Positions 1-56,515 of a stretch of 56,515 nt of DNA are shown here, piece by piece (position 1 is the first letter of the stretch; each line of letters begins with the position of its first letter). Under the pieces are notes generated by a model, which saw only the letters and a list, made by a program, of their open reading frames with translations, ran no database searches and was not told where the DNA came from. The DNA lies in contig PFOM01000033.1 of NCBI GenBank assembly GCA_002792535.1, positions 1 to 56,515 on the forward strand. Reading direction: 5' to 3'. This DNA is from Candidatus Peregrinibacteria bacterium CG_4_10_14_0_2_um_filter_38_24 (GTDB lineage Bacteria > Patescibacteriota > Gracilibacteria > UBA1369 > LOWO2-01-FULL-3). A program made the translations under genes and the position numbers.

Positions 1-29
1 TCTTGGCGCAATTATATTGCGTTTCTTTT

Positions 30-1337
30 ATGAAAATTTTTCTGAAAAAATTCGTGCTTTTTATCCTGAAGAGGTTGGCGATGGATAGGATGAAAAAGTT
101 TACCGGAAAGGTCGTCGCGGTAACCGGATCTGCTGGCAAAACCAGCACAAAGGATGCCGTTTTTGCGGTTTTAAATACTCAGTTTAAAGTGAAGAGAAAT
201 GAGAAAAGCATGAATTCTGAATTTGGACTTTTACTCACAATTTTGGATATTCCGAGTGGATATTCTTCCGCTTTGACTTGGTCTTGGCTACTTTTGAAAG
301 CGGCGTTTAATTCTCTTTTTAAAGATTATAGCGAAATTTTGCTTTTGGAATATGGCGTAGATAAGCTCGGAGATATGGACTTTTTGACTTCTGTGGCAAA
401 ACCGGACGTTGCGATTATGACAAATATTTATCCTGTGCATTTGGATGAAGGGCAATTTGAAAATGTTGAGGAAATTTTCCAAGAAAAATCAAAAATTGCG
501 AATGCGCTGAAGGATGGAGGAAAATTAATTTTGAACATTGATATTCCTTTTTTGTATGATTTCGCAAAAAGCTGGGGAAAGAAGGGCGTTATTACTTTTG
601 GAAAGAATGAGGAGTCGGATTATCTTGTGTCTTCAGCCAAAACTTCGCTTGATGGAGTGAATTTTATGATCACGCATCATGATATAAAAATGCAGGTTTC
701 CGCGCCAATTGTCGGGGGTTATCAATTTTATGTGCTGACTCCTGCGATAATTTGTGCGGATATTTTTGGAATTCCTTTGCAAAATGCATTGAACACTTTG
801 ACGAAATTCAGACTTCCGCCGGGAAGGATGAACATTATTGAGGGAATCGAGGGGTCGACTATTTTGGATGGCTCGTACAACGCTTCTCCGGAAGTCGTGA
901 GAGAGGCTTTAAAGACGCTTAAAGATGTGGCGAGAGAGGCTGATATGGGCAGGAAAAAGGGAGAAAACCCACATAGGCGCGTGGCTGTTTTGGGGAACAT
1001 GAATGAGCTCGGAAGTGATTCAAAAACTTTACATGAATTGGTTGGGGCAGAGGTGAAAGACAGTGCAGATATTCTTATAACTGTTGGTGGAAATGCGCGA
1101 CTGGTTGGAGAAATTGCGCTCGGAAAAGGCATGGACGAGAAATCAGTATTTTATTTTGATACAGCGCTTGATGCGGCTGAATTTTTTAAGAAAAAAATTG
1201 AAGGGGGGGATATAATTTTAGTAAAAGGTTCTCAAAACAATGTTCGTCTTGAGCGTTTTGTAAAAGAGATTATGGCGCATCCTGAAGACGCAAAAAAGCT
1301 TTTAGTGCGACAAGAAAAAGTTTGGGAGAATTTGTAG
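30..1337 (+). CDS. murF: MurF-like Mur ligase (UDP-N-acetylmuramoyl-tripeptide--D-Ala-D-Ala ligase family)
   Basis: P-loop VTGSAGKTSTKD, Mur ligase central motif NIYPVHLDEG, C-terminal ILDGSYNASPEVVREAL. ORF opens with TTG at 3; ATG at 30 (MKIFLKKF) looks more likely. Confidence 0.8.
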   Translation: MKIFLKKFVLFILKRLAMDRMKKFTGKVVAVTGSAGKTSTKDAVFAVLNTQFKVKRNEKSMNSEFGLLLTILDIPSGYSSALTWSWLLLKAAFNSLFKDYSEILLLEYGVDKLGDMDFLTSVAKPDVAIMTNIYPVHLDEGQFENVEEIFQEKSKIANALKDGGKLILNIDIPFLYDFAKSWGKKGVITFGKNEESDYLVSSAKTSLDGVNFMITHHDIKMQVSAPIVGGYQFYVLTPAIICADIFGIPLQNALNTLTKFRLPPGRMNIIEGIEGSTILDGSYNASPEVVREALKTLKDVAREADMGRKKGENPHRRVAVLGNMNELGSDSKTLHELVGAEVKDSADILITVGGNARLVGEIALGKGMDEKSVFYFDTALDAAEFFKKKIEGGDIILVKGSQNNVRLERFVKEIMAHPEDAKKLLVRQEKVWENL

Positions 1338-1339
1338 GA

Positions 1340-1367
1340 CGCACTGCAAATTGACGAGTGCGCTCTT
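1340..1367 (+). terminator. weak hairpin followed by CTCTTTT after the murF-like gene
   Basis: CGCACT ... AGTGCG stem then CTCTTTT. Confidence 0.35.
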
Positions 1368-1414
1368 TTGGTGTACAGTTTTTTTCCTGTAATGATTTTT
1401 TAACAAAATTTTAT

Positions 1415-1789
1415 ATGAAACTATCAAATTCTTTGGCGGCTGGAGCAATGGCCGTAAGCGCACTTGTTTCCGGATGTAGCGGAGCACAACGCGCGGAGGG
1501 ATGTAATACTGAAATAAGCAAAGCCACTGGTTTTGAAAAAGATACTGATATTGCTATGCGGGTTGCGAAAATTCGTCCTGACAAAATGACGATTTATTCT
1601 GACGTATCATTAAACCCTCGCGAAGAGTATTTGGACGGTTTGTGTTCTCGTGTTCCTGAACTTAAAGCTCATGCCGGTGCTTTGGACGGACAATGTTCTC
1701 CGACAGATAACGCCGCTATGGGGGTTAAAGCGAAGCTTGAGGCATATATGGCAAAAATAAAGGCCGACGCTCCTTCAGGTTGTAAATAA
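1415..1789 (+). CDS. putative small lipoprotein
   Basis: MKLSNSLAAGAMAVSALVSGCSG signal peptide with lipobox; ATG at 1415 inside the longer ORF. Confidence 0.6.
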   Translation: MKLSNSLAAGAMAVSALVSGCSGAQRAEGCNTEISKATGFEKDTDIAMRVAKIRPDKMTIYSDVSLNPREEYLDGLCSRVPELKAHAGALDGQCSPTDNAAMGVKAKLEAYMAKIKADAPSGCK

Positions 1790-1846
1790 GCGCTTTTGGG
1801 CATTAAGTTCGTAGACTTTTTGCTTTAAATCGTGTAAAAGATTGGC

Positions 1847-2749
1847 ATGAAGTACAATTGGTCAATAATCGGACACTCGAAACAGCTCAGCGTAATTGAG
1901 TCGGATATTTTGAATGAAAACCTTTTTCATGCATATCTTTTGGCCGGACCAAATAGTGTCGGGAAAAACACCGTGGCAAAAAAAATGGCTGGGATTTTGC
2001 AATGTTCTAATGATTTTTGTCATGCTTGCCCAATATGCTCTCAGGTCGAAAAAGGCGGCCATTTGGACACAATCGAGATGATTGACGACAAGGAATCCAT
2101 AAAAATTGATGACGTCCGAAAAATTATCGAAAGATGCAATATGACTCGACAAGCGAATTATAAAATTTTTCTTATTCAAACTATCGAAAGAATGACCGTG
2201 GATGCCGCAAACAGCTTTTTAAAAATGCTGGAAGAGCCGCCTGAACGTACTATTTTCATTTTGACCACAAATAATATTAGGGCGGTTTTGCCGACGATTA
2301 TTTCGAGGGTTAGGGTCATGAATTTTGCGGCTGTTTCGGCCGGATATCTCGAGAAAAAACTGCGTGAGCTTTATCCCGATCACGATGAAGATATTATAAA
2401 AAAAGTTAGTTTGTTTTCTTTCGGAAAAACCGGGAAAGCTGTAAACCTCATGGAAAATCCGGAGGAGCTTGCAAATTATATTAAAATTTATAATGAAGTG
2501 ATGTTTTTTTTGCAGTACAGAAATGTCGCTGACAGATTTTCGTATGTCAATAATCTTGCCGAAGATGAGGGTAAAATTGAAACTTTTGTTAGTATTTTGT
2601 CGAATGTTTTACGAAGTAAAATTTTGGACGGAGAAAATGCCGAAGAACATATTGAAACAGTTTTAAAAATAGACGAAGCTATGACTTTGATCAAAAAGAA
2701 TGTAAATTTAAAACTGGTCTTGGAAAATTTAATGCTTTCTTTAAAATAA
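1847..2749 (+). CDS. holB: DNA polymerase III delta' subunit-like clamp-loader ATPase
   Basis: WSIIGHSKQL, HAYLLAGPNSVGKNTVA, zinc-binding Cys residues, DAANSFLKMLEEPPERTIFILTTNN, ISRVRV. Confidence 0.85.
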   Translation: MKYNWSIIGHSKQLSVIESDILNENLFHAYLLAGPNSVGKNTVAKKMAGILQCSNDFCHACPICSQVEKGGHLDTIEMIDDKESIKIDDVRKIIERCNMTRQANYKIFLIQTIERMTVDAANSFLKMLEEPPERTIFILTTNNIRAVLPTIISRVRVMNFAAVSAGYLEKKLRELYPDHDEDIIKKVSLFSFGKTGKAVNLMENPEELANYIKIYNEVMFFLQYRNVADRFSYVNNLAEDEGKIETFVSILSNVLRSKILDGENAEEHIETVLKIDEAMTLIKKNVNLKLVLENLMLSLK

Positions 2750-2753
2750 AACT

Positions 2754-3503
2754 ATGTGGACTTATCTTTTATTATTTTTGAGTATTTCGCTTTTTGTCGG
2801 CGTGTTTGCTCGCAGGGCTTATGTTTTGAAGGTTAAAAAGAATGAACCTCCTGTTCAAAAAAAATCGCTTATAGATGATGAGCCTCTCGATATTGATGAA
2901 AATAAAAAACTTTCAAAACAAGAAAAAAGCGATATTTCCGAGCTGTGTGAAAAGGCTGACGTGAAGCTTAAAGTTGGGGAAGAGGAGGAAGCTATAAAGT
3001 TGCTCGTGCAGGCTTTGGCTGTTGATCCTGCAAATACTCCGGCTCAACAAAAACTTGCGATGCTGTATATGCAAAAACAAATGTATTCTGCGGCGACGGC
3101 TCTTTTTAAGCAACTTGGCGAGCTTACAAATGACGCAGTTCACTATAGTAATCTTGGGTTGGCGCTTTATCAACAACAGGAGTTTGAGGCGGCAAAAGAG
3201 GCTTACCAGAGGGCTGTAGCGCTTGATCCTTCTCGTCCACAAAGGTTTATCAGTCTTGCGCAGGTTTACAGAAGCTTGGACCAACTTTCAAACGCCGTTG
3301 TTGCGGCAAATAAAGCTCACGACATGGATCCGGAGAATATGGATTTTTTATTTTTACTTGCTGATTTATACGTGGATTCGAAAAATTACGATGAGTCCGT
3401 GAGTGTTTTAACTAAAATTATAGAGGCTGACCCAGGTAACACCGAAGCAAAGACCTACTTAAAGAAAGTCAAAAAGGCTAAAAGCGAGGAAGAGAAAGTT
3501 TAA
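2754..3503 (+). CDS. TPR-repeat protein with N-terminal membrane anchor
   Basis: N-terminal hydrophobic helix; TPR motifs such as AVHYSNLGLALYQQQEFEAAKEAYQRAVALDPSRPQ. Confidence 0.8.
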   Translation: MWTYLLLFLSISLFVGVFARRAYVLKVKKNEPPVQKKSLIDDEPLDIDENKKLSKQEKSDISELCEKADVKLKVGEEEEAIKLLVQALAVDPANTPAQQKLAMLYMQKQMYSAATALFKQLGELTNDAVHYSNLGLALYQQQEFEAAKEAYQRAVALDPSRPQRFISLAQVYRSLDQLSNAVVAANKAHDMDPENMDFLFLLADLYVDSKNYDESVSVLTKIIEADPGNTEAKTYLKKVKKAKSEEEKV

Positions 3504-4321
3504 TGATTCGTTTGCTCTAAAACGGCTTCTACTGAGGCGACGATGCGTTTTCCCGCTAAATGTATGGAAGATCGTGTTTCTCCAGGACTTGTTTTTTCCG
3601 GAAGAGTCGTTCCGGCGTCAAACTTTATGTTTAGTACCGTTAAGACCTTCACCTTTCTCCCTTTTTGGTCAGTAACTTCTCCCAGATAACCTGTGTCCAT
3701 TTCTGCTGTTCCCATTTTTGCCCCCCTTATGTCTGAGCCATGAAGAGCCGAGCATGACAAATCCGCTAAAGAAAAATCTACGTTTCGAAGGTCTGCGCCT
3801 CTTAAGCTTGCTGAGGATATCATAGCGTTTGAACAATTTGCTCCTTGTAAATTTGCTTCTTCTAAATTTGAACCAATGAAGCTTGTTCTTTGTAAATTTG
3901 CGCCACTCAAGTTTACTCCGCTAAGAGTTTTTTGCTCAAAACGTTTGCCTGAAAAATCTGGCTTCCATTGTGGGAACCGACCCCTCAATGCGTTAAATGC
4001 CGGTATACTTGTACAAAGAAGCGTTTCTCCCGCCGCGTTTAATTGTTCATTTATGTCTTGCTTAGATAAATCTATAATTGAAACAACTGTTCCCTCAACT
4101 GTTCCCTCAACTGTTCCCTCGACTGTTCCCTCGACTCTTTCCCCTGTTTCAAGTGTCATCGCTAAAACTTGCCCTTCTAAAGGCGTTGCCTCCTTGGCTT
4201 GCGTATCGGGTTTCGGCCTGGCACGACCAAAGCCTCTCAACACTCTGGGTTGATGACCAGGTTTTGGCCCAACGTTAACCACGGGTTTTTCCTCTTCTGT
4301 TATAGCTTCCGACATCGTCAT
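3500..4321 (-). CDS. pentapeptide-repeat protein
   Basis: LSGVNLSGANLQRTSFIGSNLEEANLQGANCSNAMISSASLRGADLRNVDFSLADLS; upstream EGTV repeat linker. Confidence 0.8.
   Translation of the reverse strand: MTMSEAITEEEKPVVNVGPKPGHQPRVLRGFGRARPKPDTQAKEATPLEGQVLAMTLETGERVEGTVEGTVEGTVEGTVVSIIDLSKQDINEQLNAAGETLLCTSIPAFNALRGRFPQWKPDFSGKRFEQKTLSGVNLSGANLQRTSFIGSNLEEANLQGANCSNAMISSASLRGADLRNVDFSLADLSCSALHGSDIRGAKMGTAEMDTGYLGEVTDQKGRKVKVLTVLNIKFDAGTTLPEKTSPGETRSSIHLAGKRIVASVEAVLEQTNH
4087..4134. repeat. 12-bp tandem repeat ACTGTTCCCTC(A/G), 4 copies plus a degenerate fifth
   Basis: consecutive 12-mers read directly; encode EGTV on the minus strand. Confidence 0.95.
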
Positions 4322-4396
4322 TTGAAATTTTAATACAATTAGGATATAATTTTAAATATTCTTTAGCGTTTTGTCAACCCGCTTGTGAAAAAACTT

Positions 4397-6181
4397 TTAC
4401 TGTTTTATAATTGATGAATCTTTTGAATTTTCGGCGTCTCCCACAAGAATTTTATCAGGAACAGCTTTGTAGTGAGTCCTGATTTCTTCTTCTTTTTTTG
4501 TTCCGTCTTTTGTTGTTATAATTCTTTGCCATAAAACGTCAAAGCCTGTGTGGGACTTTTCAACCTGCTTTGTTTGCCCCCTCAAAAGGTCTTTTGTTTT
4601 TTCGTAAACCGTTTCGCCCGGATACTTGTATCCTGAAATTTCCGGACCTTTCATTTCCACAGATCTTCCGTCAGAAGTTCCATAAAAAATAAAATATAAT
4701 TCGTTGTCTTTGTCCACATGTGTCTGCACTAAAATCGAGTTTTCCGTGTCATTTGAAAACCTTAAATCGGCTCCTCCGAGATAAATCGTTGCGTCCAAGC
4801 CGTGGCCTAAAACTTGAGAATAATACGAAACGGCATATGAATGTTCGTTTCTTTCGGCCACCGGAAGTCCTGCGAAAAGTATTGCCCTATACATGGTCGT
4901 TGAAACTTGGCAAATGCCTCCACCGTATTCCGGAATTGTTCCCTCCGGCTTTATCACTAGTTCTTTCCTGTATCCTGTTGATTTATCGACTTTTCCGAGG
5001 GTCTTATTGAAAGAAAAAGTGTCGCCCGGCTTTATTAATTTTCCGTTAAATTTTCCCGCGCCTGTTTTTATATTATATTTTCTATTTATTGGTGATCCAT
5101 AATACGAAGTGTGGCCTACGCTAAGCCTTTCTTTTATTCCTATTTTTTGTAAATCTTCTGAAACAGTAATGGTTGGAATTATTTTTTCTGTTGGGACTTC
5201 TATTTCTGTTTTTTCCTCATTTATTGCGGATTCAAGGTCTGTTAAAAGCATATCTCTTTGTATTTTTATTCCATCTTTTCCGATGCCGTCTATCGCGGGA
5301 TTTCCTTTTTCATCTGTGTAAATTTTCACTTCATCTGCTTTTACGTCCAACCATTTTGAAACATTTTCGTCTAAAAATTCATCTAGTTTTTCTTTTTTTA
5401 TAGTTACAGTGATGTATTTTTTTTCATCCTCCTCTCTCCATTCGAAACCAACCCAGTCCAGATGTTTTAGCGGTTTTATATACCAATCATCTCGATAAAT
5501 TGGATCCGAAAGGGCGACAACATTTGATAATTTGTTTACCATTGCCGGTTTTTCTTTTTCTAAATCTTCTTTGTTTTTTTCTGGCGGTGCGGGGGAAATT
5601 TCTATTTTTAAAGATGCCGGTGTTAGGTTTCTTGTAGACTGTTCTATTTTTTTTATTAGTTTTTCTTCTTTAATTACATATCCGGCAGTACCGTCTGTTA
5701 TTTGTAAATTGTTTTTTTCGTCTACCGAGAAAATGGCTGACTTTGGGTAAAATTCCTTTATTTTTAATTTTTCGTCCAGCTCTTTTATCAACTTCTTTTT
5801 ATCCACTTTTACTATTAAATTTTTTGTTTCCCCTTTTATTGAAAAATCTGGGAATATTTTATTTTTCAGATCCATAGTTTTTACTTCATCGAGGGTTTCG
5901 TCTGTTAAAAATTCAACGCCAAGGCTTCTCATTGTGCTTGTTGCCACCGCGTCTTTAACAGATATTGTTATTTCTTCATCTAAATACCTTTCCTCTTCTT
6001 TTAGTATTTCTTTTTTTGCGGCCGGTTTCGTTAAAAAACCTATTTTTACACCTGAGACAATTGTTTCTTTTGGAAACTTCCCGTCTAAATAAATTCTTGC
6101 GCCCAAAACGGCGGCCGCAAAAAACATTCCGGAAATAATCCCAACAAAAACAGACAGAATCAGTTTTTTAAATATTTTCAT
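4397..6181 (-). CDS. VanW-family protein with peptidoglycan-binding-4-like repeats
   Basis: YNIKTGAGKFNGKLIKPGDTFSFNKTLG ... EYGGGICQVSTTMYRAILFAGLPVAERNEHSYAV. Confidence 0.85.
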   Translation of the reverse strand: MKIFKKLILSVFVGIISGMFFAAAVLGARIYLDGKFPKETIVSGVKIGFLTKPAAKKEILKEEERYLDEEITISVKDAVATSTMRSLGVEFLTDETLDEVKTMDLKNKIFPDFSIKGETKNLIVKVDKKKLIKELDEKLKIKEFYPKSAIFSVDEKNNLQITDGTAGYVIKEEKLIKKIEQSTRNLTPASLKIEISPAPPEKNKEDLEKEKPAMVNKLSNVVALSDPIYRDDWYIKPLKHLDWVGFEWREEDEKKYITVTIKKEKLDEFLDENVSKWLDVKADEVKIYTDEKGNPAIDGIGKDGIKIQRDMLLTDLESAINEEKTEIEVPTEKIIPTITVSEDLQKIGIKERLSVGHTSYYGSPINRKYNIKTGAGKFNGKLIKPGDTFSFNKTLGKVDKSTGYRKELVIKPEGTIPEYGGGICQVSTTMYRAILFAGLPVAERNEHSYAVSYYSQVLGHGLDATIYLGGADLRFSNDTENSILVQTHVDKDNELYFIFYGTSDGRSVEMKGPEISGYKYPGETVYEKTKDLLRGQTKQVEKSHTGFDVLWQRIITTKDGTKKEEEIRTHYKAVPDKILVGDAENSKDSSIIKQ

Positions 6182-6415
6182 TTATTTGTCTTTTTTTCTA
6201 AAAAGATGTGTAAATTTATGAAAGAATGAGAATGATTTTTCTTTTGCATTTAATGCTATTTCTTTTATCTCATTTCTTGTTTCCACACCTTTTTTTGGCG
6301 CTATAGATGCCCCAAGTACCGAACCTATCGCGCCACCGATTATGGCTCCCATTACAACCTTATCAAGGATTTTTGACTTCTCTTTTAATTTTTCTTCATG
6401 TTTCTCTTCCGGCAT
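6182..6415 (-). CDS. YtxH-like small membrane protein
   Basis: GAIIGGAIGSVLGASIAPKKGVETRNEIKE. Confidence 0.6.
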   Translation of the reverse strand: MPEEKHEEKLKEKSKILDKVVMGAIIGGAIGSVLGASIAPKKGVETRNEIKEIALNAKEKSFSFFHKFTHLFRKKDK

Positions 6416-6416
6416 A

Positions 6417-7964
6417 TTATTTTGTTGATGCAGCTATTTCCGTTTTCTCAACTTTCCTTATTATGTTAACCCTTATTTTACCCGGGTAAACAACGTTTTC
6501 TTCTATTTTTCCCGCTAGTTTTTTTGCTATTTCTCTCATATTTTCGTCTGTTATTTTTTCAGGGTCAACAAACGCTCTAATGTCTCTTCCTGCTGACATT
6601 ATAAATGATTTTTGAATTTCACTAAACTCTTTTATCGTTTCATCTATTTGTTGGATTCTATCTGAGTAGCTATATCGAGATTCTTGTCTCGCACCCGGTC
6701 TTCCTGCGGAAACAGCGTCGGCCGCTTTTATTATTAAAGCTTCCGGTGTTTTTTGTTTTTCTGAGTCGTGATGAGCCCATGCCGCATTTACTTGGTCATC
6801 GGTGAATCCATATTTTTCCATAAGTTCTTTTGTGATCCTGTCGTGCGCGTCTTTTTCTCCAGGCTCCTGGTCGATTGCTTTCCCAAGGTCGTGCAAAAAT
6901 CCACTTATCTTACACATCTCTACGTCTAACCCGATTTCGCTCCCGATCATGACCGCAACCCACGCTACCTCCATTGAGTGTTTCATGATGTTTTGTCCGT
7001 AACTAGTTCTATATTGTAATCTTCCAATTATTCTTGTTAGCTCTTTGTCTGTTGTTTCAGAATTCATTCCCAGTCTTTCTAGCGCCACTTTTCCAATTCC
7101 ATATAACTCTTTATCTACATCTACACCTGCGTCTTTTATTGTTTTAACAACAACATCTTTCGTTATATCTCCTGAAAGTCTTATTAATTTTTCTATAGCC
7201 ACTTGCGCAATCCTTCTTGTGACCAAATTAAAACACGACACGCTTATTGTGTTAGGAAGGTCGTTAAAAATAACCGCGACATCTAAATATTTTTCAAACT
7301 CTTCTATGTTTTTTCCATTTTTTCCAACAATTTTTCCTTTTATAAAGTCTTTTGGAACAATTATATTTACAGACCTAGACTCAACTGACGTTGGGGATGT
7401 TATTCTTTGAATAATATTAATGAGAATTTTTTGCGCTATTTTTTGCGCGTTTTCTTTTAAAAACTCTTCTTCTTTCGCCAGCCTTTCTACCGCTTCATTT
7501 TCGAGGTTAACCTTGTATTTATCAAGTATTTCTTTTTTTTGTTGTTCAATTGTTTTTCCAGCTTTCCTTGAAAGTTCTACGATTTGTTTTTCCTCTAACT
7601 GTTTACCTTCTTCTTGTTTTTTCTTTAACTCTTCTTTGTCTGTTGTGATTTTTAAACTTACCTCTTTAAACCTCTCTTCTTTTTTTAAAAATGATTTTTC
7701 TCTCAACTCCGTCAGCTCCTCTATTTTTTTAATTCTTTCTTTTCTTCTTTCCGTGTCATCCTCTGAGCTTTTTTTAAAATTTTCCACTTTTGACAAAATC
7801 TCTTCTTTTATTTTAACCGCGTCCTCTTTTGTTTTTGCTAAAAGTTCCTGAGCTTCTTTCTTTTTTTTCTCAACATCTATAAGGTCGGTGCCTTTGTAAA
7901 AAAAATATACAAGACCCCCCGTTAAAACTAATGAAATTAAAATTATTACTATGTTTTGTGTCAT
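6417..7964 (-). CDS. rny: Ribonuclease Y
   Basis: N-terminal TM and coiled coil, KH domain (KGKIVGKNGKNIEEFEK), HD domain (SGFLHDLGKAIDQE), ARQESRYSYSDRIQQIDE. Confidence 0.95.
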   Translation of the reverse strand: MTQNIVIILISLVLTGGLVYFFYKGTDLIDVEKKKKEAQELLAKTKEDAVKIKEEILSKVENFKKSSEDDTERRKERIKKIEELTELREKSFLKKEERFKEVSLKITTDKEELKKKQEEGKQLEEKQIVELSRKAGKTIEQQKKEILDKYKVNLENEAVERLAKEEEFLKENAQKIAQKILINIIQRITSPTSVESRSVNIIVPKDFIKGKIVGKNGKNIEEFEKYLDVAVIFNDLPNTISVSCFNLVTRRIAQVAIEKLIRLSGDITKDVVVKTIKDAGVDVDKELYGIGKVALERLGMNSETTDKELTRIIGRLQYRTSYGQNIMKHSMEVAWVAVMIGSEIGLDVEMCKISGFLHDLGKAIDQEPGEKDAHDRITKELMEKYGFTDDQVNAAWAHHDSEKQKTPEALIIKAADAVSAGRPGARQESRYSYSDRIQQIDETIKEFSEIQKSFIMSAGRDIRAFVDPEKITDENMREIAKKLAGKIEENVVYPGKIRVNIIRKVEKTEIAASTK

Positions 7965-8279
7965 TTTTCCGGTTTTTATAAAATTTCTTTAAATATTGCC
8001 GATTCATTATACTTTATTAAAATACGTATAGCAAAGTCTTAAAGGGGTTTTGAACAACTTTTACACTTATTTTTACTATTTTTGTGTTGTATTTTGATCA
8101 ACTTTTTTGTTTTTCGTTTAAAGTAAGGCGTTTATTTGGTTTGTTTTATTTACAATGTTTTTAAGGTTTTGGGTAGTCACTACTATTACTATTTAATATA
8201 TATATATTGTTTATTATAAATATTCTTATATAATATGAGTGGTTTTGAAAGGTTTTTGTAACAGGTTAATTTTAAATAT

Positions 8280-9386
8280 ATGAAACTCTTTTGTTCACAG
8301 AGAGATTTGGATTCAGCTCTTAATATCGTAAATAAAGCTATAAGTCCAAATAACACATTACCGGTTTTAAATAATATTTTACTTAAAGCTGAAGGAAAAA
8401 GACTTTATTTTTCCTCTACAAATTTAGAAATAGCTATAAGTTGTTCTATTCCCGCAGATGTTAGAAGTGAGGGGTCAATCACAGTTCCTGCGAAATTAAT
8501 CACGAGTTATATTTCTCTTTTATCAGACGAAAAAGTTGAAATGAGTGTTATGGAAGGGCTTAATCTTGCCGTTAACTCAACATCTTCTTCTACAAAAATT
8601 AAATGTATTTCAGCAGATGAATTTCCTTTAATTCCAAAGATAGAAAAAGAACAAGAATTTTCCATAAAAAACTCAAAACTCTACGAGGCAATAACTGAGA
8701 CCGTGTTTGCGGCATCTCTAAATACATCAAGACCTGTTTTGTCAGGAGTTTATTTATACTCAAAAGATAAAGAAGTGCGTTTTGCCGCTACAGACAGCTA
8801 TAGATTGGCGGAAAAAACTATAGACATAGAGAATAAACCAAACGGGGATATTTCTTGTATAATTCCAGCTAGAACAATGATGGAATTATCTAAAATTATA
8901 AGTAAATCCGGAGATGATGAGGTAAAAGTTAGTGTTTCAAAAAACCAAATATTGTTTTTAATTGGAGATACTGAGCTTATTTCAAGGCTTATAGAAGGGA
9001 AGTTTCCTGATTATGAGAAAATTATTCCGAAAGAAAATAAAACAAAACTTGAAATTTCCACAGAAAATCTTTCACTTGTGCTTAAAAGGGTTAGTCTTTT
9101 TGCCAGAGAAAACAATAATAGTGTAAAACTTTCCGCTACAAATGATGGAAAATTAACAGTTTCTTCCGAAGAAACAAAAGTTGGGGAAGAAAAAGCGGAA
9201 ATAGCTATAAAAATAGAAGGCGATAACAATAAAATTTCCTTAAACGCTCAATATTTACTTGATGTTTTGACCTACATAGGGGAGGATAAAGTTACATTCT
9301 CTTTAAATGATAATGTTTCTCCGGCAGTTATAAGGCCGGTTAAAGGGGGTGACTATGTTTACATTATAATGCCACTTAAGGCCTAG
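8280..9386 (+). CDS. dnaN: DNA polymerase III beta sliding clamp
   Basis: MKLFCSQRDLDSALNIVNKAIS, AATDSYRLAEK, C-terminal YIIMPLKA. Confidence 0.95.
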   Translation: MKLFCSQRDLDSALNIVNKAISPNNTLPVLNNILLKAEGKRLYFSSTNLEIAISCSIPADVRSEGSITVPAKLITSYISLLSDEKVEMSVMEGLNLAVNSTSSSTKIKCISADEFPLIPKIEKEQEFSIKNSKLYEAITETVFAASLNTSRPVLSGVYLYSKDKEVRFAATDSYRLAEKTIDIENKPNGDISCIIPARTMMELSKIISKSGDDEVKVSVSKNQILFLIGDTELISRLIEGKFPDYEKIIPKENKTKLEISTENLSLVLKRVSLFARENNNSVKLSATNDGKLTVSSEETKVGEEKAEIAIKIEGDNNKISLNAQYLLDVLTYIGEDKVTFSLNDNVSPAVIRPVKGGDYVYIIMPLKA

Positions 9387-9394
9387 ATTTTTAC

Positions 9395-12300
9395 ATGAAA
9401 AATATAATCTCCTTCTTTCCTGAGGGGGAGCTTAAAGAGGCTACGGATCTTTTTGCGGGATCTAGTAATATTAGTTTTTCCGGTGCGGGAAATAGCTCTT
9501 CTAAGGCTATGTTGGTTAGTCGAATATATGGTGATGCAAAAATTGGGATTGGAAATAGTCTTTGGATTGTTAATGATCCAACCGATCAACATCTTATTAA
9601 AAACGCTGTAGAGATGTGGGGGGATAGAGAGGTTTTTATTTATAAAAAACTAGGGGACGACGAGAAGGCTTCGTTTCCAACGTTGAGTAGTTTTGAGAGA
9701 GATAAAAAACTTTCGGTTACAGAGTTTGTTTGTAGGGTTTTTACTCACAAAAATGCAGTTTTTGTTGTTGATTTTCTTTCTGTTTTACAAACTTTTCCGG
9801 ATGCAAAAAGGCTTAATGATAATAAAATTTCTTTAAAAAGGGGTGGAGAGATTGATCTTGTTTTGTTTGTGGAAAATCTTGTTAATTTGGGATATGAAAC
9901 TACAGACGATAAAGTCCTTAAAAAGGGTGAGTATTATCGCGTTGGGGATAGTTTATTGGTTTGGCCAATCAATAGTGAAAATGTTTTAAGAATTGAGTTT
10001 AGTTTTGATAAAATTGAGGATATGTTTTTTGTTGAAAACCTCGATTACTCTGTGCTATACAAAAGGCTTACTTTTGCTGATATTTTTCCAATAGAGTGTG
10101 ACAGTGAGACATCTGATGTTTCAAACTTTTTCAACAAGAAAGATTTAATAATTGATGACGAAATAGATGTTGTTGATGATTATTATGAGGTGTGGAATGA
10201 GTTTTTGGATAAAGCTACGGAGTTATGTAAAACGGTTTCGTTTTCTTCTTTTAATGAGGACGAAATGACCCATTTGCATTTACATTTTTTATCCGTCTTG
10301 AAGTACCGAAGTGCGTACGATTTAGCTAACGATATTCGTGATAAAATAGCCAATAATTGGAAAATTTTATTTTTCACAAAAAACACAGAATATGTTCGAG
10401 GGCTTTTTACCGATCAAGGTGTTCCTTTTATGGTTGGAATGAGTGGTGTTAATTTTGGAGGGAAGTCGGTTTTTCTTTTAAATGTTGAAAAAGAGGATTC
10501 TTTTCCTGTTTCCTTTCAGGCGCCGAAATTAAAGGTTATTTTGATAAATGATACTGATGTTTCTTTTGTTAAAGACGAGAAGAGGGCCAGAAACGTTTCG
10601 CGAAATATTTTTGATGACTTTTTAACAAGCCTTAAATCTGGGGATTTTGTGGTACATACCGATCACGGAATTGCAAAATTTATGGGGCTTGATCAAAAAA
10701 CCGTTGATGGAATTACAAAAGAGTATTTAAAGCTTGGTTATGCGGAAAATGATAAACTTTTTGTGCCAATTGATCAGGCGGATAAAGTTAGTAAATATAT
10801 TGGATCTGAGGAGTCTATGCCAAAACTTACGCGTCTTGGAAGTGCTGAGTGGAACACAATTACAAGTAAAGTTCGAAAAGAAACACAAAAGATAGCGAAG
10901 GAGCTTTTAAAGCTTTACGCGGAGAGAAGAACGGCGAAAGGATTTGGTTTTAGTAAAGATATAGATTTGCAGGAAAAATTCGAAGAAACTTTTCCGTACG
11001 AGGAGACGCCAGGGCAGATAAAAGCCATAAATGACACCAAGGCTGATATGGAAAAACCTGTTCCAATGGATAGGCTTGTTTGTGGAGATGTTGGATTCGG
11101 AAAGACCGAAGTTGCAATGAGGGCGGCATTTAAAGCTATTCAAAACAAGAAGCAGGTTGCGTTTATTTCACCTATAACTATTTTGGCGGATCAACACTAC
11201 AAATCTTGCAAAAAAAGGATGGAGCCTTTTAATATTCGCGTTGAAATGATGAGTCGTTTTAGGAGTGCGAAGGAGCAAAAGGAGACACTTGCAAGGCTTG
11301 CAAAAGGGGAAGCTGATCTTGTTGTGGGCACACATAGGTTGATTCAGCCGGATGTAAAATTTAAAGATCTTGGGCTTGTGATTATTGATGAGGAACAAAG
11401 ATTTGGGGTAAAACAGAAAGAAAAATTTAAAGAACTTCGAAGGGAGGTGGACATCCTTACATTGACCGCCACACCTATCCCTAGGACGCTAAATATTTGC
11501 TTAAACAAGTTGCGAGACATCACAACGATAACAACTCCACCTTTTGGTCGACTGCCCATTATAACCGAAGTGAGGAAGTATTCTCCAAGTCTTGTTCGTG
11601 AGGCAATTTTGACTGAAGTTAAACGTGGAGGACAGGTTTATTTTTTACATAATAGGGTTCAAACTATTGATAGCGTAGCTGATAAATTGCGTGCTCTTGT
11701 GCCGGAAGCGAGGTTTGGTGTTGCTCATGGAAAACTTGGAAGTGGAGACCTTGAAGATAGAATTATGTTTTTCAAGGAGGGAAAATTTGATGTTCTTGTG
11801 AGTTCTACGATTATTGAAAATGGGATTGATTTGTCGAATGCAAATACGCTTATTGTGAATAATGCGGAGAGGTTTGGTTTGTCTCAATTATATCAATTGC
11901 GTGGACGTGTTGGGCGCGGAAAAGCTCAAGCGTATGCGTATTTCTTGTATCAAGGACAGAGGTTGAAGTTGGATGCGAAAAAGAGACTTCGTGCGATTGT
12001 TGAGGCTAGTGAACTTGGAAGTGGTTTCCAAATTGCAATGAAAGATCTTGAAATTCGCGGAGCTGGAGATATTCTTGGGGCGAATCAACATGGGGTTATA
12101 AATGTGGTGGGAGTTTCGCATTTTATGAGGATGCTTAATCGTGCGGTTGAGGATCTTAAGGCTGGTAGAATTGCGGATGGTGAAGAGGAAATAACTGACG
12201 TTACGGTTGAACTTCCGGTTGAAGCGTATATTCCGGACGAGTATGTTCCTGACGCGAAAGACAAGATTTCGGCTTACCAAAAGCTTTCGTCGGCGGACAG

Positions 12301-12670
12301 TGTTGAGTATTTGAAAGATGTTCAGGAAGACATGGTTGAGGATTATGGAAAGATGCCTGAGGAGGTTAAGAATTTGTTTAACATTATTGAGCTTAAGATT
12401 TTTGCAAAGGCGGCGGGATTGCTTAACGTTAAGGCAGAAAGTGTGCCTATGAGTAAAGAAAAAGAGATCGTTTTGATTATGTCTAAGAAAGTTAAGCCTG
12501 CAAATATAATCAGTTTGCTTGAGTTTAATTCTAAGTGGATGATCTCAGGAACACGGCTTAGGATAAACATAAAAGACCTTGGAGTGAACTGGTTTGATAT
12601 GTTGAAAGAATGCGCAAAAGCTCTTGGGCAAAGTGCAAAACATGGAGCGAGAAGTGCAAAAGTAGAGTGA
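9395..12670 (+). CDS. mfd: Transcription-repair coupling factor Mfd
   Basis: GDFVVHTDHGIAKFMGL, LVCGDVGFGKTEVAMRAAFKA, VIIDEEQRFGVKQKE, LTATPIPRTLNICLNKLRDITTITTPP, RGRVGRGKAQAYAYFLY. Confidence 0.97.
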   Translation: MKNIISFFPEGELKEATDLFAGSSNISFSGAGNSSSKAMLVSRIYGDAKIGIGNSLWIVNDPTDQHLIKNAVEMWGDREVFIYKKLGDDEKASFPTLSSFERDKKLSVTEFVCRVFTHKNAVFVVDFLSVLQTFPDAKRLNDNKISLKRGGEIDLVLFVENLVNLGYETTDDKVLKKGEYYRVGDSLLVWPINSENVLRIEFSFDKIEDMFFVENLDYSVLYKRLTFADIFPIECDSETSDVSNFFNKKDLIIDDEIDVVDDYYEVWNEFLDKATELCKTVSFSSFNEDEMTHLHLHFLSVLKYRSAYDLANDIRDKIANNWKILFFTKNTEYVRGLFTDQGVPFMVGMSGVNFGGKSVFLLNVEKEDSFPVSFQAPKLKVILINDTDVSFVKDEKRARNVSRNIFDDFLTSLKSGDFVVHTDHGIAKFMGLDQKTVDGITKEYLKLGYAENDKLFVPIDQADKVSKYIGSEESMPKLTRLGSAEWNTITSKVRKETQKIAKELLKLYAERRTAKGFGFSKDIDLQEKFEETFPYEETPGQIKAINDTKADMEKPVPMDRLVCGDVGFGKTEVAMRAAFKAIQNKKQVAFISPITILADQHYKSCKKRMEPFNIRVEMMSRFRSAKEQKETLARLAKGEADLVVGTHRLIQPDVKFKDLGLVIIDEEQRFGVKQKEKFKELRREVDILTLTATPIPRTLNICLNKLRDITTITTPPFGRLPIITEVRKYSPSLVREAILTEVKRGGQVYFLHNRVQTIDSVADKLRALVPEARFGVAHGKLGSGDLEDRIMFFKEGKFDVLVSSTIIENGIDLSNANTLIVNNAERFGLSQLYQLRGRVGRGKAQAYAYFLYQGQRLKLDAKKRLRAIVEASELGSGFQIAMKDLEIRGAGDILGANQHGVINVVGVSHFMRMLNRAVEDLKAGRIADGEEEITDVTVELPVEAYIPDEYVPDAKDKISAYQKLSSADSVEYLKDVQEDMVEDYGKMPEEVKNLFNIIELKIFAKAAGLLNVKAESVPMSKEKEIVLIMSKKVKPANIISLLEFNSKWMISGTRLRINIKDLGVNWFDMLKECAKALGQSAKHGARSAKVE

Positions 12671-12679
12671 AAGTTTTGA

Positions 12680-13303
12680 CTATTTCGTTAAAACTTTGAA
12701 GAACCAAGCGGCAACCACTCCTCCAACAATTGGCGCCAAAAAGTAAACAAAATTCGTATAAGGTACGCCTACTCCTAAGGCGACTGCTGGATTTAGTGTG
12801 CCAAACGATAAGCCTCCCGTGAGCATTATTCCGATAAGTAGGGCGCTTCCGATGACAATTCCGTAAATATCTTCTTTTACTTTTCCTGCAACCACTGTTG
12901 AAACTCCAAGTACTAATATTCCTGCGCCTACGGCTTCAGCTAACGCGATTTTCCATAAAACTACGTCTGTTGTTGCGCTTTCTACGCCGGTCGTTCCTCC
13001 CATGAAGTGTGTGCTGAAATAATATGCCAAGGCTCCACCAGCGAGTTGGAATAAAACATACATTAGGGCATCAAGTGGTTTGATTTTTTTAACACTGGCC
13101 ATTGCTATTGTGACGGCTGGGTTTAAATGTGCTCCACTAATTCCGCCTAAAATGTAAACAAAAGTTCCAAGAGTAAGTCCTGCAAGAACCTGAGTAGGCA
13201 CAGGTGTGTGGCTCATGATCGAAATTGCGACTATGGACGCTAAAATAAATGCACCAAACATTTCGGCGACATATTTGCGAAATTGAAGTTTTTGAGCTTT
13301 CAT
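12680..13303 (-). CDS. MIP-family channel (aquaporin/glycerol facilitator)
   Basis: two NPA motifs: SGAHLNPAVTIA and FGTLNPAVALG. Confidence 0.92.
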   Translation of the reverse strand: MKAQKLQFRKYVAEMFGAFILASIVAISIMSHTPVPTQVLAGLTLGTFVYILGGISGAHLNPAVTIAMASVKKIKPLDALMYVLFQLAGGALAYYFSTHFMGGTTGVESATTDVVLWKIALAEAVGAGILVLGVSTVVAGKVKEDIYGIVIGSALLIGIMLTGGLSFGTLNPAVALGVGVPYTNFVYFLAPIVGGVVAAWFFKVLTK

Positions 13304-13400
13304 AGGAAATGGGTTAAATAATGAGGTTATGTTTATTTAATCAGATTTTGTTGGTTTTGTAAATTGGCTGGGGGCGCTGTGGTTTTGTGCTGGAATTTGG

Positions 13401-13429
13401 TTGACAGGGGTGCGGTTTTGTGCGATAAT
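13401..13429 (+). promoter_or_regulatory. sigma70-like promoter
   Basis: TTGACA - 17 nt - GATAAT, about 20 nt upstream of ATG 13450. Confidence 0.7.
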
Positions 13430-13449
13430 CCCCTCTCTAATTTTGACCT

Positions 13450-15663
13450 ATGCTTGAAAGAGGGGAAACAGAGAGGGGTGGATTTTTTGAGAGGGTTCTG
13501 TCGAGGGCAAAAAATGCTTTAGAAAGAGCTACAATGGTCGTGCCTAAAAATATTTCAGTTTCGCATGAGTGTGTTGGCGGTGAGAATGGCGAGGCTGGCG
13601 AGGTTGGAAAATTCCCTGAGTTGACGGGCGCAAATCACGCTTGGTGGGTTGGGAAAATCCCGAAAAAGAAAAGTGAGCGCAGGGATTGTATTTATTCGCG
13701 TGAATTTATTGAGGCTTCTTTGGAGGTTTTGTTCGAGAATTTGGGAAAAGGTGAACGGGCGCAAATTTGCATGGCGCCTTGCTTTAGCAGATATTTTAAT
13801 GGTGCAGATGACTCCAGAACAGGTTTTTCAAATGATGAAGCGAAGGCTTTTATAAGAAAGGTTGTTGAAAAAAGATTTCCTAATTCCCGTGACGATTTGG
13901 ATGTTTTTTGTGTTGAAAAAATGCCTCTACACGAAGATCTTTTTTCTGAACTAGAGAGGGCTTTTGATTCTGAAAAAGGGGTTGTTGACGTTGAGCAGGT
14001 TTTTGAGGCCGAGGATGAGGACCTAAATAAAGGCGAATTTGATATTTCTCAGAGACCGACTTCTTTCAATATCGCGATGTTTTTGTACAAAATTTCGAAG
14101 GAGAACGAGGCTTTGTTTCAGTTTTTCAGGCATGCTGTGCCCGGACAAATGAGGCCCGATTTTGATGCGGAACCTTCTTCGAGAGATTATTATGCTTTGG
14201 TGGAGATTTCTGTTCGTTTGGCGGAAATTTTGAACGGCAGATATATTCATGGAGGAGCCGACAGGCAAAGGAAATACGATGGATTTATTGGGGACATAGT
14301 TGATAGGGCAAATCCGAAAAAAGGAAAATTTTTCAAGAATAAAACGATTTTTTCAGGGCTTGAGCCTCTGATAGAGCTTTTTAAAGGGAAAAAGTTTGAA
14401 ACTTTGCATTTTGACACGAAAAAAAATCCTTACAAAGTGAAGGCTGACAGGGGGATTGCAAGGACACGAATTGCTATTGCCGGAGTGCTTGCGGCGGCGG
14501 CGGTTATTGTTCCGAAATTTGGATTTGATGCGGCGGCGGAATATCGTAAAAAGGCTAACGTAAGGGGTAATTCTGTTGTCATGCTAAAGTTTTTGGACGA
14601 TGCAGTTGATGGCAAATGCTTGGATTATGATCAATGTAAATGGGGAATGAGGGGAGGGACAGCTTTGAAAAATATTATAAATGAGGCGTTGCTTCAGGTT
14701 TCTGTCAGATATGGACTAAGTGATGATCAGATTTTTGAGATTCAAAGTGTGTTTTTTGCTTTCATGTTGGCCAATCGGGATTCATTAGGCGGGCTTGGGG
14801 ATGACAATTCTAAGCTTATAGCGTTGGTTGATAAATTTATGCATGATCCCATGGCGATGGCTAAACTTTGGGATATTGGGGTGAAATGTGATGAGTTTTA
14901 TTCGAAACTGAAGCCTTATGAGGCCGAACTTGCGAGAATGGCGAAAGGTGGGAAGGCTCAAAGGCAAGCGAAGGGGACGAAGTCGTCTTTATTGCAATGT
15001 GGCGAAGTTAATGAGAGGGTTAGAGCTGTTTATTGCCAATGTGTCGAGTTGGAAGACCTTGGTGTTTTTTCTGCGTCAAAGATAAGCCCTGAGCGTTATC
15101 AGGTTTCTGTTTGTAAAGGCGGGCAGAAAGGAGATGTGCTTGTGGCAAAGCTTGAATATGGGGTTTATGGAGATTTTGTTGAGGATGGGCGTTCTTTATG
15201 GGAGAGAGTTAGGAGTTGGTATTATATTTCCAGAATGGACAGAGGGGTCGAATATTCTTCTTCATTGGTCGAGGAAAAGGTTGCGAAGGCGTATGTGGAC
15301 ACGAGAAGAAAGGCTATGCTTGCCGTTATCCCCGATAGGTTTAAAGATTTTATCTATAAAGCTTGTGATCCGCAGAATTATTCTGACCCAAGATTTTTTG
15401 ATACAAAAGTGCCTGCGGCTAGCGTAACCGGAATGAGAGTTTATTCTGTGAAGGATCCTTTCGGGGAATTTGAGTATGAGATTTTGATTAGTGGTGATTG
15501 CGAGAAGGTTGCCGACAGGCTTTTTTGTGGGCAAACTCTTTTGGCGAGAAAGCCCGGGGAAAAGGATTTTACTCTTGGTGGGGCAATGGATTTTGCACAG
15601 CGTTATCTGGACATAATGCATTCGCATTGGAGGGGGCCAACTAAATGCAAATCAGGTTCTTGA
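13450..15663 (+). CDS. hypothetical protein with one central hydrophobic segment
   Basis: long ORF with strong promoter; IAIAGVLAAAAVIVPKFGF in the middle; no family recognised. Confidence 0.75.
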   Translation: MLERGETERGGFFERVLSRAKNALERATMVVPKNISVSHECVGGENGEAGEVGKFPELTGANHAWWVGKIPKKKSERRDCIYSREFIEASLEVLFENLGKGERAQICMAPCFSRYFNGADDSRTGFSNDEAKAFIRKVVEKRFPNSRDDLDVFCVEKMPLHEDLFSELERAFDSEKGVVDVEQVFEAEDEDLNKGEFDISQRPTSFNIAMFLYKISKENEALFQFFRHAVPGQMRPDFDAEPSSRDYYALVEISVRLAEILNGRYIHGGADRQRKYDGFIGDIVDRANPKKGKFFKNKTIFSGLEPLIELFKGKKFETLHFDTKKNPYKVKADRGIARTRIAIAGVLAAAAVIVPKFGFDAAAEYRKKANVRGNSVVMLKFLDDAVDGKCLDYDQCKWGMRGGTALKNIINEALLQVSVRYGLSDDQIFEIQSVFFAFMLANRDSLGGLGDDNSKLIALVDKFMHDPMAMAKLWDIGVKCDEFYSKLKPYEAELARMAKGGKAQRQAKGTKSSLLQCGEVNERVRAVYCQCVELEDLGVFSASKISPERYQVSVCKGGQKGDVLVAKLEYGVYGDFVEDGRSLWERVRSWYYISRMDRGVEYSSSLVEEKVAKAYVDTRRKAMLAVIPDRFKDFIYKACDPQNYSDPRFFDTKVPAASVTGMRVYSVKDPFGEFEYEILISGDCEKVADRLFCGQTLLARKPGEKDFTLGGAMDFAQRYLDIMHSHWRGPTKCKSGS

Positions 15664-16380
15664 AAATTCCCAATTCATCTCGAAGATTTGTTTTTGCATC
15701 TTGTAAAATTCCGGATGATGGATTCTTACACATGTTAGTTCTCCGCTTGAATCAAACAAAACTACGTGATCTTCGTAAAGGAAGGATGTCGTGTTGAATA
15801 GAAATTTTTTGTTTATGAATCTTGTTTCGCGATTTGATTTTTTGTCTGATTTTTGGAAATTTTTTGTGAGCTTGGTTTCTTGCAAAAGCAGGCGAACTTT
15901 GATGTTTGATTTGATTCGTTCTTTCGTCCAATCTTCTTCGCGCACTGTATCAATTCCGTCGTAAAAGCGATCCAAGTGCATCCAGCCGAGGAGTTCTTTT
16001 GGCCTTGTTCTGAGGATATCTTCGTACATTTCGCGATAACCTTCGATACCTTTGTAATAATTTATTTGAAGACCTTCCCAGTGTTTTGTTGAGGTTTGAA
16101 GTTCTTTTACGAGTTTTTCTGCGGTGGAGAGGCGTTCTTTTTCTTGGTGGAAAAGTTTGTTTACGTCGTCGATTGCGTAGTAGGCGTTGTTGCCGTTTTT
16201 GAAAGAGAGGATCAGGTTTTTTTCGAGTAGTGTGTTTAGAATATCGTAGATAGAGGTGCGCTTTATCTTTGTAAGACGGGCAAGTGTTGATGCGGCGGAG
16301 GGGCCAATTTTGTGTAGCGTAAGGTATACGAGAGTTTCTTTGTCCGAGAATCCCAGTTTTTTTAAGTGTTGTTCTACCAT
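15652..16380 (-). CDS. TrmB-family transcriptional regulator
   Basis: MVEQHLKKLGFSDKETLVYLTLHKIGPSAASTLARLTKIKRTSIYDILNTLLEKNLI. Confidence 0.85.
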   Translation of the reverse strand: MVEQHLKKLGFSDKETLVYLTLHKIGPSAASTLARLTKIKRTSIYDILNTLLEKNLILSFKNGNNAYYAIDDVNKLFHQEKERLSTAEKLVKELQTSTKHWEGLQINYYKGIEGYREMYEDILRTRPKELLGWMHLDRFYDGIDTVREEDWTKERIKSNIKVRLLLQETKLTKNFQKSDKKSNRETRFINKKFLFNTTSFLYEDHVVLFDSSGELTCVRIHHPEFYKMQKQIFEMNWEFSRT

Positions 16381-16519
16381 AGTGTTGATTTATTTCGACA
16401 CAGAAAATATAGCGGTTTTTATGCTTGAAGCCAAGGGTTTTTGGTGTTGGGTGGTTGACGTGTTGATAAAAATAGTATATTTAGGTATCTTTAGTTTTGG
16501 GTGAATTTGTGAAAGTTTT

Positions 16520-18133
16520 ATGGAAAAAAATTGTAAAAAATGTGGAGTTGGGTTTGAAATTGCGGAGAGCCCCGTGTGTTTTGATTGTAATAAAAAGGCG
16601 CATTTTTGTATGAGAAATGAGAGAACTCTTTATAACCGAAAATGTGATGAGACAGGGGAAAATATGGTTTCGATGTTTCCGCAAAATAGCCCTTACAAAG
16701 TTTATAAGAGTAATTTTTGGCACGGAGATAAATGGGACTCATTGGATTACGGAAAAGATTTCGATTTTTCTAGGTCGTTCTTTGAACAGTTTAATGAGCT
16801 TATGTTAGCGGTCCCGAAGTTTAATTTGTTTAGTTGGCAAAATGAAAATAGTGATTATTGTAATATAACTGGTTGGAATAAAAATTGTTATTTAGTTTTT
16901 GGTGGAGATTTTAATCAGGATGTTCAATATGGGACGCTGTGTTTTTATAATGAGAATTGTTTGGATATTGATTACAGCGATAAAAATAAAGAATGTTATT
17001 TTTTAAATGATTGTGGGAATTGCTATGCTTGTCAGTATGTTTTTGATTGTGAGAATTGCCATGATTGCTTTTACGCAAGCGATTTAACGGGGTGTAGTGA
17101 ATGTGTTTTGTGTACTGGTTTGGTGAGAAAATCTTACTGTGTTTTGAATAAACAATATTCGAAAGAAGAGTATTTTGAGAAGAAAAAAACTTTGATAAAT
17201 GGTTCACTCAAGCAAAGGCAGGAAAATTGGAATGCTTTTTTGAAATTGCGTGACGGAAGAATTGTGAAAGCAACGCACAATGTTTTTTCGGAAAATTGTG
17301 TTGGTGATTATGTGAAAAATTCTAAGAATTGTGAATGGGTTTTTGATTGTTTTAATTCCGAGGATGTGTCTAACGCAATGATGGTTGTGGGGCTTAAGGA
17401 TGGGAAATGCGTGGATTATGCCGGCCATGAAAGTGAGCTTGTTTTTGACTCAATGACTGTTGCAAAATGTAACAATGTTGCTCATTCATTTTCTGTTATG
17501 AATAGTTCGGATATTTTATATTGCGATACTCTTTTTTCTTGTCGTGATTGCTTTGGATGCACGGGGCTAAAAAATAAACAGTATTGTGTTTTCAATAAAC
17601 AATATTCGAGAGAAGAATATGAAGTTTTGAAAGTAAAAATTGTTGAGTATATGAAAAAAACTGGTGAATTTGGTGAGTTTTTTCCTGCATATGTTTCTTG
17701 TTTTGGTTACAATGAATCGACTGCAAATTTGTATTATCCTTTGACGAAAGAAGAAGCCATTCCTCAGGGATTTAAGTGGACTGAGATTCCCGAAAACCAT
17801 TATCAAGGAGAAAAAACGATCCTTGCCGGAGAGCTTACTGATGACATAAAAGAGGTTTCTGAGGATATTTTAAGTCGACCAATTCAGTGTGAAAAATCCG
17901 GAAAACTTTTCAAAATTACACCAAAGGAATTCGCGTTTTATAAGAGGCATAATTTGCCGATTCCGAGACTTCATTCAGAAGAAAGACATGCTATTCGTCT
18001 GGCGATGAGGAACCCTAAAAAGCTTTGGGGGCGGGTTTGTATGAAGTGCGGTAAGTGTATAGAGACGAGTTATGCGCCTGAGAGACTGGAGAAAGTTTAT
18101 TGTGAAGAATGTTATTTAAAAGAAATTTATTAA
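16520..18133 (+). CDS. Cys-rich repeat / zinc-ribbon protein (paralog 1)
   Basis: N-terminal CKKCGVGFEI; repeated CxxCxGLxxKxYCxxNKxYSxEEYE; C-terminal VYCEECYLKEIY. Confidence 0.8.
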   Translation: MEKNCKKCGVGFEIAESPVCFDCNKKAHFCMRNERTLYNRKCDETGENMVSMFPQNSPYKVYKSNFWHGDKWDSLDYGKDFDFSRSFFEQFNELMLAVPKFNLFSWQNENSDYCNITGWNKNCYLVFGGDFNQDVQYGTLCFYNENCLDIDYSDKNKECYFLNDCGNCYACQYVFDCENCHDCFYASDLTGCSECVLCTGLVRKSYCVLNKQYSKEEYFEKKKTLINGSLKQRQENWNAFLKLRDGRIVKATHNVFSENCVGDYVKNSKNCEWVFDCFNSEDVSNAMMVVGLKDGKCVDYAGHESELVFDSMTVAKCNNVAHSFSVMNSSDILYCDTLFSCRDCFGCTGLKNKQYCVFNKQYSREEYEVLKVKIVEYMKKTGEFGEFFPAYVSCFGYNESTANLYYPLTKEEAIPQGFKWTEIPENHYQGEKTILAGELTDDIKEVSEDILSRPIQCEKSGKLFKITPKEFAFYKRHNLPIPRLHSEERHAIRLAMRNPKKLWGRVCMKCGKCIETSYAPERLEKVYCEECYLKEIY

Positions 18134-18152
18134 AATATTTTGATTAAAAAAT

Positions 18153-19856
18153 ATGCAAAAAATTTGTAAACAATGCGGAGTTGATTTTGAAATTACGGAG
18201 GATGATTTGAAGTTTTATGATAAGGTTTCTCCTCTAGTTAAAGGCAAAAAGTACGTGATGCCAAGTCCGACGCATTGTCCTGATTGTAGACTTATGAGGA
18301 GGCTTGCTTTTCGTAATGAGAAAAATTTGTATAAGAGAAATTGTGATCTTTGTGGAAAGAGTGGAATCTTTGTTTTTCCGGAAAATTCTAAATTTCCCGT
18401 CTATTGTTTGGATTGTTTTTGGAGTGATAAATGGGATCCGTTGAGTTTTGGACGCGATTATGATTTTTCGTCTTCATTTTTTGAGCAGTTTAAAAAACTT
18501 ATGGAAAGTGTTCCGAAAATGGGACTTTATCAATTTAATAATGAGAACTCAGGATTTAATAGTTTTCTTGCTTATAGTAAAAATGTTTACATGAGTCCGG
18601 GAACTTATTTGGGTGAAGATTTGGTCTATTGTAGAAAGAGTCAGCACTCGAAAGATTGTTTGAATTCTATGCTTTTGGATGAGTGTGAATTGACTGAGGG
18701 AAGCGCAAATTCAAGTCATTGTTATAATTGTAAATCTACATTTAATTGTCGAAATTGTTCTGATTGTTTTTATGTTGCCGACTCGATTGGATGCACGAAT
18801 TGTTTTATGTGCAGTGGACTAAATAAGAAAAATTATTGTATAAAAAATAAAGAATATTCCAGGGAAGATTATGAAAAAATTATTGAAGAAAAATTTCAGG
18901 AAAACAGAGAAAATTTGATGAATGAATTTATGGAATTTAATAAAACTATCCCTAAAAAATATCAGAATCAATTGAACTCAGAAAAATCTTCTGGTAATTT
19001 TATTCAAAACTGTAAAAATGCGGAAATGTGTTTTGATGGATTTAATGTTCAGGATTCAAAATATGTCGTTGAATGTGAAGATGTGAAAGATTCCATGGAC
19101 GTAAATATGCATGATAAAAATATTCAACTTTGTTATGAAATGAGTTCTGGAGGTGATAGTAATTATATGTCGAAGTTCTCTTTTTGTACTGTTTTAAGCC
19201 CCGAAAGCGAATACCTTTTTTCGTGTTTTCATGCGGCTAATTGCTTTGGATGTGACGGAATTAATTCAAAAAAGAAAAACTGTATTTTGAATAAACAGTA
19301 TTCTGAAGCGGAATACGAGAGCTTGAAAGCTAAAATTATTGAGCAAATGATTAATAATGGGCGAGCGCACGGCGCGAGCGGAGTCGAGCCTGAACATAAA
19401 GAATATGGAGAGTTTTTCCCGATAGCTATTTCGCCTTTTGCTTACAATGAAACTGTTGCGAGTGATTATTTCCCGATGACAAAAGAGCAGGTTTTAAGTA
19501 AGGGTTGGAGGTGGAAAGACGTAGACCCAAAAGAGTTTTCCAAATCTTCGTTTGTGTTGCCGGATAGGATAGAGGAGACGAAAGATGAGGTGCTTCAGCA
19601 TGTTTTTTCGTGCGAGGAATGCGGAAAAAATTATAAGATTGTTTCGCTGGAGCTGAGTCTTTCAAGGAAAATGAAGATTCCTCTTTCAAAAAAATGTGCT
19701 GATTGTAGGCAAAAGGATTTGTCGCGATTTAAAAATCCGAAGAAACTTTTTGATCGGAATTGTTCTAATTGTGCGGAAAAAATTGTATCCGTCTATTCGT
19801 CTGACAGGCCGGAGATGGTATATTGTGAAAAATGTTATTTGAAGGAGATTTATTAA
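18153..19856 (+). CDS. Cys-rich repeat / zinc-ribbon protein (paralog 2)
   Basis: CKQCGVDFEI; CYNCKSTFNCRNCSDCFYVADSIGCTNCFMCSGLNKKNYCIKNKEYSREDYE; C-terminal VYCEKCYLKEIY. Confidence 0.8.
   Translation: MQKICKQCGVDFEITEDDLKFYDKVSPLVKGKKYVMPSPTHCPDCRLMRRLAFRNEKNLYKRNCDLCGKSGIFVFPENSKFPVYCLDCFWSDKWDPLSFGRDYDFSSSFFEQFKKLMESVPKMGLYQFNNENSGFNSFLAYSKNVYMSPGTYLGEDLVYCRKSQHSKDCLNSMLLDECELTEGSANSSHCYNCKSTFNCRNCSDCFYVADSIGCTNCFMCSGLNKKNYCIKNKEYSREDYEKIIEEKFQENRENLMNEFMEFNKTIPKKYQNQLNSEKSSGNFIQNCKNAEMCFDGFNVQDSKYVVECEDVKDSMDVNMHDKNIQLCYEMSSGGDSNYMSKFSFCTVLSPESEYLFSCFHAANCFGCDGINSKKKNCILNKQYSEAEYESLKAKIIEQMINNGRAHGASGVEPEHKEYGEFFPIAISPFAYNETVASDYFPMTKEQVLSKGWRWKDVDPKEFSKSSFVLPDRIEETKDEVLQHVFSCEECGKNYKIVSLELSLSRKMKIPLSKKCADCRQKDLSRFKNPKKLFDRNCSNCAEKIVSVYSSDRPEMVYCEKCYLKEIY
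19361..19380 (+). repeat. GC-rich 20-mer GCGAGCGCACGGCGCGAGCG inside a CDS
   Basis: exact reverse complement at 56490-56509. Confidence 0.9.
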
Positions 19857-19914
19857 AATTTTGTATCGTACTTATGGGCTGGTATATTTGGGTGTGGGTT
19901 TTGTCGGGCTTAGA

Positions 19915-19943
19915 TTGACCTTTCCGCTTCAAAATGGTATAAT
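19915..19943 (+). promoter_or_regulatory. sigma70-like promoter
   Basis: TTGACC - 17 nt - TATAAT just upstream of the ATPase gene. Confidence 0.75.
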
Positions 19944-19967
19944 TGAGTACTAATTTAATTGGATTTA

Positions 19968-22184
19968 ATGCGATATTTTCAAGTTGTAGTGCCACAGGGA
20001 GACGACAAGAAAAAAAAGGAATCAATATTTCGAGAGTTTCTGATAAATTTGCATAACATTTTGCATGCACATAAAGTGTCGTTTGAGATGCTTGGATATG
20101 AGCAATATACGTATTTTTTCTGTGCTGTTCCCGATGATCTTTTTGAGACAATGGAGGGATTCTTTTATTCGACTTATCCGGATTGTGAAATCAAGCCGGT
20201 GAATGATTACGTGGATAATTATATTCCTGAAAAAATGGGATTGGCCGGAGCGAGAATTACTTTGGAAATGGGAGACGTTTATCCCTTTAAAACTTATTTA
20301 CATTTTGATGAAGATAGCTTGAGCAGGCTGTTTTCTGTGATTTCGAAGATTGCGACGAAAGAACAGGTTTGGCTTCAAGTTGTGACTAAGCCTGTTGTTC
20401 AAAATGCTTGGTATTTGCTAAAACGTAGGTGGCTTCTTCGATGGAATAGTTTTAAAAAACTTTTTAGTATTAGAGATCGAGTTAGGGCGAAAGATGAACA
20501 TAGTGTTATAAATATTCGAACACAGCAGGCTGTTCATAAATCCAAGGAAGAACCTTTTAAGATTACAATGAGGGCCGGATACGTGAGTAGCACAAAGGAC
20601 GAAGCGAGTAGAAAACTTCACGCGATTGTGAATAGTTTTTTCCAGTTTAATGAGACGGACATTCAATATTTCAAGCCTGTTTATTTGGGGGAAAAGGCTT
20701 TTTTGAGAGAGTATAAGGCTAGAAGTTTTGTGGATGATTTTATTGTCGGGCCGGATGAGCTTGCGACTATTTATCATTTGCCGAACGCTGACGTTGTTCC
20801 GCATATTGTGCATGTACTTGCGAAAAAGTCGGAGGCTCCACAGGATTTGCCGAAGGCTGGAAGTGAAGATGTGAGTGTTTTTGGGACAACTAATTATCAT
20901 AATAATTTCGATGATTTTGGAATAAAACGTGAGGATAGACGCAGACATTTATATGTCGTGGGAAAATCCGGTTCCGGAAAATCGAAGCTTCTTGAGCTTT
21001 TGATTAAGGAAGATATTGAGGCTGGAAAAGGTGTTGCGGTGCTTGATCCGCATGGAGATCTTGTCGACAATGTGATGGAGTTTGTGCCTAAAGAAAGGAT
21101 AAAAGACGTGATTTATTTTGACCCTGCTGATACTAATTTCCCAATCGCTTTTAATCCGATGGAAAATGTGGATGAGGCTTACAAAATGCAGGTGACGATT
21201 GGGTTTATTCAGATTTTCAAAAAACTTTTTGGATCGAATTGGACTGACAGGCTTGAACACGTGCTTAGGTATACGGTTTTGGCTCTTTTGGACAGCCCAA
21301 ATACGACAGTGCTTTCGATTTTGAAAATGCTTACGGACAAGAACTACAGGCAGAATATTGTGTCGAGAATTAAAGATAATGTTGTTAAAAATTTCTGGGT
21401 TTCCGAGTTTGCGGGATGGAGTGAGAAATTCGATGCCGAAGCCATTACTCCGCTTTTGAATAAGGTTGGACAGTTTGTGGCGACAAATATGATTCGTAAT
21501 GTTGTCGGACAGCCGGTGAATAAATTTAACATAAGGGAGGTCATGGATGGGCAGAAAATTTTGTTGATGAAGGTGTCAAAAGGTCTTCTTGGTGAAGAGA
21601 ATAGTGGGCTTATGGGAGCTATGATTATCACAAAATTGTATCAGGCGGCGATGAGTCGTGCCGATATGAAAGAGTCTGATAGAAAGGATTTTTATCTGTA
21701 TGTTGATGAGTTCCAAAATTTTGCTACGGATACTTTTGCTGAGATTTTGTCGGAGGCCAGAAAATATAGACTCAATCTTACGATTGCGCATCAGTATATG
21801 GGGCAGTTGTTGGATGTTGTTAAGAAAACGGTTTTTGGAAATGTCGGTTCTATCATCAGTTTCAGGGTGGGTGCGGATGACGCTGGACCGCTTGCCGCTG
21901 AGTATAATCCGATTTTTAAAGAAAGAGATATTATAAATCTCGGTGTTCGTGAATTTTATTGCAAGATGTCTGTGGATGGAGAAATCAGGGAAGCTTTTTC
22001 CGGAAAAACGTTGTTTGTTCCGAAGGTTACAACTTCTCACGTGAAGGAAATTATTGAAAATTCCAGAAAGACGTATTGTGAAAAACGTGAAGTTGTAGAG
22101 GAAATGTTGGCGAAATGGGATGAGGCAGGTGAGTTTGAATCCGGACCACAGGAAGCGCCGGAATTTGAGGAGCCTTTGATTTAG
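19968..22184 (+). CDS. TraD/VirD4/HerA-like AAA ATPase (type IV secretion coupling-protein-like)
   Basis: YVVGKSGSGKSKLLELLIKEDIEAGKGVAVLDPHGDLVD; YVDEFQNFATDTFAEILSEARKYRLNLTIAHQYMGQL. Track start is TTG at 19959; ATG at 19968. Confidence 0.85.
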   Translation: MRYFQVVVPQGDDKKKKESIFREFLINLHNILHAHKVSFEMLGYEQYTYFFCAVPDDLFETMEGFFYSTYPDCEIKPVNDYVDNYIPEKMGLAGARITLEMGDVYPFKTYLHFDEDSLSRLFSVISKIATKEQVWLQVVTKPVVQNAWYLLKRRWLLRWNSFKKLFSIRDRVRAKDEHSVINIRTQQAVHKSKEEPFKITMRAGYVSSTKDEASRKLHAIVNSFFQFNETDIQYFKPVYLGEKAFLREYKARSFVDDFIVGPDELATIYHLPNADVVPHIVHVLAKKSEAPQDLPKAGSEDVSVFGTTNYHNNFDDFGIKREDRRRHLYVVGKSGSGKSKLLELLIKEDIEAGKGVAVLDPHGDLVDNVMEFVPKERIKDVIYFDPADTNFPIAFNPMENVDEAYKMQVTIGFIQIFKKLFGSNWTDRLEHVLRYTVLALLDSPNTTVLSILKMLTDKNYRQNIVSRIKDNVVKNFWVSEFAGWSEKFDAEAITPLLNKVGQFVATNMIRNVVGQPVNKFNIREVMDGQKILLMKVSKGLLGEENSGLMGAMIITKLYQAAMSRADMKESDRKDFYLYVDEFQNFATDTFAEILSEARKYRLNLTIAHQYMGQLLDVVKKTVFGNVGSIISFRVGADDAGPLAAEYNPIFKERDIINLGVREFYCKMSVDGEIREAFSGKTLFVPKVTTSHVKEIIENSRKTYCEKREVVEEMLAKWDEAGEFESGPQEAPEFEEPLI

Positions 22185-22190
22185 GGGTGT

Positions 22191-22219
22191 TTGACTTTTG
22201 CGTGTAATCGTGGTTATAT
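22191..22219 (+). promoter_or_regulatory. putative tmRNA promoter
   Basis: TTGACT - 17 nt - TTATAT, about 50 nt upstream of the mature tmRNA 5' end. Confidence 0.6.
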
Positions 22220-22268
22220 GTATTGGCTTTGTTGAGAGTTTTTTAAGCAAAGTGGATCTTTGAAAAGT

Positions 22269-22676
22269 GGGGATGTATTGGTATTCGACAGGGTGACTAA
22301 AGGTTTCGTCTGTTTTAATCAGGGAGGGGTGTGGTACTTCCTTAAGCACTTCCACACAAACTAAGTGCTAACTTAGAAAAACTTGCTCAGAAATTGGCCG
22401 TGAGAGAATTTTCTCTTGTACCAGTTCTAGCGTAATCGTTTGATTTAATTCGAACGTCGTCTATCACTTCTGACTTCCTCTAAGTCGTGAAGGCGTAATA
22501 CAGAGGGATAAGGCTTTAATGTGCGTTTCGCATTAATGCACGAAAACCTTGAAACTAAGCGCTAAAGTATTTTGACTGTTTTCTTTTTTGGCGACGAAAA
22601 CCCAAAACAGAATATGATTATAAACGCAGGGTCTCCTCACCTCTGGACCCGGGTTCGACTCCCGGCATCTCCACCA
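22269..22676 (+). ncRNA. ssrA: tmRNA
   Basis: 5' GGGGATGTATTGGTATTCGACAGGG pairs with 3' CATCTCC-A-CCA; T-arm GGGTTCGACTCCC; internal tag ORF 22367-22435. Confidence 0.95.
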
Positions 22677-22680
22677 AAAT

Positions 22681-23376
22681 TTATTTCTCCCCACAAATTG
22701 TGTAGGAGGTGTCTTTTGGTTTGTTGTTTTTGAATGTTATGCGAGTTTCTTTGAAAAGTTTTTCGAGTGGTTTTGTCGAGATTGGTGAAGAAAATGTTTT
22801 TTTCTCTGATGTGTCTGCTATGCCGATGAATCCGCCTTTTTTTGTTGCTCGTTGCATTTCGTTTGCGACGAGTGGTTTTACGGAATCATGAATGTGTGAA
22901 AATAAAAATCCTGCGAGAACGATGTCGAATTTTTCGTTTTTCCACGGAAGTTTTTCGGCAGAACCAACTTCTCCTTTTGCTTGTCGTAGTTTTTGGTGAA
23001 TCGGGTTTTTCAATTTTGGATCGATGATGCTATCCGGAAAGAAAAATTTGCAGTTTAATGTTTGTTCTATCACTTTTGCAGAAACGTCGAAAAGGTGAAT
23101 TTGGGCTTTTTCCATAAGTCCGAATTCGTTTAATGTTTGTAGAGTGAATAATGTTGAAAGTGCGCCTATGGCTGGGCCAATATCGAGAATTTCGATTTTT
23201 TGTTTTGCTTTCAAGGTTTCCAAATTTTCTTGGATGTAGGATCTAAGTCCTTCCATCATCATCATGTTTCCTTTGATTGCCGAGAAATCGGAAACGAGTT
23301 TTTCTTGGATGTATTCATTCAATTTTCCGTATTTTATGATAGATGATGTTACGAATTGTTCAGGTGTGAATGTCAT
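22681..23376 (-). CDS. class I SAM-dependent methyltransferase
   Basis: IEILDIGPAIGALSTLFTLQTL; EKLPWKNEKFDIVLAGFLFSHI. Confidence 0.75.
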   Translation of the reverse strand: MTFTPEQFVTSSIIKYGKLNEYIQEKLVSDFSAIKGNMMMMEGLRSYIQENLETLKAKQKIEILDIGPAIGALSTLFTLQTLNEFGLMEKAQIHLFDVSAKVIEQTLNCKFFFPDSIIDPKLKNPIHQKLRQAKGEVGSAEKLPWKNEKFDIVLAGFLFSHIHDSVKPLVANEMQRATKKGGFIGIADTSEKKTFSSPISTKPLEKLFKETRITFKNNKPKDTSYTICGEK

Positions 23377-23608
23377 GGTTTTATTGGCTAAATTTACGTG
23401 ATCATATTAGTCCTAAGTTATACACTAGTCAAACATTGTGAATATTGTTTGACTGAGGCTTTAGGATTGAGGAATGGCTGGTGGCTTAGGGGTATTTGTT
23501 GTTTTTGGTCAGCGCAAAATCTAAAAGCTATACGTGTCGAGTATTTTGTAAAATTGTGTTGACATTTAACTCTTTTCGAGATATTTTTTTGTTGTATAAT
23601 ATTTTTGT

Positions 23609-24340
23609 ATGTTTGAAAAACTTGTTGAATTCGGGCTTTCGGAAAAAGAAGCAAAAGTTTACTTGGCGTTGATGGAGCTGGGAGAGGCTTCTGTGACTGA
23701 TATTGCAAGAAAGGCGCGAGTTACGAGAACGAATACTTATCATTTGCTTGGGGCTCTTTTGTCTTATGGGCTTGTTGTTGGTGAGCAGGGGGATAGCAAA
23801 ACGATGTTTAGGGCGCAAAAACCTGAGAAGCTTCTTAATTTTGTCAGGGAAAAAATGCACAAGGCGGCGAATAGTTATAGGGAGGCGGAGAGCTTGATGC
23901 CGGAATTTCAATCTCTTTATCGCGATCCTGAACAGAAAACGAAAATCAGGTATTTTGATGGAGTTGAAGGGATTATGTCAATTTATGATGATACTTTGAC
24001 GACAAAATCGAAGATTCTTTCTTATTCTACTTCTGAGGATAAGGATGCCGCACTCCCCGGATTTTTTGGGGAATATTATGAAAAAAAAGCGAAAAAAGGC
24101 ATAGAAACGGAATCTTTTGTGACCGAATCAGGGCTTACGAAAGAGCAAAATGCGAAAATGTTGCCGGAAAGATTTGCGATTTCTTCTGAAATAAATATTT
24201 ATGACAATAAAGTTGCCGTGATTTCATTGAAGGAAAAAACAGGGTTTATTGTAGAAGGAAAAGAGGTGGCGGATACTTTTAAAAAGATGTTCATTTTGGC
24301 TTACGAAAGGGCGGCGCAGTACGACAAGAAAAAGGAGTAG
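23609..24340 (+). CDS. TrmB-family transcriptional regulator
   Basis: MFEKLVEFGLSEKEAKVYLALMELGEASVTDIARKARVTRTNTYHLLGALLSYGLV. Confidence 0.87.
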   Translation: MFEKLVEFGLSEKEAKVYLALMELGEASVTDIARKARVTRTNTYHLLGALLSYGLVVGEQGDSKTMFRAQKPEKLLNFVREKMHKAANSYREAESLMPEFQSLYRDPEQKTKIRYFDGVEGIMSIYDDTLTTKSKILSYSTSEDKDAALPGFFGEYYEKKAKKGIETESFVTESGLTKEQNAKMLPERFAISSEINIYDNKVAVISLKEKTGFIVEGKEVADTFKKMFILAYERAAQYDKKKE

Positions 24341-24346
24341 CATTAG

Positions 24347-24416
24347 GCTGGATAGCAAAAATGTTTCTTCAATTAGTACAACAATAAATTACTCAAAAAC
24401 ATCTTTGCTATCTGGC
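24347..24416. repeat. inverted repeat with about 20-nt arms, followed by TTTT
   Basis: GCTGGATAGCAAAAATGTTT vs reverse complement of AAACATCTTTGCTATCTGGC, about 3 mismatches. Confidence 0.75.
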
Positions 24417-24434
24417 TTTTCAATTCCTTTTTCT

Positions 24435-24463
24435 TTGACTATACGGCGAATTGTGGTAGGATG
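24435..24463 (+). promoter_or_regulatory. possible promoter for the sigma-like gene
   Basis: TTGACT - 17 nt - AGGATG (weak -10). Confidence 0.4.
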
Positions 24464-24483
24464 AGTCCCTTTATTTAAGGAAT

Positions 24484-26070
24484 ATGGATTTGTACGTAGA
24501 AAAGCAGTGTGTAAGCCAAATGAAAGGTGGAAATGCGAAGCAATTTCTGATGCTTTTTGATGCGTTTTTTGATGATGTGTATAGGTATGTGGCGAGGAGG
24601 GTGGATAATTCGGCGGATATTCGGAAGATTTCGAGGCTTACTTTTCTTGATGCGTTGGGGCAAATTCCAAATACTCCTGAAGACAGTGGATATGTGATTT
24701 GGCTTTATTCTTTGGCGTTTCCGATGGTTTCAGAGGATATTGCGAGGTCTAGTTTTCCTGCGAAAACGGGGTTTGTTTCTGCGGAGGACTTGGAAAAAAG
24801 AAGCGCGGAGGATGGAGATGTTATAGGAATGACGGAAAAAGTTATGAAAAAAATGACGCTTGAAGAGCGTGAAATTGTGCGACTTAAGTTTTTTGAACAG
24901 GTTTCGGATGGAGATGTTATGACGGTTTTGGGAATTTCGGAGGAAACGGTCGGAATCAAAATTTATCGGGTTCTTAAAAGGCTTCATTTCTTGCTTTTTG
25001 GCGATAATAAGCTAAAAACAGGGGTTTATTTTGGAGATGTGAGCGGGCTTTTTGAAAAGGCGAGAACTCTTGAAAATATAGAAATTCAGGATATTTTCAA
25101 ACTTGAGCTTCGGACAACAATTTCAAATAAAATAGATAGACAGGATTTGGCTATTGATGCCGAGGTTGTTGCGGATAAAGAGGTTCGGAGTGAGGAAAAA
25201 AGAGAAAATGTGAATCCTTTTGAGGGGGTGGTTTTTGAGGACGATGAGGTCGTGGATGGAGTTAGGGTTGTGCAGGAGGTGGGTAAGGAGGAAAAAGATA
25301 TTTTGAAGGTCGGAAGCGATGATCCGGCGAAGATTTTCGTGAAGGCTTCGCGGGAAATGACGGAGGCAGATTGGGCAGATTTGGAAAAAGAAAAACAAGA
25401 AAAAATCAGGAAAATTGAGGAACAGGAAGCGGGGGCCGAGGAGGTGGGAATGGCTTATTCGAGTGGCATTTCCGAGGAATTCAAGCCTGGGTTTGATGGA
25501 GATGATATTCGTGTGGATGAACCTGCGAAAGCTCCTTGGGAGAAAACGGCGCAAGCTACAGAGGAATATGAGGAAGGTTTTGATTCTGAAAAATTGATGG
25601 AACTTTTGGAAAGATGGAAAGGTGTTCTTATCGGCGCGCCGATATTTTTGTTCTTTGTTATTGGTGCGTACGTAGTGTTGAGTATTTTTGTTTTCAATGG
25701 AAAAATTGAACGCGGTTATCCGGTAGCTTGTGTGGCGGCGAAGGCTGGAGTTATGGATTTTTCCGGAGGGATTTTGGGCGGATTTTTGCCAAGCAATAAT
25801 TCTGTGAGGGGTGATGGGGAATTTTATGATGCAGAAAAAAGGTCTATTGCAAGCCAGATTGTGGACGAGGCGTGCGGGGCGTTTGATGTGGAAAGTCTTG
25901 TTGTGAAGAAAGTTGATGATACAACTTTGCAGGTAAATGTCGCTATCAAAGACTGGAAGATGGAGTATAAATTTGTTAAAAATGATGAGCAGTGGCGTAT
26001 CAAAAAATTCTTGAAAACTTATGGAGCCAAAATATCTGCTTATAGCGACGACAAATCAGGGGAAGTTTAA
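24484..26070 (+). CDS. sigma-70/ECF-like region fused to an acidic linker, TM helix and extracytoplasmic domain
   Basis: FDDVYRYVARRVDNSADIRKISRLTFLDAL (region 2-like); LEEREIVRLKFFEQVSDGDVMTVLGISEETVGIKIYRVLKRL (region 4-like); VLIGAPIFLFFVIGAYVVLSIFVF (TM). Confidence 0.75.
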   Translation: MDLYVEKQCVSQMKGGNAKQFLMLFDAFFDDVYRYVARRVDNSADIRKISRLTFLDALGQIPNTPEDSGYVIWLYSLAFPMVSEDIARSSFPAKTGFVSAEDLEKRSAEDGDVIGMTEKVMKKMTLEEREIVRLKFFEQVSDGDVMTVLGISEETVGIKIYRVLKRLHFLLFGDNKLKTGVYFGDVSGLFEKARTLENIEIQDIFKLELRTTISNKIDRQDLAIDAEVVADKEVRSEEKRENVNPFEGVVFEDDEVVDGVRVVQEVGKEEKDILKVGSDDPAKIFVKASREMTEADWADLEKEKQEKIRKIEEQEAGAEEVGMAYSSGISEEFKPGFDGDDIRVDEPAKAPWEKTAQATEEYEEGFDSEKLMELLERWKGVLIGAPIFLFFVIGAYVVLSIFVFNGKIERGYPVACVAAKAGVMDFSGGILGGFLPSNNSVRGDGEFYDAEKRSIASQIVDEACGAFDVESLVVKKVDDTTLQVNVAIKDWKMEYKFVKNDEQWRIKKFLKTYGAKISAYSDDKSGEV

Positions 26071-26695
26071 AGAGATTTTTGAGGTGCTTGGCGTGCTTGA
26101 TGTTTCTCGTGGAGGTGGTTTTCATGTGATTTCTTTGAGGGATTTGTGTGATTCAGAGGGATGTTTTGCCGGAGGCGAGCGACGTTTTGCGATGTCGGAT
26201 TTTGATGGAATTGAAGAAGATGGTGAAACCTTTAAAGAAAATGCTGAGAAAAAAGCGAGATTTTATCATGAAAAAACGGGACTTTTGACGGTTGCGGAGG
26301 ATTCAGGGATAGTGGTTTTTGCGCTAGACGGAGAGCTTGGTGTGAAAACGAGAAGGTGGGGAGCTGGAGAAAAAGCGAGTGACGAGGAGTGGATTGAATT
26401 TTTTATGAAAAGGATGGTTTCGGAAAAGAATCGGGATGCGAAATTTGTTTGTTGTGCGTGTTTGTGTGGTGAAATTTTGCATAATGGAGATGAAGTTTGT
26501 GAGGTTTTTGAGGGGGAGACTTTCGGAAAAATTACTGAAAAATTGGAAGCGCCTATACTTGGAGGGCTTCCGTTGAGCTCGTGTTTTTTGCCTGAGGGAA
26601 GGGATAAAGTCTATGCCGCGTTGTCGGCCGAGGAGAAAAATTCGATTAGTCATAGGGGGAAAGCGATGGGGAAGGTTTTGAGTCGGTTGGTTTAG
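26021..26695 (+). CDS. RdgB/HAM1-family non-canonical purine NTP pyrophosphatase
   Basis: LLIATTNQGKFKEI; DGETFKENAEKKA; TVAEDSGIVVFALDGELGVKTRRWGAGE; SHRGKAMGKV. Confidence 0.87.
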   Translation: MEPKYLLIATTNQGKFKEIFEVLGVLDVSRGGGFHVISLRDLCDSEGCFAGGERRFAMSDFDGIEEDGETFKENAEKKARFYHEKTGLLTVAEDSGIVVFALDGELGVKTRRWGAGEKASDEEWIEFFMKRMVSEKNRDAKFVCCACLCGEILHNGDEVCEVFEGETFGKITEKLEAPILGGLPLSSCFLPEGRDKVYAALSAEEKNSISHRGKAMGKVLSRLV

Positions 26696-27264
26696 TTTTT
26701 TACTGCGATGAGGAGGCCCGTGCCGAGGGGGAGGGTTATTGTTGTGAAGGATTTGTCTTTTTGGACCTCTTTTGTGAAATTTTTGAGGGCTTCTTTGTGA
26801 GAAGTTATATTGTCGACGATGATGGTTCCGCCCTTATTTATGCGGTGTTTTACGGCATTCCAATATAGGATGTGTTCGTATTTTGTAGCGTCAAAAAATG
26901 CGAGGTTAAATTTGTGTGGGGTTTTCGGGATGACTTCCGGCGCGTGTCCGAGAATTTGTGTGATGTATTTTGAGAGGCCCGCTTTTTTGAAATTTTCTGT
27001 GGCGAGTGGAAAGCGTTTTTTGAGGTTTGATTCTATCGTGTAGAGATGTGGAGATTTTGTTTTGCTTGTTTTTGCGACTTGAGAAAGGGCTTCGGCGAGC
27101 CAAATTCCTGAATAGCCGTTTGATGTGCCGATTTCCAAAACGGTTTTATATTTTTGTGAAATTATCAATAAATTTAAAAATTCTCCGACTTCTTCGTGAA
27201 TATTCCAAAAAGTTTCACGAGTTAGTGCGAGTTTGTTTAGCAGGTTTTTTATTTTTGGAAGCAT
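26692..27264 (-). CDS. O-methyltransferase (class I SAM-dependent)
   Basis: VLEIGTSNGYSGIWLAEAL; FNLAFFDATKYEHILYWNAV; INKGGTIIVDNITSH. Internal Met at 27264 avoids overlap with the upstream gene. Confidence 0.82.
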   Translation of the reverse strand: MLPKIKNLLNKLALTRETFWNIHEEVGEFLNLLIISQKYKTVLEIGTSNGYSGIWLAEALSQVAKTSKTKSPHLYTIESNLKKRFPLATENFKKAGLSKYITQILGHAPEVIPKTPHKFNLAFFDATKYEHILYWNAVKHRINKGGTIIVDNITSHKEALKNFTKEVQKDKSFTTITLPLGTGLLIAVKN

Positions 27265-27271
27265 GGCGGGA

Positions 27272-28705
27272 TTACTCTTTTGATATTGAATTATAACCAT
27301 TTTTCTTGGCTATAAATTTCAAAACTAATCTATCTGATACCCATTTTTTTTCGAGACTTACGGATCCTATTCGCATGTCGTATTCTTTGTTTTCTGTTAA
27401 TCCAGAGATTGTTATTGATCCATCTTTTTTCCCGTTTTTGAAGTCTGAAAGCGCTATGGTTTTGTATGGCACATAATTGTCACCGTCTCTTATTTCGAGG
27501 TAGTAGTGCTCTATTTCGGGGCCTTTGACCGGAGCTGTAAAGTTTAAAGTGATGTAGCTTGAAGTTTGATCCATTACTGAAACATTTGGTAGTTCAGGTT
27601 TTTTGAAATCTGCGAATTGATTGATGTAATAAACTTGTGCGCCACTCGTGACGAAGAGCCAATCTCCGGATTCTGACTCGAGGCCCGCTTCATTTACGGC
27701 CTTAATTAGGAATGCATACTCCTTGTCTTTTACTAGATTGTTTATAGTGAAGATGCTTTCTTTGTTTCCTTCTTTATAAAGGACTTTGAATAATTCGGGT
27801 TTTGCGAAAATCATGGAGTCGTATATGTTGTAAGAAACAATTGGCTTTCCTCCGTCGTTGAATCCATTATAAACTGTGATGTCAAAACTGGTGTCTTTCA
27901 TTGAGAGGTAATTGAAGTAAACAAATGGAGCGTCAGGTTTTGTGACGATTGGATCTATGATTGGATCTACTACCGGATCTGGATCCGGAACCATTATGCT
28001 GTTTTTCATTGTTGTTGAAAGGTTGAGTCCTGAGTCAATTGTTTCATAGGTGACGATGACATCTTTTCTGTCTCCGAGATAATTGTTCATCGAAGATTCG
28101 CCTTCTTTGTATTTTAAAATGCGGGTAATAAGATCGGCCATTTGATTTCGTTTAAATGTGCCGTTGAAATTGTATATATCGAATGGAATATAATTGTTTA
28201 CAGAAGCTGTTTGCACAAGTCCCTTGTACCAGATTGGTGAAGTTTCTATATAGCTTAAATCAAATCCTTCGAATGTTATTTTTAATGCTTCAACGAAACT
28301 TACTGCGTTTTCCGGCCTGAAGTATTGGCCGTTTTCGTAACCGATAATCCATCCCTGTTCTTTTCCGTAGCAAACATATTTTGTGTACCATTCATAAGTT
28401 GGTACGTCTGTGAAACAATTTAGGCTTGAATAATCTTCTAAAAAACTTGAAGAAAGATTGTTGTATTTGAGCTTTGCTTCAGCGATTATTTTTATCATTT
28501 CTGCTCTATTTATCGTGTTTTCCGGTTTGAAAGTTCCATCGTCATATCCTTTTACTACTTGGTTGTTGTAAAGGAATTGGATTGCTTCAGGATATAATTC
28601 TTGTGCGGTGATATCTGAAAAACTGCTATTTGCTTTTGCCACTAATGTTGTTGGAAAAAGTGATAGAAGAATAAGTGTGATTAAAATCGATTTAAATTTT
28701 TTCAT
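27272..28705 (-). CDS. secreted SLH-domain protein with fibronectin-III-like domains
   Basis: signal peptide; FLYNNQVVKGYDDGTFKPENTINRAEMIKIIAEA (SLH); two Fn3-like segments. Confidence 0.8.
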   Translation of the reverse strand: MKKFKSILITLILLSLFPTTLVAKANSSFSDITAQELYPEAIQFLYNNQVVKGYDDGTFKPENTINRAEMIKIIAEAKLKYNNLSSSFLEDYSSLNCFTDVPTYEWYTKYVCYGKEQGWIIGYENGQYFRPENAVSFVEALKITFEGFDLSYIETSPIWYKGLVQTASVNNYIPFDIYNFNGTFKRNQMADLITRILKYKEGESSMNNYLGDRKDVIVTYETIDSGLNLSTTMKNSIMVPDPDPVVDPIIDPIVTKPDAPFVYFNYLSMKDTSFDITVYNGFNDGGKPIVSYNIYDSMIFAKPELFKVLYKEGNKESIFTINNLVKDKEYAFLIKAVNEAGLESESGDWLFVTSGAQVYYINQFADFKKPELPNVSVMDQTSSYITLNFTAPVKGPEIEHYYLEIRDGDNYVPYKTIALSDFKNGKKDGSITISGLTENKEYDMRIGSVSLEKKWVSDRLVLKFIAKKNGYNSISKE

Positions 28706-28765
28706 GTGAAAATTGTTATTATCTTGAATTGATAATAGATTCTTTGAGAAGATTTGGCAAAGGTT

Positions 28766-29779
28766 CTAATCTCTAATGATACTTCTTGCTACGATAACGG
28801 TGAACAGAGAGGTTAGGGCGATGCCTACGAAGCTTTCTGCGGCGGCAATGAAGCGAACTGCGCCTACGGCATGATAATCTCCGTAACCGAGGGTTGTGAA
28901 GGTTGTGATGCTAAAATAGAGTGCGTCTAAGAAAGAGTAATCTGTTAATTTTTCGTTGTAGAACATTAAGCTGTCGAAAATTTGAAAAGCGAATGTGCAG
29001 GTTATAACTACAAGGATTGCGGCCATAAAAACTCGAATGAAGGAGGTTCCGTATTTGCAAAGAAGGTCTCCGAAAATATATGAAAAAAATCTGACCGGAT
29101 TCAGGTAAGAAATTCTTTTTCTTTTTGAGATCATTTCTCTGTAATGGAATTCGTCGGCTTGTTCGTGTAAACTTGAGTATTTGTACATTTCTTTGATTTG
29201 CTTGTATTCGATTGCGGCGGAATGGTAATTTTTTGCGGTTTCCGATTTTAGCTCTTTTCCGAAATTGGATTTTTCGTCGATGACTGTTCCGGAGGTTGAA
29301 ATGTCGTCTATGTTTGCATCTACAAGACTGCAATTTGTTATATTTGCATTGATTAAATTTATTTCGTTTAAATCTGAATTTTGGAATGAACAGTCTGTGA
29401 TGTGTGCGTTTTTGAAGTCTGAATGCGATAGTTCGGCGTTTTCAAAATTACAGTCATGAATTTTTCCTTCTTGAAAATTGCAATATCGGAGCATTGCTCC
29501 TTCAAAATGTATGTTTGCTAAAATGGCCAGATTTTCTGAAAATCCGTCATCTTCTTGTACGGAAATTCGAAAATCAAATCCTGAAACTGAAATTCCTCTC
29601 ATGTCTATGCCATTTTCCAATTCCGGATCGTTTATTCCTTCCAGTCCTTTTACTTTTTCACGAAATAAAGCAGGATTTAGGTAACAATGTGTTCTTTTGA
29701 TTGAGGCAACGAGCTTTTTTCCTTTTGCCGTTGTCCATCTTTTGCGGAGAGCATCAAGTTTTTCTTTTGGATATTGCAT
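28766..29779 (-). CDS. pentapeptide-repeat / two-TM ion-channel fusion
   Basis: NAELSHSDFKNAHITDCSFQNSDLNEINLINANITNCSLVDANID, then ALYFSITTFTTLGYGDYHAVGAVRFIAAAESFVGIALTSLFTVIVAR (K+ filter TTLGYGD). Confidence 0.9.
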   Translation of the reverse strand: MQYPKEKLDALRKRWTTAKGKKLVASIKRTHCYLNPALFREKVKGLEGINDPELENGIDMRGISVSGFDFRISVQEDDGFSENLAILANIHFEGAMLRYCNFQEGKIHDCNFENAELSHSDFKNAHITDCSFQNSDLNEINLINANITNCSLVDANIDDISTSGTVIDEKSNFGKELKSETAKNYHSAAIEYKQIKEMYKYSSLHEQADEFHYREMISKRKRISYLNPVRFFSYIFGDLLCKYGTSFIRVFMAAILVVITCTFAFQIFDSLMFYNEKLTDYSFLDALYFSITTFTTLGYGDYHAVGAVRFIAAAESFVGIALTSLFTVIVARSIIRD

Positions 29780-29888
29780 CTCGGGTTTTGTGTTGGTTTT
29801 TCTTTAGTCTTTCTTATATTTTACAACAAATTCGCCTTTTTTGCAAGTGGGCGATTTGTTTTTAGGGTAAGCTTGGGATTTTGGGGCT

Positions 29889-32777
29889 TCAAGGAGATGG
29901 GTCGGGAGACGGTTTTGTGTCTGTCGGAATGTTAGATGTGGCGCTTGTTTCTGCAGGCGTTGCGTCTGGAATTACAGGGGTTTCATTTGTGTTTTCCGTG
30001 TTTGTTGGTTTGACGAGATTAGATGGATTTTCGATTTTTATTTCTATTGCGGCGGAGGTGCTGTATCCCAATTTGTCTATTACTTTTGAGACGATCAGAT
30101 GTTTGCCTGGGGTGAAAAATTTTGAAAATGTCAGGTATCCCGTGTATGGGGCGATATTTGTGCTGTATTCTTGTTTGTCGTCCACGAAAAATTGGACTTC
30201 GGATATGCTGTTTTTTGCCGCGGCTTGGATGTCTATTACTATTTTGTTTTTACTGTCTCCGAGTGAGATTATTGATTGTGAAACCGGGCTTATGATGGAA
30301 ATTGTTGGTGGGTTTTTTGCCGTTTCTTCTGTGTGAATGTTGTCGTATTCCAAAGGTGGTGCTCCAATCATTATTTTTATGCCTGAGACCTCATCTATGC
30401 TTCCAACGGAAGTTTCTCCTTTTTTTGTTGAGTTGTCCGCTTTTGATGCGAAATATTTGCGAATGTCTTCTTTGAAAAGCGAGAGCTGTGGCGGAATTTC
30501 ATAATTTTGATAGAGAACTTCTTGAATGGCGTCTTTTGGCGTGTACTCTGTCGCGAGTAATCCTGAGACTTTGTCTATTTTTACTTTGTAGAATGAGTTT
30601 GTTTCGATTTCTGTCGGGATTGAAAAACTTGGGAATATGTCTGTTATTATTAATGATTTTGGAGTGTTTTTTCCCGGAAGTTTACCTGAGGCAGAGCTTA
30701 CTGAAACTTCTTTTATTCCTTCCGGTCTTGGGAATCCTTCGTCCGGAATATTCTTTAGCGCATAAGACATTATTGCGTTAAAAATTGGAGCGGCGGTTGT
30801 GACTCCATCTGCAGTATATCCCAATCCTGAGCCATCCGTGTTTCCTGTCCAAACCCCTATTACGATTGTCGGAGTGTATCCGATTGTCCATGCGTCTGCC
30901 GGAGCGACCGTTTTTCCACCTGATTCTTTTTTGTTTTCTTTCGTGGAAGTTCCTGTTTTTGCGGCGTTTGTGTGGCCGGCTATGTGTAGGCGGGAGCTGA
31001 CTGCATTGGATGCATCTGACAAAATGCTGTTTATTGAGTATGCGACTTGAGGGTCTAAAACTTCATTAAATTCTTTTTGTTGCCATTCTTCTAAAACGTC
31101 TCCGTTTGAATTTATTACTTTTAAAATTGATGTTAATTCCGGTTTTTTACCGTTGTTTGCGAAGGTTCCATATGCTTGAACCATTTCGATAAGTGGAATT
31201 TCGCCTGCGCCTATCGCCAATGGATAGCCGTAACTGTGGGCTTTGTTTAGGGTTGTGATTCCCATTTTTGCGGCAAGGTCTATGATCGGATCTTGTTGTC
31301 CAGCAAGGAAGTATGCTTCGATCGCAGGGATGTTTCTGGATTGCCCGAGGGCGCGTCGGATTGTGACTTGTCCGAACCAATTTCCGCTGTAGTTTTCGGG
31401 TCTGTCTTCGCCGACTTTTAGAGGTACGTCGTATAGTGGGGTTGCCGGAGCGAAGCCATTGTAGAATGCTTCTGCGTAGACAATTGGCTTGAATGACGAT
31501 CCCGGTTGGCGTGGGCGAACGACTACATTTACGTTTCCGTCGATTTCTTCGTCATAATAATCACGTGATCCTACCATTGCGAGAATTTGGCCGGTCTTTG
31601 CGTTGATTGCGAGGACGGCGGCGTTGTTTGTTTTGTGATTTTCCGCGTTTTTCTTTCCGATTTCTTCTGCTGTTTTTTCCGCATAGTCTTGAAGGCTTGA
31701 ATCTAGAGTTGTGTAAACCTTTAATCCTCCTTTTTCAACGACATCTTTTCCATATTTTTCTTCAAGAATTTGTTTTACGTAAAGGACAAAATGAGGATGT
31801 TTTATTTTTTCAATGTGCTTTTGAAACTGAATTGTTTGCAGTTCGTTCAAGGCCGTTTTTCGTTCTTTTTCTGTGATTGTTCCGAGTTCAAACATTCTTT
31901 TTAAAACGAGGTCTGAGCGTCCTTGTATGTAAAGCTCCTGTCCGTTGCCAAGGTCGACGAATTTTCCTATAAGTCCGCGAACATATTCGTCTTGATTCAA
32001 GTCTGTTTCTCTCTTGATATTTCTGTAATGGATTTCTTCTGAGGTGAATTCTTTTAGAAGGTGTGAATATTTATTGTTGCCGTATGGATTGTATTTTGTT
32101 GGGGCTTGAGGGAGAGATGCGAGGATCGAGCTTTCAGCGAGAGTAAGGTCTTTTGCGGATTTATCGAAATATATTTCTGCTGATTTGCCTGCTCCGTATG
32201 CGTTATTTCCGTAAGGGATGCGGTTTAAATAAAGTTCGAGTATTTTTTCTTTTTCGTATGTTCGTTCCAATCGGACAGAGAGAATGAGTTCTTTTGCTTT
32301 TCTTGTGTAGCTTCTTTCCGAGGAAAGAAAGCTGTTTTTGACATATTGTTGTGTGATTGTTGAGCCTCCTCGTCGTACTCCTATTCCAAAAATTTCATAT
32401 AATACCGCTTTCCCTATTCCCATTATGTCGAATCCGTTGTGTTCCCAAAATCTGTCATCTTCTATTGCGACAGTTGCGTTTATTAAATATGTGGAAATTT
32501 TGTCGTATGAGATTTGTTCGCGATTTTCTTCGCCGTGAATTGTGTAAAGCAGGCCGCCGTCTTTATCGTATATTTCCGTTGATTGATCGGCTTGCAATTT
32601 TTCGAGATCTGAAACGTCAGGAAGTCCAATCGAAAGAATTCCGATTATTCCTACAAAAAGGATAACTGAAATCAGGGTAATTCCTATTATTGCGGTTGAT
32701 CCCCAAAAAATGATTTTTTGTTTTATTTCCGCGTCTTTTTTTGGCCAAAACCTTTCAGGTATAAATTTTTTCAGCAT
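29889..32777 (-). CDS. penicillin-binding protein 1A (transglycosylase/transpeptidase)
   Basis: ATVAIEDDRFWEHNGFD, RRGGSTITQQYVKNSFL, RQPGSSFKPIVYAEAF, AAKTGTST. Confidence 0.95.
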   Translation of the reverse strand: MLKKFIPERFWPKKDAEIKQKIIFWGSTAIIGITLISVILFVGIIGILSIGLPDVSDLEKLQADQSTEIYDKDGGLLYTIHGEENREQISYDKISTYLINATVAIEDDRFWEHNGFDIMGIGKAVLYEIFGIGVRRGGSTITQQYVKNSFLSSERSYTRKAKELILSVRLERTYEKEKILELYLNRIPYGNNAYGAGKSAEIYFDKSAKDLTLAESSILASLPQAPTKYNPYGNNKYSHLLKEFTSEEIHYRNIKRETDLNQDEYVRGLIGKFVDLGNGQELYIQGRSDLVLKRMFELGTITEKERKTALNELQTIQFQKHIEKIKHPHFVLYVKQILEEKYGKDVVEKGGLKVYTTLDSSLQDYAEKTAEEIGKKNAENHKTNNAAVLAINAKTGQILAMVGSRDYYDEEIDGNVNVVVRPRQPGSSFKPIVYAEAFYNGFAPATPLYDVPLKVGEDRPENYSGNWFGQVTIRRALGQSRNIPAIEAYFLAGQQDPIIDLAAKMGITTLNKAHSYGYPLAIGAGEIPLIEMVQAYGTFANNGKKPELTSILKVINSNGDVLEEWQQKEFNEVLDPQVAYSINSILSDASNAVSSRLHIAGHTNAAKTGTSTKENKKESGGKTVAPADAWTIGYTPTIVIGVWTGNTDGSGLGYTADGVTTAAPIFNAIMSYALKNIPDEGFPRPEGIKEVSVSSASGKLPGKNTPKSLIITDIFPSFSIPTEIETNSFYKVKIDKVSGLLATEYTPKDAIQEVLYQNYEIPPQLSLFKEDIRKYFASKADNSTKKGETSVGSIDEVSGIKIMIGAPPLEYDNIHTEETAKNPPTISIISPVSQSIISLGDSKNKIVIDIQAAAKNSISEVQFFVDDKQEYSTNIAPYTGYLTFSKFFTPGKHLIVSKVIDKLGYSTSAAIEIKIENPSNLVKPTNTENTNETPVIPDATPAETSATSNIPTDTKPSPDPSP

Positions 32778-32821
32778 GCGCGTATTTTAATGCAAAATTG
32801 GCTCTTAAGTAAAGGCTTTAC

Positions 32822-34138
32822 CTAAAGTTTGTGGAGTTTTATGGAAATTGCGAGTGAGCATTGTTGTCCGAATTTTTGGAGAAAATCTGTTTCTATTAGT
32901 CTGAATTTTCCCGGATCTTTTGAATATATGTTTAAGGACCCAAGGTATTTTTTTGACAAAAAGAGTGGAATTGATATTAAAGTTTTGAATTTATGGCTTT
33001 TTACCAAATTTCTGCTTTTGTGAACATCTGAGGCTTCAACATTGTCCATAAGAAGCGGTCTTTTTATTTCGAATGCGTCTTGTGCAATGCTATTATCAAA
33101 CTCTATTCTGTTTTTACTTTGCCATTTTTTGTCTATGCCTATGTGGGAGACCATTTCGAGGAATTTGTTTTTTTTGTTGTATAGCCTTAATACTGCGGCG
33201 TCTGCTTTTGAGAGGAGGACTATTGCGGAGATGATGAGGTTTTGAAGAGAATCGAGTGATGCATTTGAAACTGCGGATTCCGTGATTTCCGCGAGGTAAT
33301 CCATTTGTCTTCTTTGAAATCCTAATTCTTTGTATGCGTCTTGGATTGTTTCGAATCTTTTTTGAAGTTCATTGGATGTGCGTTTTTGGCTTGAAATATC
33401 TCTGTATGTCACGAGATATCCTATAAATTTGTCTTTTTCATTTGTTACTTTTGCGACGGAAACTGAGACGGAAATTTTTTCTCCGGTTTTTGATTGTCGG
33501 AGTGTTTCGTAATTTCTTATGATTTTATTTTTTTCCACTTCTTCTATGAGTTTTTTGTTTACGTCTTCTTCTTCTTGTGGGATTATGAGGTTGATGCTTT
33601 TGTTTAAAATTTCTTGTTCTTTGTATCCGAATATTTTTTGTGCGCTGGTGTTCCAAAGTTGAATTTTTCTGTTTTTATTCAAGACCACGATGGCTTCTAT
33701 CGAGTTTTTGATTATTTGAGTTGAGAGCCTTTCTTTTTCGGCAAGTTTCTTTAATTTAGTGAGATTTGTGAAAATTCCTATGGTTCCTCCGCTTTTTGTT
33801 GGGGCCCCACTAATTAAAAGCGGAATTTTCTTTCCGCTTTTAGACAACATCGTAGCTTCATATTGGGAGGACATTCCGTGGGTTCGCAGTTTATGATGGT
33901 CTTCTATTATTTTTTTACCTTCATCGTCAAAAAAATCTGTGCAATATCTGCCAATGGCTTCCTTTAGTGGGTATTCTGAGGTTTTTTCGAAGGTTGGATT
34001 TACGTATATTGTGTGATGTTTTTTATCTCCGACCCATAAACATTCATTCATGGCTTCCGCTATGCTTTCGGACTGTACAGCATCGTTGAGCAATTTTCTG
34101 TCAGTAATGGCTTTGTTTAGGGTCATTTTGATTGACAA
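32822..34138 (-). CDS. PAS-PAS-GAF sensory protein without visible output domain
   Basis: two PAS cores (WVGDKKHHTIYVNPTFEKTSEY; LNKNRKIQLWNTSAQKIFGYKEQEIL) then a GAF-like domain; ends at FGQQCSLAISIKLHKL. Confidence 0.8.
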   Translation of the reverse strand: MSIKMTLNKAITDRKLLNDAVQSESIAEAMNECLWVGDKKHHTIYVNPTFEKTSEYPLKEAIGRYCTDFFDDEGKKIIEDHHKLRTHGMSSQYEATMLSKSGKKIPLLISGAPTKSGGTIGIFTNLTKLKKLAEKERLSTQIIKNSIEAIVVLNKNRKIQLWNTSAQKIFGYKEQEILNKSINLIIPQEEEDVNKKLIEEVEKNKIIRNYETLRQSKTGEKISVSVSVAKVTNEKDKFIGYLVTYRDISSQKRTSNELQKRFETIQDAYKELGFQRRQMDYLAEITESAVSNASLDSLQNLIISAIVLLSKADAAVLRLYNKKNKFLEMVSHIGIDKKWQSKNRIEFDNSIAQDAFEIKRPLLMDNVEASDVHKSRNLVKSHKFKTLISIPLFLSKKYLGSLNIYSKDPGKFRLIETDFLQKFGQQCSLAISIKLHKL

Positions 34139-34192
34139 TAAAGGCTATCTTTACTATTATTCTCCCCTAAAATTCAACTATGTCAAGAAAAT

Positions 34193-36484
34193 ATGACAGG
34201 AATCGATGGAAAATCGCAGGAGGATGAGAAAAAAACAGGAATCGCCAAAAAAGAAATGGGCGATAATCCTGATGTTATTGATCCCGGGAGTGATTGTGGG
34301 GAAGCTGTTGTCGATGGAATTAATGGGGGTTTTGTTGGTGATGGGGTTGTGGAGATCGGGGCGAAGGTTCGGAATATGATTAAGCCGAGAAGGCCTTCCA
34401 ATCTTTTTGACCTTGATGAGTGGGTGGGGGCTGAGAAGTGTTTGAGGAAATTTTTTGAAGAAGAAGCGGTTACTGTTGAAGCTGGATTGGCTGAGATTAA
34501 GCGTATGTTTTCGAGGGAAGAAATTGCGAGGAGAGGGCTTTCGAGTAGGGAACTTTCAGATGAAGATTTTGATGTTCGAAAATTTATAGAGGGGATTCCT
34601 CCGGAAGCTCTTTTTTCTACGTCTGTTGTTGAGGGAGAAGGGGTTATATGGAAAGAAGAGATGATGACAAAAATCGCTAACGATGTTTCTAAAACTTGGA
34701 AACAAAAGGGGTATGCTTTCTTGAAAACTAAAGCGTTCCGTAGCGGGGAAAAGGGTTTTCGTCTTAGGACGGCGTTGAAATGCCCAAGATCTTTGGGGGA
34801 AAATCAGGATTTGACTAAGCTTAATGTTTTCGAAGAAGAGCAAAAGGATCCTCTTCAGGCCTTGAGATATAGGATTCTTTTTGCGTTGGCGTCACATGAG
34901 GCTTTTAAAAATGATGATGGACATAGAACTGCTTATATGGCGGGGTGTTTGTCTGTCAGGATTGGCAAGAAGGTGGGGTATAGGTTTTTAATTCCTGTCT
35001 CTCAAGAATGCAGGACTTTTGATGTGCCTTCGGGGGCGCTTTTCAGTAAAAGTAGAGGTGGGGATCAAATGGATGCGAGAGTTTTTATAAAAGTTATGTT
35101 GTCGCTTCTTCTTCCTGATAAGGCTCAAGAAGGAGCGGAACTTTTTGATGAGAAGGGAGATTTGCATGATGTTGTGCAGGAAGAATTTGTGTTGATTGAC
35201 TTGATGGGGCTTGCGGAGAAAATGGAAATTTATGAGGAATTTGAAGAAGTTTTTGCGGCGATATTTAAATTGAGGCATCGAAATTTTACGAATAGGTTTC
35301 ACTTGAGCTCATCTTTTGGCACAAATAAGGGCAGAAGAAGGATGTCTTTGCTTGACCTTATAAATATAAAAAAAGAATATTCAAGAAAACCTGTGAAGGT
35401 TTTTTCTTTGGGGCATGGAGATGGGTTTTTGGAGAAGGAACTTTTGAAGCTCAGGGAGGAGGGTGAGGACGGTGAGGCTTTAGTTTCCGAGGTTACCGGA
35501 GTGGATTTGCATTCCGGTGATGACTTGGAGGCTGTCGAGACTGATAGTTTTGGTGGGAATGGGAAGCTTGTAAAAGTTGCGAGAGGGGAAAATAAGGATA
35601 AAGATAGAATACAAAGGGTGTTTGATCAGCTTGAGGGGCAGGCGGACATCGGTGTTGCCGCAGACAGTCTTCATGAGACTGAAAATCCTTTTGCTTATAT
35701 GATGAAGATGTATGACAAAATTAAACCGGGAGGTTTTCTTTATGTCACTGACCCTATTCATTGTGAGGCTACGGATAAGATGACTCGGGTGGATTTGAAC
35801 TCATTTGATAACACTAGGCATCCGAGTTCTATGCTTTCTCTCGAACAATATTTTGAAATTATAGGATATCTTACAATGAAGGGAGCTAAAATTTATGATA
35901 TTTCGATTACGCCCGGAACATATGCCGGATATAATGATACTTTTTGGCGTGTAATTCTTTCTATAAGGAAGCCGGATTTGGAGGCTACGGATCTTGTTAA
36001 AAGAGATAGTGCTCCATATAGATTGCCTATAGAAAATATTGACTGGAATGGGGATGTTGACTCTAATGAGGATATTTTTAAGATTTGGCCATTTAGCTGT
36101 GTGAGAGAGGAGGATAGGGAAAAAGTTTTGAGTAAGATGGGCGGGAATTTTGGCGTGGATAAAACCGGAGAAGGTGGTAATAAAAAGAAAATTACTTTTG
36201 GGAAAGCGAAGTTTGAGGCTATTAGGTTACTTGCCGGAGGAGATGAGGGGCGTGCGAATGCGCTTGTGCATGAGAAATCTCCGTATGGTTCCGTATTGGA
36301 GAAACTTTTTGCGCATTTAAGAGGAGGCGATGAGAATGATAAATTCATAGATAGAGCGCTGGAGAATTTTAATCATTTTGCCGGAGAAGTTTTTGCAATT
36401 ATTTCCTTGCTTAAAACGGAATGCGGGATTGATATTTCTCAAAAAATCTGTGAAGTTCCCGGCTGGGAAGATGCTGAAGTTTAA
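34193..36484 (+). CDS. large protein with C-terminal SAM-methyltransferase-like fold
   Basis: VKVFSLGHGDGFLEKELLKL; DIGVAADSLHETENPFAYMMKMYDKIKPGGFLYVTDPIHC. Confidence 0.65.
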   Translation: MTGIDGKSQEDEKKTGIAKKEMGDNPDVIDPGSDCGEAVVDGINGGFVGDGVVEIGAKVRNMIKPRRPSNLFDLDEWVGAEKCLRKFFEEEAVTVEAGLAEIKRMFSREEIARRGLSSRELSDEDFDVRKFIEGIPPEALFSTSVVEGEGVIWKEEMMTKIANDVSKTWKQKGYAFLKTKAFRSGEKGFRLRTALKCPRSLGENQDLTKLNVFEEEQKDPLQALRYRILFALASHEAFKNDDGHRTAYMAGCLSVRIGKKVGYRFLIPVSQECRTFDVPSGALFSKSRGGDQMDARVFIKVMLSLLLPDKAQEGAELFDEKGDLHDVVQEEFVLIDLMGLAEKMEIYEEFEEVFAAIFKLRHRNFTNRFHLSSSFGTNKGRRRMSLLDLINIKKEYSRKPVKVFSLGHGDGFLEKELLKLREEGEDGEALVSEVTGVDLHSGDDLEAVETDSFGGNGKLVKVARGENKDKDRIQRVFDQLEGQADIGVAADSLHETENPFAYMMKMYDKIKPGGFLYVTDPIHCEATDKMTRVDLNSFDNTRHPSSMLSLEQYFEIIGYLTMKGAKIYDISITPGTYAGYNDTFWRVILSIRKPDLEATDLVKRDSAPYRLPIENIDWNGDVDSNEDIFKIWPFSCVREEDREKVLSKMGGNFGVDKTGEGGNKKKITFGKAKFEAIRLLAGGDEGRANALVHEKSPYGSVLEKLFAHLRGGDENDKFIDRALENFNHFAGEVFAIISLLKTECGIDISQKICEVPGWEDAEV

Positions 36485-38910
36485 TAATTTTTTCCTCTGA
36501 TTTTTCCGCCGAGGTTTTCTAATGCGGTGAAGATTTTTGATTGAGCTTCTGCCATTTCTGCGTCGGTGAGGGTTCTGTCTTCGGATTGAATTGTGATGCT
36601 GAAGGCTACGGCTTTTTTGTCTGATTCGATTTTGTCTCCTTCGTAAATGTCGAAAAGTTTTATGTCACTTATCAAATCTTTTTCTGCGTTTTTGATTGTT
36701 GACTTAAGTGTTTCTATTTCTACGTTTTTGTCTACGGCGACTGAAATATCGAATGAAATATTTGGGAATTTTGGAATACGTTTGTATGATTTTTTTATTT
36801 CTTCTAGTTTCAAAGCTTCTGTGAAATTTATTTCAAAAAGTGCGATAGAATATTTTTCGAGGTCGTAATTTTTTTGGACAGTTGGGTGTAACATGAAACA
36901 AGTTGCGAGTGATTTTCCGCTATGGTCAATGAATGTTAGCGATTTTATCGGATGGGCGTATGGTGTGTTTTTTGCGCCTTTTGCTTCTGCGACGTGTGAT
37001 AAATTAAATTTTTGAATGAATGCTTCTACGCATCCTTTTGCTTCGTAAAATATTTTGTCAGATTTTCCTTTTATTAAAATTGCTCCGCAAATTTTCTTTT
37101 CTTCGAGTGGGAAGTATTGTCCAATTTCGAGGTATGTGTGGCCGATTTCGTATATGCGTATTTCACTAAAATTTTTCACATTTTCTTGCAGGTTTTTCAA
37201 AATATTTGGTGTCAGAGAAGTCACCATGTTGGTTTGTTCTTCTGACAAATAATTTTGAAGTTTCAAATGTTGAGCTTCTACAAGAAGTGTTTTTTTAATT
37301 TCATTTAAGCCGTAAAAGGAATAGTTATACACTTCGTCGAAACCAAATCCGTAAGAAAAAAGTTCACGTGCGCGGTGTTTTTTTGTGCGTTCATTGTTTT
37401 GCAGTGGTAGTTTTGCAGGTAAGCTTGGAAGAGTTGGTTCGATGTTGTCGTAGCCGTAAATTCTCGCGATTTCTTCAATCAAATCATCTTCAGAAAGTAC
37501 ATCTTTTGTTGCGCGAAAAGTTGGAACTTCTACGATAAATATTTTAGTTTTTTTGCCTTTTGCCGTGACTTTGAATTCCAAACTTTCTAGAATTTTTTTC
37601 ATCTCTTGCACGCTTAGGTCTGCGCCAATTTTGGATTTTGCTTTCTCTAAATCTAATGTGATTTTTAATGGTTTTTTGTTGAATTTTTGAATGTCTGTTA
37701 TTGGTCCTGCAATTTTTGCTTCCGGACAAATTTGTAATATTAATTCTGTGGCGCGAAGGATTGCGGTTTCTGCTAGTAATGGATCTAAACCTTTTTCAAA
37801 TCTTTGAACTGAGTCAGTACGAACACCAAGTTTTGTTGAAGTTTTTCGTACCGATGAGTGATTGAAATTTGCAGATTCGAGAATGATAGCAGTCGTGTTT
37901 TCGTTTATTCCGCTGTGTTCTCCGCCGATGATTCCTGCTACAGCAACCGGTTTTTTGCTGTCTGCGATCACTAGCATGTTTTCGTCGAGGTTGTATTCTT
38001 TACCATCGAGTGTGCGAATTTTTTCATTTTTCTTTGCTGTTCTTACAACTATTCCATTTTGAATCAATGTTTTATCAAAGGCATGTAATGGCTGTCCGAG
38101 TTCCATCATTACATAATTTGTGACGTCGACAATATTGTTGTGGATTCCGTGTCCTGTGGTTTTCAGCCTTGCAGCAAGCCAATCCGGAGACTTGCCGATT
38201 TTTATATTATTGATAATTAGTCCGCAATATCTTGGGCAAAGATGAAAGTCTTTTACTTTTACGTCGACACTTTCTCCCGTTTCGGGAATTTTCACAGAGA
38301 CTTTTATTGGTTTGAACTTGCTGTTTGTTATTGCCGCAACTTCGCGTGCAATTCCCATGTGGCCCCAAAGATCCGGTCTGTGTGTTAGAGATTTATTGTC
38401 GAATTCGAGGATGATGTCGTCTTTGTGTAAGACGTCTTTTATTGGAGTTCCGGTTTCTGGTTTTAGCGCTGAGAGATCAAGAATATCGTGTGTGCCTTCA
38501 TCTGGATTGTTTAGTCCGATTTCGATACTTGCACAAATCATTCCGTAACTTTCGACTCCGCGAATTACTGCTTTTTCCATTACGACCGGTTCGCCTTCTC
38601 CGTGCCATTTTACTTTTGCGCCTAAGCAAGCGACTGCTACATACATTCCTTCTTTTATGTTTTCGCCACCGCAAACGATTTGCAAAGTTTCTTTTCCGAT
38701 AGATGTTTTTGTGACTTTTAATTTGTCTGCGTTTGGATGTGCAGTGATTTCGATGATTTGTCCGACGATGATATTTTCGTAATCCGCGGATTCGTCAATA
38801 ACGTGATCTACTTCCGCAGTTTTCAAAGTTAACAAATTCCCAAGAGTTTTTCCGTCTGCGTCTTTTGGTAGTTCTACGAAGTCCTTAAGCCAATTTAGGG
38901 ATACTAACAT
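36481..38910 (-). CDS. pheT: phenylalanyl-tRNA synthetase beta subunit
   Basis: MLVSLNWLKDFVELP; tRNA-binding domain; HNNIVDVTNYVMMELGQPLHAFD; C-terminal FDX-ACB. Confidence 0.96.
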   Translation of the reverse strand: MLVSLNWLKDFVELPKDADGKTLGNLLTLKTAEVDHVIDESADYENIIVGQIIEITAHPNADKLKVTKTSIGKETLQIVCGGENIKEGMYVAVACLGAKVKWHGEGEPVVMEKAVIRGVESYGMICASIEIGLNNPDEGTHDILDLSALKPETGTPIKDVLHKDDIILEFDNKSLTHRPDLWGHMGIAREVAAITNSKFKPIKVSVKIPETGESVDVKVKDFHLCPRYCGLIINNIKIGKSPDWLAARLKTTGHGIHNNIVDVTNYVMMELGQPLHAFDKTLIQNGIVVRTAKKNEKIRTLDGKEYNLDENMLVIADSKKPVAVAGIIGGEHSGINENTTAIILESANFNHSSVRKTSTKLGVRTDSVQRFEKGLDPLLAETAILRATELILQICPEAKIAGPITDIQKFNKKPLKITLDLEKAKSKIGADLSVQEMKKILESLEFKVTAKGKKTKIFIVEVPTFRATKDVLSEDDLIEEIARIYGYDNIEPTLPSLPAKLPLQNNERTKKHRARELFSYGFGFDEVYNYSFYGLNEIKKTLLVEAQHLKLQNYLSEEQTNMVTSLTPNILKNLQENVKNFSEIRIYEIGHTYLEIGQYFPLEEKKICGAILIKGKSDKIFYEAKGCVEAFIQKFNLSHVAEAKGAKNTPYAHPIKSLTFIDHSGKSLATCFMLHPTVQKNYDLEKYSIALFEINFTEALKLEEIKKSYKRIPKFPNISFDISVAVDKNVEIETLKSTIKNAEKDLISDIKLFDIYEGDKIESDKKAVAFSITIQSEDRTLTDAEMAEAQSKIFTALENLGGKIRGKNY

Positions 38911-38912
38911 TT

Positions 38913-39953
38913 TTAAAATTGTTTATTAAATCTTAGGTCGCCGTTTGTGAGGAGACGGATGTCATCGATGCCATAACGCATCATTACGAGGCGTGTAAGC
39001 CCAAAACCGAATGCCCAACCTTGGTATTCTTTTGAATCTATTCCTCCAGCTTTTAGGACATTTTCGTGGACCATTCCTGCGCCCATGAATTCTATCCATC
39101 CTGAATGTTTGCAAACTCGGCAACCTTTTCCTTCGCATAACAAACACGAAAAATCGACTTCGAGTCCCGGCTCTACGAATGGAAAATATCCCGGTCGGAA
39201 TCTGACTTTCACGGGTTTCCCGAAAAGTCTTGTTAGAAATTCTGCCAAAACTCCTTTCAAATGTGCCAGTGAAATATCTTTATCTATCAGTAATCCTTCG
39301 ACTTGGTAAAACATTGAGTCGTGGCTTGCGTCAGTCGCTTCAAAACGGAAAACTCTTCCCGGAACGATGAGTCTTAATGGTGCTCCGTATTTTTCCATTG
39401 CACGAATTTGGACTGGTGATGTTTGTGTGCGCAAAACCATTCTTCCGTGATCTGCATCATCTTTTTCTTGAATGAAAAATGTGTCCTGCATGTCTCTGGC
39501 AGGATGATCTTTTGGAATGTTTAAGCTTTCAAAGTTGTAATGTTCCGATTCTATTTCCGGGCCATCTGCAACGGTAAATCCCATTTGTGAAAAAATTCTT
39601 TCGACCTCTTCTTGTAATTGAGAAAGTGGGTGAATATGTCCGAGTGGTCTTGTTGACGACGGAATCGTTGTGTCGAAAAATTCTTTTGAAAGTTCTTTTG
39701 CTAATTGCTCATCTTCAAATTCTTTTATTTTTTTTGCGAATGAATCTTCGAGTGTTTTTCTTGTTGTATTGCAAAGGGGTCCGATTACGCGTTTTTCTTC
39801 ATCAGAAAGGTCTTTCATTCCACGTAGGATCATTGTTATGTGTCCGCTTCTGCCCAAATATTCGCCTTCGATTTCTCGGGTTCTCTCTAAAGAATCCGCT
39901 TTTTCAAGTGCGGACATTGCGTCTTGTTCTAATCTTTTTAAAGTTTCTTGCAT
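38913..39953 (-). CDS. pheS: phenylalanyl-tRNA synthetase alpha subunit
   Basis: GHIHPLSQLQEEVERIFSQMGF; HPARDMQDTF; LRTQTSPVQIRAM; WAFGFGLTRLVMMRYGIDDIR. Confidence 0.96.
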   Translation of the reverse strand: MQETLKRLEQDAMSALEKADSLERTREIEGEYLGRSGHITMILRGMKDLSDEEKRVIGPLCNTTRKTLEDSFAKKIKEFEDEQLAKELSKEFFDTTIPSSTRPLGHIHPLSQLQEEVERIFSQMGFTVADGPEIESEHYNFESLNIPKDHPARDMQDTFFIQEKDDADHGRMVLRTQTSPVQIRAMEKYGAPLRLIVPGRVFRFEATDASHDSMFYQVEGLLIDKDISLAHLKGVLAEFLTRLFGKPVKVRFRPGYFPFVEPGLEVDFSCLLCEGKGCRVCKHSGWIEFMGAGMVHENVLKAGGIDSKEYQGWAFGFGLTRLVMMRYGIDDIRLLTNGDLRFNKQF

Positions 39954-40008
39954 GAATGTTTTACAAATTTACGAAGGTAATTTAGTCGTTTTGCAGGGTT
40001 TTGGCAAC

Positions 40009-40039
40009 AAAAAAGCCCTCGATTGCTCGAAGGCTTTTT
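40009..40039 (-). terminator. Rho-independent terminator for the HU gene, upstream of pheS
   Basis: AAAAAAGCCCTCGATTGCTCGAAGGCTTTTT hairpin. Confidence 0.8.
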
Positions 40040-40071
40040 CTAAAGTTTTTTAAAACTTTACCTAAAGATGA

Positions 40072-40347
40072 TTATCTAACAGCATCTTTAAGAGATTTTC
40101 CAGCTTTGAAAGCAGGAAGTTTCATTGCAGGGATTTTGATTTTCTCCCTTGGGTTTCTTGGGTTAACACCTGTACGAGCAGCTCTTTTTGAAACACGGAA
40201 TGTTCCAAATCCAGTTACTGTTACGTTTTCCCCTTTCTTAAGGCTTTTTGTGATCATTCCTAGAACTGCGTCTAGAACTGCTCCTGCGGCCTTTTTTGTG
40301 ACACCAGCTGATTCAGCTGCGCCAGCTACTAAATCCTGTTTAGTCAT
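40072..40347 (-). CDS. hup: HU/IHF-family DNA-binding protein
   Basis: MTKQDLVAGAAESAGVTKKAAGAVLDAVLGMITKSLKKGENVTVTGFGTFRVSKRAARTGVNPRNPREKIKIPAMKLPAFKAGKSLKDAV. Confidence 0.95.
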   Translation of the reverse strand: MTKQDLVAGAAESAGVTKKAAGAVLDAVLGMITKSLKKGENVTVTGFGTFRVSKRAARTGVNPRNPREKIKIPAMKLPAFKAGKSLKDAVR

Positions 40348-40590
40348 AGTAGGATTGGTTAAAGATATATATTGGAAGTGCTCTTTCAAGCCCGTGTGCA
40401 TTATATGCGTGCGTTTAGCCAAATCAAGAGATTTATCTCGAAGGAATGGCTTTTGATAGAGAAAAATGGCATGTTTATGTTTAAAAAGTGTTGTTTTTTG
40501 GCTTGCTTGAGCCGTTCTTAAAATTACTTGCAGATTTGTCAAAGATGTTATGGGGTTGATAAAATATGATAAAATTTTTGTAGAGTTGTC

Positions 40591-40766
40591 GGCTTGTTTT
40601 AGAAATAATTTTATTTCTTAGTTCAAATTTTTGATGAAATTTATTTTTGAAAAACTAAAAATGACAAACTCGCTTCGCTCAGACAATGTCATTTTTTAAG
40701 CTTTTCTTTAAATAATTTCATAACAAAAATTCTCAATTCAAAATAAAATTATTTCTAAAACAAGCC
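40591..40766. repeat. long foldback element A (176 bp, 26-bp perfect terminal inverted repeats)
   Basis: GGCTTGTTTTAGAAATAATTTTATTT at 40591-40616; exact reverse complement at 40741-40766; interior arms imperfectly complementary. Confidence 0.92.
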
Positions 40767-40851
40767 CATTATTACTTCCTCAAAAACTTGACTTAAGAAT
40801 GGTGCTGATATAACAATGACTGGTAAACTTTCGCAAAATTTAACAGATTAT

Positions 40852-43224
40852 ATGTCAAAAAATTTAGTAATAGTTGAGTCCCCGGCAAAGGCAAAAACTA
40901 TATCAAGATTTCTAGGAAAGGATTATAAGGTATTGGCTTCTATGGGCCATGTTCGTGATTTGCCAAAATCAAGAACCGGAATAGATACAGAGCATGATTT
41001 TGAGCCGATGTATGCAGTTTCTCCGGATAAAAAGAAAGTTGTGACGGAGTTGAATAAAGAATTGGCAAAGGCAGATAAACTTTGGATCGCAACTGATGAG
41101 GACCGCGAAGGGGAAGCGATTGGATGGCATTTATTACAATGTTTGAAAGGTGCAAAAACTAAATTTAAAAAATCAAGAATTGTTTTTCATGAAATCACTG
41201 AGAATGCGATAAAAAAGGCTATCGAGAATCCTCGCGATATGGATCAAAACATTATTGATGCACAGCAAGCAAGAAGAGTTTTGGATAGACTTGTCGGTTA
41301 TGAATTGTCTCCACTTCTTTGGAAAAAAATCAGATATGGGCTTTCCGCAGGGCGCGTTCAGAGTGTTGCGGTTCGACTTGTTGTGGAAAGGGAACGTGAA
41401 ATTCAGGCGTTTAACCCCGATGAATATTGGAAAATAATTGGTGAGTTTGAAAAAAATTCCGGAAAAAAAGATGCACAAACTTTTTCTGCGGAACTTATTA
41501 AAAGAGGAGATGAAAAGGTTGAAATGAAAAATGAAAAACATACTACTGATATTTTGGAGGCTATTAAAGGTGCGACATATAAAGTGAAAAGTGTTGAGGA
41601 AAAAGATGTTTCGAGATCTCCGGCTGCACCATTTATCACTTCTACTTTGCAGCAAGAGGCTTCTCGTAAACTTAATTTTCCTGTGAAAAAAACGATGATG
41701 GTTGCGCAGGGACTTTATGAGGGAGTGGACGTTGGTAACGGGCAACATGGTCTTATTACTTATATGAGAACTGATAGTGTGAATTTGTCTGAATTTGCAC
41801 TCGATGGAATTCGAAAACAAATTGTGAAAGAGTATGGAGAAAAATATGCGTTATCTGAACCGCGTAAATTTAAAGGGAGAAAAAGTGCGCAAGAGGCGCA
41901 TGAGGCGATTCGTCCCGTGGATATCACTATTCATCCGAAAGATGTTGAGACAAAACTTACGAAAGATCAGGCGAGACTTTATGAATTGATTTGGAAACGT
42001 GCGATGGCTTGCCAAATGATGGATGCGATTTTGAGCAGAACAACTGTTGATATAGAAGCGGAAAAAGGTTCAACGGAGACGAATTATGTGTTTAGAGCGA
42101 ACGGTCAGGTTATAAAATTTCCCGGATTTATGGGGGTTTATATGGAAGGAAATGATTTGGAGGAAGAGGCTGAGGCGGTTGGTGATAGTATTTTGCCGAA
42201 ACTTGATGAAGGTGAAAAAGTTGATCTTGAAAAATTAGATCATTCCCAGCATTTTACTAAACCGCCGGCGAGATATACTGAAGCATCTTTGGTTAAAAAA
42301 CTTGAGAGTGAAGGCATCGGGCGACCGAGTACTTACGCTCCGACAATCTCTACAATTGTTGCGCGTGGGTATATTAAAAAGGAGGCGAAAGCTCTTTTGC
42401 CAACTGACGTTGCGATGGTTGTGACGGATATGTTGGTGGAAAATTTTCGAGAGATTGTGGATTATAAATTTACTGCGGAACTTGAAGAAAAATTGGATAA
42501 AATCGAGGAAGACAAATGTGAGTGGGTTCCCGTTATTCGTGAATTTTATGGACCGTTTCATAAAGCAATTGTAGAAAAAGATAAGACTCTAAAAAAAGAT
42601 GATTTGGTTAATGGAGAGAGTGATGAGGTTTGTGAAAAGTGTGGAGAAAAGATGATTGTGAAACTTGGAAGATTTGGGAAATTCTTGTCGTGTAGCGGTT
42701 ATCCAAAATGTAAAAATGCGCGACCTCTCGATAAAAATCTTGGAGAAGCGGCGATGAACGGAAGCGTAAATGTGAGTGATAAAAAACTTGATGAACTTGT
42801 TGAGGATGGAACATTGACGTCCGAACAAGCCAAAAAAATTGAAGAAAAAAATGAACAAATGGCGGACTATGAGAAAAAATTTAAAGATAAAAAGTGTGAA
42901 AAATGTGGGGAAAAAATGGCCGTGAAGACCGGAAGGTTTGGTGCGTTTTTGGGATGTAGTGGTTATCCAAAATGTAAAAATATTGTTTCGATTGTGATTT
43001 CTTCTGGAGTGAAATGCCCTACTTGTAAGAGTGGGCAGCTTATAGAAAGGCATACCAAAAAAGGTGGGCGTGTTTTTTGGGGATGCAATAAATATCCAAA
43101 ATGCAAATTTGCGACGTGGAGCAAGCCTATCGAAATAGACAAAAGTGGAGTGTTGATTGTTGAAGATAAGGAGGGGAATCATGTTCCTTATGTGGATACG
43201 AAAGGCGAGAAAGAAGAAGCATAA
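40852..43224 (+). CDS. topA: DNA topoisomerase I
   Basis: MSKNLVIVESPAKAKTISRFLGKDYKVLASMGHVRDLPKS; ATDEDREGEAIGWHL; GLITYMRTDS; three C-terminal zinc-ribbon repeats. Track ORF begins at 40816. Confidence 0.96.
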   Translation: MSKNLVIVESPAKAKTISRFLGKDYKVLASMGHVRDLPKSRTGIDTEHDFEPMYAVSPDKKKVVTELNKELAKADKLWIATDEDREGEAIGWHLLQCLKGAKTKFKKSRIVFHEITENAIKKAIENPRDMDQNIIDAQQARRVLDRLVGYELSPLLWKKIRYGLSAGRVQSVAVRLVVEREREIQAFNPDEYWKIIGEFEKNSGKKDAQTFSAELIKRGDEKVEMKNEKHTTDILEAIKGATYKVKSVEEKDVSRSPAAPFITSTLQQEASRKLNFPVKKTMMVAQGLYEGVDVGNGQHGLITYMRTDSVNLSEFALDGIRKQIVKEYGEKYALSEPRKFKGRKSAQEAHEAIRPVDITIHPKDVETKLTKDQARLYELIWKRAMACQMMDAILSRTTVDIEAEKGSTETNYVFRANGQVIKFPGFMGVYMEGNDLEEEAEAVGDSILPKLDEGEKVDLEKLDHSQHFTKPPARYTEASLVKKLESEGIGRPSTYAPTISTIVARGYIKKEAKALLPTDVAMVVTDMLVENFREIVDYKFTAELEEKLDKIEEDKCEWVPVIREFYGPFHKAIVEKDKTLKKDDLVNGESDEVCEKCGEKMIVKLGRFGKFLSCSGYPKCKNARPLDKNLGEAAMNGSVNVSDKKLDELVEDGTLTSEQAKKIEEKNEQMADYEKKFKDKKCEKCGEKMAVKTGRFGAFLGCSGYPKCKNIVSIVISSGVKCPTCKSGQLIERHTKKGGRVFWGCNKYPKCKFATWSKPIEIDKSGVLIVEDKEGNHVPYVDTKGEKEEA

Positions 43225-43248
43225 ACCGGAAAGTTGATTTTGTCTCAC

Positions 43249-43440
43249 TTCAAATTTTTGTTGAAATTTATTAGCATGAACTGCAATATTATTTGTTCAG
43301 GCACGCTTCGCAAAGTCCATTTATTTGTGTTATTCTACGACGCAATGTCTCGAATAACACAAAACCATGCTAAAAGCTTCTAGGAATGCCTGAAAAATAA
43401 TATTACAGTTCACTTATTTAATTCCAAATAAATTTAGTTT
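43249..43440. repeat. long foldback element B
   Basis: TGAACTGCAATATTATTTGTTCAGGCA (43277) pairs with TGCCTGAAAAATAATATTACAGTTCA (43387-43412); inner TGTGTTATTC / GAATAACACA stem; 23/24 match to element A at 43249-43272. Confidence 0.85.
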
Positions 43441-43443
43441 CAT

Positions 43444-43478
43444 AAAAAAGACCTCTCATTTTCTGAAAGGTCTTTTTT
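43444..43478. terminator. bidirectional Rho-independent terminator
   Basis: AAAAAAGACCT ... AGGTCTTTTTT between convergent genes. Confidence 0.85.
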
Positions 43479-43487
43479 ATGTTTTGA

Positions 43488-43724
43488 TTATTTTGCTACG
43501 TCTTCTGCCGGAGCTTCTGCTGCAGGTGTTTCAACTGCTTCTACCGCAGGAGTTTCTTCTGTCTTTCCTCCTAATTGGCTTCCGATGTCTTTTGCTGTGT
43601 CAGTAACTCCTTGGTTTACTTCGTCTACAGCTCCTTGTAGTTTGTCTTTTACCCAAGAACAACCTGTGAAGAGAAGAGATGCTCCGATGATTGAAGCGAT
43701 GACAATTTTGTATGTTTTTTGCAT
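43488..43724 (-). CDS. small lipoprotein
   Basis: MQKTYKIVIASIIGASLLFTGCSWVKDK lipobox; low-complexity Ala/Glu/Pro tail. Confidence 0.7.
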   Translation of the reverse strand: MQKTYKIVIASIIGASLLFTGCSWVKDKLQGAVDEVNQGVTDTAKDIGSQLGGKTEETPAVEAVETPAAEAPAEDVAK

Positions 43725-43875
43725 ACTTGTTTGTTTAGAAAATAATGAGGGATTTCGGTGATATTTTAGCACTCTTCAGCTAAAGGTAAAGAGGAAATCT
43801 AAGTTCTTTACTTTTTTAGTGATAATTGTATAATTTTGTAAGACCTTTTTTTTAAGAAAAATAACGAATTTTAAT

Positions 43876-46821
43876 ATGAACTTCAAATTTCCTCGTTTTG
43901 TGTTTTTGGCTTTTATCTCAGCTGTTTTTGTGGCCAGTCCTTTTCTTTACGGATTGAATTCCGAAAATACGGTTTTTGCGGAAGGTGAAGTGGGTTGTAG
44001 TGGAAAAATTATTGGAAAAACTAAAGCTTCAAATCCAAATTTTGGACAAATTGATTTTGATTCTCATCCGAGTCCTTATTCTGATGCGAATAAAGTGACG
44101 AATCTTTCAATTGTCGGACTTGCGCCGGGGCTTGCTCCTGCGGATAGAAATCTTGCGGCATGTGTTGATGCCTCAAGTCCGCTTGTTCCTGATGAATATG
44201 CCGTGAAGGGTTTTGCGTGGAATACAAATCTTGGATTTTATTCTTTTTTCTGTGATGGAACGAAAAAAAATCAAGGGGTGGATTGTGGAGATTATGTCTA
44301 TGGAACGAAGATTGGCGTGGCTGACGGAACCGGAAAAAGACTTCTTTCCGGAAATGCGTGGAATCCATCTTTTGGGTATATGCAATTTTTTGGAGGGGGA
44401 GATATTCCCTATCAAGTTTCTGCGGATAACAACGGAAAACTTTCTGGATATGCATGGACGGAAGCCAAAGTTTGGGTTGATATGACTGGGGTTACTATAC
44501 AAATTCCGGGGAAAGAAATTGTGAAAGATGTTGTTGGGCCGTGCGACAAGACGCCATATGTTTGTATCGAGGTTTTGGATCCGGAGAAGGCGCTTGATAA
44601 AGTTTCCGGGCCTGCTGCAGGTGGTGGTGTTGATGGCAGTAATGGGGTTGGTGGAATTGGAATTGGGTATGGACAAGATGCTGATATAAAGGTGGCGAAT
44701 GGAGTGGATGAATATAAGATTGGCTTGTATTTGATGGAGGCGGATGGAGTTACGCCGATGAAGATTGAGAACTATACTGTCGGTCCTTTTACTTTTTCAT
44801 GGAGTGATACCGTGAAGATAAATCAGGAGGCAGGCAGTGATAAAAATGTAGGGACCAGTCTTAATTTAACGTCAGATCCATGGAATCAGGGAAAAGGTGG
44901 AATTATTTATAAACCTATTACTGTTAGCTTGAATGAGTTTACGGAGACGCCTGTTGGAAGTGGGTATTATGTTTTGAATAAAACCATAAAATCTTATGCT
45001 CCGACGACGGATATGAATATTTCATATACTACGAGCATGAAGCCAAATGTTATGTTTAAAAACGAAGTGTTTTTTAATAGTATGCATAGTTTTGCTGACA
45101 CAATTCCTACTGTTGAGCCGAACAGATTACAGCTTTCAAAAATAGATGTTCCGCTTAAAGATAAGGCTACGGGTTTTTCGCCTGTCGGATATACTTCGAT
45201 GGTATATCCAAATGGGAAGGATGGACTTTCTTTTCACTTTAGGCCTGCGGTTGAGGTGAGCACTCTTTATGCTGACAATAATCAAGATTCTATCACCGGA
45301 TTTAGGTCTATTCCTTTTACTTTCAAAGTCGGGGGAGTTAAGGATCCTGAATTGCAGGAGGTGGTGGCGAATGTTGAGTTTAAAATGGATTATGATCAAA
45401 CTGCGACGGCTGAGAATTGTTCTGCTGTTGGTGGTGGGTTTGAGATAAAGTTTGTGGATAATCAAAATAACGTGTATACATGGGGGGATGTGGGAACAAG
45501 TCCTTACGATTTTGAGCTTTCGGCGGCGGCGACATTGCCGGATTATGATGTTTTGAGTGATGAAGATAAGGCTGCGGCTAAGCCTTGTACTCAAGCAGTC
45601 GGGCCTACTCTTTATAGTATAGTGAAGTATGTTGTTGAAGGAAAAGCGGTGAGTTATTATTCAAATAAATTGCCTAGGATTGTAAGTGCCATTGCGAATC
45701 CTGTTGCGGTTGTACATGGAAATCTTTATGCGGCGAAAGCGTTTAGTCCAAGCGCTGATGTCGAGGTACAAGAGACCGGAAGCAAAAGTGTGAATATTTT
45801 GCGTGATGGTATTTATGAAAATATTAGTGGAAAAATTCCCGGAGCGAATTTGGAAAAAGATCCATATGTGAAGGTTGACAATACTAAAACGTGTACGATA
45901 GGGGATGATGGAGGGACAAGTGCGTGTAGCGGTCAGGCTGTCAGTAGTGCTATTCTTGAGGGAACTGTGGTTACTGTTTACAAGAATACGGATGTTCATA
46001 TAAAACTTTTAAATCCCTCTGCGTATAAAAATAATCAGACGATTGTAGTTATGAATGGGAATGTTTTTATAGATTCTGATATCTATAAAAATGCTTCAAA
46101 TACGGACAAAATGCAGATTATTGCGCTACGGTCGTATTCAGATGGATGCAATAAAGGAAATATTTATATAAATAGCGATGTGAAGAATATAAATGTGAAT
46201 GTGTTTACTGATTGTTCGGTTTTCTCTTATAAAACGGGAATGAGTTTTGATTCTGTGACAGGTATTCCGCAGTGGAGTGACTTTTCTGAGATGGTGGGGG
46301 TTTTGAATAAGCAGTTGAGGTGGCTGGGAAGTATTGCATCTCACAATACAGTGGGAGGTTCAGATTTGGATAAAGATCCGAAGGCTTTCGGAGAGTATCT
46401 TTTGGACGGATTTAGGTCGTGGTTGTTATTTGATCCTGTGACCCAAAAGTATCTCACGAGTGCAGATAAGCTTGCGATTCAGGCTTATGATTTGAATTAT
46501 TTGAGACTTTTCAAATTGTCTATTCAGACAAATGAGCTTGGAATGCCCGTGGATCAGAGTTGCCAGAAGGCGCTTAGTTTAGAGGAAATGTTGCAGATAA
46601 AACAGTATGCTGTGGGACTTGCGGATGACCCTGTTTATGGAGAAGGTGAAGTGGAATGTAACGGAATAGATGCTTTGTCGGCTTATGATGTTGAATCCGG
46701 AGCAGGAGATTTGATTGCGCCAATTGATGATACTACATTGGCGAAAGGACTTGGAGCGACTGATTTCGATCCTGTTTATGTTATCTTTTCTGCGTCGAGT
46801 TCGCCGATATTTAAGAATTAA
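43876..46821 (+). CDS. large secreted surface protein with GxAW-type repeats
   Basis: signal peptide; GFAWNTNLGFYSFFC, GNAWNPSFGYMQFFGG, GYAWTEAKVWVDM. Confidence 0.75.
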   Translation: MNFKFPRFVFLAFISAVFVASPFLYGLNSENTVFAEGEVGCSGKIIGKTKASNPNFGQIDFDSHPSPYSDANKVTNLSIVGLAPGLAPADRNLAACVDASSPLVPDEYAVKGFAWNTNLGFYSFFCDGTKKNQGVDCGDYVYGTKIGVADGTGKRLLSGNAWNPSFGYMQFFGGGDIPYQVSADNNGKLSGYAWTEAKVWVDMTGVTIQIPGKEIVKDVVGPCDKTPYVCIEVLDPEKALDKVSGPAAGGGVDGSNGVGGIGIGYGQDADIKVANGVDEYKIGLYLMEADGVTPMKIENYTVGPFTFSWSDTVKINQEAGSDKNVGTSLNLTSDPWNQGKGGIIYKPITVSLNEFTETPVGSGYYVLNKTIKSYAPTTDMNISYTTSMKPNVMFKNEVFFNSMHSFADTIPTVEPNRLQLSKIDVPLKDKATGFSPVGYTSMVYPNGKDGLSFHFRPAVEVSTLYADNNQDSITGFRSIPFTFKVGGVKDPELQEVVANVEFKMDYDQTATAENCSAVGGGFEIKFVDNQNNVYTWGDVGTSPYDFELSAAATLPDYDVLSDEDKAAAKPCTQAVGPTLYSIVKYVVEGKAVSYYSNKLPRIVSAIANPVAVVHGNLYAAKAFSPSADVEVQETGSKSVNILRDGIYENISGKIPGANLEKDPYVKVDNTKTCTIGDDGGTSACSGQAVSSAILEGTVVTVYKNTDVHIKLLNPSAYKNNQTIVVMNGNVFIDSDIYKNASNTDKMQIIALRSYSDGCNKGNIYINSDVKNINVNVFTDCSVFSYKTGMSFDSVTGIPQWSDFSEMVGVLNKQLRWLGSIASHNTVGGSDLDKDPKAFGEYLLDGFRSWLLFDPVTQKYLTSADKLAIQAYDLNYLRLFKLSIQTNELGMPVDQSCQKALSLEEMLQIKQYAVGLADDPVYGEGEVECNGIDALSAYDVESGAGDLIAPIDDTTLAKGLGATDFDPVYVIFSASSSPIFKN

Positions 46822-46870
46822 ATTTTAGTGTTCCTGCTTGGCGTTTTAGATCCCAAGTGTATTGTGGGTT

Positions 46871-48295
46871 TTACCAATCTGTAGAAATTTCCGGATGATT
46901 TTTTAATGCATTTGCCATTATTTTTTTCATTTCTTGAACTTTTTCGAGAGTTTTTGCTTCGAATCTGAGTGTCAAGTTTGGGCTTGTGTTTGAGGCGCGG
47001 ACGGCGGCCCATGAGTCTTCGTCAAAGTGTACGCGGACTCCGTCGATAGTTATGCAGTTGTAACTTTTTGTAAAGTAGGCGACCAATTCTTCGACTATTG
47101 CGAATTTTTTGTCGTCCGGGCATGGAACTTTTATTTCAGGTGTTGAGACTACGCGTGGGATGTCGTTGAACATTTGGGAAACCGGATGCGTGTGTTTGCC
47201 AATTATTTCTAAGATTTTTAATGCGGCTAAAAATGCGTCGTCGAAGCCATAATAATTCTCTGCGAAAAATAAATGGCCTGAAGTTTCTCCTCCAATGTCG
47301 GCATGTTCCTGTTTTATTTTTTCTTCGATAAAACTGTGGCCTGTTTTTGACATTATTGTTTCTGCACCGAAGTCTTTTAATTTATTTATAATCGCTTGGG
47401 AAAATTTTGTGTCAAAAACAACTTTTGGATTTTTTACTCGTTCCGTGAGGTCGCGAACCAGCATGAGTAAGACAAAATCCGCGCAATACATTTTTCCTTG
47501 TTCGTTTACAATTCCGACTCTGTCACCGTCTCCGTCAAATGCAATTCCGATGTCTGCGTGGTGCTCTAATACGGCTTTCATAAGGTCTTTCATGTTTGCT
47601 TCTTCTTCCGGATTGGCAGGGTGGTTTGGGAAATTTCCGTCAGGTTCGCAGAAAAGTTCGATCACTTCACAGTCAAAATTTCTTAGAAGTTCCGGTGCGA
47701 ATTTTCCGGCGACGCCATTTCCGGCATCGATTACTACGCGTGTTTTTTTATTTAAATGACTGATCGCTTTTGGTTTTGCTTTTGAAAGAAGGTCTTTCAT
47801 GTAAGGTGGCCATATGTCTTTTTTGTCTAGTGTTCCTTGTTTTTCTGACTTTGAAAATTTTTCGGATTGAATGATTTTTAGAATTTCTTGTAAATCTTCG
47901 CCGCAAATTGAGTGTGCGTTTTTTGCGACTGTTTTTATTCCGTTATATTCTTTTGGATTGTGACTTGCGGTGATGTTTGTGGCGCTGTCGAATGGCATTG
48001 CGCATGATGCCCAGTAGACCATTGGGGAAATAGATGCGCCGATGTCCGTGACGTCTAATCCACACTCTAGGACGCCTTTGATGAATGCGGCTTTCAGATC
48101 TTCACTGGTAAGTCTTATGTCGCAACCGACTGCCATATTTTTTGTTTGGTATTTTTCTTTTAAATATGTTGCTGTTCCAAGGCCTATCAAATATGCTATT
48201 TCGTTTGTGAGGTCAGCTTGTTGAGTTGCGTCTTTTGGCGCGGCTATGCCACGAATGTCGTATGCTCTAAAAATGTGCGGATTTAAATTTGTCAT
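46871..48295 (-). CDS. phosphomannomutase/phosphoglucomutase
   Basis: FRAYDIRGIA; NITASHNPKEYNGIK; GIAFDGDGDRVGIV; GGETSGHLFF; VRASNTSPNLTLRFEA. Confidence 0.93.
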   Translation of the reverse strand: MTNLNPHIFRAYDIRGIAAPKDATQQADLTNEIAYLIGLGTATYLKEKYQTKNMAVGCDIRLTSEDLKAAFIKGVLECGLDVTDIGASISPMVYWASCAMPFDSATNITASHNPKEYNGIKTVAKNAHSICGEDLQEILKIIQSEKFSKSEKQGTLDKKDIWPPYMKDLLSKAKPKAISHLNKKTRVVIDAGNGVAGKFAPELLRNFDCEVIELFCEPDGNFPNHPANPEEEANMKDLMKAVLEHHADIGIAFDGDGDRVGIVNEQGKMYCADFVLLMLVRDLTERVKNPKVVFDTKFSQAIINKLKDFGAETIMSKTGHSFIEEKIKQEHADIGGETSGHLFFAENYYGFDDAFLAALKILEIIGKHTHPVSQMFNDIPRVVSTPEIKVPCPDDKKFAIVEELVAYFTKSYNCITIDGVRVHFDEDSWAAVRASNTSPNLTLRFEAKTLEKVQEMKKIMANALKNHPEISTDW

Positions 48296-48298
48296 GAT

Positions 48299-48838
48299 TT
48301 AGAATGAAGAATTGTTGTATTTTGTCTGATCCATTGTGTGTTGAATGATTTTTATTCTTGAAGGAATTTTCATTTTTTTCATTAAATCCGCGCAAGCTTT
48401 TGGCACATATTTTTCCCATTCAGTTTTTTCTTGCATTGCTTTTCTGATTTTTGTTGCGCTGATTTCGAATTTTCTTTTTAGATTTTTTATTTTTATTTTT
48501 TTGCCTATGTAACACGCTTTTACGATTTCAGAACCTGTGTAAACGGTGTCGTATGGCGGAACGTAAGTGTTTACGTGTTCAAACCAAAGATAGTAATTGT
48601 TTATATTTCTGACTGGAATGATTCTATATTTTTCAGCAGAGATTTTTGCTTCTTTCAAGGACTCATCTATGAGTTGAAATCTTTCACTCGCCGTCATTGG
48701 ATTTTCAGGGAGGAAGCTGTTTTCTGCGCTTCCGATAGCGATAATAACGCGATCGTTCTCTTTTAGGATTTCTTTTATTACTTCAAGATGACCCTTGTGG
48801 AAAGGTTGGAATCTTCCGATAAATAGGGCGGATTTCAT
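48299..48838 (-). CDS. nicotinamide-nucleotide adenylyltransferase-like (NadM-type)
   Basis: ALFIGRFQPFHKGHLEVIKEIL; IAIGSAENSFLPENPMTASERFQLI; EISATKIRKAM. Confidence 0.85.
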   Translation of the reverse strand: MKSALFIGRFQPFHKGHLEVIKEILKENDRVIIAIGSAENSFLPENPMTASERFQLIDESLKEAKISAEKYRIIPVRNINNYYLWFEHVNTYVPPYDTVYTGSEIVKACYIGKKIKIKNLKRKFEISATKIRKAMQEKTEWEKYVPKACADLMKKMKIPSRIKIIQHTMDQTKYNNSSF

Positions 48839-48864
48839 GATTAAATAATATTGAAAAACCTTTT

Positions 48865-49617
48865 TTAATTCAAGACTATAAGATGAGGTGGGTGTAATTT
48901 GTGCTGATTTATGTCTATTAATCTGAATATTTTGTGGACTAGATTTGGATTTATGCCTTTGTCGATGAGATTATCTTTTGTGAGTCCTCTTTCAACTTGA
49001 GCCAAAATCATGTCCATATCTTTGTATGTCATTCCGAGTTCTTCTTCGTCCGTTTGTCCCGGATAAAGCTCTGCGGATGGCGCTTTTGTAAGGAATTCAT
49101 CGGGAAGACCCAAGTGTTCCGCCAATTTGTAAACGTCTGTTTTTAGTAGGTCTCCGATGATTTCGATGTCTGCGGCAAGGTCTCCGTATTTTGTTCCGTA
49201 GCCCAAGAAAAGTTCGGTTTTATTTGAAGCTCCAATGACTAATGCGTTTTTTGTGTTTGCGAAATTATACATAACAGACATTCTTACTCGGGCTTTTACG
49301 TTGATTTGCGCGAGGTCGCTTGGTTGCCAAGGAAGGGCAAGAAAATCTGTCAGGAATTTGTTTATCGGGATTGTGAACATTTCCACTTTTAAAAATTGGC
49401 AAAGTGCTTTTGCGTGCATGTAATTTTCCTCCAAAGAAACGCCTTTTTCTGGCATCAAAAGTACCGTAACGTTTTCAGGGCCAAGTGCGTCGACAGTGAG
49501 TTTTAGCGCAACTGCGGAATCGATTCCGCCGCTAACTCCGATAACCGCTTTTTCGAATCCGTGAGTTTTGAAGTACTTGTGGATTTCCGCGAGAATTTTT
49601 GTGTAAATATTGTGCAT
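48865..49617 (-). CDS. nadE: NAD+ synthase
   Basis: VIGVSGGIDSAVALKL; GASNKTELFLGYGTKYGDLAADIEIIGDLLKTDVYKLA; PSAELYPGQTDEEELGMTY. Confidence 0.95.
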   Translation of the reverse strand: MHNIYTKILAEIHKYFKTHGFEKAVIGVSGGIDSAVALKLTVDALGPENVTVLLMPEKGVSLEENYMHAKALCQFLKVEMFTIPINKFLTDFLALPWQPSDLAQINVKARVRMSVMYNFANTKNALVIGASNKTELFLGYGTKYGDLAADIEIIGDLLKTDVYKLAEHLGLPDEFLTKAPSAELYPGQTDEEELGMTYKDMDMILAQVERGLTKDNLIDKGINPNLVHKIFRLIDINQHKLHPPHLIVLN

Positions 49618-49679
49618 GTTTTTGAAAAGTTAAGAAAGGAGGTCAATATACATCACCGGATGGAAAATGAAAATGAAAA

Positions 49680-50153
49680 TTACTTGTAGCTTTTGACCGC
49701 TCTGTCTACTTCCAAGTCTTGTGCCCGTTTTTTTAGGGTTTCGCGCTTGTCGTAGAGTTTTTTGCCTTTGCAGATTCCGATTCGAAGTTTTATTAGGCCG
49801 ACTTTTGGATATAGTTCGAGTGGAATTATTGTGACTCCTTTTTGGTCGAGATTTTGCGCGAGGGTTGCGATTTCTTTTTTACTTAAAAGTAATTTTCTCG
49901 ATCTGACCGGATCTAATGTTTTTATGTCTGCGAATTTGTAATTTGAAACGTGTGCTTGTTTCAAAAATGCTTCGCCTCCTTCTATTGTTACAAATGAGCC
50001 CTTTAAATTTACCTGTGATTTTTTTATGGCTTTTACTTCAGGTCCATTTAGTACTACGCCTGCTTCGAAATTTTCTAAAATAATATAGTCGTGGAACGCT
50101 TTTTTATTTTTTGCGTAATAATTTTCTTGTTTATTTTTTGCTGTTTTTTTCAT
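49680..50153 (-). CDS. smpB: SsrA-binding protein SmpB
   Basis: NKKAFHDYIILENFEAGVVLNGPEVKAIKKSQVNLKGSFV; KLRIGICKGKKLYDKRETLKKR. Confidence 0.95.
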   Translation of the reverse strand: MKKTAKNKQENYYAKNKKAFHDYIILENFEAGVVLNGPEVKAIKKSQVNLKGSFVTIEGGEAFLKQAHVSNYKFADIKTLDPVRSRKLLLSKKEIATLAQNLDQKGVTIIPLELYPKVGLIKLRIGICKGKKLYDKRETLKKRAQDLEVDRAVKSYK

Positions 50154-50254
50154 TCGTGATTTGTGGTGGAAAAAGATATGTTTGAAAAATTGCTTTTTAC
50201 CTTATTGAATTGTATTATATTGTACAGTTATTTTTAATTTTAATCTATAAATAT

Positions 50255-51382
50255 ATGTCGGATCAAGTCACGCAAGTTGTTACGAAAGGTTATTTCTCAA
50301 GAATTATAGATGCTATTAAAGGCATCGTTTTTGGTCTTATTCTTTTTCTTGGAGCGTTCGGAGTGATTTATTGGAATGAGGGAAGTGTTGATATTTCTGG
50401 AATTGCAAATACTGCTACAAAAGTTACTGCTGAAAGTGTTGATACTGTCGCCGAAGGGAAATTGATTGCTGTTACAGGAAAGGCTGTGTCTACAGAAAAA
50501 CTTGGGGACTCTATGTTTTTGAAACCTGCTGATTATCTTGCCGTTTCACGAAATGTTGAAATGTATGCTTGGGTTGAAAAATCAGATTCAAAATCTTCTA
50601 TAAGCACAGGTGGCTCAGAGACAACAACAACGACTTATAGCTATTCTATGGATTGGACTTCTTCTCCAGGGAAGACTTCTAATTTTCAAGAACCTGCGGG
50701 GCATGCAAATCCGGAGATGGCTATAAAAGCTCAAACATTTAGAGTGAAATCTGCAAAAGTTGGTGCGTACGAAGTTGATATGGCAAAACTTGATTTGCCT
50801 GCGTATGAAGATTTAAATTTAACAGCAGAAAATTTGAATCTTGCACAAGGTGTTTTTGAAAATGGATATGTTCTTGTTGGGAAGGGAACAAGTGTCGCTC
50901 CACAAATTGGAGATTTGAGAATTTCTTATGGCGTTGTAAATAATAATTTAGATGGAACTGTTTTTGGAAAACTTGAAGGTGGAAAACTTGTGACTTATGT
51001 TGATCAAAAAACTACAGAATCTTTATACAGATTTTTCAATGGAACATTTGATGAAGCAATAAAACAAATGCATTCTGAATTTACAATGTGGTTATGGATT
51101 TTTAGATTGGTAGGATTCTTAATGATGTGGATTGGTTTGAGCTCTCTTTTTGGACCAATAAGCGTTATTCTTGATGTTCTTCCTATTCTCGGAGCAATCA
51201 GCCGAAGTGCAATTGGATTTTTAACATTCCTTGTTTCTTTGGTTTTGAGTATTTTAGCAATTGTTGTTTCAATGTTATTGCATAGTCTTATCGCAATGAT
51301 TGTTGTTGCAGTAATAGGAGTTGCTGGATTCGTCGTTGTGCTCAAGATGAAGGCAAAAAAACCAGTTGTCGTCACTGCATAA
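50255..51382 (+). CDS. TMEM43 (LUMA)-family membrane protein
   Basis: GVIYWNEGSVDI, VAEGKLIAVTGKA, FQEPAGHANPEM, four C-terminal TM helices; ATG at 50255. Confidence 0.8.
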   Translation: MSDQVTQVVTKGYFSRIIDAIKGIVFGLILFLGAFGVIYWNEGSVDISGIANTATKVTAESVDTVAEGKLIAVTGKAVSTEKLGDSMFLKPADYLAVSRNVEMYAWVEKSDSKSSISTGGSETTTTTYSYSMDWTSSPGKTSNFQEPAGHANPEMAIKAQTFRVKSAKVGAYEVDMAKLDLPAYEDLNLTAENLNLAQGVFENGYVLVGKGTSVAPQIGDLRISYGVVNNNLDGTVFGKLEGGKLVTYVDQKTTESLYRFFNGTFDEAIKQMHSEFTMWLWIFRLVGFLMMWIGLSSLFGPISVILDVLPILGAISRSAIGFLTFLVSLVLSILAIVVSMLLHSLIAMIVVAVIGVAGFVVVLKMKAKKPVVVTA

Positions 51383-51512
51383 ATTTTTGACTTATAAAAC
51401 AGGTTAAAAATCTATCTACTAAAAGCATCGGAAAAAGTACGTCTGTAAGTTGACTTTTTGGCTATTATGAGGGATATTTTCATTGCATTTTATTTCTTAA
51501 ACCTCATCCAAA

Positions 51513-51623
51513 ATGCCAGTTAAAAAAGCAAAAAAGAAAGTTGCTAAGAAAGTAGTAAAGAAAGCAGCTAAAAAGGTGGTAAAAAAAGTTGCAAAAAAGA
51601 AAGTTGCAAAGAAACGAAAGTAA
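51513..51623 (+). CDS. 36-aa Lys/Ala/Val-rich histone-H1-like peptide
   Basis: MPVKKAKKKVAKKVVKKAAKKVVKKVAKKKVAKKRK*; below the 60-aa track cutoff; followed by a terminator. Confidence 0.75.
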   Translation: MPVKKAKKKVAKKVVKKAAKKVVKKVAKKKVAKKRK

Positions 51624-51641
51624 TCTTTGCTTAGCGATTTT

Positions 51642-51680
51642 GAAAGGCTCTTCGTTTATCGGAGGGTCTTTTTTTTGTTT
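51642..51680 (+). terminator. Rho-independent terminator
   Basis: AGGCTCTTC GTTTATC GGAGGGTCT stem (with G-U pairs) followed by a T-tract. Confidence 0.75.
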
Positions 51681-51735
51681 TAATTTTGGTCTAAGATATT
51701 TTTGTTAGTAAATATCTTTTTTATTTTTAAGTCCT

Positions 51736-52104
51736 ATGAAAAAACTTTTATCAATATTTTTTGTTTCGATGTTTGTTTTTGTTGGATGTGCGCAAAAAAC
51801 ATCAACGACCCCAACAGACACTTCTGAAAAACAGCCTGAAGTAAGCCAAAAAAGTGCCGGTTCAAATGTAGTTATGATTGCTGATTTTTCATTCGCGCCT
51901 AAAACTATAACTGTAAATAGTGGGGACACGGTGGTTTGGAGGCATTGGGATGTTGCCGCACATGATGTTGTTTCTCCCGGACTTTTTAAAAGTCCGATTC
52001 TTGAAAGGGGGAAGGTTTTTTCTTTTAAATTTGAAAAAGCTGGGACGTATGAATATTATTGTGGGATACATCCTTCTATGAGAGGTGTTGTTGTTGTTAA
52101 ATAA
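51736..52104 (+). CDS. cupredoxin-like lipoprotein
   Basis: lipobox FVFVGCAQ; FSFAPKTITVNSGDTVVWRHWDVAAHDVVS ... FEKAGTYEYYCGIHPSMRGVVVV. Confidence 0.87.
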   Translation: MKKLLSIFFVSMFVFVGCAQKTSTTPTDTSEKQPEVSQKSAGSNVVMIADFSFAPKTITVNSGDTVVWRHWDVAAHDVVSPGLFKSPILERGKVFSFKFEKAGTYEYYCGIHPSMRGVVVVK

Positions 52105-52122
52105 TTTTTAACTTTTATTTAT

Positions 52123-52557
52123 ATGTTTTCATCAGAAACAAAAAAAGCTTTAGTTGTTGCGATTATTGCGGATGGAATTGATTTCACTTTCCATTATTTC
52201 TTGACGCATCCGATGGAAACTTTGACGTATTTTGTTGTGAAATTTTTGTTGGCATTTTTTATTGCCTCTTTTCTTTTTGGTTTTGTTTCTTATGTTAAAT
52301 CAAAAGGATGGAAAAATTTTGGAATCGGTTTTGTGTTTGCACTTATTTTTAGTACGTTGATGAGTGTGTATTATAGGGCTTGGGAGCTTGGGGAAGCGCA
52401 GGTTCCGTTTGGTTCACGTGCTCCTGAGATATATGGAATTGCGCGGGATAATTTGGTTCTTTTTAGTGGAACATGGTGGTTGGGGCATGCATTATTTTTT
52501 GTAATTGGAGTTTTTGTCGCAAATAAAATTATTTCTGCGGCGAAAAAGAAAAAGTAA
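52123..52557 (+). CDS. hypothetical multi-TM membrane protein
   Basis: about 4 hydrophobic segments; no family recognised. Confidence 0.65.
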   Translation: MFSSETKKALVVAIIADGIDFTFHYFLTHPMETLTYFVVKFLLAFFIASFLFGFVSYVKSKGWKNFGIGFVFALIFSTLMSVYYRAWELGEAQVPFGSRAPEIYGIARDNLVLFSGTWWLGHALFFVIGVFVANKIISAAKKKK

Positions 52558-52566
52558 TTTTAATTT

Positions 52567-52848
52567 ATGGAAAATTGTAAACAATGTGGTGGAAAATTTG
52601 AAATTACGAGTGAAGATTTGACGCATCTCTCTCAGCTTTCTCCTGTTTTTGACGGGAAGAAATTTTCTATTCCAAGTCCTAAAAAATGTCCTTCTTGTCG
52701 GCAGCAAAATAGGTTGGCGTTTAGAAATGAAAGAACACTTTATACTCGAAAATGCGATCTTTCCGGAAAACAAATTCTTTCTATTTATTCTCCGGAGCGC
52801 AAAGAAATTGTTTATTGTGAGGAGTGTTATTTGAAGGATTTGTACTGA
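52567..52848 (+). CDS. 93-aa zinc-ribbon protein, minimal paralog of 16520/18153
   Basis: MENCKQCGGKFEITSEDL ... CPSCRQQNRLAFRNERTLYTRKCDLSGKQILSIYSPERKEIVYCEECYLKDLY. Confidence 0.85.
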   Translation: MENCKQCGGKFEITSEDLTHLSQLSPVFDGKKFSIPSPKKCPSCRQQNRLAFRNERTLYTRKCDLSGKQILSIYSPERKEIVYCEECYLKDLY

Positions 52849-52849
52849 T

Positions 52850-55735
52850 TTATTTAATGTACTTTTCCAACAAACTGCATTGTTCTTTTGTGAGTGTGTC
52901 GCCGGTGTCGTTGTAGTTCATCAAATTGCCCGCACTATCCGCTCCTTGTGTTGCTGATTTCGGTGGATGATTTGGATCTATTACTTCTCCTTTGCTGAAT
53001 TGATGTGCTAGTTCGTGAGCGACGGTTCTGTTGTCCGGATCACTGCTTTGGTCTACGGCTGTTCCGTTAACGCCTCCTTTCCATGACCATCCGTAGTCTC
53101 CGCCGTCGATTGCTGGGACATAATACAATGGTGCGCATTTGTTGCCCGATGCTGTTTGTCCTGTCGCAGGATGATTGTTTGAGATGGTTGTAAGTTCCCC
53201 TTCATCTAGATTGTTGTCATGGTTTGAGTCTATTGTATTCCAATTTGCGGCAGTGAGGTCTGTTGTAGAATTTAAAGTTACGTTTATGTAAAAATTACAA
53301 TTACAACTTGCGGCAATTTTGCTAAAAATTAGATTTGTCCAAGATATGTCCTGATTTATTTGCTGAGCTGTTGTATTGCTGTTTGGGAAAGTGAAAACGT
53401 CTACGCAAAGTTCTTTTGTTCCTTTTATGTTGAACCACCATTTTGTAATGCCATCTAATGCTGAATTAATGGCGCTTGTCGTTGTGTCTACTATGGCGGT
53501 GCCTGTTTCTACTGCGAGGTCTTTTGCGGCGCTAATTGCGGACTCAGCGGTCTCTACGGATTCGCCGATTAATCCTGCGAATTTTGCATAATAACTTTGC
53601 TCTTCTCCTTCTGTGTTTTTTAATACGATGTCGTCTACTCTGATTGTGCCTTCGCCTGCGCCGATGACGTCGAAAAACAATTGTCCAATCGGGATGTTTT
53701 GCGCGAGGTCTTTGCTAGGCTCTGAATTTGTTTGGCTTAAATAAATAATTCCGTTTACTCGATCTACTTCATATATTGGCGAAGAAAATGCATCTGTGGT
53801 GTCTAAGTCTTCTATACTTAAAAGGCTTAATTTTGCTGAATCATAATATATTGTGAAATTATATGCCCCGAGGCTTCCATATTTGCTTGGGAAATATACG
53901 TACATCGGTGCGGAGATGGTTTGTTCGTTTGTTTTGTTTATGCCCTTTGGCATGTTTATTCCGAGAGGTAGGAAATATATTCCTGTTGAGATTGTCGTAA
54001 GAATTGCCGCGGATTTTTTGTCTCTGATGGAAACTTCCGCCATTCCCCAGTCTGATGCGGTTAATTCGACTGTGAAGATTCCTTTGTTGTCGTGCGTTAC
54101 TGACAGAGTTCCGAATGTTGTTATGGCGTCTAGGGTATTGTTTGCTGAAGAATAAAGGAGGGTGTTGTTGTATTTGTCTTTTGATGCGACTTTTATGAAA
54201 GCTTTGTTTCTGTTTTCGTTTTGGTATGGCTGTAAAATTTCGATTACTTCCACGTGGTCGAGTGAGCCTGGAGTTGCGGTGAAGGTTGTTGTTGAGGATG
54301 AATTTCCTTTCGTATCTTCGACGTGAACTGTGAAATCTTGTGCCAGTTTTGTGTTGAATGTTGCGACGTACACTCCAGTGGATGTTTCCATCATTTCTAG
54401 TTCTTCGTGATAGTCTATTCCTCCACCGATATTTGCGGAAAGGGTTTTATCGCTTAATTTATCTCCGTTTTCGCCAAAAGCTTTTGCTGTGATTTCTAGA
54501 GTTGATGATCCGTTTGCGAGGATTGAAGTTTTGTTTAGGGAGAGATTTATGTCTGCGAAATTTGAAACGACTGTGTTGCTGTCCGAATCGTCATTTGAGT
54601 CGGTTGTGTCGTCATTTGCTTGAGTTGGTTTTTCAGGTTCTACATAACAAAGTAGTGAATCGAAGTCTGTTTTCTTTTTGTTTGCCGGGTTGTTCCAGCA
54701 GGTCACTTTGAACTCTTTTCTTAAGGTGGCCGTGAGTTCTTCAAGGTCTGTGTCTTGCGATTTTGTGTAGCATAGGACTTTTCCGAAGCCATTGATGTTT
54801 GCATTTTTTACAAAGTTTTCTGAGAGATCTTCGTTTGTGTAATCTTTTAGAATGTCTTCGACGTCTTTTGTGAATTCTCCGGAGTCTGAATAATAGCAAT
54901 AACGGTTGCTGAAATATTCATCTGTGAGATATTCGAAAACTCCGTTTTTTCTGAATTTGCCGTTTTTAGAAAACGCGCCTTCTTCCCCGAATGGGCCGCC
55001 AGGGCCGAAAATTCCGTCAGGGCCGAGAGGGCCGTCCAATGGAATTCCATATTTGTCGAATAATTTGTCGGTGTTTTTTTCGTCGTAAGATTTTAGGTTA
55101 AAATCTTTTATCGTTTTATTCCTGAATATTATTTCTGCGATATCTCCGCGATTCATAAGGTCTTCTATGTTTTTGCCTGTTGTGATTTTTTTGTCCTCTG
55201 CGAAGTTTAGATATGGCTTGTACCAGTCTTCATCTTTGTTTTTTTGAATGCTCCAGTCCATTACTTCTCCGATCATTTTTAGGGCTTCCGCTTCGTTTAT
55301 TGTTTCTTCCGGCTTGAATGTTCCGTCCGGATAACCGTTTATGAAACCTTCTTCTTTGGCTTGGCACACGTAGGTTTCGTACCATTCATCAGATATTATG
55401 TCGGGGAAACATGAATTATAATTTTTGTGATTTGCGTTGCCGGAGCTTTCCATTATCAATTTCAAAAATTCTGCGCGATTGATTTCTTTTTCAGGTTTGT
55501 ATTCTTTTGTGTTTTTTTCCGTGTTGTCGTATCCGTTGATTACATTTGTGTTGTATAAAAAGTATATCGCGTCGAAATTGTCGTCGGTTTTTGATACGTC
55601 GCTAAACATTAAGTTGTTGAAGGCATTTTCTTTTGTGGCTGTTGTCGAGGCGGTTTTTGCCTGTACGGAGCCTAAAGATGTGTATACCAAAACGATCAAC
55701 AATGAAATGTTGATAAATTTTTTGAAATTTTTCAT
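52850..55735 (-). CDS. SLH surface protein with Ig-like, cohesin-like, EF-hand-like and metalloprotease-like segments
   Basis: SLH GYPDGTFKPEETINEAEALKMI; GPLGPDGIFGPGGPFG; YGSLGAYNFTIYYDSAKLSLLSIED; DSNHDNNLDEGEL; VAHELAHQFSKGEVIDPNH ... NLMNY. Confidence 0.8.
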   Translation of the reverse strand: MKNFKKFINISLLIVLVYTSLGSVQAKTASTTATKENAFNNLMFSDVSKTDDNFDAIYFLYNTNVINGYDNTEKNTKEYKPEKEINRAEFLKLIMESSGNANHKNYNSCFPDIISDEWYETYVCQAKEEGFINGYPDGTFKPEETINEAEALKMIGEVMDWSIQKNKDEDWYKPYLNFAEDKKITTGKNIEDLMNRGDIAEIIFRNKTIKDFNLKSYDEKNTDKLFDKYGIPLDGPLGPDGIFGPGGPFGEEGAFSKNGKFRKNGVFEYLTDEYFSNRYCYYSDSGEFTKDVEDILKDYTNEDLSENFVKNANINGFGKVLCYTKSQDTDLEELTATLRKEFKVTCWNNPANKKKTDFDSLLCYVEPEKPTQANDDTTDSNDDSDSNTVVSNFADINLSLNKTSILANGSSTLEITAKAFGENGDKLSDKTLSANIGGGIDYHEELEMMETSTGVYVATFNTKLAQDFTVHVEDTKGNSSSTTTFTATPGSLDHVEVIEILQPYQNENRNKAFIKVASKDKYNNTLLYSSANNTLDAITTFGTLSVTHDNKGIFTVELTASDWGMAEVSIRDKKSAAILTTISTGIYFLPLGINMPKGINKTNEQTISAPMYVYFPSKYGSLGAYNFTIYYDSAKLSLLSIEDLDTTDAFSSPIYEVDRVNGIIYLSQTNSEPSKDLAQNIPIGQLFFDVIGAGEGTIRVDDIVLKNTEGEEQSYYAKFAGLIGESVETAESAISAAKDLAVETGTAIVDTTTSAINSALDGITKWWFNIKGTKELCVDVFTFPNSNTTAQQINQDISWTNLIFSKIAASCNCNFYINVTLNSTTDLTAANWNTIDSNHDNNLDEGELTTISNNHPATGQTASGNKCAPLYYVPAIDGGDYGWSWKGGVNGTAVDQSSDPDNRTVAHELAHQFSKGEVIDPNHPPKSATQGADSAGNLMNYNDTGDTLTKEQCSLLEKYIK

Positions 55736-55789
55736 AAGAATGAGTTAGAGATTATTTATTATTTTATATGGAGTTGGTGGATTTCGCAA

Positions 55790-56065
55790 ATGAAGAGTGT
55801 TTTGGCAGATATAAGAAATGAAGAAGCTAGGAAGAATGGAGGGTCTGGGTCTTTTAGGGATGAGGCAAGGGATCGTAGTCGATATATGGAAAGTGAGGTT
55901 AAAAGAATTTCTGGCGAAAGGTTTGCTGAAACTGGAAAAGAGCAACAGTGTGCGCTTTTTGTGGGGAATATGCATTTGGAGGATTTTTCGGATAGGAGGT
56001 TTAGGAAAGCGAAAGCGCCTGTGCGGACGCTTGAAGTTGATGTGAATCAGGCGGATGAAGACTAG
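55790..56065 (+). CDS. hypothetical protein
   Basis: ORF only. Confidence 0.45.
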   Translation: MKSVLADIRNEEARKNGGSGSFRDEARDRSRYMESEVKRISGERFAETGKEQQCALFVGNMHLEDFSDRRFRKAKAPVRTLEVDVNQADED

Positions 56066-56072
56066 GAAGTTT

Positions 56073-56300
56073 TCAATGGTAATCCATCTTTGAATCTTGG
56101 ATTTTGTGTGCTTGTGTTATTGCTTCTTCGGGGGTTATTTCTCCTGCGCGTAGTCTTTGGATAAGAGCATCAAGTAGTGGAATTTCGGCATCGTTCCCGC
56201 CCATCAGATAGATGTTTTGGCGAAGTTCCATGATTGTTTGATATGCTGCGTTGATGGCAGATTCGTTTTCTTGTGGGCTGTTTGATGGATCTTGTTGCAT
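56073..56300 (-). CDS. hypothetical small protein
   Basis: ORF; PLLDALIQRLRAGEITPEEAITQAHKI. Confidence 0.55.
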   Translation of the reverse strand: MQQDPSNSPQENESAINAAYQTIMELRQNIYLMGGNDAEIPLLDALIQRLRAGEITPEEAITQAHKIQDSKMDYH

Positions 56301-56340
56301 GGTTTTTATTATGTTTGAGGCACGCTACCTCTCCATTTTA

Positions 56341-56431
56341 TGGCGGAGGGAGGGGGATTCGAACCCCCGATCCGCTTTTGACGGATGCCGCCTTTCCAAG
56401 ACGGTGCACTCGACCACTATGCGACCCCTCC
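56341..56431 (-). tRNA. tRNA-Ser (anticodon GGA)
   Basis: reverse complement GGAGGGGTCGCATAGTGGTCGAGTGCACCGTCTTGGAAAGGCGGCATCCG...GGGGGTTCGAATCCCCCTCCCTCCGCCA; long variable arm; encoded CCA. Confidence 0.96.
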
Positions 56432-56489
56432 TTGTTTATAAGCTCACTTCGGCTACGCGGTGGCAGAGCCACACGCTTGCCTTGTTGCG

Positions 56490-56509
56490 CGCTCGCGCCG
56501 TGCGCTCGC
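56490..56509 (-). repeat. GC-rich 20-mer, second copy
   Basis: CGCTCGCGCCGTGCGCTCGC, exact reverse complement of 19361-19380. Confidence 0.9.
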
Positions 56510-56515
56510 TTTATA

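What the first reader, a model, noticed from the sequence alone, without database searches (positions are those of the whole stretch)
16520..19856. Tandem pair of large Cys-rich repeat proteins with a recurring module
Two adjacent ORFs (537 and 567 aa) share a zinc-ribbon head, a Cys-dense middle and an almost invariant tail (VYCE[EK]CYLKEIY). Inside each, a module resembling CxxCxGLxxKxYCxxNKxYSxExYE recurs twice (paralog 1: CVLCTGLVRKSYCVLNKQYSKEEYF and CFGCTGLKNKQYCVFNKQYSREEYE). The periodic Cys/Asn pattern suggests a metal-binding or disulfide-bonded solenoid. Similar proteins seem common in CPR genomes, but I know of no established function.
Basis: partly seen in the sequence, partly recalled or inferred. 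Interest (0 to 1): 0.72.

Follow-up and report, generated by a model that had tools for sequence, protein, structure and literature searches.

The report
Expanded zinc-finger/β-helix proteins with ATPase partner
The two proteins belong to a large, apparently undescribed gene family of tiny candidate-phyla bacteria, built from zinc fingers around an unusually narrow cysteine-lined coil, present in up to about 28 matches per genome, and almost always inherited together with one particular ATPase motor and often a gene regulator, which suggests an uncharacterised molecular system rather than two odd proteins.

Summary
ORFs 16520-18133 (537 aa) and 18153-19856 (567 aa) are 35% identical paralogues with the quoted motifs. 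Profile comparison shows an A-B-B'-A' plan: a treble-clef finger pair at each end (E 5e-30 to each other) around two related solenoid modules (E 9e-36). AlphaFold models are confident (pTM 0.90 and 0.89). In module B, Cys falls strictly at every third residue with a 12-residue turn: a very narrow β-helix, with inward positions as in beetle antifreeze protein. No Pfam, NCBIfam, PADLOC or convincing PDB match covers the middle.

The surroundings carry the main result. The family (F) is multicopy (up to 28 tblastn matches per ~1 Mb genome, arrays of up to 7), patchy, and centred on one CPR class. F tracks a soluble TraG/VirD4-like ATPase (T1, window 19959-22184): in 287 CPR genomes, T1 is in 19 of 22 F+ genomes and 0 of 265 F- ones, within 5 kb of F in 18 of 19. 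Arrays are often preceded by a divergent TrmB-like regulator (R) with a TGT-N12-ACA operator. P2 is under purifying selection (dN/dS ~0.12).

Best reading: an uncharacterised co-inherited R-F-T1 system, with F as diversified substrates or adaptors of T1. The linkage is shown; the biochemical role is inferred.

The parts
16520..18133 (+). F gene P1 (537 aa): finger pair - B - B' - tail - finger pair
   Evidence: orthologue 83% identical in G003, none above 42% in G001/G002
18153..19856 (+). F gene P2 (567 aa), same architecture
   Evidence: orthologues 83% (G001) and 79-80% (G003), dN/dS ~0.12
16520..16726 (+). P1 N-terminal finger pair (outer C5/C8/C20/C23 kept, inner finger degenerate)
16817..17203 (+). 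P1 solenoid module B (12-residue coils)
17288..17608 (+). P1 solenoid module B'
17870..18130 (+). P1 C-terminal finger pair ending VYCEECYLKEIY
18153..18425 (+). P2 N-terminal treble-clef finger pair
18516..18902 (+). P2 solenoid module B; its last coil carries conserved inward Cys (214, 217, 220; position 211, usually Cys, is Ser here)
18978..19304 (+). P2 solenoid module B'
19593..19853 (+). P2 C-terminal finger pair ending VYCEKCYLKEIY
15652..16380 (-). R: TrmB-like HTH regulator, divergent from P1
   Evidence: PF01978 E 1e-12; divergent R-F arrangement recurrent, Fisher 2e-23
16383..16400 (.). Operator-like palindrome TGTTGATTTATTTCGACA (TGT-N12-ACA)
   Evidence: scores >=6 in 13 of 23 R-F intergenics against 1.5 expected; only exact match to TGTYGA-N6-TCRACA in the genome
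19959..22184 (+). T1: soluble TraG/VirD4-like ATPase (Walker A GKSGSGKS; an ATG start is at 19968)
   Evidence: co-occurrence with F
19915..19943 (+). sigma-70-like promoter before T1 (TTGACC-N17-TATAAT, 11/12)
   Evidence: consensus match only
52567..52848 (+). P3 (93 aa): N-finger fused in frame to C-finger, remnant of a full-length F gene
   Evidence: about 1.35 kb deleted relative to the syntenic 558-codon G002 gene; flanks 90% and 88% identical

Best explanation
P1 and P2 are members of a CPR-specific multigene family (F) that works in a co-inherited set with a dedicated soluble TraG/VirD4-like ATPase (T1) and, at many arrays, a divergently transcribed TrmB-like regulator (R). Shown: architecture A-B-B'-A'; 12-residue-turn Cys-lined beta-helix modules; large expansion; purifying selection on P2; co-occurrence and adjacency of F with T1; recurrent divergent R with a palindromic operator. 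Inferred: the near-invariant terminal zinc fingers are the constant docking ends, the variable acidic solenoids carry target specificity, T1 uses ATP to move, load or remodel F proteins (as substrates or adaptors, alone or with nucleic acid), and R switches F operons on or off in response to a small molecule. Whether F ends up outside the cell is left open.
For: Co-occurrence: T1 (full length, E<=1e-200) in 19 of 22 F+ and 0 of 265 F- genomes of 287 CPR genomes (Fisher 7e-27); 26 of 32 F+ and 0 of 9 F- relatives, with T1 pieces in some exceptions (G020 78%, G028 60%). Same-genus pairs change together (G013 both, G023 neither; G015 both, G024 a weak F trace and no T1). Adjacency: F within 300 bp on the same strand in 10 of 19 T1 genomes and within 5 kb in 18 of 19 (coordinates). 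R divergent to 26 of 48 array heads with a divergent upstream gene, and 11 of 44 TrmB matches genome-wide in six F+ genomes. Operator excess 13 vs 1.5. Structure. Region conservation and charge: fingers +3.9 and +6.1 with 45-47% identity, solenoids -4 each with 34-35%. Selection: P2 dN/dS 0.12, T1 0.05.
Against: No direct evidence that F and T1 touch. T1 has a good promoter-like site of its own. Relatives of T1 exist in all 41 near relatives, including F-free genomes, so F might only share a genomic niche with it. Some F+ genomes (G008, G014) show no T1, though they are 84-87% complete. Genomes in the sample are not phylogenetically independent. R also occurs away from F. The solenoids vary by ordinary divergence, not hypervariability.
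Confidence: 0.4

Rival explanations
1. F proteins are nucleic-acid binders: basic terminal fingers grip DNA or RNA, the rigid acidic beta-helices act as spacers or DNA-like surfaces, and T1 is a DNA-pumping ATPase (HerA/TrwB-like) in DNA transfer, repair or defence.
For: Finger modules are basic, solenoids acidic; fingers resemble LIM/treble-clef fingers; T1 matches TrwB, HerA and TraD models. Pentapeptide-repeat beta-helices mimic DNA and bind gyrase (PMC8145042).
Against: Treble-clef fingers often bind protein instead (general knowledge); no relaxase recurs near T1 and an integrase domain appears in one of 49 neighbours; no PADLOC match for F; overall pI about 6.
Confidence: 0.27
2. F proteins are metal stores or buffers: the Cys-lined tube holds Zn(II) or Cu(I), with TrmB-like regulators controlling dosage.
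For: Cys about 6.7% of residues, inward at every third position, with a four-Cys last coil in 61 of 105 members.
Against: Most inward Cys are replaced by Ser, Leu, Val or Ala among paralogues; R is TrmB-like, matching a metalloregulator (ArsR/SmtB) model only weakly; it does not explain T1 linkage or some 20 divergent paralogues.
Confidence: 0.12
3. F proteins are secreted disulfide-stiffened surface proteins or adhesins, like the large Cys-rich proteins reported for Ca. Peribacter riflensis.
For: Beetle antifreeze beta-helices with the same coil are extracellular and disulfide-bonded (PMC8038014); Peribacter genomes encode many Cys-rich exported proteins (PMC4736985).
Against: 154 of 155 F proteins lack any hydrophobic segment; the reported proteins average 1,655 aa and most have predicted signal peptides; zinc fingers at both ends suggest a reducing compartment. 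T1-mediated export is not excluded.
Confidence: 0.08
4. F is a near-neutral, proliferating or decaying gene family with no important role; linkage to T1 reflects one ancestral locus.
For: Several copies in the window's genome are broken, and P3 is a deletion remnant.
Against: P2 is under strong purifying selection; most orthologues are intact across the genus; joint presence and absence with T1 across distant families.
Confidence: 0.06

Closest known systems
Small treble-clef proteins, Pfam zf_Tbcl (PF13451) and zf_Tbcl_2 (PF23477; NCBIfam TIGR04272)
   Same: The terminal finger pairs match these models weakly (Pfam E 1e-4 to 3e-3) with CxxC spacing
   Different: All matches are below the curated cut-offs; the 380-residue middle is not part of these families
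Beetle hyperactive antifreeze proteins (TmAFP/DhbAFP)
   Same: 12-residue coil with every third residue inward and Cys prominent among inward residues
   Different: No TCT ice-binding rows; Cys spacing peaks at 3, 9 and 12 rather than 6 within a coil; probably cytosolic; Foldseek did not list them among its best matches; resemblance, not homology
Pentapeptide-repeat proteins (MfpA, Qnr)
   Same: Small-residue-lined beta-helix rod, often acidic
   Different: Their coil is four pentapeptides; here it is four tripeptides; no Pfam pentapeptide match
TraG/VirD4/TrwB type IV coupling ATPases (for T1)
   Same: RecA-like ATPase with Walker A/B and T4SS-DNA_transf, TrwB and TraG-D_C matches
   Different: T1 lacks a predicted membrane segment, scores far below the NCBIfam cut-offs, and a secretion channel partner was not shown
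TrmB family sugar-responsive regulators (for R)
   Same: N-terminal HTH plus adjoining region match TrmB/TrmBL1 (residues 4-131)
   Different: 242 aa against about 340; below the equivalog cut-offs; ligand unknown
Cys-rich exported proteins of Ca. Peribacter riflensis (PMC4736985)
   Same: High-Cys protein sets in a related CPR group
   Different: Those are about 1,655 aa with predicted signal peptides; F proteins are about 550 aa without

Membership tests
zf_Tbcl / zf_Tbcl_2 (terminal modules only) | Score above Pfam gathering cut-off | tested here: not met
   19.5 vs 24 and 22.2 vs 27 bits
zf_Tbcl / zf_Tbcl_2 (terminal modules only) | Paired CxxC ligands | tested here: met
   all four Cys in 98/105 (N1) and 104/105 (C2) members
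Pentapeptide-repeat proteins | Five-residue repeat, at least eight in a row | tested here: not met
   period is 3 and 12, not 5 or 20; no Pfam match
Beetle antifreeze protein | 12-residue coil, every third residue inward | tested here: met
   definition from PMC8038014
Beetle antifreeze protein | TCTxSxNCxxAx repeats with TxT ice-binding face | tested here: not met
   outward positions are aromatic, D/N or K, not Thr
Left-handed hexapeptide beta-helix (GlmU, LpxD) | Superposable fold | tested here: not met
   Foldseek E 7e-4 for P1 but TM-score 0.08 and rmsd 18; no match for P2
Type IV secretion coupling protein (T1) | RecA-like domain with Walker A and B | tested here: met
Type IV secretion coupling protein (T1) | N-terminal membrane anchor | tested here: not met
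   no hydrophobic segment
Type IV secretion coupling protein (T1) | Associated secretion channel genes | tested here: inconclusive
   none recurrent near T1; the rest of the genome was not surveyed
T4SS effector (F) | Translocation through a secretion channel | not testable with these tools
   needs experiment
TrmB-like regulator (R) | TrmB HTH above Pfam cut-off | tested here: met
   48.1 vs 25.6 bits
Anti-phage defence systems | F or R matches a PADLOC model | tested here: not met
   (T1 shows only generic HerA-type and mad8 similarity)

The most novel reading that the evidence does not exclude
F is a repertoire of proteins that the cell exports or injects into its host or neighbours with T1 as a dedicated motor: constant zinc-finger ends as the delivery tag, variable Cys-lined beta-helices as the working part, and TrmB-like regulators sensing host metabolites. 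This would be a new kind of delivery system in episymbiotic bacteria.
Probability: 0.15. Interest if true: 0.88.

Novelty: categorically new. Interest (0 to 1): 0.63.

Why it matters
A genome of about 1.1 Mb that has discarded much of its metabolism yet keeps 10-28 matches to one family must get something from it. The family has no described fold or function, and it now comes with handles: a partner ATPase, a regulator and a predicted operator. That turns an anonymous hypothetical protein into a system that can be tested by biochemistry without cultivating the host.

Tried and rejected
Viral or mobile origin: one short fragment in the IMG/VR hits; phage and plasmid collections gave only short, weak finger-level matches. 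Defence annotation: no PADLOC match for F. Known fold: no PDB match for P2; P1 hits to GlmU/LpxD do not superpose. Sequence relatives in PDB: only weak finger-type matches. A general palindrome score gave a small excess (6.43 vs 5.86, sd 0.12; that script ended with an unrelated error); the specific TGT...ACA test was clearer. Neighbour domains around T1 showed no recurrent third partner. Literature searches found no description of the family.

Full report
WHAT IS THERE. Two adjacent + strand ORFs, P1 (16520-18133, 537 aa) and P2 (18153-19856, 567 aa), 19 bp apart, 35% identical over their full length. Pfam sees only weak treble-clef finger matches at the ends, and NCBIfam adds only weak finger-type matches plus marginal ones.

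ARCHITECTURE. An alignment of 105 full-length relatives was cut into regions and compared as profiles. The N-terminal ~90 residues match the C-terminal ~90 (E 5e-30), and residues 105-255 match 270-400 (E 9e-36). The plan is A-B-B'-tail-A'. AlphaFold gave pLDDT 88.7 and pTM 0.90 for P2, 89.8 and 0.89 for P1. P1 shows regular short strands repeating every 12 residues. Independently of the models, Cys in module B keeps a strict three-residue register, and Asn/Asp peaks at lag 12. Aligning on the last coil shows inward positions at every third residue, filled by Cys or by Ser, Leu, Val, Thr, Ala or Gly. This is the in/out pattern reported for beetle antifreeze beta-helices (PMC8038014), without their ice-binding Thr rows. 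Foldseek found no PDB match for P2; for P1 it found left-handed hexapeptide enzymes at E 7e-4, but with TM-score 0.08 they do not superpose. I did not have coordinates, so handedness is not established.

METAL SITES. The outermost finger at each end keeps all four Cys in 98/105 and 104/105 members; the inner fingers keep them in only 31/105 and 48/105. So about two structural zinc sites per chain are well supported. The solenoid Cys are mostly replaceable; the last coil of B, with four inward Cys in 61/105, is the best candidate for an extra site.

A LARGE FAMILY. The window's own genome (1,102,626 bases, 43 contigs) has 18 matching stretches in about 11 loci. Of 41 relatives, 32 have the family, up to 28 matches in one genome. 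In an even sample of 287 CPR genomes, 22 have it: 17 of 26 in the window's class, 5 of 261 elsewhere. Paralogues in one genome are about 40% identical while orthologues between species of the genus are usually 75-92%, so these are old, distinct genes. P2 evolves under purifying selection: dN/dS about 0.12 and 0.13 in two comparisons.

TURNOVER. P1 has an orthologue in G003 but not in G001 or G002, where other paralogues are nearest. Several copies in the window's genome are broken. The 93-aa ORF at 52567-52848 is an internal deletion: its DNA flanks match a full-length G002 gene at 90% and 88%, with about 1.35 kb missing between the N- and C-finger coding repeats. A split variant on contig C8 (B-B' plus one finger pair, then a separate finger-pair ORF) is kept at 72-89% identity in G001 and G002.

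LINK TO AN ATPASE. The next gene downstream, T1 (19959-22184), is a TraG/VirD4-like ATPase with Walker A and B and no hydrophobic segment. Weaker relatives, mostly in larger ORFs, occur in all 41 near relatives. T1 itself (full length, E<=1e-200) is in 19 of the 287 genomes; all 19 have F, out of 22 that do, and none of 265 F-free genomes has it (Fisher 7e-27). Among relatives, 26 of 32 F+ and 0 of 9 F- (the 26 include one contig-edge fragment, G032); a follow-up found T1 pieces at contig edges or broken in G020 and G028 and T1-like proteins in G196 and G295. Within genera g11 and g13 one species has both and the other lacks T1 and has no F or only a weak trace; two distant families (G053, G304) have both. 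By coordinates, F lies within 300 bp on the same strand of T1 in 10 of 19 genomes and within 5 kb in 18 of 19 (counted by hand). Fisher values ignore phylogeny and are guides only.

LINK TO A REGULATOR. R (15652-16380, minus) is TrmB-like. Of 48 array heads with a divergent upstream gene, 26 have R. That sample was drawn around F, so I also counted TrmB matches genome-wide in six F+ genomes: 11 of 44 are divergently next to F (hand count). The R-side of R-F intergenics carries a TGT-N12-ACA palindrome in 13 of 23 cases against 1.5 expected; in the window it is 16383-16400, the only exact genome match to that half-site pattern. R genes far from F were not tested for the motif.

HOW IT MAY WORK. 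Linkage of F with T1 and R is shown. That T1 acts on F, that the fingers are the docking ends and that the solenoids carry specificity are inferences from where conservation and charge lie and from what TraG/VirD4-type ATPases do. Nucleic-acid binding is the nearest rival; metal storage and surface roles are less likely.

NOVELTY. No library used here names the family beyond its fingers, and no paper found describes it. The Cys-rich Peribacter proteins of PMC4736985 are larger and exported, a different thing. The components resemble known kinds; the fold usage, expansion and R-F-T1 association do not match a known system. I mark it categorically new on that ground, with function unproven.

Noticed in passing
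L146:2642-4207 (G000 contig C8) and orthologues in G001 C5, G002 C7: Conserved split variant: B-B' followed by one finger pair, then a separate small finger-pair ORF; suggests the finger pair works as an independent module.
   Followed up: partly
window 23609-24340 (+): A second TrmB-like regulator shortly downstream of T1; L050 has a similar F-F-T1-...-R order.
   Followed up: no
window 13450-15663 (+): 737-aa ORF with no Pfam match and a weak stretch of similarity to a Cas12a model (22 bits), probably chance.
   Followed up: no
window 3500-4321 (-) and 28766-29779 (-): Two pentapeptide-repeat proteins, the second joined to an ion-channel domain.
   Followed up: no
window 51736-52101 (+): Cupredoxin-like protein shortly upstream of the P3 remnant.
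   Followed up: no
L050: A contig binned as Nitrospirota carries F-F-T1 with 51% (F) and 75% (T1) identity to the window; mis-binning or transfer.
   Followed up: partly
own genome contigs C37, C22, C18, C6:52567: Several F copies are broken or partly deleted while orthologues in sister species are intact, so this lineage seems to be losing copies.
   Followed up: partly
window 19915-19943 (+): Strong sigma-70-like promoter match (11 of 12, with TG before the second hexamer) just before T1, so T1 may not depend on the F operon for transcription.
   Followed up: no
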